Source: Rhodohalobacter barkolensis
GTDB taxonomy: Bacteria; Bacteroidota; Rhodothermia; Balneolales; Balneolaceae
Reading direction: 5' to 3'
Assembly (NCBI RefSeq): GCF_002834295.1
Contig: NZ_PISP01000001.1
Span: 806,001-870,000, forward strand
Length of the DNA: 64,000 nt
The notes beneath the pieces were generated by a model. That model ran no database searches and was not told the origin of the DNA. It saw only the letters and a list, made by a program, of their open reading frames with translations. The position numbers and the translations under genes were made by a program. Below, piece after piece: positions 1 to 64,000 of the stretch. Each line of letters starts with the position of its first letter. Within the stretch, counting starts at the first letter, position 1.

Positions 1-86
1 TTTGACTGACCCGGCAGTTGAACCGGCAACAGAAATAGCATCAAAATCAGATATACTTTGGGTACATATGAAATTTTTAAGTTCAT
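1..86 (-). CDS. N-terminus of an exported protein (partial)
   Basis: Only the first 28 codons lie in the window. The minus-strand ATG at 86 opens a frame with a basic start, a hydrophobic core (LILMLFLLPVQL) and a likely cleavage point near PGQS, which is a typical signal peptide. It begins 52 nt after the stop of the ArsR-rhodanese gene on the same strand, so the two may be co-transcribed. The mature protein is outside the window and its function cannot be told. Confidence 0.55.
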   Translation of the reverse strand, partial: MNLKISYVPKVYLILMLFLLPVQLPGQS

Positions 87-137
87 TTTAGTTATTGTTA
101 TTTAGTTATTTATGATTTTATAATCTTAGATGGGTCA

Positions 138-869
138 TTAAATACTACCCTGTGATTCTTTTTTCTCTTTTTGATGAGTATCACCTTCTCGTTCGATCGG
201 TAAATTACCTGCAGACCAATCCGGAAATCCCTTTTCCAACCTGGATGCACGGTATCCATTCTGATTTAACATCTCTACAGCATCATCCGCCATCATACAG
301 AGCGGTCCCCGACAATAAGCAACAATCTCTTTTTCTTTTGGAAGCTCATTCATTCTGTCCCTTAAATCTGTTCGCGGGAAAGAGAGAGCATTTTCTATGT
401 GTCCGTTTTTAAATTCTTCTTCAGGCCGTACATCAACAATTACAACGCTGTCATTTCTGATTTTTCTGACCAGTTCTTCGGTAGATATCATTTTTAAATG
501 CTTGCGTTCTTTTCGGAAGTCAAGAAACAAGTCTGCGATCTCATCATTCAGTGAAAATCCCAGACGGCGAAGTGCGCACCAAGCTTCAAAAACCTGTTTA
601 TTTGCCAATTTGTAGTAGTTGTATTTTCCACGCCTTTCACTTTCCACTAAAAAAGCATTTTTCAGTACCTGAAGATGTTGTGAGGCATTCGCTACAGTTA
701 AATTGGTATTCATGGCTACGTACTCGACCGCTGCAGGTCCTTGTGCCAGAAGATCCAGTATTTCCAGACGGTGCGGATTGCCCAACGCTTTTGTCATACC
801 CGACATCTCTTTGTAAAGGGATGTTTTAAATTCTCGAATATTCATGCTCATTTTGTTTTGTTCATACAT
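138..869 (-). CDS. ArsR-family regulator fused to a rhodanese domain
   Basis: This is a two-domain protein. Residues about 15-95 form an ArsR/SmtB winged helix (ALGNPHRLEILDLLAQG, then the recognition-helix region ANASQHLQVLK). Residues about 128-230 form a rhodanese domain with the CDC25-like loop YCRGPLC (Cys186 catalytic candidate, Cys191 nearby). The ELCVCDL metal-binding box of classical arsenic/cadmium sensors is missing, so sensing is more likely by cysteine persulfide or thiol chemistry; that is inference. A perfect 12-bp inverted repeat lies 18 nt upstream of the ATG at 869 and is a good autoregulatory operator. The downstream gene (1-86) is the probable operon partner. Alternative in-frame starts at Met7 and Met9 exist. 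Confidence 0.85.
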   Translation of the reverse strand: MYEQNKMSMNIREFKTSLYKEMSGMTKALGNPHRLEILDLLAQGPAAVEYVAMNTNLTVANASQHLQVLKNAFLVESERRGKYNYYKLANKQVFEAWCALRRLGFSLNDEIADLFLDFRKERKHLKMISTEELVRKIRNDSVVIVDVRPEEEFKNGHIENALSFPRTDLRDRMNELPKEKEIVAYCRGPLCMMADDAVEMLNQNGYRASRLEKGFPDWSAGNLPIEREGDTHQKEKKESQGSI

Positions 870-886
870 ATGATAGGGAGGGTAGC

Positions 887-918
887 AATTTCATTCAATA
901 AAATACTTGAATGAAATT
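887..918. promoter_or_regulatory. Perfect 12-bp inverted repeat, candidate ArsR operator
   Basis: The arms AATTTCATTCAA (887-898) and TTGAATGAAATT (907-918) are exact reverse complements separated by 8 nt. The site sits 18 nt upstream of the ArsR-rhodanese start. ArsR-family dimers bind ATTC/GAAT-type palindromes close to their own promoters, so self-repression is the simplest reading. The spacer holds an AT-rich stretch that could be part of the minus-strand promoter. Confidence 0.55.
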
Positions 919-997
919 TCCATCGATTAATTAAATCTGTAACTAATTGAAGTAGAGTGTTATGAAGAGATTACTTACAATTATTATTCTGTTAAAG

Positions 998-1015
998 TTG
1001 TAACAAATGTTACAA
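998..1015. promoter_or_regulatory. Perfect 18-bp palindrome TTGTAACAAATGTTACAA
   Basis: Two 8-nt arms (TTGTAACA/TGTTACAA) flank two bases. The layout GTA-N8-TAC and TTG-N12-CAA resembles sites bound by CRP/FNR-superfamily dimers. It lies 101 nt upstream of the likely start of the NMO-like gene at 1116 and about 130 nt upstream of the divergent ArsR gene. The assignment to a protein family is inference. Confidence 0.4.
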
Positions 1016-1115
1016 AAGAATAGGTCAGAATTGGGTATATAATGTATAAGAGTATTTTATCTTTATTATTCGTATATTGATGTTGACATTTATAAAGATT
1101 AAGTACAATTATTTC

Positions 1116-2915
1116 ATGATTCAGAATCAACACCAATTTCACATACCGGTTATGGGAACCGGTCACTCCATAGATAGTCCCATACGTGTAGCTCATTTAG
1201 GAATTCACTCCGTTATCTCTGTAGTTGATGACCTGCTTTGCGAAAAAATCAGGAAGCACTATAGCGGTGAGTTCAACATTCCTTACAAAAATATTCCCAG
1301 ATCAGCTTTAGATGGACGGGCAGACCGAATTACTGCTTATCTAAATATGGTTGCAGATATTGTGAACGATAAATTTGAGGAACTGAAAGAGATGCCGCTG
1401 TTTTCAGAAACGGAAAAAGATCGCTATTTCCAGCTTCTTCCCAATTCAAATCCGCTGAAAACAAGCTATGATTTTATATGTTCGCTGAAGGAGAAAGAGA
1501 CACGTGATGAATACATCAAGGAATTAACAGATAAAATGACTCCCGGTGCGATTGATGTAAACATCATGGCTAAAGTGGATGCCTTGCGTCTTGATAGCAA
1601 TGATCAACCTTTGAGCTCCGAGTTTAGCGATGCAAGTGCTGCGTTGCGTGGCTTTGCCAACAGTAAACTTGAATCGAGCGTCGTTCTTTCGGCAGGATTT
1701 AATCCAAGACTCTATAACTATCTTGCAGATTTTAAAGATTTTTATCGAGATCAGTCCGGAAAGATCAAAAAGAAAATCATTCTTAAAGTGAGTGATTTCC
1801 GTTCGGCTTTAATCCAAGGAAAATATCTTGCTAAAAAAGGCCTTGAAGTGGCTGAATTCAGAATTGAGTCGGGTTTAAATTGTGGGGGACATGCTTTTGC
1901 CTCCGATGGACACCTGCTGCCGATACTCTTACAGGAGTTTCGGGAAAAACGAGATCAGCTGCAGGAGACGTTTCAGCCTTTGATTCAAAAATTTTATGAA
2001 TCTCAGGGTTGGGATTACCCGGAAGATGTTTCTGATGTTGCTAAAGCACGAATTACCGTTCAGGGTGGAATTGGCACAAACGGTGAAATGAGACGATTAC
2101 TTGAAGATTTTGAAATGGATGCTGCAGGATGGGGGAGTCCATTCTTATTAGTTCCTGAAGCCACCTGTGTAGACGAATTTACATCGGGCGTTTTAGCTGA
2201 TGCAGGAGAAAATGAACTCTATCTGAGTGGTGTTTCACCGTTGGGTGTTCCATTTAACAATGTAAGAGGCTCAGGATCTGAAATTCATACCAGGGAGTTG
2301 ATCGAAAAAGGAAAACCAGGATCTAAATGTCCGAAAGGATTCCTGGTCTCCAATACAGAGTTCACTGAGAATCCAATCTGTACAGCATCATCTGAGTATC
2401 AGATATTGAAAGTCAATCAAATTGCTGAAAGTGATCTGCCTGAAAAGAAAAAGGAGAAAGAGAAGGATAAAGTTCTGGCAAAAACCTGCCTATGTACCAA
2501 CCTTGGTACGGGATCCATGATCCGTCTTGGTATCATGAAACCGTCATACGGTCGACAGGCGATATGTCCGGGACCAAACATCGCTTGGTTCAATCGGGAA
2601 TATTCGTTGGATGAGATGGTCGATCACATTTACGGCCGTCGTGAATCTCTGGTTCCTGAAGAACGTCCTCATATGTTTGCAAAAGAGCTGGTGATGTACG
2701 TTGATTACATTAAAGAGCTGGCTGAACAGGTTGAAGGAGATGAGCAGGAGTGGAAAAAACTAGAACGGATGCGTAAAAACTTAATGAAAGGAATTGATCT
2801 CTGTCTTGAGATTTCAAAACAGGAACCGTATCCCGGCGAAAATCTGGATTCCATTCGTGAAACAGTGGAATTGCAAGGACAGCGGCTGGAAGAAGTTTTT
2901 GCGGTGTCGGCTTAA
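1116..2915 (+). CDS. Large nitronate-monooxygenase-like TIM-barrel protein, function unknown
   Basis: The protein is 599 aa from the ATG at 1116; an upstream ATG at 1077 adds 13 residues that look like leader, so I prefer 1116. I do not know a characterised member. Three blocks resemble FMN-dependent nitronate monooxygenases: the N-terminal GTGHSIDSPIRVAHLG (strand 1), GLNCGGH near residue 254 (compare EAGGH) and VQGGIGTNGE ... GWGSPFLLVPEAT near 315-348 (compare the phosphate-binding GGIA...GTRFL). It is much longer than those enzymes (about 320-350 aa). The extra C-terminal half carries several cysteines (KCPKG, ICTASSEYQ, KTCLCTN, AICPGPN) that could bind a metal cluster. The gene stands alone and ends at a strong hairpin terminator. 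FMN binding is inferred. Confidence 0.6.
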   Translation: MIQNQHQFHIPVMGTGHSIDSPIRVAHLGIHSVISVVDDLLCEKIRKHYSGEFNIPYKNIPRSALDGRADRITAYLNMVADIVNDKFEELKEMPLFSETEKDRYFQLLPNSNPLKTSYDFICSLKEKETRDEYIKELTDKMTPGAIDVNIMAKVDALRLDSNDQPLSSEFSDASAALRGFANSKLESSVVLSAGFNPRLYNYLADFKDFYRDQSGKIKKKIILKVSDFRSALIQGKYLAKKGLEVAEFRIESGLNCGGHAFASDGHLLPILLQEFREKRDQLQETFQPLIQKFYESQGWDYPEDVSDVAKARITVQGGIGTNGEMRRLLEDFEMDAAGWGSPFLLVPEATCVDEFTSGVLADAGENELYLSGVSPLGVPFNNVRGSGSEIHTRELIEKGKPGSKCPKGFLVSNTEFTENPICTASSEYQILKVNQIAESDLPEKKKEKEKDKVLAKTCLCTNLGTGSMIRLGIMKPSYGRQAICPGPNIAWFNREYSLDEMVDHIYGRRESLVPEERPHMFAKELVMYVDYIKELAEQVEGDEQEWKKLERMRKNLMKGIDLCLEISKQEPYPGENLDSIRETVELQGQRLEEVFAVSA

Positions 2916-2934
2916 AATTATAATAACAGATAGA

Positions 2935-2970
2935 AAAGGAGCCTCGTTTATTAATGAGGTTCCTTTTTTT
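2935..2970. terminator. Rho-independent terminator (usable from both sides)
   Basis: An 11-bp stem, AAAGGAGCCTC (2935-2945) with GAGGTTCCTTT (2956-2966), contains a single G-U pair and is followed by a T run. It ends the NMO-like gene and, with its upstream A residues, could also stop minus-strand transcription leaving blh at 2969. Confidence 0.85.
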
Positions 2971-3889
2971 ATGATTCACGGTACATCTTATCTGCGATAA
3001 ACAGATGAGGTAAGGTCAATACGCTGATCAAAATAAACATTAGTGTGACAAACTCACCTTCGAGCTGCATCAGCTGATTGATATAAAACAGCAGTACAAG
3101 TCCAAAAAGAGAAATAAGCGTAAAGGGTGCGGCTTTTTTATAAAACTCAACGATCGTCAAGCTCTTGTTTTTAGCCTCAAAAAACTTCTTCATTTCATTA
3201 ACATGGCCAATGGAGTGCCAAAGAGCAAAATAAACCGCAAACCCAATTAAGGGACCGGTAATTAAAAGCAGCAGAGTAATGATGATACTATCAGCAATAA
3301 AACTAAAATTGTTTGTGAAGTGATTTTTACTCAATCCAAAAAGCGTAAGTCCTGTATAAACGAAAATTATAAAACCTGTTGCATAAAGAGGATCAGGCAT
3401 TACGTTCGCAAAAGTGGTTAAATCCAATCTCATCGCTTCTGCCATGATAGGATAGGAGGTAGAGGTGTCTGCAAAAATTATTAACCCGATAATGAGGGTC
3501 CCGCGTGTTATGTACCAGGTAACGTTCGGTGTAGAACTCTTTAAAAAATCTTCCATATCAGCCTGACCAAAATGATAGATCGACATAGCTAAGAACAGCA
3601 CCATTCCGGCAATGGGAATGTATATCCACAGAAATGCGATGAAAAGCATAATAAGAAGATAGCTTGCATAGAATAGTATGTGGTCTTTGAGACTGTTCCT
3701 AAGGCCATAAAGTTCAGAAGCCATGATATGATCGATGGCTCCATGTGGGATACCAATGATAAAAACGGAGAGCAACAGTATTGGAATGATCAACAATTCC
3801 AAAATTTGTGGGAGCAGCAATCCAACCCCAACAAGAACTACTGATACGCTTACTGCAATCTGATTTAATCGCCTTGAAGTATGCCGCAT
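2969..3889 (-). CDS. blh: Brp/Blh-type beta-carotene 15,15'-dioxygenase
   Basis: This integral-membrane enzyme cleaves beta-carotene into two retinals. The 306-aa protein is almost wholly hydrophobic with about eight segments. The iron-ligand histidines stand out: GIPHGAIDH (H49, H53), YHFGQAD (H106) and WHSIGH (H225, H229). The 57-residue gap from H49 to H106 and the HxxxH pair match the spacing described for bacterial Blh. It starts 1 nt after the stop of lycopene cyclase (TAG-C-ATG), so the two are translationally coupled and together make retinal from lycopene. No rhodopsin gene lies in this window. Confidence 0.9.
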   Translation of the reverse strand: MRHTSRRLNQIAVSVSVVLVGVGLLLPQILELLIIPILLLSVFIIGIPHGAIDHIMASELYGLRNSLKDHILFYASYLLIMLFIAFLWIYIPIAGMVLFLAMSIYHFGQADMEDFLKSSTPNVTWYITRGTLIIGLIIFADTSTSYPIMAEAMRLDLTTFANVMPDPLYATGFIIFVYTGLTLFGLSKNHFTNNFSFIADSIIITLLLLITGPLIGFAVYFALWHSIGHVNEMKKFFEAKNKSLTIVEFYKKAAPFTLISLFGLVLLFYINQLMQLEGEFVTLMFILISVLTLPHLFIADKMYRES

Positions 3890-3890
3890 G

Positions 3891-5081
3891 CTACGCTCCG
3901 GTCAAAATTCGATGCTTCATTTTCCAGATAGCTTTGAAAAAGGGAGTATAGGGTAAGGTGGAAAAAATTTTAAGCTCTTGACCTAAATGAGTCTCTTCTT
4001 CGAGGAATTGCAATATGCGATCAAAATGGTTGTTTTTAAATAGATCATGAAAAATCTGAATGGAAATTTCAGAATAGCCATCTAAGATAGATAGCAACAT
4101 CATGTCATAAACCCTGAATCTGTATGATGATGCTTCCTCTTCAGGAATTTCACTTCCGGATTCTAAAGCTTTTACGATCTGCATGGTATGCTTCTGAATC
4201 CTGGTAAATGTATATCCGGTGGTAGGTTTTGTGAGTCCTCCGGCTGTACCCATATTAAATACGCGATTGCAATATATAGATGGATAACGCCGATCTTCCA
4301 TGGGTATATTCCCCTTTTCCCTTCGGGTTATCGTATAGTTGCCTTTCGTAAGACCGAATTTATCGTTTAAATAGTTAATTAGTTCGCGTTCATACTCTTC
4401 ATCTGTCAGCAGATTTGATGAGAAAAGAGTGTATTCAATCAGAGCCTTGTTTTCGGTAAAGGGGAGGGTATAAAAGAAGGATAGCCCATTCAATTGAGGG
4501 ATATCAAAGTCCATGAAAATTGCTTTATCCGGATCAAAAAGATTATTATCCGTTTCTATTTCCCATCCCAGAAAGTGCTGGCTTAATGAAATATCAGATT
4601 TTGCAGTAGATAAACCTGGAGGCTTCAACGCACTTTGAAAGATATAGGGAGCCTTAAAATTTCCCTGATCTGTTCGGATAACACCATACTTACCTTCGGA
4701 AGTGAAACCGAGAATCTTGGCTTCCAGAATAGTAAAGTTTGAAGCTGTTTCAGCTTGCTGAAGTATTTGTTTTTTATAGTCAACACTTCGGATGCAATGG
4801 TATCTGTATTGTTGAAGATCTTCACTCAGTTCTTTAGACTTCGCGTTAACCACAAGATTATTCCACGTATGATAGATCAGGTTTTCAAACGGTATGTTAG
4901 AGTCATCCCAAAAACACCAGGTTTTATCATTTAAAGGCGTAAAATTCAGGTCGACAATCAGGACATTTTTTGAGCGCAATTTTTCAGACTGCAGCAAGTG
5001 CCATGTTAAACTCAAACCGGAAGCTCCGGCTCCGGCGATAATGATATCGTAGGTTTTATCAATCTTCAAAAGATTATCCAT
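3891..5081 (-). CDS. crtY: Lycopene beta-cyclase (CrtY family)
   Basis: This flavoprotein converts lycopene to beta-carotene. The N-terminal Rossmann motif IIIAGAGASGLSLTWHL and the family signature LNDKTWCFWDD are clear, and FNMGTAGGLTKPTTGYTF near the middle is typical of CrtY/CrtL cyclases. I chose the ATG at 5081 (MDNLLKIDKTYD, 396 aa) because the upstream ATG at 5117 adds 12 residues that do not look like family sequence. The gene is directly followed by blh, which uses its product. The carotenoid genes crtB, crtI and crtE are not in the window. Confidence 0.9.
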   Translation of the reverse strand: MDNLLKIDKTYDIIIAGAGASGLSLTWHLLQSEKLRSKNVLIVDLNFTPLNDKTWCFWDDSNIPFENLIYHTWNNLVVNAKSKELSEDLQQYRYHCIRSVDYKKQILQQAETASNFTILEAKILGFTSEGKYGVIRTDQGNFKAPYIFQSALKPPGLSTAKSDISLSQHFLGWEIETDNNLFDPDKAIFMDFDIPQLNGLSFFYTLPFTENKALIEYTLFSSNLLTDEEYERELINYLNDKFGLTKGNYTITRREKGNIPMEDRRYPSIYCNRVFNMGTAGGLTKPTTGYTFTRIQKHTMQIVKALESGSEIPEEEASSYRFRVYDMMLLSILDGYSEISIQIFHDLFKNNHFDRILQFLEEETHLGQELKIFSTLPYTPFFKAIWKMKHRILTGA

Positions 5082-5248
5082 AGATGACAGAATTGAAAAA
5101 AAGGCTCCAAAACACAAGGTAATGGAGCCTAACCCTAAAGAACAGCCTCACGATTCAGCTGTTATCTTAGTACACATGATACACAGAGAAAACGAAAGCC
5201 TGAGTTGGTCTCTGATTTAACCGTAATCGATTATTCATCGTTCAGTTA

Positions 5249-6229
5249 TTAATTAAACGAATATTGGAGACCAAAGGAGTGAGCAGTGCCATAACCTGTA
5301 GAAAACGGTATAAATGAGTAATTAAACTGTACCGGCTGAATGGATAAACCCATTCCAAAACTTAAAGGCCGTTCAGTAGGTCCCATTCTGTAAGCGGTTT
5401 GAAAATCAAAAAGATCCGCAGCATCTACTGTCAGTCCAATGGTTGTATAACTATCCTGAACTTCTTCAGATGTAAAATCCCCACGATAATGTTCATCCAA
5501 CGGCATACTCCAGTCAGTAAGAATTCCAATTAGCAGAGGGAAATCATTATTACCCGGAGTCATAAATTCAATTAGTTTCAAAGATACACCGGCATTCAGC
5601 ATCGTCGGAAGCGGAGTGGCCGTAGTTTCCAGCTTTTCCATTTCACCCAAATTGTTCAATGAAACACCGGCAAGCACCTTTTCTTTAAACAAACGAAGCG
5701 AAGTACCCACATTGAATGCATAGCCATTAGCCCTAAGCTGAAAGATCTCTTCTCTCAAATACTGAGCCGTTACACCGGTAGAAAATGGCCCTACCTGATA
5801 GGCAACTGCTGTACTGAGTGAAAGATAGCTGACAGAGAACGAACCGGAGGACGGTCCGGGTTGACTTCTGGCCTCAAAATCATCTGCCCGGGTACCATAA
5901 ATACCAAATCCATAGGTAAGCTGATTACTTTTAAAATGGACAGCGGCAAATTGCGTATTCAAATTTGAAATCCACAATGTATAATTGATATCCAAGCCGG
6001 ATTGCTTCTCGAAAGATAGAAGGGAGGGATTGCTGTAAATGGAAGAGGATCCTGTTGGATAAGCTGTTGTTCCTTCTCCCATAGAAAGGATTTGGGCTGA
6101 AGGGCCGATATTCAAGAAATCGAGTCCGCTTCCGGTGTCCTGTGCTTCTGCGTTGTGAAACAGCAACATGAACCAGAATAAGATGCATGCTGGTGTAGAA
6201 ATAAAATATTTAATACCGGATGGATACAA
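5249..6229 (-). CDS. PorV/PorQ-like outer-membrane beta-barrel protein
   Basis: The mature part begins NIGPSAQILSMGEG and continues TTAYPTGSSSIYSNPSLL, the typical opening of the PorV/PorQ (UPF0164) barrel family linked to type IX secretion and to other FCB-group surface export. The rest alternates short amphipathic strands and ends with an aromatic C-terminus (GLQYSFN), as expected for a barrel. The frame is open upstream to 6433, overlapping the divergent aguA gene. I prefer a TTG at 6229 because it gives a normal 30-residue signal peptide (core FISTPACILFWFMLLF, cleavage AEA-Q). An ATG at 6328 is the alternative, but the aguA promoter box lies on it. Confidence 0.65.
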   Translation of the reverse strand: MYPSGIKYFISTPACILFWFMLLFHNAEAQDTGSGLDFLNIGPSAQILSMGEGTTAYPTGSSSIYSNPSLLSFEKQSGLDINYTLWISNLNTQFAAVHFKSNQLTYGFGIYGTRADDFEARSQPGPSSGSFSVSYLSLSTAVAYQVGPFSTGVTAQYLREEIFQLRANGYAFNVGTSLRLFKEKVLAGVSLNNLGEMEKLETTATPLPTMLNAGVSLKLIEFMTPGNNDFPLLIGILTDWSMPLDEHYRGDFTSEEVQDSYTTIGLTVDAADLFDFQTAYRMGPTERPLSFGMGLSIQPVQFNYSFIPFSTGYGTAHSFGLQYSFN

Positions 6230-6302
6230 GCGATTCCTAAAAAAGATGATAATTGAATTTGCATAAAAATATCGGTCTGTTTGAACACTTAACCAAATAA
6301 CA

Positions 6303-6335
6303 TTGGCCAGCTTTTGCTTAAAATTCATACATTTG
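6303..6335 (+). promoter_or_regulatory. Candidate Bacteroidota-type promoter of aguA
   Basis: An exact TAnnTTTG box (TACATTTG, 6328-6335) lies 29 nt upstream of the aguA ATG, with a TTGG at 6303-6306 about 22 nt further up. This is the -33/-7 layout used by the primary sigma factor of Bacteroidota. The start of transcription would be near 6342. Confidence 0.4.
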
Positions 6336-6364
6336 GCAAAAATGCATGAACCACCATCAATTGA

Positions 6365-7426
6365 ATGACTTCTACAGATTATCGCTATAGAATGCCGGCC
6401 GAATGGCATCCACACTCCGCTACTCAGCTTCACTGGCCGTCAAACCGAGAAACCTGGCCGGGTGAAAGATTGAGCAGGGTAGAGTCTGTTTATCTGAATA
6501 TAATTGACGCTCTTCACAGATATGAACCGATCATATTGCTTGTTGATGAAGACAGTTCAGAAAAAACAGTTCGGGAAAAACTGATTAACTATGGCATTGA
6601 TATTGGAATGGTGCAGATCTATTCTCTGCCCATTGATGACGTTTGGGCCAGGGATTGCGGACCAATTTTTGTTCAGCATTTGGATAAATTGGATCGTTAT
6701 GCAATCACGGATTGGGAGTACAATGCCTGGGGTGAAAAATATCCGCCATTTGATTCAGATAATAAACTACCTGAATGGTTTGCTGAAAATTTTAACCTCG
6801 AGCACTTCAATACAAATATGGTGTTGGAGGGAGGGTCGATCGAGACTAATGGAGAGGGCATTTTACTGACTACAGAATCGGTTTTACTCAATGAAAATCG
6901 AAATCCAAATCTGACAAAAGCGGAAATTGAAAAAACCGTAAAACATTATCTTGGAATGGATAAGATCATTTGGTTAAAAAATGGATTAGCCGGAGATGAC
7001 ACAGATGGTCACATTGACGACCTATCCCGGTTTCTAAATCGGAACACGATACTTACTATGATCGCAGATGATCCGAATGATATCAATTACAAAGCCCTTC
7101 AGGAAAATTACGAGATTTTAAAAAGCTCGACAGATCAGGATGGGAATCATTTTAATATTATAACGCTGCCGTTGCCTAAAACAAAGATAGAAGGAACCAC
7201 GGTAGATGGCTCAGAGTATGTACCTGCCAGCTATGCGAATTTTTATATCGCAAATAATGTGGTTTTACTTCCTCTTTACGACAAGAGATATGATGAGGAA
7301 GTGATGGACATTTTCAGAGAGTTTTTCCCTGATCGGGATGTCATTGGGATAGAATGTGCAGACCTGGTGTGGGGTCAGGGCAGTATTCACTGTATTACTC
7401 AACAACTTTATGGGATCAAGAGTTAA
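6365..7426 (+). CDS. aguA: Agmatine deiminase
   Basis: It hydrolyses agmatine to N-carbamoylputrescine and ammonia. The N-terminus RMPAEWHPHSATQLHWP, the block DDVWARDCGPIF, the DGHIDDLSRF histidine motif and the C-terminal GSIHCITQQ with catalytic Cys343 define the peptidyl-arginine/agmatine deiminase fold. The length (353 aa) is normal. The next step, N-carbamoylputrescine amidase, is encoded 45 kb away at 51276-52124, so the pathway is complete but split. The gene is convergent with the exported hypothetical at 7443. Confidence 0.92.
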   Translation: MTSTDYRYRMPAEWHPHSATQLHWPSNRETWPGERLSRVESVYLNIIDALHRYEPIILLVDEDSSEKTVREKLINYGIDIGMVQIYSLPIDDVWARDCGPIFVQHLDKLDRYAITDWEYNAWGEKYPPFDSDNKLPEWFAENFNLEHFNTNMVLEGGSIETNGEGILLTTESVLLNENRNPNLTKAEIEKTVKHYLGMDKIIWLKNGLAGDDTDGHIDDLSRFLNRNTILTMIADDPNDINYKALQENYEILKSSTDQDGNHFNIITLPLPKTKIEGTTVDGSEYVPASYANFYIANNVVLLPLYDKRYDEEVMDIFREFFPDRDVIGIECADLVWGQGSIHCITQQLYGIKS

Positions 7427-7442
7427 AAAGTCATCCGGTTGT

Positions 7443-8237
7443 TTAAAGTGCCTGAATGAGTTCCCAAACTTCACTTTTTACCAAATCCCTGGTTCTATAA
7501 ATATTATCAAAGAAATCATTGATATTTGTATCGGGGTGGGTATGTCGTATAAGTTCATCCGTAAACCCAAATTCAATATCCTCCAGATTGTCGAAATAGT
7601 CTATAGTTGAAAAGTTATATCCGTAATCAATTCCTCTGGGCATGATCAATTCATGCAGTTCCCAACCTTTCATTTGATCTCGTTCCATTCTCTCCTCATG
7701 TAACGGCCTTGCTATTTCATCTTCAAACATCTGATATTCATACTCATAGCCTAACCCTACATTCATATAGTTCATTACAATGTAACGGCTGGGTGAAAAA
7801 TGATCGCTCTGCAGAACACTGTTCCTTATTTTCCAAAGCTCAGAATGATTGGGCGAAAGATACTTTCTGTAGCTTTCAGTCATTCTCTGACCTTCTCCCT
7901 TAGAAAAATCTTCCAGAAATTGATCCGGTACATCTTCAAATCCACTCAGCGACTGACTGATTGTAACAACTACATAATTATAAAATGAATTTTGAGTACC
8001 GGGGTAAGTCACTCTGTATACATACCAGTTTTCGATATTGTCACTCTCTTTACGTGCTTCCTGAATTGAAACAAATGTTGAAGACAGATGCTGTAAAAAA
8101 TCATCTTCTTCATTGGGTTCAATTTGCAGATAGTCGATATGCATATAGTGACCCTGCCGATCCTGAGCTTCTACGGATAGTGGAAGCAATAGTGCACTAA
8201 TTAGAGTGAGAAGAGATATTCGAATAGGAGTAACCAT
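7443..8237 (-). CDS. Exported hypothetical protein, possible duplicated alpha/beta-barrel fold
   Basis: I do not recognise this gene. The 264-aa product has a clean signal peptide (core ISLLTLISALLLPL, cleavage after VEA). The mature part seems to hold two similar halves: YMHIDYLQIEPNEEDDF ... NWYVYRVTYPG and YIVMNYMNVGLGYEYEY ... GWELHELIMPRG. This spacing resembles the dimeric alpha/beta-barrel (NIPSNAP-like) fold. A textbook Shine-Dalgarno (GGAGG, 5 nt from ATG) sits at 8241-8249, unusual for this genome, and a perfect 19-bp palindrome lies just upstream. No neighbour suggests a role. Confidence 0.6.
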   Translation of the reverse strand: MVTPIRISLLTLISALLLPLSVEAQDRQGHYMHIDYLQIEPNEEDDFLQHLSSTFVSIQEARKESDNIENWYVYRVTYPGTQNSFYNYVVVTISQSLSGFEDVPDQFLEDFSKGEGQRMTESYRKYLSPNHSELWKIRNSVLQSDHFSPSRYIVMNYMNVGLGYEYEYQMFEDEIARPLHEERMERDQMKGWELHELIMPRGIDYGYNFSTIDYFDNLEDIEFGFTDELIRHTHPDTNINDFFDNIYRTRDLVKSEVWELIQAL

Positions 8238-8251
8238 GGTAACCTCCTTCC

Positions 8252-8270
8252 TGAATTAATAATTAATTCA
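8252..8270. promoter_or_regulatory. Perfect 19-bp AT-rich palindrome
   Basis: TGAATTAATAATTAATTCA is exactly self-complementary around its central base. It lies 15 nt upstream of the minus-strand start at 8237, directly above the strong ribosome binding site, so it could be an operator or an mRNA hairpin. AT-rich palindromes arise easily by chance, so confidence is low. Confidence 0.3.
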
Positions 8271-8482
8271 ATTAACAAATTTTTGTGAACAAATCGAAGT
8301 ATTTACGCATCTCAACTAAAAAATTAATCTAATTGAATAAGGTTTACAGCCTTTTAAAGGAGTGTTTTTCTTTTTCAATTAACGAACGTAAATGAATTTT
8401 TAGGATGAGAATTCCTTGTTACATTGTCTGTATACTTTCATATCTTCATGGCAAAAGAGTTCCTGTAACTTTAATCATTCAA

Positions 8483-9931
8483 ATGTCAACGATTTTAAAC
8501 GAGAAGTACGAAGCAGTTATCGGGTTGGAAGTACACGCCCAGCTCTTAACAAATAGTAAAGCTTTTGCGGCAGTTTCAGCCGAATATGGTTCAGCCCCAA
8601 ATACTCAAGTTACGCCACTATGTCTTGGGCATCCGGGTACACTACCGGTTTTAAATGAAAACCTGGTCCGCTTCATTATCAAAATGGGTTTGGCAACAAG
8701 TTGTAAAGTGGCAGAAAGGTCGATATTTGCCAGAAAAAATTATTTTTATCCGGATTTGCCAAAAGGATATCAAATCTCTCAGTACGATACTCCGATCTGC
8801 TATGATGGTCATATTGATATCGAATTGGAAGATTACGATAAAACCATCGGCATTACCCGAATTCATATGGAGGAGGATGCCGGTAAATCCATCCATGACC
8901 AGGATCCCTATCATACATTGGTCGATCTGAACAGGGCAGGGACACCATTGATTGAAATCGTATCGGAACCCGATCTTCGAACCCCACAAGAAGCGTATTC
9001 TTATCTCTCCAAAATCAAACAAATTGTTCAGTATTTGGAAATTTGTGACGGTAATATGGAAGAAGGGAGTTTACGCTGTGATGCAAACGTATCAGTGAGG
9101 CCAAGAGGCAGGGAGAAGTTTGGAACCCGTACAGAGCTGAAAAATATGAACTCTTTTCGCAATGTGGAAAGAGCGATTGCTTTCGAAATTGAACGACAGA
9201 TTGAGCTTATTGAATCGGGTGGTGAAGTCGTACAGCAAACACTTTTATGGGACGCCAATAAGCTGGAGACCCGCAAGATGAGAAGTAAAGAAGAAGCACA
9301 TGACTATCGATATTTCCCTGAGCCGGATTTACCGCCTGTGGTTGTAACGGATGAGCTTTTGGACGACATTCGTTCTGACCTTCCGGAGTTACCAAGTGTT
9401 CGTTACCGAAGGTTCATTGATGAATTCGATCTTTCTGAAGATGCTGCCTACACACTGACAGAAACACGTCAACTGGCAGACTATTACGAAAATACATTAA
9501 ATGAACTGCATGAGCCAAAAGCCGTTGCTAATTTAATTCTTACTGAAGTGCTCCGAGTTTTAAATGATAAAAGTATTACCATCAGGGACTTTACAATTAC
9601 AGAAGCTCGTCTTTCAGAATTAATCCAAATGAAATTAGACGACAAGGTCAACTCATCCGCCATGCAGGAGATTTTTAATGCAATGCTGGATTCTGATAAA
9701 ACTGCGGAGGAACTGGCTAAAGAGATGAACTTGGTTCAGGTTTCAGATTCGGGATTTATTGACCCAATCATTGATGAAGTTATTGCTAATAACCCTGATG
9801 AAGTGGCAAAGTATAGAGGTGGAAAAAAAGCATTGATTGGTTTCTTTATAGGTCAGGTTATGAAACAATCCAAAGGAAAAGCGAACCCGAAACAGGTCCG
9901 GGAACGTATAGCTGAAAAGCTTGAAGGGTAG
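8483..9931 (+). CDS. gatB: Asp-tRNA(Asn)/Glu-tRNA(Gln) amidotransferase subunit B
   Basis: GatB binds mischarged Glu-tRNA(Gln) or Asp-tRNA(Asn) and phosphorylates the acyl group before amidation with GatA/GatC. The N-terminal YEAVIGLEVHAQL, the cradle motifs LCLGHPGTLPVLN and EIVSEPDLRTPQEA, and the C-terminal YqeY-type tail (VAKYRGGKKALIGFFIGQVMK) are diagnostic. I chose the ATG at 8483 (482 aa) because the frame's extra 26 upstream residues are not part of the family. Cysteines replace some zinc-site positions, as in other GatB proteins lacking the full zinc knuckle. gatA and gatC are not in the window. Confidence 0.95.
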   Translation: MSTILNEKYEAVIGLEVHAQLLTNSKAFAAVSAEYGSAPNTQVTPLCLGHPGTLPVLNENLVRFIIKMGLATSCKVAERSIFARKNYFYPDLPKGYQISQYDTPICYDGHIDIELEDYDKTIGITRIHMEEDAGKSIHDQDPYHTLVDLNRAGTPLIEIVSEPDLRTPQEAYSYLSKIKQIVQYLEICDGNMEEGSLRCDANVSVRPRGREKFGTRTELKNMNSFRNVERAIAFEIERQIELIESGGEVVQQTLLWDANKLETRKMRSKEEAHDYRYFPEPDLPPVVVTDELLDDIRSDLPELPSVRYRRFIDEFDLSEDAAYTLTETRQLADYYENTLNELHEPKAVANLILTEVLRVLNDKSITIRDFTITEARLSELIQMKLDDKVNSSAMQEIFNAMLDSDKTAEELAKEMNLVQVSDSGFIDPIIDEVIANNPDEVAKYRGGKKALIGFFIGQVMKQSKGKANPKQVRERIAEKLEG

Positions 9932-9980
9932 ATACAGGGGTATCATTTCTTACAAAATTATCATCTTAAAATTAACATAA

Positions 9981-11339
9981 ATGAACTTTAAAGCAGCTTA
10001 TTTAACTATTTTTGCAGCTTTTTTGACGTTTAGTTGTTCGCGTTCTGATTCAGATATGATGGAAACTCATATTAGCGGTAATATAACCGTAGATGAAAAT
10101 CTGGATCAATCCAATGACAACAGCGAAATTCAACTCCTGGTTTCTTTTCAACAATCGGATGGAGAAGCCAGAGATACTCTTTTTTATGCCGAAACAGATG
10201 AAGATGGAAATTTTTCCGGAACGGCTAAATTCGAAAATCGGGATTTGTATCCGGTGATTGTCTCCAGAAATCAAAATACCTTTGGTATACTCAATGTAGT
10301 TTTTGCAGACGGTGACTCCGTATCCATCAATGCGCAGTTGCCCAACGTGAACCAAACGGCTGAAATCTCTTCTGAGGAGAATGATGCCTTTAAAACTTAC
10401 GAGCGAATAGAACGCAACTTTAATCGTGTTGCTCAATATATCAATGCAGGTGCCATTTCTGAGGATAGTGTATACATTGAACTTCAAAATTGGAGTGATC
10501 TATACTGGCAAATGTATGAAGAGAACGAAAGCACTTTTGCTTCAGATTTAGCAGGGAATATGTCTGTTTCCATATTAAGCGGATGGAATGACTCCCTGAT
10601 GGTAGAACGAGCAGAAGAGTTGATAAGCAGTCAGAATAAGCTGCGTTCGAATGGGCGATCAGTAATGGTTGACTATTACGCAGAAACCGAAGGATTAGAT
10701 CGGGCGATATCATTTTTGAACAGGGTTGAAAACTTATCTCAACATCGAAATGATAAGATGACGATTCAGATGGATAAAATTGAGTTGCTATACGACAGTT
10801 CCAGAACTACAGAGGCGTCTACTCAACTAGATCAATTTAGAGAAAGTTTTTCTGATGTAACACTGGCTATGGAGTGGGCAGAAAATATTGGCTATGATAT
10901 TGAGTTTCTGGCTCCCGGTTCACAATTTCCTGACTTCTCTTTTGTAACCGTAAATGGAGATTCAGTTTCAAGCGAAAGTATGTCAGGATCACCTTTTATT
11001 ATTGAGTTTACCCGCTTCGACAATCCATTATATCAGCGGCAATTTGATCGAACGGTTGCTATCTATCAGATTTATAGCAACTTTGGTTTGGATATCATAA
11101 CAGTGCCGGTGGCTACAAACCCGGTGATGCTGCAAGCATTTTTTGATGAGAGGGATATGCTTTGGGACTTGGTACAGCCAAACTCATTTGATGCAGAAGA
11201 ATTAATCGAACGATTTAATATAAGTCGGGTTCCTACACGGTTTTTAGTGAATGCCGACGGAGAAATTATTCGCCGATATATTGGCGAAGAGTATCAGGAA
11301 GTGGTAAGAGGACTTCAAAACATAACTTCAAGAAACTAA
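9981..11339 (+). CDS. Lipoprotein with a thioredoxin-like domain lacking CXXC
   Basis: A signal peptide with lipobox LTFSC (Cys19) points to a lipid-anchored periplasmic protein. Residues about 35-115 form a beta-rich domain similar to the DUF4369 N-terminus of Bacteroidota TlpA-like proteins, followed by a helical middle. From about residue 310 (APGSQFPDFSFVTVNGD) comes a thioredoxin/AhpC-like fold ending in VPTRFLVNADGEIIRRYIG, which keeps the cis-proline (RVPTRF). Where the redox CXXC should be, the sequence reads FTRFDNPLY, so it has no catalytic cysteines. A binding or scaffolding role is more likely than disulfide reduction. It is probably co-transcribed with tpiA (8 nt gap). Confidence 0.75.
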   Translation: MNFKAAYLTIFAAFLTFSCSRSDSDMMETHISGNITVDENLDQSNDNSEIQLLVSFQQSDGEARDTLFYAETDEDGNFSGTAKFENRDLYPVIVSRNQNTFGILNVVFADGDSVSINAQLPNVNQTAEISSEENDAFKTYERIERNFNRVAQYINAGAISEDSVYIELQNWSDLYWQMYEENESTFASDLAGNMSVSILSGWNDSLMVERAEELISSQNKLRSNGRSVMVDYYAETEGLDRAISFLNRVENLSQHRNDKMTIQMDKIELLYDSSRTTEASTQLDQFRESFSDVTLAMEWAENIGYDIEFLAPGSQFPDFSFVTVNGDSVSSESMSGSPFIIEFTRFDNPLYQRQFDRTVAIYQIYSNFGLDIITVPVATNPVMLQAFFDERDMLWDLVQPNSFDAEELIERFNISRVPTRFLVNADGEIIRRYIGEEYQEVVRGLQNITSRN

Positions 11340-11347
11340 ATAATATC

Positions 11348-12118
11348 ATGCGTAAAATACTTATAGCAGGTAACTGGAAAATGAATGCAGGGCCAACAGA
11401 AGCTAAGGTATTAGCTGATAAAATGGTCGAAATTTGGAAAGGGAAAGAGTTTTCCCAAGAGGCTTTGATTTGTCCACCTTATGTATCACTTCCGTTTGTT
11501 GTGAAGAGTTTCAGAGACTCTTTCTTTAAAACAGGTGCTCAAAATGTTTCTAACGAAGATAACGGTGCCTATACCGGTGAAATCAGCACCTCTATGTTGA
11601 AAGAGTTGACTTGTAGCTATGTGATACTGGGTCACTCCGAACGCCGTGAATATTTCAACGAAACGGATGATTTTATTGCAAAGAAAGTCCTTAAGGTGTT
11701 GGATGATAACATGAGACCTATTCTCTGTGTGGGTGAAAAACTGGAGGATCGTAAAGCCAACAACCATCAAACCATCGTGAAAAATCAGCTTAAAGTTGTT
11801 CTCGATCAGGTTGATAAATCTCACGCCGAAAATTTTGTTGTCGCTTATGAGCCGGTTTGGGCCATTGGCACCGGCGAAACAGCATCTCCACAACAAGCTC
11901 AGGATATGCACGAATTCATCCGAACATTTATTGCTTCTGAATGGAATGCCGAAACAGCGGATAAAGTCCGTATTCTCTACGGCGGAAGTATGAAACCGGG
12001 GAATGCTGAAGAATTGCTATCACAATCAGATGTTGATGGTGGATTAATCGGTGGTGCAAGTTTAAAAGCAGATAGTTTCAGTGAAATTATGACCATTGCA
12101 GATCAAATATCTAAATAA
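11348..12118 (+). CDS. tpiA: Triosephosphate isomerase
   Basis: It interconverts dihydroxyacetone phosphate and glyceraldehyde 3-phosphate. All catalytic residues are visible: AGNWKMN (Lys11), ILGHSERR (His96) and AYEPVWAIGTG (Glu168), then the phosphate loop GGSMKPGN. The length of 256 aa is normal. Its TAA overlaps the purD ATG by one base (TAATG), which implies translational coupling. Confidence 0.98.
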   Translation: MRKILIAGNWKMNAGPTEAKVLADKMVEIWKGKEFSQEALICPPYVSLPFVVKSFRDSFFKTGAQNVSNEDNGAYTGEISTSMLKELTCSYVILGHSERREYFNETDDFIAKKVLKVLDDNMRPILCVGEKLEDRKANNHQTIVKNQLKVVLDQVDKSHAENFVVAYEPVWAIGTGETASPQQAQDMHEFIRTFIASEWNAETADKVRILYGGSMKPGNAEELLSQSDVDGGLIGGASLKADSFSEIMTIADQISK

Positions 12119-13410
12119 TGGACACCAACTATAATGTATTACTGATAGGCAGTGGTGGCAGAGAGCATGCCATTGCCTGGAAACTGAATCAGTCTCCAAA
12201 TCTTGGTACACTCTACATTGCACCGGGCAATCCGGGTACAGCAGAGCTCGGTATGAATGTAAATCTAAATTCAAATGATTTCGCTTCTGTCGTTGATTTC
12301 TGTAAAGATCATTCCATCGATCTGGTTGCCGTTGGACCGGAGGCTCCGCTGGTTAACGGAATCGTAGATTACCTGGAAAAAGAAGGGGTGCCTGTTTTTG
12401 GACCAACAAAAGCTGCCGCTCTGCTCGAAGGCAGCAAGCAATTTGCCAAAGAGTTTATGGTGAAGTATGAAGTTCCTACGGCAGATTATGCAGTTTTCTC
12501 ATCTGATGAATTTGATGATGCATTAAAATTTGTCCAGTCGAAAGAAAGCTACCCGATTGTTCTGAAAGCAGACGGACTGGCTGCAGGGAAGGGAGTATTT
12601 ATTTGTGATAGCGAAGAAGAAGTCATTAAAAGATTAGATACTCTTAAAAACGACAAGAATTTACAGGATGCTGCAAGTAAACTTGTTGTAGAAGAGTTTA
12701 TGGAAGGTGAAGAAGCCTCTGTATTTGTGATTGCTGATGGACACACTTCGCATATTCTGCATAATGCACAAGATCACAAACGAATTGGTGAAGGCGATAC
12801 CGGTTTAAATACAGGCGGGATGGGAGCATACTCACCGGCACCGGTTTTGACTGATGAAATCCTCGATAAAGTAAAAAATGAAATTATTGAACGTACCATT
12901 ACCGGTATGCAACTCGAAGAGGCCGCCTATCACGGTATACTTTACATCGGTTTGATGATTACTGAATCCGGGCCAAAAGTAGTTGAATACAATTGTCGTT
13001 TTGGTGACCCTGAATGTCAGGTCATTTTACCACCTTTGGAGAACGATCTTTTAACGCTGATGATTGCTACCACGGAACAGCGTCTGGATGAAATCTCAAT
13101 TCAGTTGGATGGGGATTATCGGTGCGGAGTTGTTTTGGCCAGTGATGGTTACCCGGGCTCATATCCCAAAGGAAAAGAAATAACCGGGATTGAATCAATC
13201 GATGATGATGCGATAGTATTCCAGGCCGGTACTAAATTGGATAGCGATAGTTTAGTAACAAACGGTGGACGGGTACTCAGCGTTGTTGGAAAAGGGAATA
13301 CCTTAGACAAAGCCATCAGTCATGCCTATAAGAATGTTGAAAAAATTCACTTCGAAGGTTGTTACTTTCGAAAAGATATTGGTCATAAAGGTCTGAAGCG
13401 TATTTCATAA
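12118..13410 (+). CDS. purD: Phosphoribosylamine-glycine ligase
   Basis: This ATP-grasp enzyme makes glycinamide ribonucleotide in purine synthesis. The N-terminal VLLIGSGGREHAIAWKL, the ATP-grasp core (LKADGLAAGKGVFIC; EEFMEGEEASVF), GLNTGGMGAYSPAP and the metal-binding EYNCRFGDPECQ are all intact. The C-terminus YFRKDIGHKGLKRIS is the usual family ending, so the reading frame is complete at 13410. The open frame behind it (13466-13531) is therefore not a purD frameshift. Confidence 0.98.
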   Translation: MDTNYNVLLIGSGGREHAIAWKLNQSPNLGTLYIAPGNPGTAELGMNVNLNSNDFASVVDFCKDHSIDLVAVGPEAPLVNGIVDYLEKEGVPVFGPTKAAALLEGSKQFAKEFMVKYEVPTADYAVFSSDEFDDALKFVQSKESYPIVLKADGLAAGKGVFICDSEEEVIKRLDTLKNDKNLQDAASKLVVEEFMEGEEASVFVIADGHTSHILHNAQDHKRIGEGDTGLNTGGMGAYSPAPVLTDEILDKVKNEIIERTITGMQLEEAAYHGILYIGLMITESGPKVVEYNCRFGDPECQVILPPLENDLLTLMIATTEQRLDEISIQLDGDYRCGVVLASDGYPGSYPKGKEITGIESIDDDAIVFQAGTKLDSDSLVTNGGRVLSVVGKGNTLDKAISHAYKNVEKIHFEGCYFRKDIGHKGLKRIS

Positions 13411-13465
13411 AATAATATTCCCTTACCGTCACGGATTTGTAATTTATGATCCTGTAGAACGTAGT

Positions 13466-13531
13466 ATGCGCTCAAATGAAATAGAACATGTCTATAGAAA
13501 GTGGAATGATTTGATCAATACGGATACCTGA
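13466..13531 (+). CDS. Possible 21-aa micro-ORF coupled to the LuxE-like gene
   Basis: An ATG at 13466 opens 21 codons (ending NDLINTDT) whose TGA overlaps the ATG of the LuxE-like gene by one base (TGATG). The frame stays open upstream to 13397 without a normal start codon. It may be a leader peptide that couples translation, or the tail of a decayed gene, or chance. There is no homology that I recognise. Confidence 0.2.
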   Translation: MRSNEIEHVYRKWNDLINTDT

Positions 13532-14532
13532 TGAGTCAATCTCTCCATCACCTTATTTTTGATTCTTCAATTGCTTTTCCTGAAAGAGTGATAAAAGTAT
13601 TTAACTATCAGCTTGAAAATAATCCTGTCTATTCCAGGTTTAATGAGGTTTTTGGTTTCTCCCGAGATTTATCATCACCCATTTCTATAGATGAACTTCC
13701 ACTCATCCCGATCAGGGTCTTTAAAGAGGCGGATATAAAAAGCTTTCAGGGCGAGGAAGAACTTCTCTTTATGAGTAGCGGAACAAGCAGTATGACTCAT
13801 AGCAGACATTTTATAAAAAACCGATCTGTTTATGAAAAGGCTATTGAAAACCAATTCTACAACTTTTTTCCAAAAGATCAGACTTCCGTTGTATGCTATA
13901 CTCCCGGTTATTCAGAGAATCCACATTCATCATTAATTTGGATGCTAAATCATCTTGTTGAGCAAGATTCGTCCGGTTTAAGCCATTTTATACCTTTGGA
14001 TCAACCACTTAAAAAAGAACAGCTTGAGAAACTGATTCAATCAAACCGAAAAGTAGTACTCTTTGGTGCTGCATTCGGACTTTTAGATCTGATAGAATCC
14101 GGTTCGGATCCTCTTCCCGAAGGTGCCCACATCATTGAAACAGGTGGAATGAAGACGCATAGAAGGGAGATACATAAATCCGAGTTAAGAGAACTGCTAT
14201 CTGATGGATTTCAAGTTCCACCGAGCCGGATACATTCTGAATATGGAATGTGTGAATTGCTCAGTCAGTGTTATGCCATAGGCGGAGAATGGTTTGAAAC
14301 GCCTGAGTGGATGCGTGTTACTGTACGTGATGCAAATGACCCATCGAGAATTTGCGAACCTTATGAGCCCGGGAAACTGGGAATCATCGATCTCGCAAAT
14401 CTCTATTCATGTTCGTTTATACAAACGGATGATATGGGTATGATGGATGACCAAGGGAGATTTAAGGTAATGGGAAGATGGCGAAAAGCAGAAATGAGAG
14501 GGTGTAATTTTTTGATTGACAGTGAAACATGA
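13531..14532 (+). CDS. LuxE-like acyl-protein synthetase (ANL superfamily)
   Basis: The 333-aa protein resembles LuxE, which activates a fatty acid as acyl-AMP and holds it on a cysteine for reduction. The nucleotide-binding loop LFMSSGTSSMTHSRH (about 80-93) and the adenylate motif HSEYGMCELLSQCY (about 230) fit the ANL family. Cysteines in the second motif could carry the acyl group. The stop overlaps the start of the LuxC-like gene by 4 nt (ATGA), so they form a pair. No luxAB or luxD is present, so light production is not implied; the substrate is unknown. Confidence 0.8.
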   Translation: MSQSLHHLIFDSSIAFPERVIKVFNYQLENNPVYSRFNEVFGFSRDLSSPISIDELPLIPIRVFKEADIKSFQGEEELLFMSSGTSSMTHSRHFIKNRSVYEKAIENQFYNFFPKDQTSVVCYTPGYSENPHSSLIWMLNHLVEQDSSGLSHFIPLDQPLKKEQLEKLIQSNRKVVLFGAAFGLLDLIESGSDPLPEGAHIIETGGMKTHRREIHKSELRELLSDGFQVPPSRIHSEYGMCELLSQCYAIGGEWFETPEWMRVTVRDANDPSRICEPYEPGKLGIIDLANLYSCSFIQTDDMGMMDDQGRFKVMGRWRKAEMRGCNFLIDSET

Positions 14533-15611
14533 ATAGCCTGAATGAACATATTGCTCAAATATCTTCAGCAATTGATGATTGGTTACAGGCTGACAATCAA
14601 ACCTTGAAGAGAGCCATTGAAAGAACTGTGGAGGAGGGATTATTTGGAATAGAGGATATCAAACATCAAATACGGCACCTGAAAAATTCGCTTACGGAAG
14701 AGAATCTAATTAAGTGGACAAAGAATACAGATTTTAGTGATTGGCCCTTGAGTTCTAAAAATATCGTATGCCTGCATGCAGGTAATTTACCGTTGGTTGG
14801 CCTGCAGGATCTTCTTGCTGTTACTCTTACCGGAGCAAATTATATTGGAAAATTATCTAAAAAAGATCCCTATTTGCTCCCGACATTGATCGAAAAACTG
14901 GATCAAAAGAATATTGGGGGAGTAAGGAAGTGGTCTACTACTTTGAGTGATTTAACCGGTAATCGGGCCGATGCTGTACTATTTGCCGGATCAGAAGATT
15001 CCGTAGAACCCGTAATTTCAAGTCTGTCAAACTTTGGTATAGCTAACCAAAAAACTCCCAGGTTGATGAGAACCGCTCATTTCTCCATAGCTTTTATCGA
15101 AGATTATTCTAAGAAGACGATGGAGGATCTTACTGAAGCGGTTTTCAGATATGGAGGAACCGGATGCCGTTCCGTTGCAATTGTGGTGGCGCCCTTCAGT
15201 TTTAAAAGTCAAAAATGTCATTTTACAGATTATATAGAATCATTCTGGTTGAAAAATCCTCAGCATCAAAAGCCAAGCAACTCTCTTTTTTATCGATACG
15301 CAACCAATAAGGCATTAGGTATCGAACAGTCTTGGTTGAATGATTTTCTTATTGAAGAGAGACTTTCCCTTCACACTGATAAATTTGTTCTTCAATGGAT
15401 TGAAGGGGATGAACAAACTCTTGCTGAAATTATTCAGCAATTTAGAACGGGTCTTCAAACGGTTTATACTCAATCAGGTGAAATTCCAAAATATTTTGGT
15501 CATTCAGAGCCCCCGGAAACGGATATGCTAGCCAATGCCCAAACACCTGATATCTGGTGGAAACCGGATGGAGTTGATACCGTGGAGTGGCTATTCAAAA
15601 ATGTGGGCTGA
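14529..15611 (+). CDS. LuxC-like acyl-CoA/acyl-protein reductase
   Basis: It belongs to the LuxC branch of the aldehyde dehydrogenase superfamily and should reduce an activated acyl group to an aldehyde with NAD(P)H. Key blocks are LHAGNLPLVGLQDLLAVTL (about 82-100), a dinucleotide region around LFAGSEDSVEPVI, and the catalytic cysteine in YGGTGCRSVAIV (Cys213). At 360 aa it is shorter than Vibrio LuxC (about 480 aa), which is usual for homologues outside luminous bacteria. It is translated coupled to the LuxE-like gene and precedes holA by 88 nt. Physiological product and regulation are unknown. Confidence 0.82.
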   Translation: MNSLNEHIAQISSAIDDWLQADNQTLKRAIERTVEEGLFGIEDIKHQIRHLKNSLTEENLIKWTKNTDFSDWPLSSKNIVCLHAGNLPLVGLQDLLAVTLTGANYIGKLSKKDPYLLPTLIEKLDQKNIGGVRKWSTTLSDLTGNRADAVLFAGSEDSVEPVISSLSNFGIANQKTPRLMRTAHFSIAFIEDYSKKTMEDLTEAVFRYGGTGCRSVAIVVAPFSFKSQKCHFTDYIESFWLKNPQHQKPSNSLFYRYATNKALGIEQSWLNDFLIEERLSLHTDKFVLQWIEGDEQTLAEIIQQFRTGLQTVYTQSGEIPKYFGHSEPPETDMLANAQTPDIWWKPDGVDTVEWLFKNVG

Positions 15612-15699
15612 TAGGATTTCTGTCTTATTTTAAGATCTGTTTTTCATACCTTGAAACATCAAATAATGAGATAAATCCACTCAAAAACAGAGTTTACTT

Positions 15700-16752
15700 T
15701 TGGCTAAAAAGAGCAGTATAGATCTATTTAAAGAGGCTTTCCGGGAAATAAAAGGGCAAAAAAATATCAAGCCCATTTACTATCTGTATGGTGAAGAAGA
15801 TTTTTTTAAAGATTTGCTCCAGGAAGAAATAGAGAAATTTGTTCCTGACGACCAGAAAGATTTTAATTTTGATCTGATTTACGGTTCAGAATCAAATCCC
15901 TCGAAAGTTCTCAGTATTGCCCGCAGTTACCCGATGATGGCTGAACGAAGGGTAGTCATTGTAAGAGACTTCATTAAGCTTGGTGAAAAAGCTGAGGATG
16001 GTTCACTGAATGAATTTATTTCCTACATCAAGCAGCCAAATCCAACCTGCGTGCTATGTTTGATAGACTCAAGATTCCCGGATAAACGAACAGGACTAGG
16101 TAAGGAACTAAATAATAACGACAAAGTATCAGAGTATAAGTTTGAAGCGGTCCCGGACTATCAGTTGCCAGACTGGATATCCGACTGGACCAAAAATATT
16201 CACAAGAGAGAGATAAATCCTGCTGCTGCACAAGTACTGGCTCAAATGGCCGGCCCGGATTTAAAGCTACTGTCCACTGAATTGGAAAAAGTGTGTACTT
16301 TTGTGGACACCGGCGAACGCATTGAAATAGAGCATATAAAAAAAATTTCCGGCTCATATCGCGATTACAACGTCATAGAGCTTAAAAATGCGGTCGTTAA
16401 CCGGAATTTGAACCAGGCCCTTGGCATATCGGAACAGATATTGCAACACAATAACTACAGCGTTGGAGAAGTAATCAAAACGTTGGGGTTCTTTTACATT
16501 GTGTTTTGTAATATCTGGCAAATATGCAGGCTAACTGAAAAAGGTCTTTCTAAAGATCAGGTTCAGTCCGAACTGGGAATTAAAAGTAACTATATTTTTA
16601 ATGCTCAGTGGAGAGAAGCCTCGCAGTTCAGGCTGGCAGAGATGCCCCGGATATTTGAAGCCTTGCTCGATGCAGATCGGGCTGCAAAAGGCTTCGGCAC
16701 ATTGGATACCTCATCGATATTTCTCCTTCTGCTTAAGCGCATCATCGGCTAA
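15700..16752 (+). CDS. holA: DNA polymerase III subunit delta
   Basis: The delta subunit opens the beta clamp in the clamp loader. The N-terminus KPIYYLYGEEDFFKDLLQEEI is the family's typical first motif, followed by a three-domain AAA+-like layout without a Walker A lysine. The last third has the C-terminal collar helices (LLDADRAAKGFGTLDTSSIFLLLLKRI). The start is a TTG at 15700; no ATG or GTG is available near the family N-terminus. A long-range inverted repeat (TCTGTTTTT at 15636, AAAAACAGA at 15683) lies in the leader. Confidence 0.92.
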   Translation: MAKKSSIDLFKEAFREIKGQKNIKPIYYLYGEEDFFKDLLQEEIEKFVPDDQKDFNFDLIYGSESNPSKVLSIARSYPMMAERRVVIVRDFIKLGEKAEDGSLNEFISYIKQPNPTCVLCLIDSRFPDKRTGLGKELNNNDKVSEYKFEAVPDYQLPDWISDWTKNIHKREINPAAAQVLAQMAGPDLKLLSTELEKVCTFVDTGERIEIEHIKKISGSYRDYNVIELKNAVVNRNLNQALGISEQILQHNNYSVGEVIKTLGFFYIVFCNIWQICRLTEKGLSKDQVQSELGIKSNYIFNAQWREASQFRLAEMPRIFEALLDADRAAKGFGTLDTSSIFLLLLKRIIG

Positions 16753-16810
16753 GTTGTAAATGTATTAGCCCGGTGTTGCGGTAAACAAGCAACCTAAAAG
16801 GGGTAATACC

Positions 16811-17419
16811 ATGAAAGTTTCTACAGTATCCGAACTCAGAAATATGTCCGATGAAGATGTAATGGAACAACTACAATCAGGCGTAGTTGAGGCGTTCGAT
16901 ATCATCGTTCAGAGATACAAAGACAGACTTCATAACTTTTTATATCGATACACACACAATCACGAAGATTGTGAAGATTTGGTACAGGAGACCTTTTTAC
17001 GAGTTTATCGCAGCCGAATGTCGTACGAAAGAATTGCAAAACTTTCTACATGGATGTATACCATCGCGCTAAACCTTGCCAAAAGCATGTACAAGAAGAA
17101 ACAGCGAATGAGCTTGGTTTCTATTCATGCCGATGAATCAGATCCTGATGACCGGGAAATGCAGATTACAGATACTGTAATTCTCCAGGATGAAGAACTT
17201 CATCTTAAATTAAGTGTACAGGAGCTAGAAAGAGCACTCCAGGAACTTAATGACGATTTCCGTGAAGCGGTTATCCTGCGTGATATACAGCAGCTTACTT
17301 ACGAAGAAATTGCAGAAATTACAGACACTGCAATGGGTACTGTAAAATCCAGGATTAATCGTGGAAGACAACAACTACAGGAAATTATCGGCAGTTATGT
17401 GAAGTCGGAAACAATTTAA
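16811..17419 (+). CDS. ECF-type RNA polymerase sigma factor
   Basis: A 202-aa sigma-70 family protein with only regions 2 and 4. Region 2 spans FDIIVQRYKDRLHNFLYRY ... DLVQETFLRVY (about 30-70), and region 4 holds EAVILRDIQQLTYEEIAEI and the HTH GTVKSRINRGRQQL (about 155-190). It resembles RpoE-like envelope-stress sigmas. A small ORF behind it looks like a shortened anti-sigma, with a 15-bp hairpin in between. A GAAAC-N16-CGTA promoter upstream of the pspC-like gene at 24.8 kb is a possible target; that link is inference. Confidence 0.92.
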   Translation: MKVSTVSELRNMSDEDVMEQLQSGVVEAFDIIVQRYKDRLHNFLYRYTHNHEDCEDLVQETFLRVYRSRMSYERIAKLSTWMYTIALNLAKSMYKKKQRMSLVSIHADESDPDDREMQITDTVILQDEELHLKLSVQELERALQELNDDFREAVILRDIQQLTYEEIAEITDTAMGTVKSRINRGRQQLQEIIGSYVKSETI

Positions 17420-17425
17420 AAAAAT

Positions 17426-17468
17426 AGGAGTATGAATTTCTGAACACCAAATAGAAATTTATACTCCT
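17426..17468 (+). promoter_or_regulatory. 15-bp hairpin occluding the start of the anti-sigma-like gene
   Basis: AGGAGTATGAATTTC (17426-17440) pairs with GAAATTTATACTCCT (17454-17468) with 14 Watson-Crick pairs and one G-U, leaving a 13-nt loop. The right arm ends one base before the ATG at 17470. The left arm contains AGGAG followed by a minimal ORF (ATG AAT TTC TGA). There is no T run behind it, so it is more likely to control translation or RNA stability than to terminate transcription. Confidence 0.6.
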
Positions 17469-17469
17469 T

Positions 17470-17769
17470 ATGCTTTCCAAGCCTGAACAAAGCACTATAC
17501 TTACCGAATTTATTCTCGATTTCAGTGATAACAGTTTATCACGGGCCGAACTTTCATCGTTTAAAGAGCTAATGGATCGGTCTGAAATTGTTAGAAGAGA
17601 AGCGATTGGCAGCAAGAGAATTCGAATGGCCTTAGGTTCTATGCCTAAAGTTTCAACCAGCGACCGTTTTGATCAAAAAATGGCATCACGATTTGCTATC
17701 GAACTCCAAAAAGAAGCCAAAGAGCAAAACGCTAAACGAATAGGAGAGACGAAGCTGACAGCAATCTAA
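17470..17769 (+). CDS. Small anti-sigma-like protein without zinc motif or membrane segment
   Basis: The 99-aa product follows the ECF sigma gene by 50 nt. Its middle (LSRAELSSFKELMDRSEIVRR ... RMALGSMPKVSTSDRFDQKMASRF) resembles the end of an anti-sigma domain, where a stretch of the form ...alp.v..p..f...l follows the zinc-binding helix. The HxxxCxxC motif is absent and no transmembrane helix follows, so it would be a soluble regulator or a degenerate partner. The stop overlaps the convergent TPR gene by 4 nt. The anti-sigma role is inferred from position and this weak resemblance. Confidence 0.55.
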   Translation: MLSKPEQSTILTEFILDFSDNSLSRAELSSFKELMDRSEIVRREAIGSKRIRMALGSMPKVSTSDRFDQKMASRFAIELQKEAKEQNAKRIGETKLTAI

Positions 17770-18389
17770 ATTGCGTCAATTTTTTCTTTTAATTCCAAAA
17801 TCTCTTCATGCTCGGGATCAATTTTGAGTCCCTTTTGGATGTACTCCATTGCTTCCTGATTTGCCTTTGCCTGATGTAATATCCAGGCGATGTTGTGATA
17901 GGCATCTGTAAAATTCCAATCTTTTTTTATAGCTTTTTCATAACATTTAGCAGCCTCAATGTGCTGATTCTGCCGCAAAAAGAAATTACCTAAATTGAAA
18001 TGAGAAAGGGCATTCTCATTATTCAAACGGGTTAAATAGTGAAACAGCTCGTGTGCCTCATCAAATTTGCCCAGTGCTTCGTAACAATCAGCCAGATTAT
18101 TTAGTGAAGGGATATGGTTCGGATTGATATCAAGTGCTCTTAAGTAGATATCTACCGCCATATCCGGTTGACCGTTTTCGTGATATGCATTGGCTAAATT
18201 AAACAGAAATGCAACCGTATCCGGAGCAAGATCAAGGGATTTTTCCAAATAATGGATCGCCTCTTCGTACTCACCCAGAAGATAGTGGCCTACACCTAAA
18301 TCATGTATTAATCGCGCGTTATCAGGACTGTTATGGAGTTCTTTTTTAATAAGTTCTATTTGATGTCTTACGTCTGCTTCGTTTTTCAA
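17766..18389 (-). CDS. TPR-repeat protein
   Basis: The 207-aa soluble protein is made almost entirely of five tetratricopeptide repeats (for example ARLIHDLGVGHYLLGEYEEA, then AFLFNLANAYHENGQPDMA and SLNNLADCYEALGKFDEA). Such repeats mediate protein-protein contacts; no enzyme domain or signal peptide is present. Its ATG overlaps the end of the patatin-BamA gene by 4 nt, so the two are coupled and may act together. Confidence 0.85.
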   Translation of the reverse strand: MKNEADVRHQIELIKKELHNSPDNARLIHDLGVGHYLLGEYEEAIHYLEKSLDLAPDTVAFLFNLANAYHENGQPDMAVDIYLRALDINPNHIPSLNNLADCYEALGKFDEAHELFHYLTRLNNENALSHFNLGNFFLRQNQHIEAAKCYEKAIKKDWNFTDAYHNIAWILHQAKANQEAMEYIQKGLKIDPEHEEILELKEKIDAI

Positions 18390-20587
18390 AACTGATATCC
18401 AATTTGTAATTCGGCTTTAAATGAGTTGATTGACCCCGTAGATAAAATTGCCTTTATAGGTCCTACAATGGTTAACCCTCCTAAAGATAAGGAAGCCCCA
18501 TAATCAATATCACTATTAACCGGATTTAAACTCCATTCGTCCTGAAACCTTCCGGCATATAAATCTAAATTAATAAATCGATGATAAAATGGTTCGGCCT
18601 GCCACCCAATTGATACCAATTGAACATGTTTGGTGGAAACCTGATATCGGTCTATCCCACCAAAATTCAAATATCCTATATCTTCGTAATATCTGTTCGG
18701 GGTGTTCCAATATCCCCAGGGCAGTTCATTACCGTAGGTATAGCCCGCCATTAAAGTGTTTCGAAGGGAAAAGAAGTCAGTAATTTTGTAAAAACCTTCC
18801 CAATATAGATTTGCGGAAGAAAATTGTAGTGGACTGAAAATCATTGGATCACTGTGGAAAAATTGGGCAACAACTTTATGTCCGCTTGACGGGTATGATT
18901 TTCGGTCTAAAAAGTCATAGCGATACTTTGCAAAAAGAGCATGATACCCTTCATTTTGTGGAGTAATCAGTTCCCGGTTTATTTCATCACTGTGAAATGT
19001 AAAGTCTTTACGAACACCCAATGCAAAAAGGTGTTGGGTACTGAAGTAATTACCGAAAGATATTTCACCCCGAAGAATGTGATTCTTAAATCTCGACGCT
19101 CTTGAGCCATTTACAAACCAATCTACATTTTCTGAGTGATACTGAAGTGAAGTTAAGGCAGCAAATCGGGAGCCTAAGGCTCCGTAGTAGATATAATCTC
19201 CTCCAAACATAAGTTGATCACCCAGTCTGGCCTCCAGTCGGTTGATGGACCCATCATGCAATAGATCCTGAAATGACGCTTCAAAGAGAATAGATGCCTT
19301 AGTTCTGGATTCGTATCGCAAACCTACTTTAAAATCGTCCCTTTGGCTCTCTCTAATATTGATATGAAGATTGTAATAGTATGATGAATCCGGCCGAACT
19401 CGATATGTAACCTGCTCGATATATTGAGAGCTATACAGACGACTGATCTTATCATCAATCATTTGAGGGCTTAATTTTGCACCGGGTTCAAACTGAAGCT
19501 TTCGCATTATGAAATCGTCATCAAACAGTGTATTTCCCTTAATGATAACATTCTGAATTGGAAGTGGAGATGGGGCGTCCATCGTTTCTCTTGGAGAATA
19601 AGGGCCTACTTGTAGTTCAGAAATTTCTTTAAAATCTTCGATATATTCCCGGCCTGCTTCCATACCTATTTGAAGAAACGTTTCCATTAAATTGAAATCC
19701 GCTATGGAGTAACGTTCAATTTTTGGCATAGTAATAACCACATCGGCTTTCTTTCTCTCTGGAACCACTCGTTCATTAATTCTGTACTGAACCGATTGGT
19801 TCATGATCTCAGTCAATGTTCTAAGACTGTCAATTGGAACGAGAGGGGTAGAGACATCAACAGCAATGATGTAGTTAGCTCCCATATCAATAGCGTCCTG
19901 TACGGGCAGATTACGAGCCAGACCTCCATCTATATAATATTTTCCATCAATTTCGTGAGGGGCCATGGCTGAAGGAATAGAAATACTTGCCCGGATGGCA
20001 TCAGGCAAATATCCGGATCGAAAGACTACAGCTTCTCCGGTTTCAATATCTGTGGCAACTGCAGCGTATGGAATCGGGAAATCATTGAAATCTTCGGTGC
20101 TGTGCGCAACCCAGGCCAACCTTGATAGATAGGAGTATATATTTTGACCGGTTATAATTCCTGAAGGAAGCGACAATCCGCTTTCACTGATGGGTATACT
20201 TACTATGGTTCTCTCATCAAATCCTTTCTCGTAATTGGAAATATATCTTCGATTGGGATTTTCTGTAAAGAGCTCCATAAAATTGCTTGTTCTGCTTAAC
20301 TCAATCAGCTGATCTGCACTGTACCCGATGGCATACAGTCCTCCAATCAGACTACCCATGCTGGTTCCTGTTATGTAGTCAATTTGAACTTCTGCTTCTT
20401 CCAGTGCTTTAAGAATTCCAATGTGTGCTACACCTTTTGCACCACCGCCCGAAAGTACCAGCCCAACTCGGAGTGAGTCGTTCTGTAATGGTTTAAGATC
20501 GGTTTGAAATGTAGCAGATTTAACCTGAGGAGAGAATATTGTAAAAAGAAACAGTAAGGTAAGTGTGCAAGTAGTTGATTTCTTCAT
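18386..20587 (-). CDS. Patatin-like phospholipase fused to a POTRA/BamA-type barrel
   Basis: The 733-aa protein has a signal peptide (core LTLLFLFTIFSP). Residues about 42-235 form a patatin domain with oxyanion loop SGGGAKG, nucleophile Ser76 in GTSMG and Asp220 in IDGGLARN. A POTRA-like domain follows at about 340-410 (PLPIQNVIIKGNTLFDD). The C-terminal 310 residues form an Omp85/BamA-type outer-membrane barrel ending in an aromatic residue (QIGYQF). This layout is that of PlpD-type (type Vd) patatins and of the related family common in Bacteroidota. It probably hydrolyses phospholipids at the outer membrane. The TPR gene is coupled downstream. Confidence 0.9.
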   Translation of the reverse strand: MKKSTTCTLTLLFLFTIFSPQVKSATFQTDLKPLQNDSLRVGLVLSGGGAKGVAHIGILKALEEAEVQIDYITGTSMGSLIGGLYAIGYSADQLIELSRTSNFMELFTENPNRRYISNYEKGFDERTIVSIPISESGLSLPSGIITGQNIYSYLSRLAWVAHSTEDFNDFPIPYAAVATDIETGEAVVFRSGYLPDAIRASISIPSAMAPHEIDGKYYIDGGLARNLPVQDAIDMGANYIIAVDVSTPLVPIDSLRTLTEIMNQSVQYRINERVVPERKKADVVITMPKIERYSIADFNLMETFLQIGMEAGREYIEDFKEISELQVGPYSPRETMDAPSPLPIQNVIIKGNTLFDDDFIMRKLQFEPGAKLSPQMIDDKISRLYSSQYIEQVTYRVRPDSSYYYNLHINIRESQRDDFKVGLRYESRTKASILFEASFQDLLHDGSINRLEARLGDQLMFGGDYIYYGALGSRFAALTSLQYHSENVDWFVNGSRASRFKNHILRGEISFGNYFSTQHLFALGVRKDFTFHSDEINRELITPQNEGYHALFAKYRYDFLDRKSYPSSGHKVVAQFFHSDPMIFSPLQFSSANLYWEGFYKITDFFSLRNTLMAGYTYGNELPWGYWNTPNRYYEDIGYLNFGGIDRYQVSTKHVQLVSIGWQAEPFYHRFINLDLYAGRFQDEWSLNPVNSDIDYGASLSLGGLTIVGPIKAILSTGSINSFKAELQIGYQF

Positions 20588-20646
20588 ATAGTTAAAACCT
20601 GAATTAAAGAAAATCGATTCATTCAGGTGTTACGTTACGGAAGCAT

Positions 20647-21024
20647 TTATGTTTTAAAAGCTTCTGAAATGGCTCGCTCAAGATTTTCGGGTGTAATTGG
20701 TTTCGGAATAAAAGCTTCGTGTTTAGTTTCTGAAGCACGATTTTTGGTAATTTCATCAGTGTTACCGGTAATATAGATTACTTTCACATCCGACTTTTTC
20801 CGAATCTCTTTCATCGCATCTATTCCATCCAGTTCGTCACCCAATTTAATATCCATGATAATCAGGTCTACTCCCTTAAGTTTTAAGGCAGATTCAACAG
20901 CTGCAACACCTTCCGAAACAGTTGCCAGAACAGTATGGCCAAGTTTGTTGATAAAACGCTCCATAATAACCTGTTGAACGCCGTCATCTTCTACAAGAAG
21001 AATTTTCTTAGTATCCTTTTCCAA
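20647..21024 (-). CDS. Stand-alone CheY-like response regulator
   Basis: A single receiver domain of 125 aa with the acidic pair EDD (13-14), phospho-acceptor Asp58 in IIMDIKLGD, Thr86 in YITGN and Lys108 in PKPIT. There is no output domain. The start is TTG at 21024. It closely resembles the receiver at 41538-41900 (shared LLVEDD, MDIxL, VIYITGN, KPI), so the two are paralogues. Such receivers often work with HisKA_2-type kinases like the partial one at the end of this window; that pairing is inferred. Confidence 0.9.
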   Translation of the reverse strand: MEKDTKKILLVEDDGVQQVIMERFINKLGHTVLATVSEGVAAVESALKLKGVDLIIMDIKLGDELDGIDAMKEIRKKSDVKVIYITGNTDEITKNRASETKHEAFIPKPITPENLERAISEAFKT

Positions 21025-21121
21025 GTCGCCAGTAGTTTAAGATTTTCAGGTACAGCTTAATGTAAAAAACTTCCTGTAGTTTATGGAATAAATATTAGTT
21101 AATCAGATTAAAAACTTACAT

Positions 21122-21343
21122 TTAAAATGTAAAACCTTCCTTCGATAGGATCTTTTTGACTTTGTCGGTATGTGAACCTTGAATAACAATCGTTTTCCCC
21201 TCTACATGACCACCGGCACCGCAGCTGCTTTTGAGCTTTTTAGCTAGTTTTTCAATGTGCTGAGGATTGTGATTTACACCTGAGACAACCGTCATTTGAT
21301 TGCCTGTTTTGGGATTTCGTTTCTCTTTGATGTCTACTTTCAA
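21122..21343 (-). CDS. Short SUI1/YciH (eIF1-like) translation factor
   Basis: The 73-aa protein is the SUI1 fold alone: NPQHIEKLAKKLKSSCGAGG, VEGKTIVIQGSHTDKVKKIL and a short C-terminal strand (KEGFTF). The conserved KKLKxxCGAGG loop is intact. E. coli YciH has about 108 aa, so the N-terminal part is missing here, giving a minimal form. Its ATG overlaps the stop of the membrane-protein gene upstream (ATGA). The role in bacteria, initiation fidelity, is suggested for YciH but not settled. Confidence 0.85.
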   Translation of the reverse strand: MKVDIKEKRNPKTGNQMTVVSGVNHNPQHIEKLAKKLKSSCGAGGHVEGKTIVIQGSHTDKVKKILSKEGFTF

Positions 21344-21786
21344 GGGTCAGTGATTATGTTAGATTGAAAATGAGTTATTGCAAATGCCCCCAGCCATGCT
21401 GATGGGATATATATGATAATTGAAAATAACCAAAACCACAGGGGGTAATCAACCATAATTAGATTGCTCAGATCTAATATCAACAAAACAGCTCCTACCC
21501 AGCCTGCTGCAACAACAGATACTTTAGAATGAGTGAGGCGCGCTATGGCTCCTCCTGTAAAACTTGCGGTAGCATTACTGAACAATATTCCCACTAAAAA
21601 GATAGGGTTACTATTGATAAACTGAACGTAGGCTGATGATCCCTTTATTAAATCTTCGCTCTCAACCGGATAAAGTGCATGGTTAATAAACTGCATAATG
21701 TGAATGATCAGTATTGAGAAAACAACTCCCATTCCAATCCCTGCAACTTTCCAGATGTGTTTTTTTAGTGGAATGTTTAAAAGCAA
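21340..21786 (-). CDS. Conserved four-helix membrane protein, unknown
   Basis: The 148-aa product has four hydrophobic segments (about 14-34, 60-80, 88-107 and 113-135) and short loops. I recognise no family motif; the polar stretch FTGGAIARLTHSK between helices 2 and 3 is distinctive. It overlaps the SUI1-like gene by 4 nt, so both are translated from one message. No function can be given. Confidence 0.65.
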   Translation of the reverse strand: MLLNIPLKKHIWKVAGIGMGVVFSILIIHIMQFINHALYPVESEDLIKGSSAYVQFINSNPIFLVGILFSNATASFTGGAIARLTHSKVSVVAAGWVGAVLLILDLSNLIMVDYPLWFWLFSIIIYIPSAWLGAFAITHFQSNIITDP

Positions 21787-21846
21787 AACGTGTTTATGAT
21801 TAATGAACAGTTGAGAAGTTACTGTTTAAGTGAAAAAAATAATTAG

Positions 21847-21865
21847 TTACCTTTAAGAAAGGTAA
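21847..21865. promoter_or_regulatory. Perfect 19-bp palindrome before the bifunctional nuclease gene
   Basis: TTACCTTT-AAG-AAAGGTAA has 8-bp arms and a 3-nt centre. It lies 28 nt upstream of the TTG start at 21893 and just before a good ribosome binding site (AAGGAG, 21881-21886). It could be an operator or a leader hairpin. Confidence 0.4.
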
Positions 21866-21892
21866 GGTTTTATAAAATTTAAGGAGAAAGAT

Positions 21893-22486
21893 TTGCAGAC
21901 AGTTAAAATGGACATATTAGGATTGTCTACCAGCCCAAGCAGTGGCGGAGCTTATGCTCTGATTTTGACCGAGACGGAAGGCAACAGAAGATTACCAATT
22001 ATCATCGGAACATTTGAGGCACAAGCAATTGCTTTAGAGTTAGAGAGCATCAAGCCTCCTCGTCCCATGACTCACGATCTACTTAAAAGTGTTGTAGAGA
22101 GTTTTAGTTCAAAAGTTGAGAAAGTTGTGATTAATGATCTGAGTGAAGGAACTTTTTTCGCCCAAATCCTTTGTCAGAATGATGAATCAGAACCTATAGA
22201 ATTAGATGCCCGGCCAAGTGATGCCATCGCATTAGCTATTCGTTTTGGTGCTCCTATTTTTGTAAATACCACTGTTTTGGATGAAGCCGGAATATTGTCG
22301 GAAGAGAGCTCCGCTTCAAAATCTTCGAAGGGGAAAGGCAAGGGAGTTAAAAGTGAGCAGGAAGCCGGGAAAACTGAAATGACTCGTATGGAAGAGCTGG
22401 AAAGTGAGTTGCAGACTGCTATAGAGACTGAGAATTACGAAAAAGCCGCCAAGATTCGTGATCAAATTCAAAAATTAAAGGGCTGA
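21893..22486 (+). CDS. Bifunctional nuclease-family (DUF151) protein with a UVR tail
   Basis: Residues 1-130 form the DUF151/BFN domain (GLSTSPSSGGAYALILTE, GTFEAQAIALELE, ARPSDAIALAIRFGAPIF). The last 35 residues form a UvrB/UvrC-type UVR motif (RMEELESELQTAIE ... YEKAAKIRDQIQKL), joined by a lysine-rich linker. The fusion is usual in Bacteroidota. The start is a TTG at 21893 with AAGGAG 7 nt upstream. Plant BFN shows nuclease activity, but the bacterial role is not settled. It is followed after 1 nt by bshC. Confidence 0.88.
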   Translation: MQTVKMDILGLSTSPSSGGAYALILTETEGNRRLPIIIGTFEAQAIALELESIKPPRPMTHDLLKSVVESFSSKVEKVVINDLSEGTFFAQILCQNDESEPIELDARPSDAIALAIRFGAPIFVNTTVLDEAGILSEESSASKSSKGKGKGVKSEQEAGKTEMTRMEELESELQTAIETENYEKAAKIRDQIQKLKG

Positions 22487-22487
22487 A

Positions 22488-24104
22488 GTGGATCTGAAAT
22501 CATTACCATTCTCTGATTTGCCGTTTACTTCACTTTTTCGAGATTACATCAATCAAGATAAGAAAATTACCAACTTTTTTGAATCCTCTCCATTTGATCC
22601 GGATCAGATAAAAGAACTTGCAAAGCAGATCAGGTTCAGCGGTAACCGGGAACAGCTTGTAGATGAACTGAAAGAGTTTAATTCGAATTTTACTGTCTCT
22701 CCAGAAACTCTCAAAAATATTGAGCAGCTACGTGATGAAACTGCTCTTACAGTCGTAACAGGTCAGCAGATGGTGCTCTATGGCGGGCCCTTGTATACGA
22801 TTTACAAGACACTGACAGCCATTATTTTAGCAAAACAATATGAAAATATTCTAAACCGTCCGGTTGTACCTGTTTTCTGGCTTGCAGATGAAGATCATGA
22901 TGCTGAAGAAATTTCAGAAATTGGTTTATTTGACCGAGACATTCTTAAAAAGTGTGCTGTTGAATTTTCTGATACAGGAAGAAGGGTAGGAGAATACAGC
23001 CTGGAAGAAGTAGTTGAAGATTTAAAATCTTGTTTGTCTGAAACACTATTTGATACAGATTTCAGTGAGGATTTGTGGAATCTGCTCAACTCATCGTACA
23101 AGAAAGAAAATACGGTTTTAGAATCATTTGGGATTCTTTTATCAAAACTTTTCGGAAAGTATGGACTTGTTTTAGCCGGGAGTAACTCTGATTCTGTTAA
23201 AGAACTGACCAAAAGCAGTATGATCCGTAGTATCGAAAAAGCAGATGATATTTATGATCGCCTTACTGTTACAACCAACAAGCTGTCTAAAGCTGGTTAT
23301 CACAATCAGGTTCATCTGAATAAGAGTAATCTTTTCTTTATCGATGAGAATAACCAGAGACTAAAGATACAATTCGATGATGAAATCTGGTTCACAGAAG
23401 AAGGGGATCACCGCTGGAGTTCTAAAGAGTTGATGAACCAAATAAACGAAGAACCGAATAAATTCTCACCCAACGTATTTTTAAGACCCATTTTACAGGA
23501 TCATTTCTTGCCTGTATTATGCTATGTTGGGGGACCTGGTGAAATCGCTTATTATGCCCAGATGAAAAGCATTTATCCGATATTTGATCAGAAAATGCCA
23601 GTCATTGCACCAAGATTTAGCGGTACTGTTATTGAATCCGGAGTTGATAGAGTATTGGATAAACTCCCGTTTTCCGTAAGTGATTATAATGCACGTATTG
23701 AAGATTTAGAGTCCGACTTTATTAACCAGACTGATCAGCCTGATCTTGAAGCGTTATTCGGTGATTGGAAAGATCGTATAGATACCATCACAGATGAGAA
23801 AAAAGAGATAATCGGTGATATTGATCCGACTTTAAAAAATACCGCCGGTAAAGCAAGTGCTACCTATTTTACAGAACTGGACAAGCTGAAAGGAAAGTTG
23901 TATAAATCGTTAAAGCAGCAAGAAAAAACGCAGCTTGATCGAATTGCGAAAATTCAGTCTAATTTATACCCCGACGGTAATCTCCAAGAACGTGAAATTG
24001 CATTTATCTACTACTTGAATAAATATGGATTAGGTCTTATAGACGATCTATTTGATTCATTGCAGAATGAAAAACCTGATACCCATAAGTTAATTCATCT
24101 ATGA
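22488..24104 (+). CDS. bshC: Bacillithiol biosynthesis cysteine-adding enzyme
   Basis: BshC attaches cysteine to glucosaminyl-malate, the last step of bacillithiol synthesis. The signatures VVTGQQMVLYGGPLYTIYK (about 85-103) and VPVFWLADEDHDAEEI (about 125-140) are those of BshC, as is the coiled-coil C-terminal half. The length of 538 aa is normal. The start is a GTG one base after the preceding stop. bshA and bshB are not in the window. The gene indicates that this cell uses bacillithiol rather than glutathione. Confidence 0.93.
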   Translation: MDLKSLPFSDLPFTSLFRDYINQDKKITNFFESSPFDPDQIKELAKQIRFSGNREQLVDELKEFNSNFTVSPETLKNIEQLRDETALTVVTGQQMVLYGGPLYTIYKTLTAIILAKQYENILNRPVVPVFWLADEDHDAEEISEIGLFDRDILKKCAVEFSDTGRRVGEYSLEEVVEDLKSCLSETLFDTDFSEDLWNLLNSSYKKENTVLESFGILLSKLFGKYGLVLAGSNSDSVKELTKSSMIRSIEKADDIYDRLTVTTNKLSKAGYHNQVHLNKSNLFFIDENNQRLKIQFDDEIWFTEEGDHRWSSKELMNQINEEPNKFSPNVFLRPILQDHFLPVLCYVGGPGEIAYYAQMKSIYPIFDQKMPVIAPRFSGTVIESGVDRVLDKLPFSVSDYNARIEDLESDFINQTDQPDLEALFGDWKDRIDTITDEKKEIIGDIDPTLKNTAGKASATYFTELDKLKGKLYKSLKQQEKTQLDRIAKIQSNLYPDGNLQEREIAFIYYLNKYGLGLIDDLFDSLQNEKPDTHKLIHL

Positions 24105-24679
24105 GTTCTACCGAGCTGAAGAGTCAAAAAAAAGCTGTCAGAAAACATTTTCTTCAGGTACGCTCTAATATTTCTGACCAGGACAAAAATAAAGCTAACC
24201 AAAGGATTTTTGAGTCTGTTATAGAGCTGGAGCAGTTTAAGAGCGCAGAAACAATACATATTTATGCATCCATGGAAGAGAGAAATGAAGTGGATACTTT
24301 TCATTTGATTGAGTACAGTTTAGAGGCTGGGAAAAAGGTGCTCGTACCGGTTATGCAGAAAGATGCAAAACTCATTCACTGCGAGATTGGCTCAATAAAC
24401 TCTTTCGAAAAAAATAGCTGGGGTGTTCCTGAACCTATAGATCAAACACCCGCTGAGAGCTGCAACCCTGATGTTATATTTGTGCCAATGGTTGCAGGTG
24501 ATTTAGAGAAAAACAGGATTGGCTATGGAAAGGGATATTACGATCGGTTTTTAAAATCAGTTTCTGGTACAAAAATAGGATTACTATTTGAAAAGCAGCT
24601 TTCTACAAAAAAACTTCCAACAGGACCATTTGACGTTGCATTAGATCTTTTGATTACAGAAAATCAAACGATTGTCTAA
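24101..24679 (+). CDS. 5-formyltetrahydrofolate cyclo-ligase
   Basis: It converts 5-formyl-THF to 5,10-methenyl-THF with ATP. The 192-aa protein has the N-terminal KSQKKAVRKHFLQVRSNI, the central VPVMQKDAKL and the signature NRIGYGKGYYDRFL. Its ATG overlaps the bshC stop by 4 nt (ATGA). Family members are called FAU1, MTHFS or YgfA. Confidence 0.93.
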   Translation: MSSTELKSQKKAVRKHFLQVRSNISDQDKNKANQRIFESVIELEQFKSAETIHIYASMEERNEVDTFHLIEYSLEAGKKVLVPVMQKDAKLIHCEIGSINSFEKNSWGVPEPIDQTPAESCNPDVIFVPMVAGDLEKNRIGYGKGYYDRFLKSVSGTKIGLLFEKQLSTKKLPTGPFDVALDLLITENQTIV

Positions 24680-24729
24680 TTTAACAGTGGACATTCATTC
24701 TGCAATAAGTAGAGTTTGAAAATTTTGAT

Positions 24730-24755
24730 TGAAACATGTGAATGTTGAATTCGTA
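24730..24755 (+). promoter_or_regulatory. Candidate ECF-sigma promoter of the PspC-domain gene
   Basis: TGAAAC (24730-24735) and CGTA (24752-24755) are separated by 16 nt, which is the -35/-10 pattern of RpoE-like ECF sigma factors. Transcription would start near 24762, about 30 nt before the ATG at 24792. The ECF sigma at 16811 is the natural candidate to read it; that link is inferred. Confidence 0.4.
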
Positions 24756-24791
24756 GCGTTGATAAAATGAAACCACTTAAAACTTAATAGT

Positions 24792-25454
24792 ATGAGTACC
24801 AAAACTTCATATACAGACGCTTCGGTTCAGGTATCTGAAAAAGAGTTGCAAAATACGCTACAGGATTTTTTAGAAGAGAATGAAAAAAAACCGACTCCAA
24901 GTATTTGGAATATTCGGACTATAGCTGGTTTGGCGATGGTATTCACTGCGTTCGCATATATTGGTCACTCTGTAGCAACAGAAATTCTCGGGTTAGGTTC
25001 ACTTCCATTTATTGGTGGCCTCATTCAATTTATGCCATATATAGGTGGAGCTCTTTTAGGGATCACCTTGCTTACCATGTTCAAGAAATCGGGTGATAAA
25101 AAGAAAGAGAAAAAAGCCGATGAAGAAGAACAAATGAAAGAGACTTATGATAAGCTTGATCAGTTTCTCTACTCAGAAAAGGAGAGGTCGAGTGGTAAAA
25201 GGAGAACCAAGTATTCTCAAAACACAGTTTATTCCTACAGTGGTGAGAATAAATTGATGAAATCCAGAACGGATTCAAAAATTGCAGGAGTTTGTGGTGG
25301 ATTAGCAAAATATTTAGGGATGAACTCTACAGTAGTTCGAATCTTGTTTTTAGTCGCATTTTTTATGAGTTCAGGAACTGCATTACTTGCTTATATTGCA
25401 ATGTCTATTGTTATGCCAAAGGAACCCATCAGTTTGATGGACGATTTTAACTAA
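24792..25454 (+). CDS. PspC-domain membrane protein
   Basis: The 220-aa protein has two N-terminal membrane helices (about 47-67 and 75-98), a charged linker and a C-terminal PspC domain (DSKIAGVCGGLAKYLGMN then a helix to MSIVMPKEP). PspC-domain proteins sense or resist membrane stress. Upstream lies an ECF-like promoter, consistent with an envelope-stress role. Whether it works with a PspA-like partner cannot be seen here. Confidence 0.85.
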   Translation: MSTKTSYTDASVQVSEKELQNTLQDFLEENEKKPTPSIWNIRTIAGLAMVFTAFAYIGHSVATEILGLGSLPFIGGLIQFMPYIGGALLGITLLTMFKKSGDKKKEKKADEEEQMKETYDKLDQFLYSEKERSSGKRRTKYSQNTVYSYSGENKLMKSRTDSKIAGVCGGLAKYLGMNSTVVRILFLVAFFMSSGTALLAYIAMSIVMPKEPISLMDDFN

Positions 25455-25471
25455 ACTCATTTAAATCAGTC

Positions 25472-26074
25472 GTGCTTATATCATTTGAAGGAATTGACGG
25501 TTGCGGAAAATCCACTCAAATCGAACTCCTAAAAACGTATTTCAAAAAAATTAACACTCCTTTTTCTGTATTCAGAGAGCCGGGTGGGACTGAAATTTCT
25601 GAAAAAATCAGAAATCTGCTACTGCACGAAACGGATGAAATGAATTCTGTTACAGAACTGCTGCTTTTCTCTGCTGCACGATCGCAATTAGTATCAGAAG
25701 AAATATCTCCTCGATTAAAAAAGGGTGAAATCGTCATATTGGATCGCTTTTATGACTCCACAACTGCATATCAAGGATATGGACGTAAATCAGCTGAACT
25801 GTCACAAATTGAAACCTTAAACAGTTTAGCTACACATCAAACGGTTCCTGATATTACATTCTATCTTCGAATTGATCCTGAAACGGCATCTAAACGTACA
25901 GATGGTGGCGAGAAAGATAGAATGGAGAGAGCAGGAGATGATTTTTTCAAAGATGTTTGTGATGGCTATGATGAACTATCAAAACAGGAGAGATTTGAAA
26001 TCATTGACGCGACCCAGTCACCTGAAATGATACATCAGCAAATCCTGAAAAGAGTTAAAAAGAAATTAAACTAA
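25472..26074 (+). CDS. tmk: Thymidylate kinase
   Basis: It phosphorylates dTMP to dTDP. The P-loop FEGIDGCGKSTQIELL, the DRx motif DRFYDSTTAYQGYGR and the lid region RTDGGEKDRMERAGDDFF are intact in 200 aa. The start is GTG at 25472, 17 nt after the PspC gene. The stop overlaps the stop of the convergent RND exporter by 4 nt inside a perfect palindrome. Confidence 0.96.
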   Translation: MLISFEGIDGCGKSTQIELLKTYFKKINTPFSVFREPGGTEISEKIRNLLLHETDEMNSVTELLLFSAARSQLVSEEISPRLKKGEIVILDRFYDSTTAYQGYGRKSAELSQIETLNSLATHQTVPDITFYLRIDPETASKRTDGGEKDRMERAGDDFFKDVCDGYDELSKQERFEIIDATQSPEMIHQQILKRVKKKLN

Positions 26075-26086
26075 ATTTTTAGTTTA
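26067..26086. terminator. 20-bp palindrome over two convergent stop codons
   Basis: TAAACTAAA-TT-TTTAGTTTA is fully self-complementary and contains the stops of tmk (+) and the RND gene (-). The A/T-rich arms could fold as a weak bidirectional terminator. No separate spacer exists between the genes. Confidence 0.4.
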
Positions 26087-28359
26087 GGTTTTAACCAGTA
26101 GAAGAGGGAGGGAAGTACAAAAAGATCGGCCAAAAGTGCCCCTACGATCGTTGTACAAACCAATATACCCATCATTGCGGTAGACGTAAAAGCACTTGTG
26201 ATGAGTGTTCCAAAACCTGCAACTAAGATTAGGCTGGTAACGACTATAGCTCTACCTGTGCGCACTGTTGTTGCAGTTAAAGACGGAAACATCGCCTTTC
26301 TTCTTAAATATTCAATTCTGAATCGTGCCAGGTAGTGTATTGAATCGTCTACGGCAATTCCTAGTGCGATTGTAAAAATAACCGCAGTGGACGGCTTAAT
26401 ATCCACGCCTGCAAAACCCATCACACCTCCAACGATAATGAGAGGAATTAAGTTAGGAACCAATGCAATCAAAGCCATTTTAAAACTCTTGAATAGCATT
26501 GCCATGATAATCGTTATAGCTAATACGGCCAGAAGTATACTCCAGGCTAAGGAGTATACAATCTTATCAGTCAGATCAGCGCTCAATATAGTTGTGCCAG
26601 TCACTGTAACTTCTTCATTTGGAAAGAGCGTTTCCATTTCACTTCTAAACTCATCCCGAATCTCGTTAATTCGTTTGGACCCCGCATCTTCAGTTTGAGC
26701 CGTTATTCTGAGCTTTCGATAATCAAAATCGACCAGGTTGTAGAGCTCGTCAGCCTCATTAATTTCCATCAATAGAATATACTGCGCAATTGCACTGTCT
26801 GAATCCGGTAGCGAGAGTTCTATGCCGGGTTCTCTTTCTTTCTCTGATAAAACACGATGTACTTCTTTAATAAGTGTGTGTAGTCCCGCAACTTTGTGAA
26901 TTTCAGGGTATTCGAGCAGTTTCTCTTCAAATTGTGCCACTCTTTTAAGAAGGTCAGAAGAAATTACCCCTTCAGGTTCTCCGGTATTAATGAGAAACTC
27001 CATAGGAAATTGAGGTGCAATATTATCCGTGAAAAAATAACTATCCTGCATCAATTCAGTATCATCACTTACATCGTCAAACACCTTTCCATTCACATCA
27101 ATTTTTGTGATCCCAATAGAAAATAAAATCGTAGTGAGTAGTCCAAAAACAACAACTTTCCTGTAATTCAATCTGTTCAAGCTCGAAATTTTGTAAAGCC
27201 ATTTCTGCAGTAAAGGGTAGAAGGAACCCGTTTTCTCGTCAAATATCCGTTTACTTTTAAGGCGGGATAGTATCACGGGTAAAAAGAAAATAGTAATTAC
27301 ATAGGCCAACAATACTCCTAGAGCCGTGTATATTCCAAATCTGCGCATTGGCATCACCGTACTGGTCATTAATGTGGCAAAGCCAATTGCCGTGGTCACA
27401 CTGGTTAAAAAAGTGGCGCTGCCCAGTGTCATGAGCATTTCAATAATGGAATTATGCTTGGAAAAACCGGACTCCCTGGCATCATCGTATTTAGATATCA
27501 TATGGATTGCATCAGCCACACCAACACACAGGAGAATGGGTGCAATGGTACTGCTCATAATCTCTAAATACCCACCGGTAAGTTGAATTATAGCCACGGT
27601 CAAAAGGAGTGTTGACCAAACAATCACCATCGGAAATAGTACTCCCCAGATGGTTCTGTAGATGTACCAAAGAAGCAGTATGATCAAAATAGATGATATT
27701 GCTATGTACATTACAATTTCGCCATTCAGTAAATTTACATACTGATTACGAAAGTAGGGAATACCGGAGATATGAAATTCATAATCGGATCGATAATCAG
27801 CTAGTACTTCATTTACGGATCCAATGATATCATTTCTGTTGAAAAAGGTATTCTCTTCCTCATTGATTCTCAGTACAATAGCCGTGGCATTACCGGTCTC
27901 ATTAATTAAAGTTCCGGTAAGAAAAGGGTCCTGTGTAATATTTTTTCTTATCTCAGAGAAGTCATCATTTTGCGGAAATTCAGTTAAATCAAAGTAGGGA
28001 TCAAAAGATAGATCACCTTCAATACTTTTGATCTCTTGAGCATCTAAAATTGATATCACTTCGTTCAAATAATCAATTTCCCGAAATTGCTCAGTAATAT
28101 TATTCAAATCGGTAAGAACTTTACCAGAGAAGAGTGAATCAGACTGAAAACCGATGATGATAGAATTGTCGTCTCTCCCAAATTCTTCTTCAAGTTTTTC
28201 ATAATCTGCTATAACCGGATCATCTTCAGGATAAAATCCTTCCAGATTAAAATCTGTTCTAATATTCGAAGCCGGGAATATGGATATGAATAGAATAACT
28301 GTAAGCCCAAATAAAACAGATTTTGGGTGAGCAAGTATAATTTCTCCGAAACGCTTCAA
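26071..28359 (-). CDS. RND-superfamily exporter (MMPL/HpnN-like)
   Basis: The 762-aa protein has 12 predicted membrane helices in two halves, each opened by one helix and a large periplasmic loop. The first half shows GVADAIHMISKYDDARESG and the second GIAVDDSIHYLARFRIEYLR, the acidic helix-4/10 motif of RND transporters of the MMPL/SSD type. It lacks the longer loops of AcrB-type pumps. The upstream gene at 28442 encodes an outer-membrane barrel, so lipid or hopanoid-like cargo transport to the outer membrane is plausible. Substrate unknown. Confidence 0.88.
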   Translation of the reverse strand: MKRFGEIILAHPKSVLFGLTVILFISIFPASNIRTDFNLEGFYPEDDPVIADYEKLEEEFGRDDNSIIIGFQSDSLFSGKVLTDLNNITEQFREIDYLNEVISILDAQEIKSIEGDLSFDPYFDLTEFPQNDDFSEIRKNITQDPFLTGTLINETGNATAIVLRINEEENTFFNRNDIIGSVNEVLADYRSDYEFHISGIPYFRNQYVNLLNGEIVMYIAISSILIILLLWYIYRTIWGVLFPMVIVWSTLLLTVAIIQLTGGYLEIMSSTIAPILLCVGVADAIHMISKYDDARESGFSKHNSIIEMLMTLGSATFLTSVTTAIGFATLMTSTVMPMRRFGIYTALGVLLAYVITIFFLPVILSRLKSKRIFDEKTGSFYPLLQKWLYKISSLNRLNYRKVVVFGLLTTILFSIGITKIDVNGKVFDDVSDDTELMQDSYFFTDNIAPQFPMEFLINTGEPEGVISSDLLKRVAQFEEKLLEYPEIHKVAGLHTLIKEVHRVLSEKEREPGIELSLPDSDSAIAQYILLMEINEADELYNLVDFDYRKLRITAQTEDAGSKRINEIRDEFRSEMETLFPNEEVTVTGTTILSADLTDKIVYSLAWSILLAVLAITIIMAMLFKSFKMALIALVPNLIPLIIVGGVMGFAGVDIKPSTAVIFTIALGIAVDDSIHYLARFRIEYLRRKAMFPSLTATTVRTGRAIVVTSLILVAGFGTLITSAFTSTAMMGILVCTTIVGALLADLFVLPSLFYWLKPKLKI

Positions 28360-28441
28360 AAATGGATATCCGATTAAATTGATGAATAATTTTTTGTACT
28401 GACTTTCAAACCGTATTTATGAACGATGCATTCCTGTTATT

Positions 28442-29830
28442 TTAGAAATAGATAGAAATCCGGGAGAATATAAAACTATTCTCACTGTATTGATTAAAGG
28501 TGAAATGTCCATAAAAGGGTGTGATAGGTTCACCGCCAAAGAGATTCATTCCAAGTGATAATTCGAAACCGTCATCAATTTCATAAGCACCTTGCAGCTG
28601 GATCCAAAAATCTTTAGCGTAAAAATTGTATCGGTTGAGTGTTGTAATCTGCAGCCGATCTCTCAAGAAAGATCGGCTCGCCAATAGCGTCCCGTAAGGG
28701 AAAAGTTTTTGCGGAAGTATTCTATCTTCATAATTAAAGATGGTTTCCAGATAAAATTGGAGACTTATCAACGTACTCCACTGCTCAGTTTCAATCCCTG
28801 CCATAGAGTGTAACCACGGTTTTTTGAGTAAATATCCGTCGTCACGTACTTCAAATTCTTGCAGAACCTGTATTGCTGTTGGCAGATCTTCAAGGGCTTG
28901 TTCAAGACGATTCACAGATACAGGAAGAAACGTAAACAGCCTTTCGTATACAAAAAGCTGCTCTGCCTGGAATTTCCATCTGTCGCTAATCAACCACTCT
29001 AAAGATAATCCGGCCATTGGAGAAGCATGATAAGATTCCTCCAGTTCAACCGAAGGGGGTGTTAGTAAATTCAGTGGATTTATGTTCAGAGCGTAAGAAG
29101 GCATAGGGTGGGTCCAGTTCAGCAACATAATATCCAGATCAAGTGAATTGGTTGATCTTAAACCGTATCGAGCTGCAAATTGAACATCTGAGATTGTAAA
29201 TCCATCATTCTGTTTAACGTAATTGAATGGAATGGGGGATGGAACTTCTTGAACAGGGAACCATCTCGAATCGGAGGCAGGCAGCCTGTCCGGTTCCGGT
29301 ACAGGATTTAAAATGACCTGCAGAGAGTTCGAACCAAAATAGTGCTGATAATTTATAGCCGTTAAGCCAACACGTAAGTCTTCGGGGGATTGAGTGAGAA
29401 ACTCTCTAAGATCTACAGGCGATAGGATATCAGTTACAAATCCACCCGTTGCGCGCCCCCAGGTAATGATCTGACGACCAATTCTTAGATCACTTTGGTC
29501 AAAATACCGGTCAAAATACGCCTCTCTTATAATAATCTCAGTTTCATCATCCCGGACAGCATATTGATGAAGTAAGTCTGTTTCAACATAGATATTTCCG
29601 GCAGAAATTGAGTTACGCAGTTGAAATCTCAGACGGTTTCGTCCGGCCACAAACTCATGGTCACCTGTAGTTTGTACAGCATTGTAGTTTTGAAGCAGGC
29701 CATTAACACTTATCTGTGCACTACTGTTTCCCGGAGTAAAAAGGGATAAGAAGAGGAGACCCCAAATGAGCCCTAAAAAGCGAATATACTGTAAACAATA
29801 CTTTTTTATACAATTTATTTTTAAAATCAA
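28442..29830 (-). CDS. Outer-membrane beta-barrel protein (DUF1302-like)
   Basis: After a signal peptide (core FLGLIWGLLFLSLF, then SSAQ) the protein shows alternating amphipathic strands and the block YFDQSDLRIGRQIITWGRATGG, which resembles DUF1302/alginate-export barrels. The C-terminus ends in aromatic residues (SFIFSRISIYF). Proteins of this kind often sit beside RND/MMPL exporters, as here (82 nt gap). The frame is open to an ATG at 29887, but a TTG at 29830 gives a more usual signal peptide. The function is inferred from neighbours only. Confidence 0.7.
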   Translation of the reverse strand: MILKINCIKKYCLQYIRFLGLIWGLLFLSLFTPGNSSAQISVNGLLQNYNAVQTTGDHEFVAGRNRLRFQLRNSISAGNIYVETDLLHQYAVRDDETEIIIREAYFDRYFDQSDLRIGRQIITWGRATGGFVTDILSPVDLREFLTQSPEDLRVGLTAINYQHYFGSNSLQVILNPVPEPDRLPASDSRWFPVQEVPSPIPFNYVKQNDGFTISDVQFAARYGLRSTNSLDLDIMLLNWTHPMPSYALNINPLNLLTPPSVELEESYHASPMAGLSLEWLISDRWKFQAEQLFVYERLFTFLPVSVNRLEQALEDLPTAIQVLQEFEVRDDGYLLKKPWLHSMAGIETEQWSTLISLQFYLETIFNYEDRILPQKLFPYGTLLASRSFLRDRLQITTLNRYNFYAKDFWIQLQGAYEIDDGFELSLGMNLFGGEPITPFYGHFTFNQYSENSFIFSRISIYF

Positions 29831-29946
29831 TTGAAGCTTAATCAAAATATGCGTAAATTTATTGCATTGTGGATGTCTTCTATACACGTCCCAATCGACA
29901 CCAATTCTGAATTATAACTTTTCATTTCTGAAGCTTAATCATACCT

Positions 29947-30411
29947 ATGGCGCACGAAAGAATCGAAGTAGACTTACCTTTAGCCAAAGTTTACGAACTG
30001 TTATCCAATCCCGTTCATTTTACAAATTTTCTGGAACGTATTGACAATGTTGAAAAAATAAACTCCCAAACGTTTGAATATACAACCAAGATTGGAGACG
30101 AGGAGTTTCAATGGACAACAAATATCATAGACAATCTGAGAAATACTCGTTTTGCATGGATTACAATTAACGGAAATCTAAATCAAACCGGAACAATCCG
30201 TTTCACTCCATTAGATAATGGTGAAAGAACCAGAGTTGATTTCTCTTTGGATTACAGAACATTTTTCGGCGAAGCTGAAGAAGACCTTGCTAATTTCATT
30301 GAAGGACTTCCTGCTCAACTGAAGAAAGATCTTGACAAGTTCAAAGAGCTTGCTGAATCAGGAACGTTTAACGATGAAACTGAAGAAGAGACTAAAGAAG
30401 TGACTGCTTAA
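29947..30411 (+). CDS. SRPBCC (START-like) domain protein
   Basis: The 154-aa protein opens with RIEVDLPLAKVYELLSNPVHF, the first strand and helix of a polyketide-cyclase/START fold, and ends in an acidic tail after a C-terminal helix (EDLANFIEGLPAQLKKDLDKF). Such proteins bind hydrophobic ligands. It is divergent from the outer-membrane barrel gene and ends at a strong terminator. Ligand unknown. Confidence 0.8.
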   Translation: MAHERIEVDLPLAKVYELLSNPVHFTNFLERIDNVEKINSQTFEYTTKIGDEEFQWTTNIIDNLRNTRFAWITINGNLNQTGTIRFTPLDNGERTRVDFSLDYRTFFGEAEEDLANFIEGLPAQLKKDLDKFKELAESGTFNDETEEETKEVTA

Positions 30412-30446
30412 ATCGTTACTTTATTTATTTGACTCTATACAAAATT

Positions 30447-30479
30447 GCGCCTTAACATCTGTTGGGGCGCTTTTTTTTT
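30447..30479 (+). terminator. Strong rho-independent terminator
   Basis: GCGCCTTAAC (30447-30456) pairs with GTTGGGGCGC (30461-30470) as a 10-bp stem with two G-U pairs and the tetraloop ATCT, followed by nine T residues. It ends the START-like gene and insulates the aroE run starting at 30502. Confidence 0.92.
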
Positions 30480-30501
30480 GCCCTGACCCAAAGACTTATC
30501 A

Positions 30502-31368
30502 ATGGTTTACTCATTTAAGGATTTTAAAACATCAAAGAAGGCGTTAAAACCTCATTATTTTGTAGTAGGTAATCCTATCGGCCATTCACTTTCCCCACTG
30601 ATGCATCAGACAGCTTTAGATTATCATAATATTGCGGCCAATTATTATGCGCTAGAGTTACAACATCATGAATTGTCAGAATTTATTATTTGGATGAATC
30701 GTGATGAATTCATGGGCTGCAACATAACCATACCTTATAAGAACTATTTTATAGATGTGGTTGATCAAGTAGATGACTTCGCCAAAGAAGTAGGTGTTAT
30801 AAATACAATTGCAAAATCAGAGTACAGCTTAATTGGTCATAATACGGATGTATACGGTTTTCTATCACCACTACACGACTATATAGATGACCTGGAAGGC
30901 GGCAGAGCAGTTGTATTTGGTACCGGGGGTGCTGCGAATGCAGTGCTTGCCGGTTTGGAGGAGGTTGGAATTGAAGAAGTTATATTTGTGTCCAGAAACC
31001 CATCTCAGGCAAGTATGAAATCTTGGTTTCTATGGACCAAAACAGTTGACTACAATCAATGGCAATCTTACGCTGAAGAAGCTTCTATAATCGTAAATAC
31101 CACGCCACTAGGTATGAACCCTAAAACTGATCAATCACCGGTTTCAGATGAAGATTTTGAATTATTAAAAGATAAAATCTGCTATGATCTTGTATATAAT
31201 CCGTTAACGACAAAATTTTTAAAAAAAGCTGAAGAAAGCGGTGCAAAAATTATCAACGGATTAGAAATGCTGATGATGCAGGGGAACCGATCATTTGAAA
31301 TTTGGACCGGAAAATCATTTCCATTTGATCAGGTTAAAAGTAAGCTTATCAAAGAATTAAATAATTAG
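30502..31368 (+). CDS. aroE: Shikimate dehydrogenase
   Basis: It reduces 3-dehydroshikimate with NADPH in aromatic amino-acid synthesis. The substrate loop VGNPIGHSLSPLMHQ, the lysine motif NITIPYKN, and the NADP site FGTGGAANAVLAGL are clear. The 288-aa length is normal, with a short N-terminal extension. It begins a co-directional run ending at pssA. Confidence 0.95.
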   Translation: MVYSFKDFKTSKKALKPHYFVVGNPIGHSLSPLMHQTALDYHNIAANYYALELQHHELSEFIIWMNRDEFMGCNITIPYKNYFIDVVDQVDDFAKEVGVINTIAKSEYSLIGHNTDVYGFLSPLHDYIDDLEGGRAVVFGTGGAANAVLAGLEEVGIEEVIFVSRNPSQASMKSWFLWTKTVDYNQWQSYAEEASIIVNTTPLGMNPKTDQSPVSDEDFELLKDKICYDLVYNPLTTKFLKKAEESGAKIINGLEMLMMQGNRSFEIWTGKSFPFDQVKSKLIKELNN

Positions 31369-31369
31369 T

Positions 31370-32110
31370 ATGAAACTTTTCTATCCAAAGGTTTTCAAAG
31401 AACAAAAAGTGATTTCTGCACTTTTTACTGAATCAAACAGAGAGTTTGTCAATAAATCAGGCAAGATTACCGGATTGAATTTAGGATACAATACAGAAGC
31501 GTCTGACACCGAAGTCGATCACAATTTCATAACTCTTTTTAGTGAGATCGAATGGGAAAAAGATCAGTTAGCCTTAGCCAATCAGGTGCATGGAACAGAT
31601 ATAAAATATGTATCTAAACCCGGAGTTTTTGAAGCAACGGACGGTTTTGTAAGCGATCAATCGGGCATAACTCTTGGAATCAGAGTTGCAGATTGTGCAG
31701 CAATTTTAGCCGGAGATCCCAAAAACGGTGTAATAGGTGCGTTTCATGCAGGATGGAAAGGAGCAGACGGTAATATACTTACTAAGGGAATCAATAAGAT
31801 GATAGAACTTGGTGCTGATACGACTGAAATACAAGTGTATATCAGTCCATGTATATCTTTAAATAACTTTGAAGTTGGAGAAGAAGTAGCTTCGAAATTT
31901 CCGGAAAGGTTTGTGGACAGAACCTCCTTCAAGAAACCTCATGTAGACTTAAAAGGGTTTTTACTTTGGCAATTGCTGAATGCGGGAATTAATCAAAAGA
32001 ACATTGATATATCGACTGAGTGTACGGTCCAGGATGATCGATATTACTCTTATCGAAGAGAACGGGATAAGGCCGGAAGAATGTTGGGATTAATTAAGTT
32101 GAACAAATAG
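31370..32110 (+). CDS. pgeF: Peptidoglycan editing factor / laccase-domain protein
   Basis: The YfiH/DUF152 fold is identified by NQVHGTDIKYV, RVADCAAILAGD, GAFHAGWKG and a C-terminal CTVQDDRYYSYRRE. PgeF removes L-Ser wrongly placed in muropeptides and also shows copper-dependent polyphenol oxidation; the cysteine and two histidines that bind the metal are present. It starts 1 nt after aroE and is probably co-transcribed. Confidence 0.92.
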   Translation: MKLFYPKVFKEQKVISALFTESNREFVNKSGKITGLNLGYNTEASDTEVDHNFITLFSEIEWEKDQLALANQVHGTDIKYVSKPGVFEATDGFVSDQSGITLGIRVADCAAILAGDPKNGVIGAFHAGWKGADGNILTKGINKMIELGADTTEIQVYISPCISLNNFEVGEEVASKFPERFVDRTSFKKPHVDLKGFLLWQLLNAGINQKNIDISTECTVQDDRYYSYRRERDKAGRMLGLIKLNK

Positions 32111-32126
32111 TATAAAGTACTCTATT

Positions 32127-33038
32127 TTGCGTATTAGTTATTCTCCCGGATATGTAGCACCACTACCCGAAGGTCATGTTTTTCCTATGAAAAAGTTTTC
32201 GGGTTTGCACGATTACTTAATCAATAATAAAATATTTAAGAAATCTGCCATCGTAGAACCATCCATGGTTGATTTCGCAAATCTTTATACGGTTCATAGC
32301 CAGCGATACGGTTATGGTGTATGGACCGGAGAGTTGACAAAAAAAGAGATTCGCCGAATGGGATTACCGTGGTCAAAAGAGCTTGCGATACGTTCAAGAT
32401 TAGCCGTTCAGGGTACCATCAACACAGGCTTGATGGCGCTTCAGGACGGAATTGCCGGAAATTTAGCCGGCGGCACCCATCATGCAATGCCCGACCACGG
32501 TGAAGGCTTCTGTGTATACAATGATGTGGCCGTTGCAATCAAGGTACTAAGACAGTCTAAATGGGTAAAAAAGGTGCTGATCATTGATGTTGATGTCCAC
32601 CAGGGCAATGGAAATGCAGCGATCTTTGAAGATGAACCTGATGTGTATACGTTTTCAATTCATGGCGAAAAGAACTATCCCTTTGTGAAACCACCCTCTG
32701 ACCTGGATGTGGGTCTTCCTGATAAAACCGGTGATAAGGAGTATTTAAAAGTATTATCTGAATCATTAGACAGGGTTTTTAATGAGTTTTCTCCTGATCT
32801 CATTTTCTACCTGGCCGGTATTGATCCTCTTGAGGAAGATCATTTTGGAAGACTTTCATTATCTACCAGAGGATTGGAGGAGAGAGAGCGAATGGTGATT
32901 GAAACCGTTACTCAAAAAGAGATCCCTTTAGCTTTACTACTTTCGGGGGGATATGCACCTACACTTCAAAAAACTGTTGAAGCTCATGCACTTATGTTTA
33001 AAGCTGCAAAGGAAATTTCGGTGCCGTACTTTCAGTAA
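32127..33038 (+). CDS. Histone-deacetylase-family hydrolase
   Basis: The arginase/deacetylase fold has the tandem histidines AGGTHHAMPDHGEGFC (about 112-126), the zinc site IDVDVHQGNG (about 150-160), and a further Asp in YLAGIDPLEEDHFG. These are the catalytic set of class I/II-like deacetylases; in bacteria the substrates include acetylated polyamines, acetoin-related compounds or proteins. The start is TTG at 32127. The substrate is not predictable from context, but the gene sits between pgeF and dxr. Confidence 0.9.
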   Translation: MRISYSPGYVAPLPEGHVFPMKKFSGLHDYLINNKIFKKSAIVEPSMVDFANLYTVHSQRYGYGVWTGELTKKEIRRMGLPWSKELAIRSRLAVQGTINTGLMALQDGIAGNLAGGTHHAMPDHGEGFCVYNDVAVAIKVLRQSKWVKKVLIIDVDVHQGNGNAAIFEDEPDVYTFSIHGEKNYPFVKPPSDLDVGLPDKTGDKEYLKVLSESLDRVFNEFSPDLIFYLAGIDPLEEDHFGRLSLSTRGLEERERMVIETVTQKEIPLALLLSGGYAPTLQKTVEAHALMFKAAKEISVPYFQ

Positions 33039-33083
33039 ACATTCTCTATTTTTAGAATTATCAATGAATTAATAGAAAAATAT

Positions 33084-34238
33084 TTGAAACAGAAAAAACT
33101 GGCAATTTTAGGCTCAACAGGATCGATCGGTACACAGGCGATTGATATTATAAGTGCCAAACCCAATCTATTTCATGTATCAGTTCTGACCGCCAACCGC
33201 AGCTATGAAAAATTAGCACAACAAGTTAACCGATTTAAACCGGATACTGTTGTTCTGTGTGATAAAAAGCACAGAATAGCATTTCTTGAGTTACTGAAGT
33301 TTAAACCTAAAAATATTCTATTTGGTCAAGAGTCATTAGAACAGGTTACAAAAGAAGCCGAATATGATGTGTTACTAAACAGTTTGGTAGGCTTTGCCGG
33401 ATTTATGTCAACATATACTGCTCTGAAAAGAGGAAAGAAGGTTGCTTTGGCGAACAAAGAGTCCTTAGTAGTTGGTGGGGAGTTATTGAGTCAGTTAGAG
33501 GGATTCAAACAAGGAAACCTTATTCCTGTAGATTCTGAGCATTCTGCCATGCTTCAATCTATGATTGGAGAGAATAAAGACTCAATTCAAAAAATTATCA
33601 TAACCGCAAGTGGCGGACCTTTCAGGGATTTTTCAATGGATGCACTGAAAGATGTAACGGTGCAGGATGCACTAAATCATCCGAATTGGGATATGGGTTC
33701 TAAAATCACGATAGACTCTGCTACGATGATGAATAAAGGGCTGGAAATTATTGAAGCAAAGTGGTTTTTCGGTCTTGGCATAGAACAAATTGTACCTGTT
33801 ATTCATCCACAGAGTATTATTCATTCAATCGTTGAGTTTAAAGATGGATCCTCAAAGGCACAGATGGGACCACCGGATATGAAAGTTCCTATACTCTACG
33901 CTTTCACCTATCCGGATCGAATTGATTTCCCAAATAAGACGTTAGACTATAGCGAATTGATTAACATGGAATTGAAACCGGTTGATTATAATAGATTTCC
34001 ATGTTTAGAACTGGCGATTGAAGCGTCGAAAAAAGAGGGTGGAGCTCCGGCTGTTTTAAACGCTGCAAATGAAATTGCTGTAGAACGATTTTTGAACGGT
34101 GAAATTCGTTATATTGACATCCCAAAAATTATTGAAGAATCTTTAAATCATATACAGTTCGGTAAGGAAATCACACCTGAAACGTTACTATATATTGATA
34201 AAGAAACTCGCGAATATGCGAATGCATTATTACAATAA
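33084..34238 (+). CDS. dxr: 1-Deoxy-D-xylulose 5-phosphate reductoisomerase
   Basis: DXR makes 2-C-methylerythritol 4-phosphate, the committed step of the non-mevalonate isoprenoid pathway. The NADPH site AILGSTGSIGTQAIDII, the metal site PVDSEHSAMLQ and the flexible loop HPNWDMGSKITIDSATM are intact. The length is 384 aa with a TTG start at 33084. It is followed after 6 nt by rseP, a pairing that recurs in many bacteria. Its product feeds the carotenoids used by crtY and blh. Confidence 0.97.
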   Translation: MKQKKLAILGSTGSIGTQAIDIISAKPNLFHVSVLTANRSYEKLAQQVNRFKPDTVVLCDKKHRIAFLELLKFKPKNILFGQESLEQVTKEAEYDVLLNSLVGFAGFMSTYTALKRGKKVALANKESLVVGGELLSQLEGFKQGNLIPVDSEHSAMLQSMIGENKDSIQKIIITASGGPFRDFSMDALKDVTVQDALNHPNWDMGSKITIDSATMMNKGLEIIEAKWFFGLGIEQIVPVIHPQSIIHSIVEFKDGSSKAQMGPPDMKVPILYAFTYPDRIDFPNKTLDYSELINMELKPVDYNRFPCLELAIEASKKEGGAPAVLNAANEIAVERFLNGEIRYIDIPKIIEESLNHIQFGKEITPETLLYIDKETREYANALLQ

Positions 34239-34244
34239 GTTTAT

Positions 34245-35588
34245 ATGGATTGGATTTTAAGTATATCAAGTACAATACTCATATTTATAGCGGCCATTTT
34301 TATATTGGTGACTATACATGAATTAGGGCATTTCATTGCAGCCAAGGTGTTTGGAATGAGGGTCGATAAATTTTCTATTGGCTTTCCACCTAAGATCTTT
34401 GGATTTAAAAAGGGAGATACTGAGTATGTTCTGGGTGCCACTCCTTTAGGTGGGTACGTAAGCATTGCAGGTATGCTGGATGAATCGATGGAAACTGATT
34501 TTGTTGACCAGGAGGTTCAACCTGATGAGTTCAGAGCCAAACCAGTTTGGCAGCGAATGATCGTTATTACAGCCGGAGTAATATTCAATGTAATTCTGGC
34601 AGTAATAATATATACAGGTATTGCTCTCCATTACGGAGAAACAGTAATTCCGATTGACTCCATGAAAGGGGCTTATGTGAGTGAGCAGTCCGTAGCACAT
34701 CAGATTGGAATGCAGACCGGTGACCGTCTTATAGGCGTTAATGGTGAAGAAGTGGAGCATTTTCGACAGCTACTAAACCCATCAGAACTTACCGGCAGAG
34801 AGTTGACATTTTTAGTAGAACGTAATGGTGAACGCCTGACACTTCCAACTCCACCAAATTTTCTCGATTTAGTCAGCAAGGAAGGATTTATTTCTCAAGA
34901 ACACTATCTGCCCAGTTCCTTTTCTGCGGTGCAGGAGGGAAGTCCTGCTGATGAAGCCGGTCTACAGGGAGGAGATAAAATTGTAGCCGTAGACGGTGAA
35001 CCTGTTAATTACTGGGTGCAGTTGGTTGACAAGATTCAGGCAACCGATTCTTCTTTAACATTAGATGTGGATCGGAATGGCGAACAATTTAGTGTAACAC
35101 TATCACCGGATTCAGAAACAGGGCAAATCGGTATTGCTTCACCTGATTTTGAGGAGTCTTTTCGAGTTGAGCAAGTCACTTACAATTTAGCTGGTGCAGT
35201 GAATATTGGTTTTGAAAGATCAAATGACGCACTCTTTGGAATTGTTCAGGGAATTGGAAAAATGTTTTCAGGTGACATCTCTGTACGAGAAAATTTAGGC
35301 GGACCTGTTGCCATAGCTAATGTCACCCGTGAGGCCACAGATCGTGGCGGCTGGCTTGGCTTTTGGAACATTACAGCTTTCTTAAGTATCACTCTCGCTA
35401 TCATGAATATGCTTCCCATTCCCGCTTTAGACGGTGGACATTTTATGTTTTTGGTTTATGAGGGAATTACCCGGCGTGAGCCTTCTCCAAAAGTTCGAAT
35501 GGGGCTACAACAACTTGGTTTTATACTACTTATCGGTTTATTCATACTGGTTACTTTTAATGATATTCTACGCACATTCGGAGGCTAA
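34245..35588 (+). CDS. rseP: RIP metalloprotease RseP (site-2 protease)
   Basis: This intramembrane zinc protease cleaves anti-sigma factors and leftover signal peptides. The first helix carries HELGH (VTIHELGHFIAAKVFG), two PDZ domains follow (around GDRLIGVNGEEV and GDKIVAVDGEPV), and the last helices hold the NMLPIPALDGG motif. It is 447 aa. The ECF sigma in this window would be a candidate beneficiary, but the anti-sigma-like ORF there lacks a membrane helix. Confidence 0.95.
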   Translation: MDWILSISSTILIFIAAIFILVTIHELGHFIAAKVFGMRVDKFSIGFPPKIFGFKKGDTEYVLGATPLGGYVSIAGMLDESMETDFVDQEVQPDEFRAKPVWQRMIVITAGVIFNVILAVIIYTGIALHYGETVIPIDSMKGAYVSEQSVAHQIGMQTGDRLIGVNGEEVEHFRQLLNPSELTGRELTFLVERNGERLTLPTPPNFLDLVSKEGFISQEHYLPSSFSAVQEGSPADEAGLQGGDKIVAVDGEPVNYWVQLVDKIQATDSSLTLDVDRNGEQFSVTLSPDSETGQIGIASPDFEESFRVEQVTYNLAGAVNIGFERSNDALFGIVQGIGKMFSGDISVRENLGGPVAIANVTREATDRGGWLGFWNITAFLSITLAIMNMLPIPALDGGHFMFLVYEGITRREPSPKVRMGLQQLGFILLIGLFILVTFNDILRTFGG

Positions 35589-35594
35589 TTACAG

Positions 35595-36248
35595 ATGCTC
35601 GCAAAGGAAGGATTTTCTACTATTACAGTTGTTTTTGCATTCTCACTAATTGTTATTTTTGCCCTTAGCTATGCACCGATTTGGGTCGGTTATATAATTT
35701 ACCCAATATTGGCCGCTCTTTGCGGTTTGGTACTCTACTTTTTTCGTGATCCGGACAGAGTTACGCCTCAGGACGATTCATTGATTATTTCGCCGGCGGA
35801 TGGCAAAGTGGTTCTTATTCAAGATGTTCAAGAGGATGAATACGTGGGTGAAGAGGTAACTCAAGTGAGTATTTTTCTTTCACCGTTGAATGTGCATGTA
35901 AACCGTAATCCAGTGTCGGGTAAAGTTGAATACCTGAAATATTACCCGGGTAAATATTTGATGGCATGGGAAGATCACGCATCTGAAATGAATGAACGGG
36001 CTCATTTTGGAGTTCGTCACCCATCTGGAATTAAAATGATGTTTAAGCAGATTACGGGATTTCTGGCTCGCAGAATTGTTTACCATATCAAAGAAGGAGA
36101 CGAGCTGAAAGCAGGAGAGAGGTTCGGTATTATGAAGTTCGGCTCCCGAATGGATCTGCTGCTCCCAAAAAGTGTCAAGATCAATGTAAAAATTGGTGAT
36201 AATACTGTAGCGGGTGAATCGATTATTGGTAAAATTGAAAAATCATGA
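35595..36248 (+). CDS. psd: Phosphatidylserine decarboxylase, short form
   Basis: The 217-aa proenzyme makes phosphatidylethanolamine. Two N-terminal membrane helices are followed by the PSD-A-type core (ISPADGKVVLIQDV, SPLNVHVNRNPVSG) and the self-cleavage site MKFGSRMDLLLP, where the serine becomes the pyruvoyl group. It overlaps pssA by 4 nt, which supplies its substrate. Confidence 0.93.
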   Translation: MLAKEGFSTITVVFAFSLIVIFALSYAPIWVGYIIYPILAALCGLVLYFFRDPDRVTPQDDSLIISPADGKVVLIQDVQEDEYVGEEVTQVSIFLSPLNVHVNRNPVSGKVEYLKYYPGKYLMAWEDHASEMNERAHFGVRHPSGIKMMFKQITGFLARRIVYHIKEGDELKAGERFGIMKFGSRMDLLLPKSVKINVKIGDNTVAGESIIGKIEKS

Positions 36249-37066
36249 AATACCCGATCCAAAAATTACGATTCAAAAAAAGTGTAAAGCAGAAAAAGCG
36301 AAGGCTCAAACCAATCCCAAGGATTGTAGTGCCGAGTTTCTTTACCCTGATGAATCTATTTTGCGGGTTTCTATCTATTATTTTAGTTGCTGAAGGAAAT
36401 CTAAGGGCCGGTGCATGGTTAATCGTATTAGCAGGTCTCTTCGATGCTCTGGACGGATTTATGGCCAGATTGGCAAATGCCACTAGTGAATTTGGAATGG
36501 AGCTCGACTCCATAAGTGATGTAGTCTCGTTTGGTGTAGCACCCGGATTCTTGATCTATATCTTTGCTTTTAATGAGCTCGCTATCATTGGTATACTTCT
36601 GAGCGCATTACCACCTCTTTGCGGTGCTATTCGCCTGGCTCGCTACAACATTGAAACGAAGTATGCAGAATCTGACTATTTCCGCGGTCTTCCCATTCCG
36701 GCACAGGCCGTGATGTTTGCAGGATTTTACCTGACCTTTTCTAATAAACTCTACCTTTTTGATGGTTTTGAACAGGGAGTTATCAGTGTGCTCATTCCGG
36801 TTGTTATCCTTCTGTCATTTCTGATGGTCAGTACTATTCCGTTTGACAAAATTCCCAGATTTGATCGTGAATCAGTAAAAAAATACAAGAACAGACTGAT
36901 ACTGATCGCAGCTTATCTCTTATTGATATTGATTTTCCAGGATATTGGGTTAATCATAGTGTTCACATTCTTTATTCTGAAGGGTCTGATATTAGGTCTT
37001 TACATATTCTGGAAGCAGGCCTTTACGGATGATCCTGATCCTTTAGATAATGGGATTAACTTTTAG
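36245..37066 (+). CDS. pssA: CDP-diacylglycerol-serine O-phosphatidyltransferase
   Basis: The CDP-alcohol phosphotransferase motif DALDGFMARLANAT ... GMELDSISDVVSFG (D-G-AR-G-D-D) is complete, in a 273-aa protein with about eight membrane helices and a basic N-terminus. It makes phosphatidylserine for Psd, encoded just upstream with a 4-nt overlap. The gene is convergent with the next one, overlapping by 11 nt. Confidence 0.95.
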   Translation: MKYPIQKLRFKKSVKQKKRRLKPIPRIVVPSFFTLMNLFCGFLSIILVAEGNLRAGAWLIVLAGLFDALDGFMARLANATSEFGMELDSISDVVSFGVAPGFLIYIFAFNELAIIGILLSALPPLCGAIRLARYNIETKYAESDYFRGLPIPAQAVMFAGFYLTFSNKLYLFDGFEQGVISVLIPVVILLSFLMVSTIPFDKIPRFDRESVKKYKNRLILIAAYLLLILIFQDIGLIIVFTFFILKGLILGLYIFWKQAFTDDPDPLDNGINF

Positions 37067-37580
37067 GTAGTTCTATTTCGTCTTTCTCTTCAATTTTACT
37101 ACGTACAAAATCAGCAATTTTCTCAGCATTACTTTGGGTTAAAGGAATAACCCTTCCAAAAAGCTGTGCCATATAGAGCCAGTCATCAGATTTTCCTTTC
37201 TTAAATCGAACACATCGATCCTTCTTTGCGAAATCGTTATAGAGTGACTTATTGGGCATATAATCTACTTTCAAGTCTTTAATTTTGTCCAAACTAAAAT
37301 CTTCTTCATACACCAATCGATCTCTTACATAGTAAGTAAGATAAATTGTGTTATTCTCTGTTTCAAAAACGATTTCAACCTTTCCATCCTTCACCTTGAA
37401 TAAGCTTAGAACCATCAGTGCAAAAAATGAAAATGAAATCAATCTTAAGTAGCCTTCAATCAACACTTCATCTACAATTAAATAGAAAGCAAAAAGGACA
37501 ACTGCCGCCAAACCGCTTATCACGGCAATAATTGGCCAAAAACGCGAATATTTTTCTTCAATTTCCAATCTGTCAGTCAT
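37056..37580 (-). CDS. Membrane-anchored hypothetical protein
   Basis: The 174-aa protein has two N-terminal membrane helices (about 13-34 and 40-58) and a soluble C-terminal part with alternating strands (VEIVFETENNTIYLTYYVRD) and a final helix. It resembles small bacterial PH-like proteins, but I recognise no family. It overlaps the D-threonine-aldolase-like gene by 4 nt and is likely co-translated with it. Confidence 0.65.
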   Translation of the reverse strand: MTDRLEIEEKYSRFWPIIAVISGLAAVVLFAFYLIVDEVLIEGYLRLISFSFFALMVLSLFKVKDGKVEIVFETENNTIYLTYYVRDRLVYEEDFSLDKIKDLKVDYMPNKSLYNDFAKKDRCVRFKKGKSDDWLYMAQLFGRVIPLTQSNAEKIADFVRSKIEEKDEIELPKS

Positions 37581-38644
37581 GACAAAACTCTCTTCTGAAT
37601 GATTTCACCATCTGTAGTGTGATAAACATCAAACAAATTCACAGTTAAGCAGGAGTGGATAGGCAGAATTTTAATGGAATTATGATCACCAATAATCGAC
37701 TTTTTAAATCCGAAAACGGTACCGTGTTCCTGGGAAAGAGACGAAAGATAAACACCATCATCTGGTTTAAACTTGTTGTCAAAGATTTGAAACACCTGAC
37801 CATAATTTCTATTTGAATACTGTTCTATAAAGTCTTTTGAGAAGTGAACGGCACCTCCATGAACAATCGCTTTTTCATTATCAATTTGTTGCGCAAACGG
37901 AATTTCAACGTAAACGGCAACATCGTTCGGACTACAACTCCCAATTTGAACCTGCATCCAATCATAAAAAACTAAGTTTCCGGGAGTAATCTCGTCAATT
38001 CCATCAAAGTTATTTAGAACGCTGGCCGACGGGGTATCTCCCAAAGAAGTCGAAGCATTTGGATAGTGATCCTTCAATTTACGTAATGCATCAACTGAAT
38101 CTTCAACTCGTTCAAAAATTTCATTTTTACCGCGAGCTTTATATGTACCGCCATCATGGATATAAAATCCATGAAACTGAGAAAATTTTCCATCATTAGC
38201 AGCTTGAACCAATAAATCTATTTGATCCATTTTGTTGATAGAAATTCCACTTCGTCCATAACCGGCATCAATTTCTATATAAATTTTAAAATCTTTCTTT
38301 AACTCTCTGTTTAAAAGAGAAATATCTTCAACTGAGTTTACAAAAAGGCGTATTTGAGCTTTATTTTGAATTTCCTTTAATCCATCGATCATTCCCTTGT
38401 AAAATGGAAAAGCAATTGTAAAGTCATTCCAACCGTCCTGAATAAAGTATTTAGCCATTTCTACTGATGATACGGTAACGCCTTCAACTCCTTCATCCCT
38501 GAACCATCGTCCAATTTCGATAGATTGGTGAGTTTTAAAATGAGGCCGGAAAACTAAATTATTCTCATTTGCCTTTTGGGCTATACGAGAAATATTTCTT
38601 TTACAGCGCTCTTTATCTAAATAAAGTTTTGGTTGATGCGACAT
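37577..38644 (-). CDS. DSD1 / D-threonine-aldolase-like PLP enzyme
   Basis: A fold-III PLP enzyme of 355 aa related to D-serine dehydratase (DSD1) and D-threonine aldolase. The PLP lysine lies in FRPHFKTHQS (Lys37), glycine-rich phosphate contacts in SLGDTPSAS and TPGNLVFYD, and the metal ligands appear as HSC in LPIHSCLTVNLF. The natural substrate is a D-hydroxy amino acid by family. It is divergent from the rimK cluster across a 215-nt region with inverted repeats. Confidence 0.88.
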   Translation of the reverse strand: MSHQPKLYLDKERCKRNISRIAQKANENNLVFRPHFKTHQSIEIGRWFRDEGVEGVTVSSVEMAKYFIQDGWNDFTIAFPFYKGMIDGLKEIQNKAQIRLFVNSVEDISLLNRELKKDFKIYIEIDAGYGRSGISINKMDQIDLLVQAANDGKFSQFHGFYIHDGGTYKARGKNEIFERVEDSVDALRKLKDHYPNASTSLGDTPSASVLNNFDGIDEITPGNLVFYDWMQVQIGSCSPNDVAVYVEIPFAQQIDNEKAIVHGGAVHFSKDFIEQYSNRNYGQVFQIFDNKFKPDDGVYLSSLSQEHGTVFGFKKSIIGDHNSIKILPIHSCLTVNLFDVYHTTDGEIIQKRVLS

Positions 38645-38796
38645 TTATATTGTTGAGTACGGTTAGAATTTAAATGAAGTAGTAAGAATCTAAATTGGTA
38701 AACTGTAATAGATTGAAAAACGTTAAATGATTTCAATGACTTAACTATTTTCAGGTTGATCAAAAATCTAGTGTCTCAACTACATTACCTCCTTTA

Positions 38797-38837
38797 AAAA
38801 ATAAGAATGAAATACACGCTAAAAGGTCTTATTTTTG
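38797..38837 (+). promoter_or_regulatory. Promoter of the rimK cluster inside a 10-bp inverted repeat
   Basis: An exact -7 box TATTTTTG (38830-38837) lies 22 nt before the TTG start at 38860. Perfect arms AAAAATAAGA (38797-38806) and TCTTATTTTT (38827-38836) span the -33 to -7 region, so a bound repressor would block polymerase. No good -33 box is visible. A second, weaker inverted repeat (ATTGAAA/TTTCAAT, 38712-38737) lies further up, nearer the divergent gene. Confidence 0.4.
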
Positions 38838-38859
38838 GAGCACCAAAAAAAGGAAAAGT

Positions 38860-39297
38860 TTGCAGAAAAAGATTTCAAAACCTATAGTCGGCAGATTAGA
38901 AAAAATTGACCTACCAGAATTTTCAATTTCTAATCTGGATGCTAAAATTGACACTGGAGCATATACTTCCAGTCTACATTGTCATCACATTGAGTCTTAT
39001 GATAAAGATGGCGAAAACTGGGTACAATTTTATGTATTGGATCCTGAACACCCTGAGTATGAGGCTAAGCTTTTTTCCTGTCCGGTTCACACTGTCAGAC
39101 GAGTTAAGAGCTCAAACGGACAAATTCAAGAGAGGTTTACTATAAAAAGAAAGGTGAGATTTTTCGGAAAAACTCGAACCATTGAGCTTTCTTTGACGGA
39201 CAGATCCGAAATGAAATTTCCTGTTCTGATTGGTCGCAAATTTTTGACAAATAAGTTTTTAGTTGATGTATCAAAAAAATATTTATCACCCCAATAA
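38860..39297 (+). CDS. Retropepsin-like 'ATP-dependent zinc protease' family protein
   Basis: The 145-aa protein carries the aspartyl-protease-like motif KIDTGAYTSSLH (Asp31-Thr32-Gly33) and a second FPVLIGRKFLTNKF, as in the RimB/Zn_protease family often encoded beside rimK. The name 'zinc protease' is historical; the fold is pepsin-like. The start is TTG at 38860. The adjacent RimK and aspartoacylase genes suggest work on glutamate-modified proteins. Confidence 0.88.
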   Translation: MQKKISKPIVGRLEKIDLPEFSISNLDAKIDTGAYTSSLHCHHIESYDKDGENWVQFYVLDPEHPEYEAKLFSCPVHTVRRVKSSNGQIQERFTIKRKVRFFGKTRTIELSLTDRSEMKFPVLIGRKFLTNKFLVDVSKKYLSPQ

Positions 39298-39309
39298 TCA
39301 CAAAATTTA

Positions 39310-40242
39310 ATGCAACAAGAACATTACAAAATTGCCATTCTGTCGCGAAATAAGAGTCTCTATTCCACCAAACGACTCATTGAAACGATTGAGAATAAGG
39401 GACACGAAGCCATCGTATTAGACCATTTGAAATGTGATATTGTAATTGAGCAGGATAAGCCATCTATTTACTATAAAGGGGAGAGAATCAAAGGGATTGA
39501 CGCCGTAATTCCAAGAATTGGTGCTTCAGTAACATTTTATGGTGCGGCTGTTGTTCGCCAATTTGAAATGATGAATATTCCCACTGCTGTTGAATCTCAG
39601 GCTCTGGTACGATCCAGAGATAAGTTAAGAAGTCTTCAAATTTTAGCCCGGGCAAACGTGGGTATGCCTAAAACGGTATTTACTAACTATAGTAAAGAGG
39701 TGAAGAAAATTATTGACAGTGTGGGTGGAGCTCCCCTGATCGTTAAATTATTGGAAGGCACGCAGGGTTATGGAGTAGTTTTAGCCCCAACAAAAAAAGC
39801 TGCAGAATCCATTATTGAAGCCTTCCACAGTATGAAAGCCCGGGTCATTGTACAGGAATTTATTGAAGAAGCAAAAGGCGCCGATATCAGAGCATTTGTA
39901 ATTGATAATAAAGTGGTTGGTGCTATGAAAAGGCAAGGAAAAGAGGGGGAATTCAGATCAAATCTTCATCAAGGCGGTACCGGAGAGTTGATTAAACTAA
40001 CCAAAGAAGAACGTCAGGTTGCATTAACCGCTGCAAAAGCGATGGGTTTATCTGTAGCCGGAGTTGATATGTTACAATCCGAACGCGGTCCACTGGTTCT
40101 GGAAGTTAATTCATCGCCGGGTTTGGAAGGAATTGAAAAAACAACCAATAAAGATATCGCATCTGAACTCATCAACTATGTGTCTAAACTGATTGAATCA
40201 ACCAAGTTAAGAAAGAAAAAGAAGTTCAAATCTAATGCCTGA
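39310..40242 (+). CDS. rimK: RimK-family ATP-grasp alpha-L-glutamate ligase
   Basis: RimK adds glutamates to the C-terminus of ribosomal protein S6 in E. coli. The 310-aa protein has the N-terminal preATP-grasp ([18 protein letters not shown]), the ATP-grasp signatures [13 protein letters not shown] and [19 protein letters not shown], and the metal ligands [13 protein letters not shown]. It overlaps the next gene by 8 nt. Substrate identity in this organism is not shown. Confidence 0.93.
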
Positions 40243-41179
40243 CTACATAGAAATTAATGGAGAGAAAGTAGCAAGGGGAGAGGATAAACTTATTAATCTC
40301 TCTATAGCCAGGCTCCCTACGTATACAAGTATTGATTTGCCGGTGCGTGTCATCAGAGGGAAGGAAAAAGGCCCTGTACTATTGGTTTCAGGTGGTTTGC
40401 ACGGTGATGAAATCAATGGAATTGAGATTATTCGCAGAATGCTTTCAAAAAATCTGCTTAAACCTATTCAGGGTTCGGTAATTGCAGTTCCCTTGATGAA
40501 CGTATACGGATTTATTCAAAATGTGCGGGGTGTTCCGGATGGTAAAGATATCAATCGCAGTTTTCCGGGTTCAAAAGGAGGATCTTTAGCCAATTTAGTT
40601 GCCTATAAGATCATGAATGAAATCATTCCTAAAATTGACTACGGAATTGATTTCCATACCGGAGGCGCCAGCAGATCCAATTACCCGCAAATCCGGTGTG
40701 CTTTTGATGTATCTGATAATATTGAACTTGCTAAAGCGTTTTCGCCTCCGGTTATTTTGCATTCTAAACTGATTGAAAAATCTTTTAGAAAAGCAGCCCA
40801 TAAAAAAGGAAAACAGATTTTAGTATTTGAAACCGGTGAATCACTTCGAATTGACGAAGCCGGAATAAATGAGGCGATAAACGGTACATTGAGATTGATG
40901 AAATATTTAAAAATGATAGATCAATCGCCTGAACCTCAAGAATCAGAAATTTATGAGAAATCCATTTGGGTTCGGGCTCGGATTGCCGGACTTTTTCATC
41001 CAAAAATAAAATTGGGTGATCCTGTCTCAAAGAGGCAATTAATTGGCCGGATTACGGATCCATACGGAAATGAGACCGTCAAAATAGTTAGCACACATGA
41101 CGGTAGAGTTATCGGGTTAAATTATAATCCGGTAGTTCACAAAGGAGATGCAATTTTACATATCGCAAACAGAACTTAA
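40235..41179 (+). CDS. Succinylglutamate desuccinylase/aspartoacylase-family hydrolase
   Basis: The zinc carboxypeptidase-like fold shows the metal site [12 protein letters not shown] (His56, Glu59), DINRSFPG and [11 protein letters not shown] (His141). A C-terminal beta domain begins near residue 228. In rimK clusters this family is common and could remove or recycle acyl-amino acids or glutamate tails; that role is inferred. It is translationally coupled to rimK. Confidence 0.9.
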
Positions 41180-41181
41180 GT

Positions 41182-41514
41182 ATGAAATCAGATTTATTGT
41201 TTTACGTCGTATCTGCTCGAAAATGGCCTTCATTAACGATTGAAGGTCACTTTGTGCCGGAAGAATTAAAGGAAAAGGGAAAAATATCTTTAGTTGAACC
41301 TCAACAGGTTAACACATATTTAAATGAACATTTTTCGGGAAGAAAAAACCTATTTCTTTTGATCATTGATATTACAAGAATGGAAAAGAGACCCAAAAAA
41401 CAAGATGGCCACTTCATTCTTGAACATTCCATACCGGTTGATGCCATTTTGGATAAAATTCGGTTGGACAGTAGTAAAGAAGGGTTCTTCGATATTCAAA
41501 TCGAGCAAAATTAG
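41182..41514 (+). CDS. DUF952-like protein
   Basis: The 110-aa protein follows DUF952 in spacing: an N-terminal FYVVSARKWPSL, a middle block around VEPQQVNTYLNEHFSG, the strand LFLLIIDITRM and the final FILEHSIPVDAILDKIRL. Family members often include an HxxGP-like stretch, here replaced by EHSIP. It starts 2 nt after the aspartoacylase gene, so it belongs to the rimK cluster. Function unknown. Confidence 0.6.
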   Translation: MKSDLLFYVVSARKWPSLTIEGHFVPEELKEKGKISLVEPQQVNTYLNEHFSGRKNLFLLIIDITRMEKRPKKQDGHFILEHSIPVDAILDKIRLDSSKEGFFDIQIEQN

Positions 41515-41537
41515 CTTCTAAGGCTCTTAAAATCTTT

Positions 41538-41900
41538 TTAGCCGATACCGTTTACCTTAGAAATTGATTTTGTCAGCGTTTCAAAAGAGATCGGCTTAAT
41601 GAGGTAGTCAATGTAACCAAACGAATTTGCTCGCTCTTGAAATTTGAAGTCAGAGTTACCGGTTATATAGATTACCGGTATATCCAGTTCTTTTTTAACA
41701 GATTCAACAACCTGGATACCATCAATATCGTCTTTCAGCTGAATATCCATTAAAAGAAGGTCAGGGGTTGATGTTATAATTTCTTTGGTTGCTTCAGAAC
41801 CATTGATAGCCGTTCCGCTGACATGATGTCCCAGTCGTTCTACCATTTTCTTTAACATTAGCTGTAAGACTCGATCGTCTTCAACAATAAAGATTTCCAT
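41538..41900 (-). CDS. Stand-alone CheY-like response regulator
   Basis: A single receiver domain of 120 aa: EDD (8-9 acidic pair), phospho-acceptor Asp52 in LLMDIQLKDD, Thr80 in YITGN and Lys102 in IKPIS. It is a paralogue of the receiver at 20647-21024. An exact TAnnTTTG box lies on the minus strand at 41942-41949, about 42 nt upstream, and an AT-rich inverted repeat (10-bp arms, 41978-42002) lies behind it. Confidence 0.9.
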   Translation of the reverse strand: MEIFIVEDDRVLQLMLKKMVERLGHHVSGTAINGSEATKEIITSTPDLLLMDIQLKDDIDGIQVVESVKKELDIPVIYITGNSDFKFQERANSFGYIDYLIKPISFETLTKSISKVNGIG

Positions 41901-42133
41901 ATTGACAGTTCGATAGTATTTGATAGCCGTACGTTGTGTTTCAAATGTAAAGAAAAAATGAGATATGAGTGTATTAAATATATTATAAGTCGTATAATAT
42001 ATATTATGTAAAGTTAAGAAAGTGTAAACATAAGTATGAATATCTAATTACTCCATAAGATTATCTACATACCTCCCACTATCATAAAAGACTGCCTATT
42101 TCCAGTCAGTCATTCAACTAAAATAATTTCAGA

Positions 42134-42595
42134 TCAGCTTAACGCCTTTTGAATAGATTTAAAGTCTGGAAGTTTACCGGAATCATCCAAGACTTCCACA
42201 TATTCAATTTCATGTTGATCATTAACAATAAATGAAGCGCGTTTGGATACTCCTTTCATTCCAAAATAATCTTCATAGATTGCTCCAAACTGTTTAGATA
42301 CTTCTTTATTGAAATCGCTTAGAAGTGTAAAATTTAAGTTATTCGCTTTCTTAAACTCTCTAAGAGTAAAAAAGCTATCAACACTAATACCAACTACTGT
42401 TGTACTTAATGAATTATAAAATTTCATGTTGTCGCGAGTTTGACACAATTCTTCTGTGCATGTACTCGAAAAAGCTAATGGAAAAAACAGGATTAACACT
42501 TTACTTCCTTTTGCCAAATCTTTCAATTCAACGTTATCACCCTTTGTATCCTGCAATGTAAAATTAGATACCTTATCGCCTTTATTTAATTTCAT
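42134..42595 (-). CDS. Peroxiredoxin (AhpE/Bcp-like)
   Basis: The 153-aa thiol peroxidase has the family block LILFFPLAFSSTCTEELCQTRD in which Cys46 is peroxidatic and Cys51 five residues on could resolve it, as in PrxQ/Bcp proteins. The N-terminal GDKVSNFTLQDTKG and the later FTLLSDFNKEVSKQFGA fit. Its start overlaps the membrane-protein gene by 14 nt. Bacillithiol from bshC could serve as a reductant; that is inference. Confidence 0.9.
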   Translation of the reverse strand: MKLNKGDKVSNFTLQDTKGDNVELKDLAKGSKVLILFFPLAFSSTCTEELCQTRDNMKFYNSLSTTVVGISVDSFFTLREFKKANNLNFTLLSDFNKEVSKQFGAIYEDYFGMKGVSKRASFIVNDQHEIEYVEVLDDSGKLPDFKSIQKALS

Positions 42596-43196
42596 ACCTG
42601 TTTACAGCCTCATTATTATTATAAAATTTGGTCATGGAGTAGCTTATCAAAGCGATGGCCACTGCTACTAATGACTGCCATAACCAAGATCCTATCGGAA
42701 TAGATCCGTCAAACCAATAAATTGCAGCACCTGACAGAAATAGAATGAATGAAATGGAAGTTGTCGCAATTATTCGACTGTGTTCAAGATGACTGATAAT
42801 CAGTAGCAACAGAGTCAATAAACCGGCAAGTTGTAACAGTTGTCCTACTAAGTTTAGTATTGATTCATTACCTATTATTAATGGGTATAGTACTACAATT
42901 AAAACTGGAATAAATGCAATCGGGTACGGATATCTGGCAAATTCAGGCTTTAACTTTCGAATAGTTAAAAGAAGAAATGTCAATACCAATGAAAATATTG
43001 AGAGATATAATACTTCAGTAACGATGGATGATATGTTGCTACTATAGTCTAAGAACTGGTTAAGTTGAAAAATAACAATACATAGAAGGGTAAATAATCC
43101 GACATTTTTTACATCACGGTGTTTTCCATCAAACGCTGTAAAGATGTAGGCTGCTCCAAGTGCGGATGTTAAAATGATTAGTAATTCACTCCACAC
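42582..43196 (-). CDS. Six-helix membrane protein, unknown
   Basis: The 204-aa product is hydrophobic with about six membrane segments and short loops (for example PEFARYPYPIAFIPVLIVV in the middle). I see no catalytic motif. It overlaps the peroxiredoxin gene by 14 nt and follows the DinB-like gene after 8 nt, so it is part of an operon of nuoI, DinB-like protein, membrane protein and peroxiredoxin. Confidence 0.65.
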   Translation of the reverse strand: MWSELLIILTSALGAAYIFTAFDGKHRDVKNVGLFTLLCIVIFQLNQFLDYSSNISSIVTEVLYLSIFSLVLTFLLLTIRKLKPEFARYPYPIAFIPVLIVVLYPLIIGNESILNLVGQLLQLAGLLTLLLLIISHLEHSRIIATTSISFILFLSGAAIYWFDGSIPIGSWLWQSLVAVAIALISYSMTKFYNNNEAVNRYEIK

Positions 43197-43204
43197 AATA
43201 ATTC

Positions 43205-43759
43205 TCAGTTAGATTGTCGATTCTTTGCTTTAGCGTTAATCTCTTTTTGAGCTAACTTTTCATTTTGGTAAATCAAAATAAGATCAGCGATTTCTTTAAG
43301 GTGAGCTCTCTCCTCTCTAACCATCCCCTGGACAAAGTCATATAAGCTAATAACACGTCCTGATTTACTTTTTACACCTCTCTCCCAATCTATAAGCGGT
43401 ATTTTTTTTAATACATTTAGAAGTGCTGCACGATGTTTTACAATTTTCCGTAATGCCTTTTGCACATCTTTTTCATCATCAGCATCCAGTTCAAACGTAT
43501 CTTTATAATCTTCGAAATGTGAAAGATCTATGAGTCTGTTTTCGGAAAATATTTGCTCAATGATCGGCCTGTAATAATTTATTTGAGCATGATCAATGAG
43601 TTTCAGCGTTGAATAAATTGACCTTCCTTCAGGTGGATCTTCGGAGTATGGAACCCTATCAATTACATATTGAAGAGCTTCAGCTTCATCTCCCAGATAA
43701 CTGACATCATCAATTAACTGTTCATACTGTTCCTGAGTAACTTCTTGATCCGTCATCAT
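43205..43759 (-). CDS. DinB-like four-helix protein
   Basis: The 184-aa helical protein has histidines placed as in DinB/YfiT-type thiol-dependent enzymes: IDHAQINYY (about 54), ALRKIVKHRAAL (about 108) and EERAHLKEIADLI near the C-terminus (about 153). Many such proteins are bacillithiol- or mycothiol-dependent S-transferases, which fits the presence of bshC, but this is inference. It lies 9 nt downstream of nuoI. Confidence 0.6.
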   Translation of the reverse strand: MMTDQEVTQEQYEQLIDDVSYLGDEAEALQYVIDRVPYSEDPPEGRSIYSTLKLIDHAQINYYRPIIEQIFSENRLIDLSHFEDYKDTFELDADDEKDVQKALRKIVKHRAALLNVLKKIPLIDWERGVKSKSGRVISLYDFVQGMVREERAHLKEIADLILIYQNEKLAQKEINAKAKNRQSN

Positions 43760-43768
43760 AAGCCGGGG

Positions 43769-44461
43769 TTACACAGACCAATTTTTTGAAGCTTCGGTAG
43801 CATCATTTTTCTTTTGCTGTTCAAGCATATCCACTAAAGATAGTCCGGTATTCCAATCGGTATCTCTGTCTCTCACTGAATGAATATTGTTTTCTTCCTG
43901 AAAATCCCAGAATTGTCCAAATTGTTGGTTTTTGTAATTTCTTAAAAATTCAAGGCGATCTTCTAAATCTTCTTTAGCTACCATCAGCCTTTCTTTATCG
44001 TAAATTGCATCTTCTCGGGATTCGAAAACGATATCATAGTCCTTACTCATTACAATAGCTTCTTCAGGACAAACTTCTTCACAATATCCGCAATAGATAC
44101 ATCGCAACATGTTGATTTCAAAGAAATCAGGATATCGCTCTTTTGGATCGTCAGAATCTTCGTTTGCCTGCATACTGATAGCAAGCGGCGGACAAGCACG
44201 TGCACAGAGCCCACAAGCAACACAACGCTCTTTACCGTTATCTTCAACCAATACAGGTCGACCACGGAATGATGCCGGCGGATCCCATTTCTCTTCAGGA
44301 TAATTCATTGTGAATGTAGGCGCAAACATCTGCTTAAAAGAGTATTTCAATCCTTTTAAGATCTCCGGTATGTAGAGTTTTTCTGAAAATGAGAGCTTCC
44401 TTTCGCGTTGAAAATCTTTGCTTAAAGGATTTGCTGCCGGTTTATCAAGATTTTTCTGCAT
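43769..44461 (-). CDS. nuoI: NADH-quinone oxidoreductase subunit I
   Basis: NuoI carries the two 4Fe-4S clusters N6a/N6b in complex I. The motifs [12 protein letters not shown] and [12 protein letters not shown] are complete, and the N-terminal amphipathic part ([12 protein letters not shown]) fits the membrane-facing helix. The 230-aa length includes a C-terminal extension of about 60 residues. No other nuo gene is nearby; it sits between der and a DinB-like gene, so it is separated from the rest of complex I. Confidence 0.93.
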
Positions 44462-44513
44462 GCTTATGCACTTTTAAGTATTTCTGATACATATTTCGAT
44501 CTGAAAATAAGCC

Positions 44514-44533
44514 TTTGAACTATTGAGTTCAAA
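44514..44533. terminator. Perfect 8-bp hairpin between der and nuoI
   Basis: TTTGAACT and AGTTCAAA flank a 4-nt loop, 24 nt beyond the der stop on the minus strand. The tract behind it is only loosely T-rich, so it may attenuate rather than fully terminate transcription into nuoI. Confidence 0.3.
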
Positions 44534-44556
44534 AGATTATTAGGTAAATATAAGAG

Positions 44557-45867
44557 TTATTTTTGACGAAATACCATCGTAATCGGTACTCCCTCAAAAC
44601 CATATTCTTCTCTCAATTTACTTTCAATAAAACGTCTATAGTTCGGCGGTAATTCCTGAGGATTGTTCATAAAAAATTTAAACACAGGTGGATTACTCTT
44701 AACCTGAACTGCATATTGAATTTTAAGCTTTCTTCCGCGTTTTACCGGCAAAGCTCTCTCCTTCAGTAAGGCTTCAATAAAGTTGTTCAGTTGTGGCGTT
44801 GAGATCTCTTTTTTCCGCTCCTGTATTACTTTCTCAGCTGTGGAAATTACCTTCTCAATCCGTTGTCCGGTCAATGCTGAAATTGAAATGATGGGCACAT
44901 ACTTCATTGTGGGGACTTTGCTATAGATATAAGTATGAAACTCTTTGAGTAAATTCGTGTCCTTTTCCGGAACAATATCCCATTTATTCAAAGCTATAAC
45001 GATTCCTTTATTGAAGTTTTCTGCTTCACGTAGAATTCTTTTATCCTGGTCGTCAAATCCCTGATTTGCATCCAGCATCAATACAACAACATCTGCTTCT
45101 TTGATTGCCCTGTTGGTTCGTACGGTGCTGTAAAATTCAATATTCTCTTTTACTTTAGCCTTTTTCCGTAAACCGGCAGTATCAACGATGATATAATTCT
45201 TTCCTTCGTACTCGAGATGACTGTTAATCGAATCGCGTGTTGTTCCGGGGATATCCGTAACCAGACAGCGATCACTTTTCAGAAGTGAGTTCATCAAGCT
45301 GCTTTTACCTACATTAGGACGGCCTACGAAAGCAATCTTGGGATATTTGGGTTCATTAGATTCAGGTTCTTCAGGCGGAAGTTTTTCAACTACTTTATCG
45401 AGAAGGTCACCGGTTCCTGTACCGCTAATTGCAGAAACAGGATAAATTTCATCAAACCCAAGACTGTAAAACTCCACAGCTTCCATGGTTTTTTGCTCGT
45501 TATCTGCTTTATTGACTACAAGAAAAACAGGTTTTTCCTGCTTTCGAAGCATGTTTGCCACCGATTGGTCCAGTGAACTGATTCCGCTTTCTGTATCTAC
45601 CACAAAAAGAATTACATCCGATTCATCCATAGCCAGATGTACCTGTTCTCTGATACCGGCTGTAATGACATCCTCCTCGTTTGGAAGGTAGCCACCGGTG
45701 TCTACAACTGTGAAATTCCGTCCATTCCAAAAACTCTCACCATAGTGGCGATCTCTGGTTACACCGTATTCATCGTGAACAATTGCTTTTCTTCTTCCGA
45801 TCAGGCGGTTAAATAGTGTAGATTTTCCTACATTGGGTCGGCCAACGATTGATACTGTTGGATTCAT
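44557..45867 (-). CDS. der: Ribosome-assembly GTPase Der (EngA)
   Basis: Der matures the 50S subunit. It has two tandem GTPase domains ([16 protein letters not shown] at about 8-23 and GRPNVGKSSLMNSLL at about 182-197), each with NKxD motifs (NKAD, NKWD), and a C-terminal KH-like domain (ALPVKRGRKLKIQYAVQ). The length of 436 aa is normal. Confidence 0.97.
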   Translation of the reverse strand: MNPTVSIVGRPNVGKSTLFNRLIGRRKAIVHDEYGVTRDRHYGESFWNGRNFTVVDTGGYLPNEEDVITAGIREQVHLAMDESDVILFVVDTESGISSLDQSVANMLRKQEKPVFLVVNKADNEQKTMEAVEFYSLGFDEIYPVSAISGTGTGDLLDKVVEKLPPEEPESNEPKYPKIAFVGRPNVGKSSLMNSLLKSDRCLVTDIPGTTRDSINSHLEYEGKNYIIVDTAGLRKKAKVKENIEFYSTVRTNRAIKEADVVVLMLDANQGFDDQDKRILREAENFNKGIVIALNKWDIVPEKDTNLLKEFHTYIYSKVPTMKYVPIISISALTGQRIEKVISTAEKVIQERKKEISTPQLNNFIEALLKERALPVKRGRKLKIQYAVQVKSNPPVFKFFMNNPQELPPNYRRFIESKLREEYGFEGVPITMVFRQK

Positions 45868-45926
45868 ATTCTTTATTAATTGTTTATTTTAACAGATCGA
45901 AAGTTAATGATTTTTATTGTAAGCTA

Positions 45927-46160
45927 ATGCTTGAAACTTTATACAATTATTTTGGTTTTGTCGGGTCACTCTTAGTCTCATTTCTGGCTTTTATGTTTTT
46001 CGTTTTCTGGATGGCCGGAGTTGCAGGAATCTGTTCGGTTAACAGATCTACACACAGACAGTTTATCTTTTTCTCACTGGCCATTTTCGTTCCTGTCTAT
46101 CCGGTACTATGGCTGATCGCCGATATGATCAAACAAAGAAAGCAGCTTAAAAAGCTTTAA
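45927..46160 (+). CDS. Small two-helix membrane protein
   Basis: From the ATG at 45927 the product is 77 aa with two membrane helices (about 9-33 and 43-66) and a basic tail (KQRKQLKKL). The longer frame from 45849 would overlap der and adds an unlikely leader. Its TAA overlaps the stop of the convergent helicase by 4 nt. No family recognised. Confidence 0.5.
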   Translation: MLETLYNYFGFVGSLLVSFLAFMFFVFWMAGVAGICSVNRSTHRQFIFFSLAIFVPVYPVLWLIADMIKQRKQLKKL

Positions 46161-48178
46161 TTCTCGAGCCTATCTTTTTTATCCTCGATCTGAGACTGTT
46201 GTGAGGCTTCGTTATCCTCAACAAGTAACCAGGGCTCAATCAATTCGTCGGATAACTCATCTATAAAACGAGAAGGATTGGAAAAATAATCACCATATCG
46301 ACTTTGAAAAAGTGCCGGATATGTAATGAAAAGCTGCTCTTTAGCACGTGTTACGGCTACGTAAAGCAACCTCACTTCCTCATCAAGCTGATCCTCATCG
46401 TCCAATGCATAACCCGATGGTAAAATTCCATCCAGGCACTGAATAAGAAATACTGTTCGCCACTCTAATCCTTTGGCTGAGTGAATTGTGCTTAAAATCA
46501 ATGGGCTTTCATCCTTCTGTGAAGCTTCCGTTTCAATTGCTGTTGCTTCAATTGGATCCAACGCGATCTCCTCTACCATGGTTTCGAGTGATCGGTATGT
46601 TCCTGAGATATCAACAAAGGTCTCCAGGTCCTTCATCCGTTTGGGATGATCATCGAACCGCTTTTTACAAAATACTGAGTAGTAATCTACAACAGCCTGC
46701 AGCTGTTCGGGTACAGATCCTTTTAGTTGTTTTAATTTTGAAAAGAGATCGCCTAAAGCTTTTAATTGAGTTAAATACCGTTCACTAATGTTGGGAGCAT
46801 TTTCCGGTCTAAAAGGATTTCCGTTTTGATGAGCCCACGAAAAAAGATCTTCTGCTGTTTTAGGACCTATTCCATCAATTAACAGTAATATCCGATTCCA
46901 GGAAATTGCATCCTTTGGATTGAGCAAAACCCGAAGATGTGCCAAGACATCTTTTACATGGGCGGCTTCCGTAAATTTTTGCCCCCCATATTTTATATAA
47001 GGAATATCCTTTTTGTTCAGCATAACTTCCAGATCAAAAGAATCGCGTCCATTTCTGAATAGTACTGCAATGTCGCTGAGCTCAGATCCCTGCTCCCGGA
47101 GATTAAGAATCATCTGGGTTAAAAAGCGGCTTTGATCGTTCATATTCGCCGCTTTCACTAATCCCGGAAGGTCACCTTGTTCATTATTGGTGTAAAGCTT
47201 TTTATCAAACTTTTCCTGTGCTTCTTCTAATACTCTGTTGGCAACATCAAGGATTCGCTGGGTTGAACGATAGTTTTCTTCCAGTTTTATGATTTTGGTA
47301 TTTTCAAAAAGTTCAGGGAAACGCATCATATTTTTATGATCTGCACCCCGAAAAGAGTAAATACTCTGGGCATCATCTCCTACCGCCATCACATTCTTAT
47401 GATAGCTGCTTAGCAACCGTGTTAGTTCGGCTTGAAGTGCATTAGTATCTTGATACTCATCCACCAGAACATGCCGATTCTTTGATGCAACCTGTGTTCT
47501 TATTTCATCATTATTAAGAAGCAGATCCCGGGTTTTTACAAGCAGGTCATCAAAGTCCATTACATAGTTTAACTCTTTGTAGTCCTGATATTTAGAATTT
47601 AACTCATCAATTTTTTCTAAGTGTGAAATAAACTGCGGATATTCATCTTCAATCGTCTGCCTAATAGATCGTTGTTTATTAATAGAACTGCTAATAATTG
47701 AGTACAGAGTTAACTTCTTTGGAAATCGTTTTTGCTCTTTAGGGATGTCCATCCGGCTTCGCACCAAATGAATAGCATCCATTGCATCTGATGCATCAAT
47801 GATTGTAAAATTTTCCGGGTAGCCGATACTTTCTGCATTCAGGTGTAGTAATTTGCTGCAGTAGTGATGAAAAGTTCCTCCCTCTACCCTTTGGCAGCGC
47901 TCATCCAATATCTGACTGGCCCTGCGCAACATTTCATGAGCTGAACGACGAGTAAAAGTCAGGAGCAAAATCTGGGATGGATCAACACCACTTTCTACCA
48001 AACGAGCAACCCGATAGACAAGTGTTCGTGTTTTTCCCGTACCTGCACCTGCAACCAAAAGTACCGGACCCCGATCGTGCATTACCGCAGAGTATTGAGC
48101 CTCATTGAGCAGCTCTTCATATTCAATACTGTAGTCGGAAGGATTTAGATCATCCCTGGAGAGTACAAACTTTTTCAT
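46157..48178 (-). CDS. UvrD/PcrA/Rep-family ATP-dependent DNA helicase
   Basis: A superfamily-1A 3'-5' helicase of 673 aa: Q motif LNEAQYSAV, Walker A VAGAGTGKTRTLVYRV, Walker B VDEYQDTNALQ, motif III GDDAQSIYSFRGAD, motif IV region EENYRSTQRIL, motif V STIHSAKGLEW and motif VI LLYVAVTRAKEQLF. It is shorter than PcrA (about 720 aa) and lacks the usual C-terminal RNAP-binding tail. It probably acts in repair and replication-fork processing. Confidence 0.93.
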   Translation of the reverse strand: MKKFVLSRDDLNPSDYSIEYEELLNEAQYSAVMHDRGPVLLVAGAGTGKTRTLVYRVARLVESGVDPSQILLLTFTRRSAHEMLRRASQILDERCQRVEGGTFHHYCSKLLHLNAESIGYPENFTIIDASDAMDAIHLVRSRMDIPKEQKRFPKKLTLYSIISSSINKQRSIRQTIEDEYPQFISHLEKIDELNSKYQDYKELNYVMDFDDLLVKTRDLLLNNDEIRTQVASKNRHVLVDEYQDTNALQAELTRLLSSYHKNVMAVGDDAQSIYSFRGADHKNMMRFPELFENTKIIKLEENYRSTQRILDVANRVLEEAQEKFDKKLYTNNEQGDLPGLVKAANMNDQSRFLTQMILNLREQGSELSDIAVLFRNGRDSFDLEVMLNKKDIPYIKYGGQKFTEAAHVKDVLAHLRVLLNPKDAISWNRILLLIDGIGPKTAEDLFSWAHQNGNPFRPENAPNISERYLTQLKALGDLFSKLKQLKGSVPEQLQAVVDYYSVFCKKRFDDHPKRMKDLETFVDISGTYRSLETMVEEIALDPIEATAIETEASQKDESPLILSTIHSAKGLEWRTVFLIQCLDGILPSGYALDDEDQLDEEVRLLYVAVTRAKEQLFITYPALFQSRYGDYFSNPSRFIDELSDELIEPWLLVEDNEASQQSQIEDKKDRLEN

Positions 48179-48228
48179 GGCCGTAAACTATTAAATTTGG
48201 CCGTATGTAAAAAACATGTTTAGTGAAA

Positions 48229-48567
48229 TCAGCCTAATCGCGCACCGTTCTGAATATTTTTATCAGGCACGGCAAGGACCACACTTCCATCTTCTCTGTA
48301 AAAACCCGTGATCAAACATTCCGACATGATTGGACCGATCTGTTTGGGCGGAAAATTAACCACCGCAATAACCTGTTTTCCAATCAGATCATTCTTTGAA
48401 TAGAGATCTGTGATTTGAGCACTCGACTTCTTGATACCGATCTCCGGGCCAAAATCGACCCGAAGCTGATAGGAAGGTTTGTGAGCTTCTGGAAAATCAT
48501 CCGCTTCCAGTATTGTCCCTACCCGAAATACCACATTTTCAAACTGCTCCCAGGTTATCGTCTTCAA
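48229..48567 (-). CDS. csaA: CsaA-type tRNA-binding protein
   Basis: The 112-aa protein is a single tRNA-binding OB domain (EMAP-II-like): FRVGTILEADDFPEAHKPSY, LRVDFGPEIGIKKSSAQI and VVNFPPKQIGPIMSE are the CsaA/YgjH family motifs. CsaA is described as an export chaperone with tRNA-binding features. It starts 6 nt after leuS, which suggests co-transcription and perhaps assistance to LeuRS; that is inference. Confidence 0.9.
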   Translation of the reverse strand: MKTITWEQFENVVFRVGTILEADDFPEAHKPSYQLRVDFGPEIGIKKSSAQITDLYSKNDLIGKQVIAVVNFPPKQIGPIMSECLITGFYREDGSVVLAVPDKNIQNGARLG

Positions 48568-48573
48568 AACAGG

Positions 48574-51159
48574 TCAGTTGGGTTTAACAACAAGGTTAAT
48601 AATTCTGCCAGGTACAAAGATCTCTTTTACTATGGTTGATCCATCCAGATATTTTTGAACTTTCTCCTGCTGCTTGGCCAGGCCAATCACAAACTCTTTA
48701 TCCTTGGCTTTATCAGCCGGAACCTGTATCTGCTCTCTAACTTTTCCATTGATCTGTACCGGATACTCAATGGTATCGCTCTTAAGGTATTCCTCTTTGA
48801 GAACAGGCCAGTCTTCATAAGCGAGGCTTTCATCATGCCCCATTTTACTCCACAATTCTTCTGCCACGTGAGGTGCAAATGGAGAAAGCAACAAAATATA
48901 ATCTTCAGCAATCTCTCTGGGTAAGGAATCCCATTGATTCGCCTCATTCACAAAAATCATCAAAGCGGAAATAGCCGTATTGAAACGCATATTCTCCACA
49001 TCTTCTGTGACTTTTTTTATCGCTTCGTGCAGTACTTTAAGCTGGTCCTTATTGGGCTCAGTGTCGTTCACATTCAACTTTTCTTCTTCGCCATCCCCAA
49101 GGAAAAGTCTCCATGATCTGTTTAAAAATCGATTTACACCTTCAACCCCTTTGGTACTCCAGGGTTTCACTTGTTCAAGCGGCCCCATAAACATCTCATA
49201 AAGGCGGAGGGAATCGGCTCCATACTCATCCACCACATCATCGGGATTAATAACGTTACCGCGTGATTTCGACATTTTATGAGCACGGGCTTCTACTGTG
49301 ATCTCGGTACCTTTCATAACAAATCGGTCGCCCTTCTTCTCAACATCAGACTCAGACAATGGAACACGCTGAACATCATTGAGTTCTTCAGCTTCATCTG
49401 CCGATATGGTTTTTCCATCTTTTTCAAATACCGTGTATTCCATTTCACCGAGAATCATCCCCTGGTGTACCAGTTTTTGAAACGGTTCTTTGGTGCTTAC
49501 CACTCCACAATCATAGAGTACTTTGTGCCAGAAACGTGCATAAAGCAGATGAAGCACAGAGTGCTCGGCACCGCCTACATAGAGATCAACCGGCATCCAA
49601 TACTTCTCCTCATCGGCTTCTACCGGGCCCCCGTCAAAATCCGGACTGATGTACCTGAGGTAGTACCAGCAAGACCCGGCCCACTGCGGCATGGTATTCG
49701 TTTCGCGAAGTGCTTCTTTTCCCGTTTCAGGGTCTGTGGTTTTCACCCAGTCTTCAGCTCGTGCTAGTGGAGGTTCACCTGATTTTGTCGGTTGAAAATC
49801 ATCTACTTCGGGCAAGGTTACCGGAAGTTCTGATTCGGGAACCGGTTTGGGGTCTCCATCAACATGAATAATTGGGAATGGTTCACCCCAGTAACGCTGA
49901 CGTGAGAACAGCCAATCGCGAAGTTTAAAGTTCACACTCTTTTTCCCAACCCCATTTTTCTCCAGCCAGTCCGTGATTTTCTCTTTTGCTTCAGCAATTT
50001 CAAGGTCGTTCAAAAAGTCACTATTTATGGCCGGACCTTCACCCGTGTATGCTTTTCCGTCAAAATCCTCAGGAGGTTGAACGGTTCGGACGATTGGAAG
50101 ATCAAATTTTTCAGCAAACTCCCAATCTCTCTCATCTTGAGCAGGAACAGCCATAATTGCTCCTGTTCCGTAATGGGCCAAAACATAGTCGGCAACCCAA
50201 ATTGGAATCTCTTTTCCGTTGACCGGATTAATGGCATAGGCTCCGGTGAAAACACCGGTTTTGTTTTTCACTTCCTGGCGTTCGAGGTCAGATTTATTAG
50301 CCGCTTCATCAACGTACTTCTCTATTTCTTCTCGCTGATCATCAGTTGTTATTTTATTAACCAAATGATGTTCGGGAGCAAGAACCATGTATGTTGCACC
50401 AAATATCGTATCCGGTCGAGTTGTGAACACTCGAATTTTGTCATCATACTCTTTCACTTGAAAATCAAGTTCTGCCCCTATTGACTTGCCAATCCAGTTC
50501 CGCTGCATTTCTTTGGTTGAATCCGGCCACTCAAGGTCATCCAGATCTTCCAAAAGACGCTCGGCGTACTCTGTGATCTTCAATACCCATTGCCGCATCG
50601 GTTTTCGAATTACCGGAAACCCGCCTACTTCACTTTTACCGTCAATCACTTCTTCATTGGCAAGTACGGTTCCAAGCTCCGGACACCAATTAACCGGTAC
50701 TTCATCTTCATATGCCAGCCCTTTATTGTAAAGCTGCAGAAAGATCCATTGCGTCCATTTATAATAGTCAGGGTCAGTGGTGTTCACTTCGCGATCCCAA
50801 TCATACGAAAAGCCAAGCATTTGAAGCTGCTCTCTAAACCGGTTGATATTCTTCTCGGTAGTATCTCGCGGATGTGTACCGGTTTTAACTGCATACTGCT
50901 CAGCAGGCAAGCCAAAAGCGTCCCATCCAATCGGGTGTAACACATTGAACCCCTTCATTCTCTTGTATCGAGCTAAAATATCTGTAGCAGTATAACCTTC
51001 CGGGTGACCAACGTGCAATCCGGAACCGCTTGGATAGGGAAACATATCCAGGATATAATATTTTGGCTTGTCTTGATTTTCCGGTGTTTTGAATGTTTTA
51101 TTTTCCAGCCAATATTTTTGCCAGCGGGTCTCAACTTTTGAAGGATCGTACGAACTCAT
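48574..51159 (-). CDS. leuS: Leucyl-tRNA synthetase
   Basis: LeuRS of 861 aa with the HIGH-equivalent [16 protein letters not shown], the CP1 editing domain (around [13 protein letters not shown]), the leucine-specific insert and the KMSKS loop in [16 protein letters not shown]. The anticodon-binding and C-terminal domains are complete. An exact TAnnTTTG promoter box is present on the minus strand at 51215-51222, about 55 nt above the ATG. csaA follows after 6 nt. Confidence 0.98.
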
Positions 51160-51214
51160 TAATTCTGTATGATTACGTTAATTTGATCAGTGAAATGGAT
51201 TTATCAATAGCTAA

Positions 51215-51222
51215 CAAAGATA
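51215..51222 (-). promoter_or_regulatory. TAnnTTTG -7 box upstream of leuS
   Basis: Read on the minus strand, TATCTTTG matches the Bacteroidota -7 consensus exactly and lies about 55 nt above the leuS start. The -33 element is not clear, so this is a partial promoter match. Confidence 0.3.
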
Positions 51223-51275
51223 AAGAAATAATAGGTCAGGGTCATCTCAATCTCTGTAGGAATGTAGAAGTGATT

Positions 51276-52124
51276 TTACTTAAAACGCTTTAGCAAATCT
51301 TTATACGAATCGATTCTGCGATCTCTGAAAAATGGCCATGTTTGACGCTGCTTTTCTATAGAAGACAGGTCAAGATGAACAGACAAAATCTCTTCATTCT
51401 CACCGGCCTGAGCAAGGATCTGTCCAAATGGTCCGGCTACAAATGAGTTGCCCCAGAATTTTGTGCCGGATTCCACTCCAACCCTATTGATTCCGGCAAC
51501 AAAACAACCGTTAGCAATGGCATGACTTCGTTGAATCGTCAGCCATGCATCCATAAACTCACGTTTCTCAGTATCACTCTCTTCAGGAAGTGTTCCAATT
51601 GCGGTTGGATAGACCAAAATTTCTGCACCTTCTAAAGCAGCAAGGCGAGCAGCTTCAGGAAACCATTGATCCCAGCAAATCAGGGCCCCGATTTTACCGG
51701 CCGAAGTGTCAAACACTTTGTACCCTTTATCACCGGGTGTGAAATAATACTTTTCATAAAAGCCCGGGTCATCAGGAATATGCATTTTCCGGTACGTTCC
51801 TAAAATGGTTCCGTCCTTTTCAAATACAACCATGGTGTTGAAATAAACTCCGGCCGCCTTCCTTTCGAACATTGGAAGTAAAAGAACGATCTCAAGCTCA
51901 GCAGCTAAACGGCTAAACCGTTCGGTAATAGGTCCCGGAATAGGCTCCGCCCAGTTGAAATATTTCTGATCTATCTCACGACAAAAATATGTAGTGGAAA
52001 ATAGCTCCTGCAGAGCAATGACGTCTGCCCCGTTCGAAGCTGATTTCCTGATTAATGATTCGGCTTTATTGAGATTCTCTTCGAGGTCAGTCGTACAGCT
52101 ATTTTGTATTGCAGAAAATTTCAC
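51276..52124 (-). CDS. aguB: N-carbamoylputrescine amidase (nitrilase superfamily)
   Basis: The 282-aa enzyme hydrolyses N-carbamoylputrescine to putrescine, CO2 and ammonia. The Glu-Lys-Cys triad is visible: Glu in ALQELFSTTYFC, Lys in YRKMHIPDDPGF and Cys in LICWDQWFPEAARL. The block FFRDRRIDSYKDL at the C-terminus is typical of AguB. It completes the agmatine pathway begun by aguA at 6365-7426, although the genes are 45 kb apart. Confidence 0.92.
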   Translation of the reverse strand: MKFSAIQNSCTTDLEENLNKAESLIRKSASNGADVIALQELFSTTYFCREIDQKYFNWAEPIPGPITERFSRLAAELEIVLLLPMFERKAAGVYFNTMVVFEKDGTILGTYRKMHIPDDPGFYEKYYFTPGDKGYKVFDTSAGKIGALICWDQWFPEAARLAALEGAEILVYPTAIGTLPEESDTEKREFMDAWLTIQRSHAIANGCFVAGINRVGVESGTKFWGNSFVAGPFGQILAQAGENEEILSVHLDLSSIEKQRQTWPFFRDRRIDSYKDLLKRFK

Positions 52125-52233
52125 AATGATCAGAAATGATTTAAAAATTTGCCGGATATCTGTTTAAAAATGAATGTAAGGAAATTGATTGTAATACCCA
52201 TTTAAGTTCAATCTGCTAATTTTAATTAATAGC

Positions 52234-52259
52234 TTTTGAAAGCGCTTTTCTTTTCAAAA
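52234..52259. promoter_or_regulatory. LacI/CcpA-like operator upstream of pckA
   Basis: TTTTGAAA (52234-52241) and TTTCAAAA (52252-52259) form an 8-bp inverted repeat with 10 nt between, and the left part includes a perfect 10-bp palindrome AAAGCGCTTT (52239-52248). The core TTGAAAGCGCTTTT is close to the cre-type sites used by LacI/GalR-family repressors. A near -7 box (TAGCTTTT) overlaps it. It lies about 150 nt upstream of pckA, so catabolite control is plausible. Confidence 0.45.
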
Positions 52260-52412
52260 AACGAGGGGAAAACCATACCTTACTTCAACCATAACATGTA
52301 ATCTGCTATTTCATTACCATCGGAGCTTTTTTTATGATGGAATTAAGAGATAAGCCATTACAAACTGCTAACTGATTTCTCTAAGAACTAAATCTCTAAA
52401 GAAAAGCAAACA

Positions 52413-54017
52413 ATGAAAATCGACTACAAAAATCAGCCAAAAAGCAATGTTGGGCTCGATTATCTTGGACTAAAAAATACAGAAAACGCGCTTTGGAACC
52501 TGAACCCATCACAACTATACGAGCAAGCTTTAAAAAACGGAGAGGCGAAATTAACAGACAAAATGGTTCTTCTGGTTCAGACCGGTAAATATACCGGCCG
52601 TTCTCCGAAAGATAAATTTTTGGTTGAACAGCCATCAATCAATGATGATATCGATTGGGGACCTATCAATCAGCCTATTTCTGAAGGTGTATTTGAAAAT
52701 CTTCATAAGAAAGTTGTTGATTACCTGGATGGAGAAAAATTGTATGTGAAAGATCTTTATGCAGGCGCAGACCCTAACTATAGGCTAAATGTCCGTATTG
52801 TAAGTGAGGCCGCTTATCATGGATTGTTTTCACACAATATGTTTATCAATCCAACAGACGATGAACTTAAAACTCATAAACCGCAATTTACGGTACTGGC
52901 TGCTCCTAATTTTGAAGCAGATCCTGAAGTTGATGGAACTCGTTCTAAAACATTTATACTCTGTAATTTTGAGAAAAAAATTATTCTTATCGGGGGCACT
53001 CTTTACTCAGGTGAAGTTAAAAAGGGAATCTTTGCTGTGATGAACTACTTGCTGCCTAAGAAAAATGTAATGGCTATGCACTGTTCTGCAAACATGGATA
53101 AAGATGGTAAAACAGCGGTCTTTTTTGGGCTATCCGGTACCGGTAAAACCACTCTTTCTGCAGATGCAAGTAAAACACTGATTGGTGACGACGAGCATGG
53201 CTGGAGCGATGATGGGATCTTTAATGTAGAAGGTGGATGTTATGCCAAAACCATCAATCTGTCACGAGAAAATGAGCCTGAAATTTTTCAGACAACTCAA
53301 ATGCCCGGTACAATATTGGAAAATGTAGTACTGGATAAGAATAGGGTCCCCGATTTTAGTGATGACAGCCTTACGCAAAATACACGTTGTGCTTACCCTA
53401 TAAACTATATTCCAAATGCAAGCGAAACCGGACGCGGTGGTCATCCCAAAAATGTAATTTTTCTTACAGCTGATGCATTCGGCGTACTCCCTCCTATCTC
53501 TAAACTGACTCCTGAACAGGCAATGTATCATTTCATTAGTGGGTACACAGCCAAAGTCGCAGGAACAGAACGTGGAGTTACGGAACCTCAAGCCACATTT
53601 TCGGCATGTTTTGGAGCCCCATTTATGCCACTGCATCCCACAGTTTATGCAGAACTGCTTGCTGATAAAATCAGAAAGCACAATTCAAACGTTTGGTTGG
53701 TAAACACCGGTTGGACCGGCGGAATGTATGGCGTAGGTAACAGAATGAAGCTTTCTCACACTCGAAAGATGCTTAATGAAGCACTGGAAGGAAATCTGGA
53801 TGATGTGGAATTCATTACAGAACCGGTTTTTGGACTTCAAATGCCAAAATCCGTTCCAGGAGTACCGGATACTGTACTTCAGCCAAAACAGACATGGTCT
53901 GATAAAGATGCTTATGACAAAAAAGCAGCTGAGTTGGCGAATATGTTTAAAGAGAACTTTAAGAAATTTAGCGACCAGGCGAGTGAAGAGCTTCTGGCAG
54001 CAGGTCCTAATATCTAA
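52413..54017 (+). CDS. pckA: Phosphoenolpyruvate carboxykinase (ATP)
   Basis: It converts oxaloacetate and ATP to PEP, the first step of gluconeogenesis. The 534-aa protein has the arginine-containing LVQTGKYTGRSPKDKF, the oxaloacetate site GGTLYSGEVKKGIF and the kinase-1a P-loop FFGLSGTGKTTLSAD, then the metal site LIGDDEHGWSDDG. It is preceded by a LacI-like palindrome and followed by a terminator, so it is monocistronic. Confidence 0.97.
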   Translation: MKIDYKNQPKSNVGLDYLGLKNTENALWNLNPSQLYEQALKNGEAKLTDKMVLLVQTGKYTGRSPKDKFLVEQPSINDDIDWGPINQPISEGVFENLHKKVVDYLDGEKLYVKDLYAGADPNYRLNVRIVSEAAYHGLFSHNMFINPTDDELKTHKPQFTVLAAPNFEADPEVDGTRSKTFILCNFEKKIILIGGTLYSGEVKKGIFAVMNYLLPKKNVMAMHCSANMDKDGKTAVFFGLSGTGKTTLSADASKTLIGDDEHGWSDDGIFNVEGGCYAKTINLSRENEPEIFQTTQMPGTILENVVLDKNRVPDFSDDSLTQNTRCAYPINYIPNASETGRGGHPKNVIFLTADAFGVLPPISKLTPEQAMYHFISGYTAKVAGTERGVTEPQATFSACFGAPFMPLHPTVYAELLADKIRKHNSNVWLVNTGWTGGMYGVGNRMKLSHTRKMLNEALEGNLDDVEFITEPVFGLQMPKSVPGVPDTVLQPKQTWSDKDAYDKKAAELANMFKENFKKFSDQASEELLAAGPNI

Positions 54018-54040
54018 ATTACAAACTATCATTTATTTAA

Positions 54041-54076
54041 AGCCCGGTTTTACTTAAGGTATGCCGGGTTTTTTAT
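54041..54076 (+). terminator. Rho-independent terminator of pckA
   Basis: CCCGG (54043-54047) pairs with CCGGG (54064-54068), with flanking A-T pairs and one bulged G, followed by TTTTTTAT. It starts about 24 nt after the pckA stop. Confidence 0.75.
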
Positions 54077-54186
54077 TTGTCTAAACTGTGCATTTATTCA
54101 CAAGTAATATCGCTTGAACACTTTTAGTCAGTGCTGAATATCCTTACATTCACAATTGTTGAATATTGAATAAGAGTTTGAATTGA

Positions 54187-55095
54187 ATGAATAGTAATAA
54201 CATTCCGGATTTTAACAGTACCGTATCGATTGACAAAGTTGGTGTGGAAGAACGTGTAAGCCGACTTAATAAAAGAAGTATCAAAAAAGATTCGAAGAAA
54301 CAGGCTTTGAAACTTGCCTTAAGTATGATTGACCTGACAACACTTGAGGGAAAAGATTCCGAAGGAAAAGTGATTCAGCTTTGTAGTAAAGCCCGTACAC
54401 CCTACGCCCCAATGCCGGATTTACCATCTGTTGCCGCTGTATGTGTTTACCCAAGTATGGTTAAAACAGCTAAAAATGCCTTAAAAGGTACATCTATTCA
54501 TGTTGCCAGTGTCGCTACCGCTTTTCCAAGTGGAATGGCTCCTTTAAAAGTAAAACTAGAGGATACTAAATTTGCAGTTGATGCAGGTGCTGATGAAATC
54601 GATATGGTTATTTCCCGGGGTGAATTTCTAAAGGGTAATTACAATATTGTTTTTGATGAAATTGCCACCATAAAAGAAGCTTGTGGAGATGCACATCTGA
54701 AAGTGATTCTTGAGACCGGTGAACTTGAAACGTACGAAAATGTTCGGAAAGCCAGTGATCTGGCCATGTATGCCGGTGCTGATTTTATTAAAACTTCAAC
54801 CGGAAAAATATCGCCTGCAGCCACTCAACCCGTTACTCTTGTGATGCTTGAAGCTATCCGAGACTATTATCAGGCTACCGGAAAAATGATTGGTATGAAA
54901 CCTGCCGGTGGAATTCGAAAGGCAAAACAAGCCTTACAGTACCTGGTTCTGGTTAAAGAAACACTTGGCGCTGCATGGTTATCTCCCGATTGGTTTAGGT
55001 TTGGGGCAAGTTCCTTAACGAATGATCTCTTGATGCAGATCGTGAAACAGGAAACCGGAGTCTATCAAAGTTCAACCTATTTTTCAAATGATTAA
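54187..55095 (+). CDS. deoC: Deoxyribose-phosphate aldolase
   Basis: DeoC cleaves 2-deoxyribose 5-phosphate to acetaldehyde and glyceraldehyde 3-phosphate. The Schiff-base lysine is in DFIKTSTGKI, with GMKPAGGIR following and the early block CVYPSMVKTAKNALKG. The 302-aa length includes a charged N-terminal extension of about 60 residues not present in the short E. coli type. The two aldehyde dehydrogenase genes behind it would oxidise the aldehyde product. Confidence 0.95.
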   Translation: MNSNNIPDFNSTVSIDKVGVEERVSRLNKRSIKKDSKKQALKLALSMIDLTTLEGKDSEGKVIQLCSKARTPYAPMPDLPSVAAVCVYPSMVKTAKNALKGTSIHVASVATAFPSGMAPLKVKLEDTKFAVDAGADEIDMVISRGEFLKGNYNIVFDEIATIKEACGDAHLKVILETGELETYENVRKASDLAMYAGADFIKTSTGKISPAATQPVTLVMLEAIRDYYQATGKMIGMKPAGGIRKAKQALQYLVLVKETLGAAWLSPDWFRFGASSLTNDLLMQIVKQETGVYQSSTYFSND

Positions 55096-55157
55096 GAACT
55101 GCTATTCAGCATCTTATAAAGAGTATCTATTATTTATCTAAGAACAATTTTTGCATT

Positions 55158-56678
55158 ATGACTCAATCAACAAAAGAGAAGTCGAAAAACGGAGAAGTTA
55201 AACCTACCTCCCCTAACTCTGATTTGAAATTGGATTTTGATTCGTTTTGGGAATACAGCGAAGCACCGGAAAGCAGCGATCATATTCAATTAAAGGAGAA
55301 ATATGATCTGTTTATAAACGGAGAATTTGTTGCCGGGAATAAGGGTCGAATGATGAACACCATCAACCCGGCGACTGAAAAAACTATAGCTGAGTTTACT
55401 GAAGCAACTTCTGAAGATATTGACTTGGCTGTTAAATCGGCCCGAAGAGCTTATGAGAAAACCTGGAGTAAGCTAACCGGAAAAGAGCGAGGAAAATATA
55501 TCTATCGATTGGCCAGAATGATTCAGGAACATGCAAAAGACCTGGCAATTATCGAGTCTATGGATGGCGGAAAACCGATTCGTGAATCACGAGATGTAGA
55601 TGTTCCCTTGGCGGCAGCTTACTTTTTCTACTATGCCGGCTGGGCCGATAAATTGGATTACGCTTTTCCAGGCCGTAAAGCTGAGCCTGTTGGCGTATGC
55701 GGTCAAATTATCCCATGGAATTTTCCACTATTGATGTTATCCTGGAAAATAGCCCCTGCACTGGCAGCCGGAAATACCGTAGTACTTAAGCCTGCCGAAA
55801 CCACACCTCTCACAGCACTTAAATTTGCTGAAATTTGTCAGGATGCCGGTTTACCGGATGGTGTAGTTAATATTGTAACAGGTGCCGGCCCTACAGGAGC
55901 TGCAATTGTAGACCATCCCGATGTCGATAAAATTGCGTTTACCGGATCTACAGAGGTAGGTAAGATTATTCAAAAATCCCTGGCCGGTTCAAAGAAGAAA
56001 TTTACATTAGAACTGGGCGGTAAGGGACCAAATATCATATTTGAGGATGCTCCCATTGATCAGGCAGTTGAAGGAATTATCAACTCCATATTTTTTAATC
56101 AAGGACACGTTTGTTGTGCGGGATCACGCCTTTTGGTTCAGGAAGGGATTGCAGATAAACTTATCAAAAAGTTAAAAGAACGTATGGAAACGTTGATCGT
56201 TGGCGATCCATTAGACAAAAACACTGATATTGGTGCGATCAACTCCAAAAAGCAGTACGAAAAAATTAATGAGTATCTTAAAATTGGAGTAGATGAAGGT
56301 GCAACCATCCACCAAAACAGTAAAGAGCTCCCAGAAAATGGATACTTTTGTAAACCTACCATTTTTACAGATGCTGGCCAGAGTAACCGAATAGTTCAGG
56401 AAGAGATTTTTGGCCCGGTGTTAACCATTCAAACATTCAGAACACCGGATGAAGCCATCGATAAGGCAAACAATACACCATTTGGACTTGCCAGCGGTAT
56501 ATGGACGGATAAGGGTTCCAAGATTTTTAAAGTAAGCCAAAAAATTCGTTCAGGAGTAGTATGGGCTAACACGTACAATAAGTTTGACCCCACATCTCCT
56601 TTTGGTGGATATAAAGAGAGTGGGATGGGACGCGAAGGCGGTTTGCACGGCCTCTACCCTTACGTAAATCTGAAATAA
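55158..56678 (+). CDS. Aldehyde dehydrogenase (catalytically complete)
   Basis: The 506-aa enzyme has the NAD site ([37 protein letters not shown]), the general-base region LELGGKGPN (Glu near 285) and the catalytic Cys319 in [15 protein letters not shown]-terminal [13 protein letters not shown] completes it. It closely follows deoC and precedes a shorter pseudo-ALDH by 33 nt, which suggests oxidation of acetaldehyde or similar aldehydes. With its partner it resembles a split ALDH16 protein. Confidence 0.95.
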
Positions 56679-56711
56679 CCTGATCAAAATTTATTTAAAA
56701 ATAGTGTTGCT

Positions 56712-57575
56712 ATGTCAGATAGAATTGAAGTGATGAAAACTTACAAAACCTACGTGGGCGGAAAATTTCCGAGAAGTGAATCCGGGAAAACGTATCCCAT
56801 TAAGGACTCGTCAGGTAGTGTAATTGCCAATGCCTGCCGTTGTACACGAAAAGATGTAAGAGATGCAATGCTACCGGCTCGATCTGCATTTGGAGATTGG
56901 AGTGGCCGATCAGGGTACAATCGGGGACAAATTCTCTATCGAATTGCAGAAATGCTCGAGGGAAGAAAAGAACAGTTTGTGTCTGAGTTGGAGTTGACCG
57001 GAAAAAAAACCAAGGAAGCTCAAAAAGAAGTGGAATTATCTATAGACCGATTGGTTTATTATGCGGGCTGGACGGATAAATATCCACAAGTCTTCGGGAC
57101 TATCAACCCTGTGGCCAGCCAGCATTTTAATTTCACTGCGCCTGAACCTGCCGGAGTGGTTGCAATCATTAGTACAGACAACTCACCGCTCCTATCCATT
57201 GTATCACAGGTAGCCCCGGTTATAGCAGGCGGAAATACGTGTGTGGTTTTGGCATCGGAGACAAATCCCCTAGTAGTTGTCAGTTTTGGGGAAGTATTAA
57301 ACTCATCTGATGTGCCCGGTGGAGTTGTTAACATACTTACCGGATTCAGAGAGGAAATCCTTGATCATCTTACAAAACATATGGACGTGAACGCCGTTTT
57401 CAATTCTGTTGACGACCAGAAAACACGGAAACTTATTGATCTTAATGCATCTATAAGTGTAAAACGTGTTCATCACTATCCAGTGAGTGATTGGTATGAT
57501 GACAAACACGAAAATCCATACCTGATACTTGAATTTCAGGAAAGTAAAACAACATGGCATCCGGCCGGCGTTTAG
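56712..57575 (+). CDS. Truncated, catalytically empty aldehyde dehydrogenase homologue
   Basis: The 287-aa product matches the N-terminal half of an ALDH: VGGKFPRSESGKTYPI, the helix around ARSAFGDWSGRSGYNRGQ, and PEPAGVVAIISTDNSPLLS. It stops aligning after GGVVNILTGFREEI, and the ELGGK glutamate and the catalytic cysteine are missing. The C-terminal 60 residues are unlike ALDH. The frame is intact and the product begins 33 nt after the full enzyme, so it is unlikely to be a decaying pseudogene. Its likely role is structural, as the second domain of bacterial ALDH16. Confidence 0.85.
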   Translation: MSDRIEVMKTYKTYVGGKFPRSESGKTYPIKDSSGSVIANACRCTRKDVRDAMLPARSAFGDWSGRSGYNRGQILYRIAEMLEGRKEQFVSELELTGKKTKEAQKEVELSIDRLVYYAGWTDKYPQVFGTINPVASQHFNFTAPEPAGVVAIISTDNSPLLSIVSQVAPVIAGGNTCVVLASETNPLVVVSFGEVLNSSDVPGGVVNILTGFREEILDHLTKHMDVNAVFNSVDDQKTRKLIDLNASISVKRVHHYPVSDWYDDKHENPYLILEFQESKTTWHPAGV

Positions 57576-57581
57576 ATAATT

Positions 57582-58199
57582 ATGAAAAAACTGATCTTAA
57601 GTTTACTCTCTATTTTTCTTTTTTTGAGCTGCTCTACAACTGAATCAGTTCGGGAGTCTGATGACCGCTCTCCTGAAGAGCGATCACCTTATATAGAAAT
57701 CAGTGATGAAGCGCTGGAAGAATTTGCCTATGAGGAACTGGATGAATTTGAGCGTACACTTTATCTGAACAGGACCCGCTTAACCGATCGCTTTGCAACG
57801 ATTCAGCACGATATGCCTGAACTGTTCACAAGAGAAGGTACTTTTGAAAAACGGGAAGTTGATCAATTTGCCGGGTATCGGGTTCAAATTTTATCAACCC
57901 GGGATGTTGTACATGCAGACACTACCCGAGATAATTTTGTTGCCTGGGCTGATACAACCATGCAGGGATATAAACCCAATGCATACGTTCATTTCCGACA
58001 GCCATTTTACAGAGTTCGGGCCGGAGATTTTCAGAATAGGGAGAAAGCGATCGAGTTTTCCCGGTTAATCAAACAGGAATATCCAGAGGCCTGGATTGTT
58101 CATGATCGCATTGTTCCGGAAAATGCCCCTGCCGACACTTCAATATTTCGCTTTTTGGAAATTATTGAAGAAGATGAAGTTGATGAAAGTGATGAGTAG
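57582..58199 (+). CDS. SPOR-domain lipoprotein
   Basis: The signal peptide ends in the lipobox LFLSCST (Cys17). Residues about 100-190 contain a SPOR fold (YRVQILSTRDVVHAD; RAGDFQNREKAIEFSRLI), which binds septal denuded glycan strands. An acidic low-complexity stretch precedes it. It starts 7 nt after the pseudo-ALDH gene and may be expressed from the same transcript, although no functional link is obvious. Confidence 0.85.
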   Translation: MKKLILSLLSIFLFLSCSTTESVRESDDRSPEERSPYIEISDEALEEFAYEELDEFERTLYLNRTRLTDRFATIQHDMPELFTREGTFEKREVDQFAGYRVQILSTRDVVHADTTRDNFVAWADTTMQGYKPNAYVHFRQPFYRVRAGDFQNREKAIEFSRLIKQEYPEAWIVHDRIVPENAPADTSIFRFLEIIEEDEVDESDE

Positions 58200-58223
58200 T
58201 ATCTAACTCAGTATTGTTGGTTA

Positions 58224-58248
58224 TGGATCCTTTATGAAACAGGATCCA
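58224..58248. terminator. 8-bp hairpin between convergent genes
   Basis: TGGATCCT (58224-58231) and AGGATCCA (58241-58248) form an exact stem with a 9-nt loop, lying between the SPOR lipoprotein (+) and ychF (-). No T tract follows on either strand, so termination strength is uncertain. Confidence 0.4.
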
Positions 58249-58266
58249 ATTCCCAAATGAGTTTAT

Positions 58267-59361
58267 TTATACGTTAAATCTGAAAAGCATTACGTCGCCA
58301 TCTTTAACGGTATATTCTTTTCCTTCCTGACGCATTTTTCCGGCCTCTTTAGCAGCTTTTTCTGAGCCTAACTCTACATAATCGTTGTAGGCAATTGTTT
58401 CAGCACGGATAAACCCTTTTTCGAAATCCGTGTGAATAACACCTGCAGCTTGTGGCGCTTTGGTGCCTTCTGTGATGGTCCATGCCCGAACCTCTTTAGG
58501 TCCTGCAGTAAAGTAAGTGATCAGGCCAAGGTTTTTGTAAGCTGCCTGAATCAAACGATCTAAACCGGCCGATTCGACGCCAAGCTCTTCCAGAAACATC
58601 TCTTTTTCTGATTCGTCAAGTTCAGCAATCTCGGCTTCAATTTTAGCACAAAAAGTAACAACTTCATCATCGAACTTATTCGCTATTTTACGAACCGTTT
58701 CTACATAATCGTTACCGCTGTTTAACTCATCTTCTGCCACATTACAAGCGTATAGAACGGGTTTGTCTGATAGTAATGATAAATCCCGATAAGCCTTTCT
58801 CTCCTCACTATCTGCTTCAAAAGTACGGGCGCTGTTTCCCTCTGATAAATGGTCCTCAAGCTTTTGTACAATCTCCAGATCAGCCAATAGTTTTTTATCA
58901 CCGCTCTTAGACTCTTTCTTCAGTTTTTCCACACGTTTTTCAACCGACTCCAAATCCTTTAAAATCAGCTCATCTTCAATGATATGGATATCTCGTTCAG
59001 GATCTACAGAACCTTCAACATGAATGATATCATCATCCTCAAAGCAGCGTACAACGTGTACCAGAAGGTCCACTTCCCGAATATGAGATAGAAATGCATT
59101 TCCCTTTCCCTTCCCTTCGGAAGCACCTTTAACCAAACCGGCAATATCCACAAATTCAATTGTTGCAGGGATGGTTTCTTTGGGATCAATCAATTTTGTA
59201 AGAGTTGTTAGACGTTGATCCGGGACGGTAACCAAACCTACATTGGGATCAATGGTACAAAATGGGAAGTTTGCTGATTCAGCGCCTGCATTACTCAAAG
59301 CATTAAAAAGAGTGGATTTGCCAACATTAGGCAATCCAACAATACCACATTTTAAATTCAT
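58267..59361 (-). CDS. ychF: Redox-regulated ATPase YchF (Obg-like)
   Basis: The 364-aa P-loop protein has the G1 motif [18 protein letters not shown]3 [14 protein letters not shown], the helical hairpin of the OLA1 family and a C-terminal TGS domain ([17 protein letters not shown]). YchF hydrolyses ATP rather than GTP and interacts with ribosomes. It starts 12 nt after the phosphatase gene. Confidence 0.96.
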
Positions 59362-59373
59362 AAATATTAATTC

Positions 59374-60036
59374 TTAAAAGTCGAGTGAAGTTTGTTGTAT
59401 AAATTGTTGTTCGGGTAGCAGAACCGCAGTTAATTTTCCATAACCAAGCTTTTCATACACGCATCCTGTATCTATACCAATCATATTTTTCTTTTGAATA
59501 GGATAAGGTCTTGGTGTATGTCCAAAAATCACAGTTTTTTCCCATGGTGTTTCGAATGAGTCAATATGATCTCTGCCCCATAAGAAAAAGTCGTGATTTT
59601 CTTCTGACTCTATACTTTTGCGTATAGGCTGATGAGGCGGAACACCTGCATGAACAAAAAAGTAGTCGTCTGTTTGATAGTAGAGTTTGGTATTTATATA
59701 GAACTCTAGATGATCATCCGGTATTTGATCTGCCCCGTCCACACCATATGATTCTAAAGTTGTATCTCCGCCATTCAGGAGCCAATTATAATCTCTTTTA
59801 GATTCAAATGAATCGAGCAGCATCTGTTCATGATTTCCACGCAGAAATATACAATTGCGTTCGTTTTGTACTTTCAACAGAAAATCAACCACACCTTTTG
59901 AGTCAGGACCACGATCAATATAATCTCCAATAAATATAAAGGAGGCGTCTGAAAAAGGTTCGAGTTTATCCCACAATGCCTTTAAAGATTGTGAACAGCC
60001 GTGAATGTCTCCTATAGCAACTAGTTGATTAGTCAT
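59374..60036 (-). CDS. PPP-family metallophosphatase
   Basis: The 220-aa enzyme has the PPP motifs GDIHGCSQSLKAL, GDYIDRGPDSKG and RGNHEQML, then FGHTPRP and GIDTGCVY. This is the set of bacterial serine/threonine phosphatase or diadenosine-tetraphosphatase-like enzymes (PrpA/ApaH-type). It is followed by ychF and preceded by nusB within 4 nt. Confidence 0.9.
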   Translation of the reverse strand: MTNQLVAIGDIHGCSQSLKALWDKLEPFSDASFIFIGDYIDRGPDSKGVVDFLLKVQNERNCIFLRGNHEQMLLDSFESKRDYNWLLNGGDTTLESYGVDGADQIPDDHLEFYINTKLYYQTDDYFFVHAGVPPHQPIRKSIESEENHDFFLWGRDHIDSFETPWEKTVIFGHTPRPYPIQKKNMIGIDTGCVYEKLGYGKLTAVLLPEQQFIQQTSLDF

Positions 60037-60040
60037 TCAA

Positions 60041-60496
60041 TTATGAGGATTCTATTAAGCCTCTTCCCTTTTTATTGATTTTCCCATCTTCATCCAACTG
60101 ATTTAGTACTGCATCCAGAATACCGTTCACAAAATTTCCACTTTTCCCTGTGGAATAATCTTTTGCAAGCTCAATAGCCTCGTTAATAGTAACTTTAGTG
60201 GGTACTTCTTCAAAGTGGAGGAATTCTGTCATGGCCATCCTGATGATTAGCTTATCAAGCATGGCCAGACGTTCTACTTTCCAATTCTTAATATGATTTT
60301 GAATAATCTCATCATACTCATGAGCAAAATCTACAGTTGTTAATAACAGTTTTTCAGCAAACTTAATAGAGTTCGTATCATCTTTTAATTCAGCCTTTAT
60401 AATATTCTTTGTTACATCCTGAGTCCGGCTATTGCCTACCTCAACGGCATAAATCGCTTTTAAAGCTGATTCTCGTGCTGCTCTTCTATTCGACAT
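60041..60496 (-). CDS. nusB: Transcription antitermination factor NusB
   Basis: The 151-aa all-helical protein opens with RRAARESALKAIYAVEVGN and has the core motif EVPTKVTINEAIELAKDYS and GKSGNFVNGILDAVLNQL. NusB binds boxA RNA with NusE (S10) in rRNA antitermination. It heads a minus-strand unit nusB, phosphatase, ychF. Confidence 0.93.
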   Translation of the reverse strand: MSNRRAARESALKAIYAVEVGNSRTQDVTKNIIKAELKDDTNSIKFAEKLLLTTVDFAHEYDEIIQNHIKNWKVERLAMLDKLIIRMAMTEFLHFEEVPTKVTINEAIELAKDYSTGKSGNFVNGILDAVLNQLDEDGKINKKGRGLIESS

Positions 60497-60571
60497 ACAT
60501 TTTATTAATTATTCAAAGACAGGAAAAATACAAAGCATTATACTCAGCTGAAAGATTTCAATGCTATTTCT

Positions 60572-60604
60572 TTTGCTATTAAAACAATTGGTGTTGTATA
60601 TTTG
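60572..60604 (+). promoter_or_regulatory. Promoter of the tRNA-Val gene
   Basis: TTTG (60572-60575) and TATATTTG (60597-60604) are 21 nt apart and match both halves of the Bacteroidota promoter (TTTG ... TAnnTTTG). The -7 box ends 7 nt before the tRNA 5' end at 60612. Confidence 0.6.
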
Positions 60605-60611
60605 GACTCTT

Positions 60612-60688
60612 GGGTTCATAGCTCAGATGGTTAGAGCGCTACATTGACATTGTAGAGGTCGGCAGTTCGAATCTGCCTGAACCCACCA
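60612..60688 (+). tRNA. tRNA-Val (GAC)
   Basis: A 77-nt cloverleaf. The acceptor stem is GGGTTCA/TGAACCC, the anticodon stem CTACA/TGTAG encloses TTGACAT with anticodon GAC at 60646-60648, the T arm is GGCAG-TTCGAAT-CTGCC, and the terminal CCA is encoded (60686-60688). It is a single tRNA gene with a clear promoter. Confidence 0.97.
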
Positions 60689-60797
60689 ACTCATTTCTCT
60701 TCCTTTTTAAGATATGCGTAATTGAGCGGGAAATTCTCTCAGTTGCTGGAACGCAAGCACACCGAACGTTTTGAAATAAAGAGATCCAAACTCTTAG

Positions 60798-61274
60798 CTA
60801 TTCAATGGATCTATCTAACACAAATAGTTGATTCATCAACTGCAGGTCTATTGAATCACGATAAGTTTGGGTTAAACTGTCTTTAAAAGCAGAAATAGTA
60901 AAATATGCCGTATCCGAACAGCGTATTTCATTATCCCATGCCTGATCACAAGCATGGATTACATAAGAAATTGAATCTGCTACATGATTGATTTCCAAAT
61001 TAATACGATGAATATCAATTTCAGATTGTCGATGTTCCCAGTCTACAGATAGTATAAGATCTTCTGCTTCTTGCAAATCATTATTTATACTACTCAAATC
61101 AGGATCTTGCAAACTATCATTAAAATCATTTGAAACGTCACTCGACATTAAAACCTGCTGGTAACTTTCCAAGCCACCAATTGAATTTGGAACATTCGTC
61201 TTGCAACCTACTGACAATAACGTCAGCAACAATACAAAATTGGCGATGCCAAAATATGTTCCTACCCTTTTCAT
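60798..61274 (-). CDS. Small hypothetical lipoprotein
   Basis: The 158-aa product has a signal peptide with lipobox LLSVGC (Cys24) and then a mostly helical, acidic region (around NDLQEAEDLILSVDWEHR) with two cysteines (ACDQAWDNEIRCSD). No family recognised. An exact 7-bp inverted repeat (TGTAGCA/TGCTACA, 61292-61313) lies 18 nt above the ATG. Confidence 0.65.
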   Translation of the reverse strand: MKRVGTYFGIANFVLLLTLLSVGCKTNVPNSIGGLESYQQVLMSSDVSNDFNDSLQDPDLSSINNDLQEAEDLILSVDWEHRQSEIDIHRINLEINHVADSISYVIHACDQAWDNEIRCSDTAYFTISAFKDSLTQTYRDSIDLQLMNQLFVLDRSIE

Positions 61275-61632
61275 GTTTAAACCCCTTAAATTGTAGCATA
61301 ACTAACTGCTACAGTCTGTTCACTCCTACTAAATCGGGCTTTTTTGCCCACTTAATTGATTGCTTAAATCTTTGTTCTATAATAACTACTCTGCAGAAGA
61401 ATTATTAGTCGTTCAACGATAATAACTCCTTTATTAAAAAATTTTCACGTACGTAAAAACCTTGATATTCAGACCAAGTTGCATTCAAGCTTATGGAACC
61501 TTGCTATCTACTCTTGAAGAGTGCTTTTCTTTAGAGCAGATGGGAAAAATGGATTTATCTCGGTTTTGTATTCCAACAACCCTACTCTTAATTTGAACTT
61601 ATTATAATGAATAAAAATTTCATCAATGAATT
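61275..61632. other. 358-nt intergenic region between divergent lipoprotein genes
   Basis: It holds control signals rather than genes. On the minus side is the 61292-61313 inverted repeat. On the plus side a TTTG (61565-61568) with a TTAATTTG (61588-61595) 19 nt later forms a near-consensus promoter for the M3 peptidase. A near-palindrome around ACGTACGT (61447-61454) and the 13-nt palindrome ACTCTTGAAGAGT (61510-61522) are further candidate protein sites. No ORF of note is present. Confidence 0.5.
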
Positions 61633-63753
61633 ATGAAAATAACAGCAATTGCAATAATCTGTATCTCTTTCCTTTTAGTTTTGGGATGCAGTAACGATAA
61701 AAGTATGACTGAAAATCCGTTCTATTCTGAAAGCTCTCTTCCATTTGAAGCCCCTGATTTTGATAACATCGAAAACAGACATTTTATGCCTGCCTTTGAA
61801 CGCGGCATGAAAGAAGGACTGGAACAAATTGAAGCCATTGCCAACCAAGATATACCGCCCACTTTTGATAATACCATTGTAGCAATGGAGCAAAGTGGTG
61901 ATTTGTTAACTCGGGTTCAACAAGTGTTCTATAACTTGACCTCTGCTCACACAAATGACGAGATTCAGGATATCCAGTCTGAACTAGCTCCTAAGCTCGC
62001 TGCTCACTCAGATAACATCTATTTGAATCGTAACCTTTTTGAACGTGTAGAAACACTATACAACGATATCGAATCTCTCTCTTTAAGTGATGAAGCTGAA
62101 AAGCTATTATCCGACATTTACCGTGATTTTGTTCGGGCCGGTGCACAGCTTTCAGACTCAGAACAACAGCGTATGCGTGAGATTAATGAGCGAATGTCTT
62201 CATTAACTACGGAATTTCAGGAAAAGCTTTTAGCAATGACTCGTGAACGGGCTGTAGTGGTTGATGATATTGATATGTTGGAAGGATTGAGTAACGATCG
62301 TATTGCTGCTGCTAAAGAAGCCGCAGAACAGAGAGACCATGATGACAGTTATTTAATCAATATTTCCAATACTACGCGTCACCCCCTCCTCTCATCACTA
62401 AGTAACAGAGAAATGAGAAAACAGATTTGGGAAGCATCTGCCTACCGTGGCCTTGGTGAAAATGGAGGAATTGATACTCGCCCAATTCTACTCGAAATTG
62501 CAGAACTGCGCGCTGAGAGAGTTCAACTTCTTGGTTATGAAACGTATGCACACTACGCAATTGAACCTCAAACAGGCGAAACACCTGAACGTGTCTTAGA
62601 ACTTCTCAAAGATTTAATTCCACCGGTTGTAACCAATAGCGAAGTGGAGGCTGAATTGATCCGTGAGTATATGCAGCAAGACGGTATTGAAGATGATCTT
62701 CAACCCTGGGATTGGGAATACTATGCGGAAAAAGTTCGGCAGGAACGATATGACATTAACGATAACGAAGTCAGAGCTTATTTTGAACTGAACCGTGTTT
62801 TGGACGACGGTGTTTTCTTTGCAATGGAAAAACTCTTCGGAATTACATTTGAAGAGCGATTTGATCTCCCGGTATATCATGAAGATGTAAGAGTATGGAA
62901 TGTGATGGATGAAGACGGATCGCAAATCGGACTTTTCTATGGCGATTTCTTCAGTCGAGACTCAAAGAGAGGTGGTGCATGGATGAACTCATTTGTAGTT
63001 CAATCTCACTTGAAAGAAAAAAATCCTGTAGTCGTTAACGTTTTAAATATAACTCCACCGGCAGAAGGTGAACCCGCACTTGTAAGTTTTGATAATGTGA
63101 CGACTCTATTTCATGAAATGGGTCATGCCGTTCATGGACTATTTTCAGACGTAACCTACCCTTCCTTAGCCGGCACATCTGTACCAAGAGATTTTGTCGA
63201 ATTCCCTTCAACTTTCCAGGAAGATTGGGCAATACTTCCTGAAGTACTTGAGAATTATGCTAAACATCATGAAACCGGTGAACGGATTCCTCAGGATCTC
63301 TTAGACAAATTGATCGAAGCCAGAGAGTTCAATCAGGGATTCAATACCTACGAATATCTTGCCGCAACCTTAGTGGATATGGAGTGGCACCTCTTGGATC
63401 AATCCTCAATTCCATCAGATGTTGAAGCATTTGAACAGGCATCACTTGCAAAATATAACCTTGCAAATCCTGCTATTCCTCCAAGATATAAGTCAACGTA
63501 TTTTTCTCACATTTTTTCCGGAGGGTATGCGGCTAATTACTATGCCTATATTTGGAGTGAAATTCTAGCGGCTGATGCGTTTGCATTTATGAGTAATCAA
63601 GGTGGACTTACCCGGGATAACGGAAATCGATTCCGGGAGTATATTTTGTCTCAGGGCGGCAGTGAAGAAGCCATGGATCTGTATCGTAATTACAGGGGCG
63701 GAGAGCCGGATGTTCAACACTTACTCGAAAGGCGTGGACTTACTTCGAACTAG
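61633..63753 (+). CDS. M3-family metallopeptidase lipoprotein (Dcp-like)
   Basis: A 706-aa oligopeptidase with lipobox LLVLGC at the N-terminus, so it is anchored in the cell envelope. The zinc motif FHEMGHAVHG (His494, Glu495, His498) is followed 25 residues later by the third ligand in DFVEFPST (Glu523). The C-terminal block AANYYAYIWSEILAADAF is typical of peptidyl-dipeptidase Dcp. It removes dipeptides from peptides; a role in recycling is likely. It ends at a terminator. Confidence 0.93.
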   Translation: MKITAIAIICISFLLVLGCSNDKSMTENPFYSESSLPFEAPDFDNIENRHFMPAFERGMKEGLEQIEAIANQDIPPTFDNTIVAMEQSGDLLTRVQQVFYNLTSAHTNDEIQDIQSELAPKLAAHSDNIYLNRNLFERVETLYNDIESLSLSDEAEKLLSDIYRDFVRAGAQLSDSEQQRMREINERMSSLTTEFQEKLLAMTRERAVVVDDIDMLEGLSNDRIAAAKEAAEQRDHDDSYLINISNTTRHPLLSSLSNREMRKQIWEASAYRGLGENGGIDTRPILLEIAELRAERVQLLGYETYAHYAIEPQTGETPERVLELLKDLIPPVVTNSEVEAELIREYMQQDGIEDDLQPWDWEYYAEKVRQERYDINDNEVRAYFELNRVLDDGVFFAMEKLFGITFEERFDLPVYHEDVRVWNVMDEDGSQIGLFYGDFFSRDSKRGGAWMNSFVVQSHLKEKNPVVVNVLNITPPAEGEPALVSFDNVTTLFHEMGHAVHGLFSDVTYPSLAGTSVPRDFVEFPSTFQEDWAILPEVLENYAKHHETGERIPQDLLDKLIEAREFNQGFNTYEYLAATLVDMEWHLLDQSSIPSDVEAFEQASLAKYNLANPAIPPRYKSTYFSHIFSGGYAANYYAYIWSEILAADAFAFMSNQGGLTRDNGNRFREYILSQGGSEEAMDLYRNYRGGEPDVQHLLERRGLTSN

Positions 63754-63781
63754 GTCACTAGAACGTTTATATAAGTAAAAT

Positions 63782-63816
63782 AAAACCTCATCGGCATTCC
63801 CGATGGGGTTTTTTAT
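63782..63816 (+). terminator. Rho-independent terminator after the M3 peptidase
   Basis: AAACCTCATCGG and CCGATGGGGTTT form a 12-bp stem with one T-G pair and the loop CATTC, followed by TTTTA. It starts about 30 nt after the peptidase stop and abuts the end of the convergent histidine kinase. Confidence 0.88.
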
Positions 63817-64000
63817 TTTTCAAGCTTAAATGAAAAGGTATAAGCAGTACCATCTGCAGGGTTTACACTCATTTCTGCATTCAACTGTCTATTCAGTGTT
63901 TTAATCAGGGTTAATCCAAGTGACGTTTCTCCCAGATTTTCGAATTCTCCGGGTAAACCGATTCCGTTGTCACTAATCTCGAGTTTTATATTCTGTTCTT
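63813..64000 (-). CDS. C-terminus of a sensor histidine kinase (partial)
   Basis: The last 61 codons on the minus strand read through an ATPase domain: the G1 box DNGIGLPGEF, the G2-type TSLGLTLIKTLNRQL, and a final GTAYTFSFKLEK. The TSLGLxLIxxLxxQL layout is that of HisKA_2/HWE-type kinases, which often signal to stand-alone receivers such as those at 20647 and 41538. The rest of the gene lies beyond the window. Confidence 0.75.
   Translation of the reverse strand, partial: EQNIKLEISDNGIGLPGEFENLGETSLGLTLIKTLNRQLNAEMSVNPADGTAYTFSFKLEK

Follow-up and report, generated by a model that had tools for sequence, protein, structure and literature searches.

A start-abutting RNA hairpin between an ECF sigma factor gene and a predicted anti-sigma gene is conserved across the Balneolaceae

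The stretch of DNA analyzed here (the window) comprises 64,000 nucleotides of the 3.6-Mb genome of Rhodohalobacter barkolensis, a member of the Balneolaceae. Its forward strand carries an ECF sigma factor gene (16811-17419; 202 amino acids) whose product matches the Pfam families Sigma70_r2 (2.6e-19) and Sigma70_r4_2 (1.5e-16). Downstream lies ORF2 (17470-17769, forward strand), which, judged by its substitution rates, predicted fold, and structural neighbors, appears to encode a soluble, non-zinc, anti-sigma-like protein of 99 amino acids. The sigma gene is preceded by one (15700-16752) that encodes DNA polymerase III delta domains, and a TPR-repeat gene on the minus strand (17766-18389) converges on ORF2. 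Sequence and fold place the sigma stop codon, TAA, and a 6-nt spacer (17417-17425) directly 5' of a hairpin on the same strand. Its left arm (17426-17442) is purine rich, its apical loop occupies 17443-17451, and its right arm (17452-17468) is pyrimidine rich, with the last base located 1 nt 5' of the ORF2 ATG.

The region from 17400 to 17500 folds with a predicted energy of -23 kcal/mol (z = -4.6), and none of 200 shuffled sequences folds as well. The preliminary description of this DNA proposed a 15-bp stem with one G-U pair that ends one base before the ATG of the second gene. Both the sequence and the fold agree with this end point, and a core with one internal G-U pair is present, but the predicted stem is longer, with 17 pairs (17426-17442 with 17452-17468) that include a second G-U at the loop end. 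Two other elements noted within the left arm are there but carry less weight. The sequence AGGAG (17426-17430) counts for less than it might seem to, since Shine-Dalgarno (SD) sequences are little used in this genome. A three-codon reading frame (ATG AAT TTC TGA, 17432-17443, forward strand) is probably fortuitous. Close relatives, L034 and L037 among them, lack it, its frame and length vary elsewhere in the family, and SD use in the genome is rare, which leaves a role for it as a working element unsupported.

Several other identities for this hairpin were considered and rejected. No Rfam family matches it; the sole hit, to mir-617 on the other strand, scores 21 bits against a gathering score of 80, which is at the level of chance. 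There is no terminator-like site between 16500 and 17900. Among more distant loci of the same class, three (L086-L088) have terminator-like stems after the sigma gene. The hairpin is not a dispersed repeat, since a covariance model built on it (R1) matches it once in the genome, the other matches being its own antisense strand and three with E above 0.2. No phage match points to a mobile element. A palindrome acting at the DNA level is less likely, given that the stem sequences differ between genera and that the sense fold contains 79 G-U pairs versus 37 in the antisense fold, although this strand comparison is a weak test because the two folds are each strand's own best. A promoter for ORF2 in the loop is unsupported, as the only promoter-like site lies inside ORF2 in a scan that omits the promoters of this phylum. 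Read-through of the sigma stop codon or a frameshift into ORF2 can also be set aside, because the frame of ORF2 relative to the sigma gene differs among relatives (offsets of 46, 47, 48, 49, and 50).

The sigma protein was queried against 98 genomes and then against 28 further genomes of the family. Orthologs with at least 62% identity that are followed by a small ORF occur in 71 of 87 family genomes (G000-G086), and the family sigma proteins are 63.6-93.6% identical to that of the window. No ortholog at this level of identity was found in the other 16, one of which (G008) has a fragment at a contig end. One genome has a second copy of the sigma gene (L080; G046:C2:68333-70320) that is 75% identical to the window protein and is accompanied by neither ORF2 nor hairpin. 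In six loci of the Rhodothermales (L134-L137, L146, and L148), what follows this sigma gene is not an anti-sigma gene but one for a small protein with a CPC..C motif, which we take to be DUF971-like. For the fold counts, we omitted L080, L079 (in which ORF2 is 216 nt away), and L099 and L100 (copies of L109 and L101).

A hairpin on the ORF2 start recurs throughout this set. Between the sigma stop codon and the ORF2 ATG, a stem with at least eight pairs and a 3' foot within 6 nt of the ATG was predicted in 67 of the 70 folded family loci, a count that uses ORF2 starts chosen by hand from ORF lists and that may favor a hairpin at L056, L058, L111, and L119, where an upstream in-frame start was skipped. 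The z-score is below -2 in 61 of the 70 (median -4.35). A stricter rule (free energy of at most -8, at least eight pairs, and a foot within 3 nt of the ATG) is passed by 63 of the 70, compared with 13 of 68 stretches of the same length taken 5' of the sigma ATG and 11 of 270 gene starts from the genome of the window (ORFs of at least 100 amino acids in the window and 12 other stretches). The hairpin of the window is beyond chance, because none of these 270 starts has a perfect helix of more than 10 pairs that ends within 3 nt of the ATG.

Removing identical gaps leaves 67 distinct loci, of which 64 retain at least eight pairs with a foot within 6 nt, 58 have z below -2, and nine have weak hairpins with z above -2. 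At least one such hairpin with z below -2 is present in 15 of 16 genera, and the stems in the genus of the window have 14-17 pairs. The hairpin is also kept in loci where the N-terminus of the ORF2 protein has been replaced (L040-L043 and L046-L048). Five loci outside the family with an ATG-started ORF2 gave z-scores of -4.8, -4.5, -1.8, -2.8, and -8.3, with foot-to-ATG distances of 9, 7, 9, 2, and 3 nt, respectively.

Covariation supports the stem most strongly among 22 close relatives of the window locus. Here, nine of the 15 pairs have changed on both sides with pairing kept, 96.1% of cells are paired (at most 51.7% in slid controls), and none of 500 shuffles scores as high on any of five measures. 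In a second group of 15 loci, 84.2% of cells are paired and 16 are doubly changed, values that no shuffle in 500 reaches; the covariation score agrees, but the number of pairs with a double change and the pair types do not exceed the shuffles. The stem of a third group of 11 loci is nearly invariant, and its covariation is not significant (153 of 500 shuffles for cells paired and 106 of 500 for the score). Pair counts were made within groups because the stems do not align across genera with MAFFT. We conclude that the hairpin is a selected RNA structure on the ORF2 start that extends far beyond the window, and the start-occluding hairpin of the preliminary description is upheld to this extent.

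The leader of the sigma gene itself also has a predicted stem in the window (16760-16810; -17.6 kcal/mol), in which GTATTAGCCC pairs with GGGGTAATAC. This stem hides the sigma SD, one base 5' of the ATG, and is lineage-specific. The sigma SD (16798-16803) is among the strongest of the sampled genes (rank 8 of 209). As a second conserved lock the leader hairpin was rejected, with z below -2 in only 15 of 69 family loci and a median of -0.63.

The tight part of the conserved structure is its feet. Among the 67 distinct loci, the distance from the sigma stop codon to the 5' foot has a mode of 7 nt and is at most 14 nt in 62; the stop codon is 18-42 nt from the stem in the other five. The 3' foot lies within 3 nt of the ATG in 62 and directly abuts it (0 nt) in 41. 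The length of the intervening sequence is 27-132 nt, so the feet are nearly constant while the interior is free. Loop inserts have expanded the gap to 146 nt in L049 and 142 nt in L101, and the feet still pair; the insert in L101 forms a long stem by itself. The linear distance from stop to start has a median of 48 nt (range 36-146). Adding only the stop-to-foot and foot-to-ATG segments gives a collapsed distance with a median of 8 nt, which is at most 14 nt in 61 of 67 loci. Thus, the overlap or very short gap of coupled gene pairs is not seen in the linear sequence, and the gap is short only when the hairpin is collapsed.

A stable structure just 3' of a stop codon is also the mark of ribosome termination structures (RTS; PMC7518266), and these hairpins begin within 14 nt of the stop in 62 of 67 loci. 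If the hairpin were such an insulator, it would halt ribosomes that have finished the sigma gene, and ORF2 would be made at a very low level. The stability of the stems in most loci and their usual position 7 nt after the stop, as for the RTS of the published report, fit this explanation. However, insulation does not require the structure to end at the following start codon, and yet the 3' foot does so almost everywhere, including in four of the five loci whose stop codon is 18-42 nt away, where it is still within 3 nt of the ATG. The dN/dS values of 0.10-0.29 that were obtained in nine of 10 ORF2 pairs (those computable) would also be unexpected for a gene that is almost silent. We therefore regard insulation as improbable. 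The hairpin might instead be an RNA processing or stability element that is cut or that protects the sigma message, with its proximity to the ATG being incidental. Long near-perfect stems can be RNase III substrates, and those found here could be. The fixed position of the 3' foot on the ATG and the absence of a terminator-like tail make this explanation very improbable.

ORF2 has no SD core between positions -18 and -5 in any of the 67 distinct loci, whereas one precedes the sigma gene in 52 of 66; the genome itself hardly uses SD sequences. An SD core precedes 33 of 210 ORFs from this genome, versus 10% of random positions, and the mean anti-SD signal is slight. The common anti-SD was used in these comparisons because a pattern search for the 16S 3' end found nothing. 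Elsewhere in the window, a 159-codon ORF at 61274 on the minus strand has an SD-like AAGGGG and a start-abutting stem (-10.1 kcal/mol). Slight SD use fits other Bacteroidota, where mRNA structure and particular bases upstream modulate initiation; the available portions of these reports do not name the Balneolaceae (PMC6847099, PMC9976891). In such a cell, a 17-pair stem that ends at position -2 should be a strong block on initiation.

The apical region of the hairpin has a recurrent feature of its own. UGAA occurs in its 5' half in 43 of 70 family loci, versus 5.9 expected from letter shuffles, and in 10 of 16 genera, whose stems otherwise differ. This could be the mark of a conditional lock, in which ORF2 is kept off as the default state and, under some condition, a protein or small RNA recognizes the apical loop and opens or stabilizes the hairpin, with no involvement of the ribosomes that finish the sigma gene. 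The UGAA count overstates the case for such a trans-acting factor because related loci are not independent. The 14-17-pair stems do seem stronger than plain masking would need. On the other side, there is no known partner, and the loci with loop inserts of about 100 nt (L049 and L101) keep the feet and not the loop. The lock is unlikely to be a simple RNA thermometer, as warming from 37 C to 65 C barely changes the predicted probability that positions -15 to -1 are unpaired in the window (0.07 and 0.09, respectively). Overall, a conditional lock seems to us possible but unlikely.

ORF2 is a real gene under purifying selection, as judged from its dN/dS range and from a value of 0.13 against its closest relative, L032. 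In contrast to the sigma factor, its protein is poorly conserved. A search with the protein matched 50 of 146 genomes at an E-value of 0.01, and ORF2 was located by position in the others. The window protein has no match among Pfam or NCBIfam families and no related sequence in the PDB. The zf-HC2 family is touched by six of 47 ORF2 proteins, with a best E-value of 0.0031.

An AlphaFold2 model from 16 sequences (pLDDT 83.9, pTM 0.51) predicts helices at residues 6-19, 25-37, 39-57, and 65-96, the three-helix bundle and fourth helix of a class I anti-sigma domain, and in 71 family loci ORF2 follows the sigma ortholog. The six best structural neighbors of the model (VIA) are all anti-sigma domains (Z from 7.4 to 4.7), among them ChrR (Z = 7.4 over 51 residues at 2.1 A), RslA (6.6), RsiW (5.3), MucA (4.8), and RskA (4.8). 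Among the matched structures are 4nqw and 2z2s. With Z below 8 and a best Foldseek E-value of 0.43, these similarities are support for an anti-sigma fold and not proof. The second protein had been described as resembling the tail of an anti-sigma domain; the likeness to this class holds, but all four helices are predicted. ORF2 is likely to encode an inhibitor with a complete four-helix class I anti-sigma domain, as far as the model can tell. For such a domain, contacts of helix 1 with sigma4 and of helix 4 with sigma2 have been described (PMC7406223), and the ORF2 protein would presumably bind its sigma factor.

Class I domains such as RsiW, ChrR, RslA, RskA, RseA, and MucA share with the window protein a four-helix fold, predicted in this case, and a location beside an ECF sigma gene. 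The window protein differs from them in having no zinc motif, membrane helix, or Pfam match. The zinc motif Hx3Cx2C is absent from it and occurs by pattern in one of 71 family proteins (L053). No membrane helix was found among the 71, whose highest 19-residue hydropathy is 0.78. The proposed lack of zinc ligands and membrane helix was therefore correct, but such soluble partners are common and are not the departure from the usual design that had been suggested. Values of 1.85-2.71, fit for a membrane helix, were found in eight post-sigma proteins of Rhodothermales and Ignavibacteria, and from these sequences the helix has probably been lost in the Balneolaceae form. Some members of the genus have also lost the first helices, while the stretch around LPxxKAxxxFDxKMAAxFAxELExE and the hairpin remain. 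In 10 of 71 loci (L040-L043, L046-L048, and L052-L054), the N-terminal helices are replaced by a CxCxxC segment, with the helix-4 stretch and hairpin kept. It is possible that a metal or redox site was newly acquired with this segment.

That the hairpin is a cis-acting RNA lock on ORF2 translation is well supported, and its position and stability suggest that it would block ORF2 initiation. The folded hairpin would pair the 15-17 bases just 5' of the ATG and leave no free landing place for a 30S subunit, and therefore ORF2 would scarcely be translated on its own. A ribosome at the sigma stop codon, about 7 nt 5' of the stem, would cover the base of the left arm. The bases beside the ORF2 ATG would then be freed, and either the terminating ribosome or a fresh subunit could start translation there. 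The amount of ORF2 made would be tied to sigma output, at or below the sigma level. Simulating such a ribosome by blocking 12 nt after the stop codon raises the unpaired probability at positions -6 to -1 from 0.17 to 0.95 in the window and from a mean of 0.15 to 0.53 across 67 loci. Because this block frees the bases next to the start, we rank coupling to sigma termination first, and we give even chances to the full proposal that RNA locks ORF2 and that most of its translation is carried out by ribosomes that terminate on the sigma gene or follows in their wake. The terminating ribosome would then open the lock and may affect the sigma/anti-sigma ratio, as the preliminary description had suggested.

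The lack of a hairpin after the second sigma copy that has no ORF2 (L080) is in favor of coupling, as are the conservation and covariation of the stem on the ORF2 start, the excess of G-U pairs in the sense fold, the missing SD core before ORF2, the short distance from stop to stem, and the retention of the hairpin where the protein N-terminus was replaced. Against it, only 22 of 51 locked loci exceed an unpaired probability of 0.6 at positions -6 to -1 when the ribosome block is applied. The gap of about 50 nt is also long by the distance rule from Escherichia coli, where most or all re-initiation was lost at +38 nt in the natural pairs covered by the accessible part of that study (PMC10666635). 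In a synthetic operon, stable structure just after a stop codon inhibited re-initiation, an effect opposite to coupling in the portion of the report available (PMC7518266). Furthermore, the coupling mechanism does not need the conserved UGAA, and it must contend with the distant stop codons in five of 67 loci, the weak hairpins in nine of 67, and the gaps in covariation in the groups of 15 and 11.

The short collapsed distance would be explained differently by a ribosome shunt. With the stem folded, the sigma stop and the ORF2 ATG are only about 8 nt apart, and a terminated ribosome might cross the closed foot without unfolding the stem and re-initiate on the ATG. To our knowledge, ribosome shunting is known only from viral RNAs in eukaryotes. 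The freedom of the sequence between the feet, large loop inserts included, fits a shunt, and the short ORFs of plant pararetroviruses have stop codons 7 and 8 nt 5' of a stable stem, with re-initiation beyond its far foot (PMC5902531). Those viruses differ in that their shunt involves a scanning 40S subunit and, in the parts of that account available, an unstructured landing sequence after the stem. In addition, the collapsed distance still exceeds 25 nt in four of 67 loci, and opening of the stem base by a terminating ribosome accounts for the same spacing. A shunt is quite improbable.

Translational coupling occurs by RNA unfolding at phage f1 genes VII-IX, MS2 coat-lysis, and E. coli rpmI-rplT, where a hairpin likewise masks the start of the downstream gene (PMC12548453). 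In f1 a long hairpin ends just 5' of the gene IX start, as it does here before ORF2, and the rpmI-rplT spacing (+52 nt) is similar. Unlike these cases, as far as the available text describes them, the present hairpin lies wholly 3' of the upstream stop codon, its downstream gene has no SD, and its geometry is kept across a family while the sequence turns over. The RTS of PMC7518266 share a stable structure right after the stop but represent a general, genome-wide insulating tendency in the portion seen of that work, whereas this hairpin is fixed on the next start codon. In the split ribosome-binding sites of T4 genes 25 and 38, an intervening hairpin also alters the effective distance to the start, but there it brings an upstream SD near the ATG (PMC3014915, available in part). 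Here there is no strong SD signal 5' of the foot at that distance, and it is the sigma stop that comes near. The Streptomyces SigR-RsrA operon resembles our proposal in controlling the sigma/anti-sigma ratio of a two-gene operon at the level of translation. It differs in that the stop and start codons overlap (ATGA) and the anti-sigma gene has its own ribosome-binding site and is made in excess, and the available portion of the report describes no hairpin (PMC5472188).

A literature search that most subscription papers lay outside found no report on a hairpin in a sigma/anti-sigma gap or on Rhodohalobacter sigma factors. At a single operon boundary, in a genome that makes little use of SD sequences in translation, a family-wide RNA structure has been retained while its sequence was replaced almost completely. 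It would offer a natural, testable case of ribosomes crossing structured gaps between genes, and its conserved feet and free interior allow models of masking, coupling, and shunting to be separated. If the shunt were true, conservation would be confined to the feet, with hairpin sequence and length left free, in a family that hardly uses Shine-Dalgarno sequences. If coupling operates as proposed, it is RNA folding, and neither codon overlap nor a ribosome-binding site for each gene, that would set the sigma/anti-sigma ratio.
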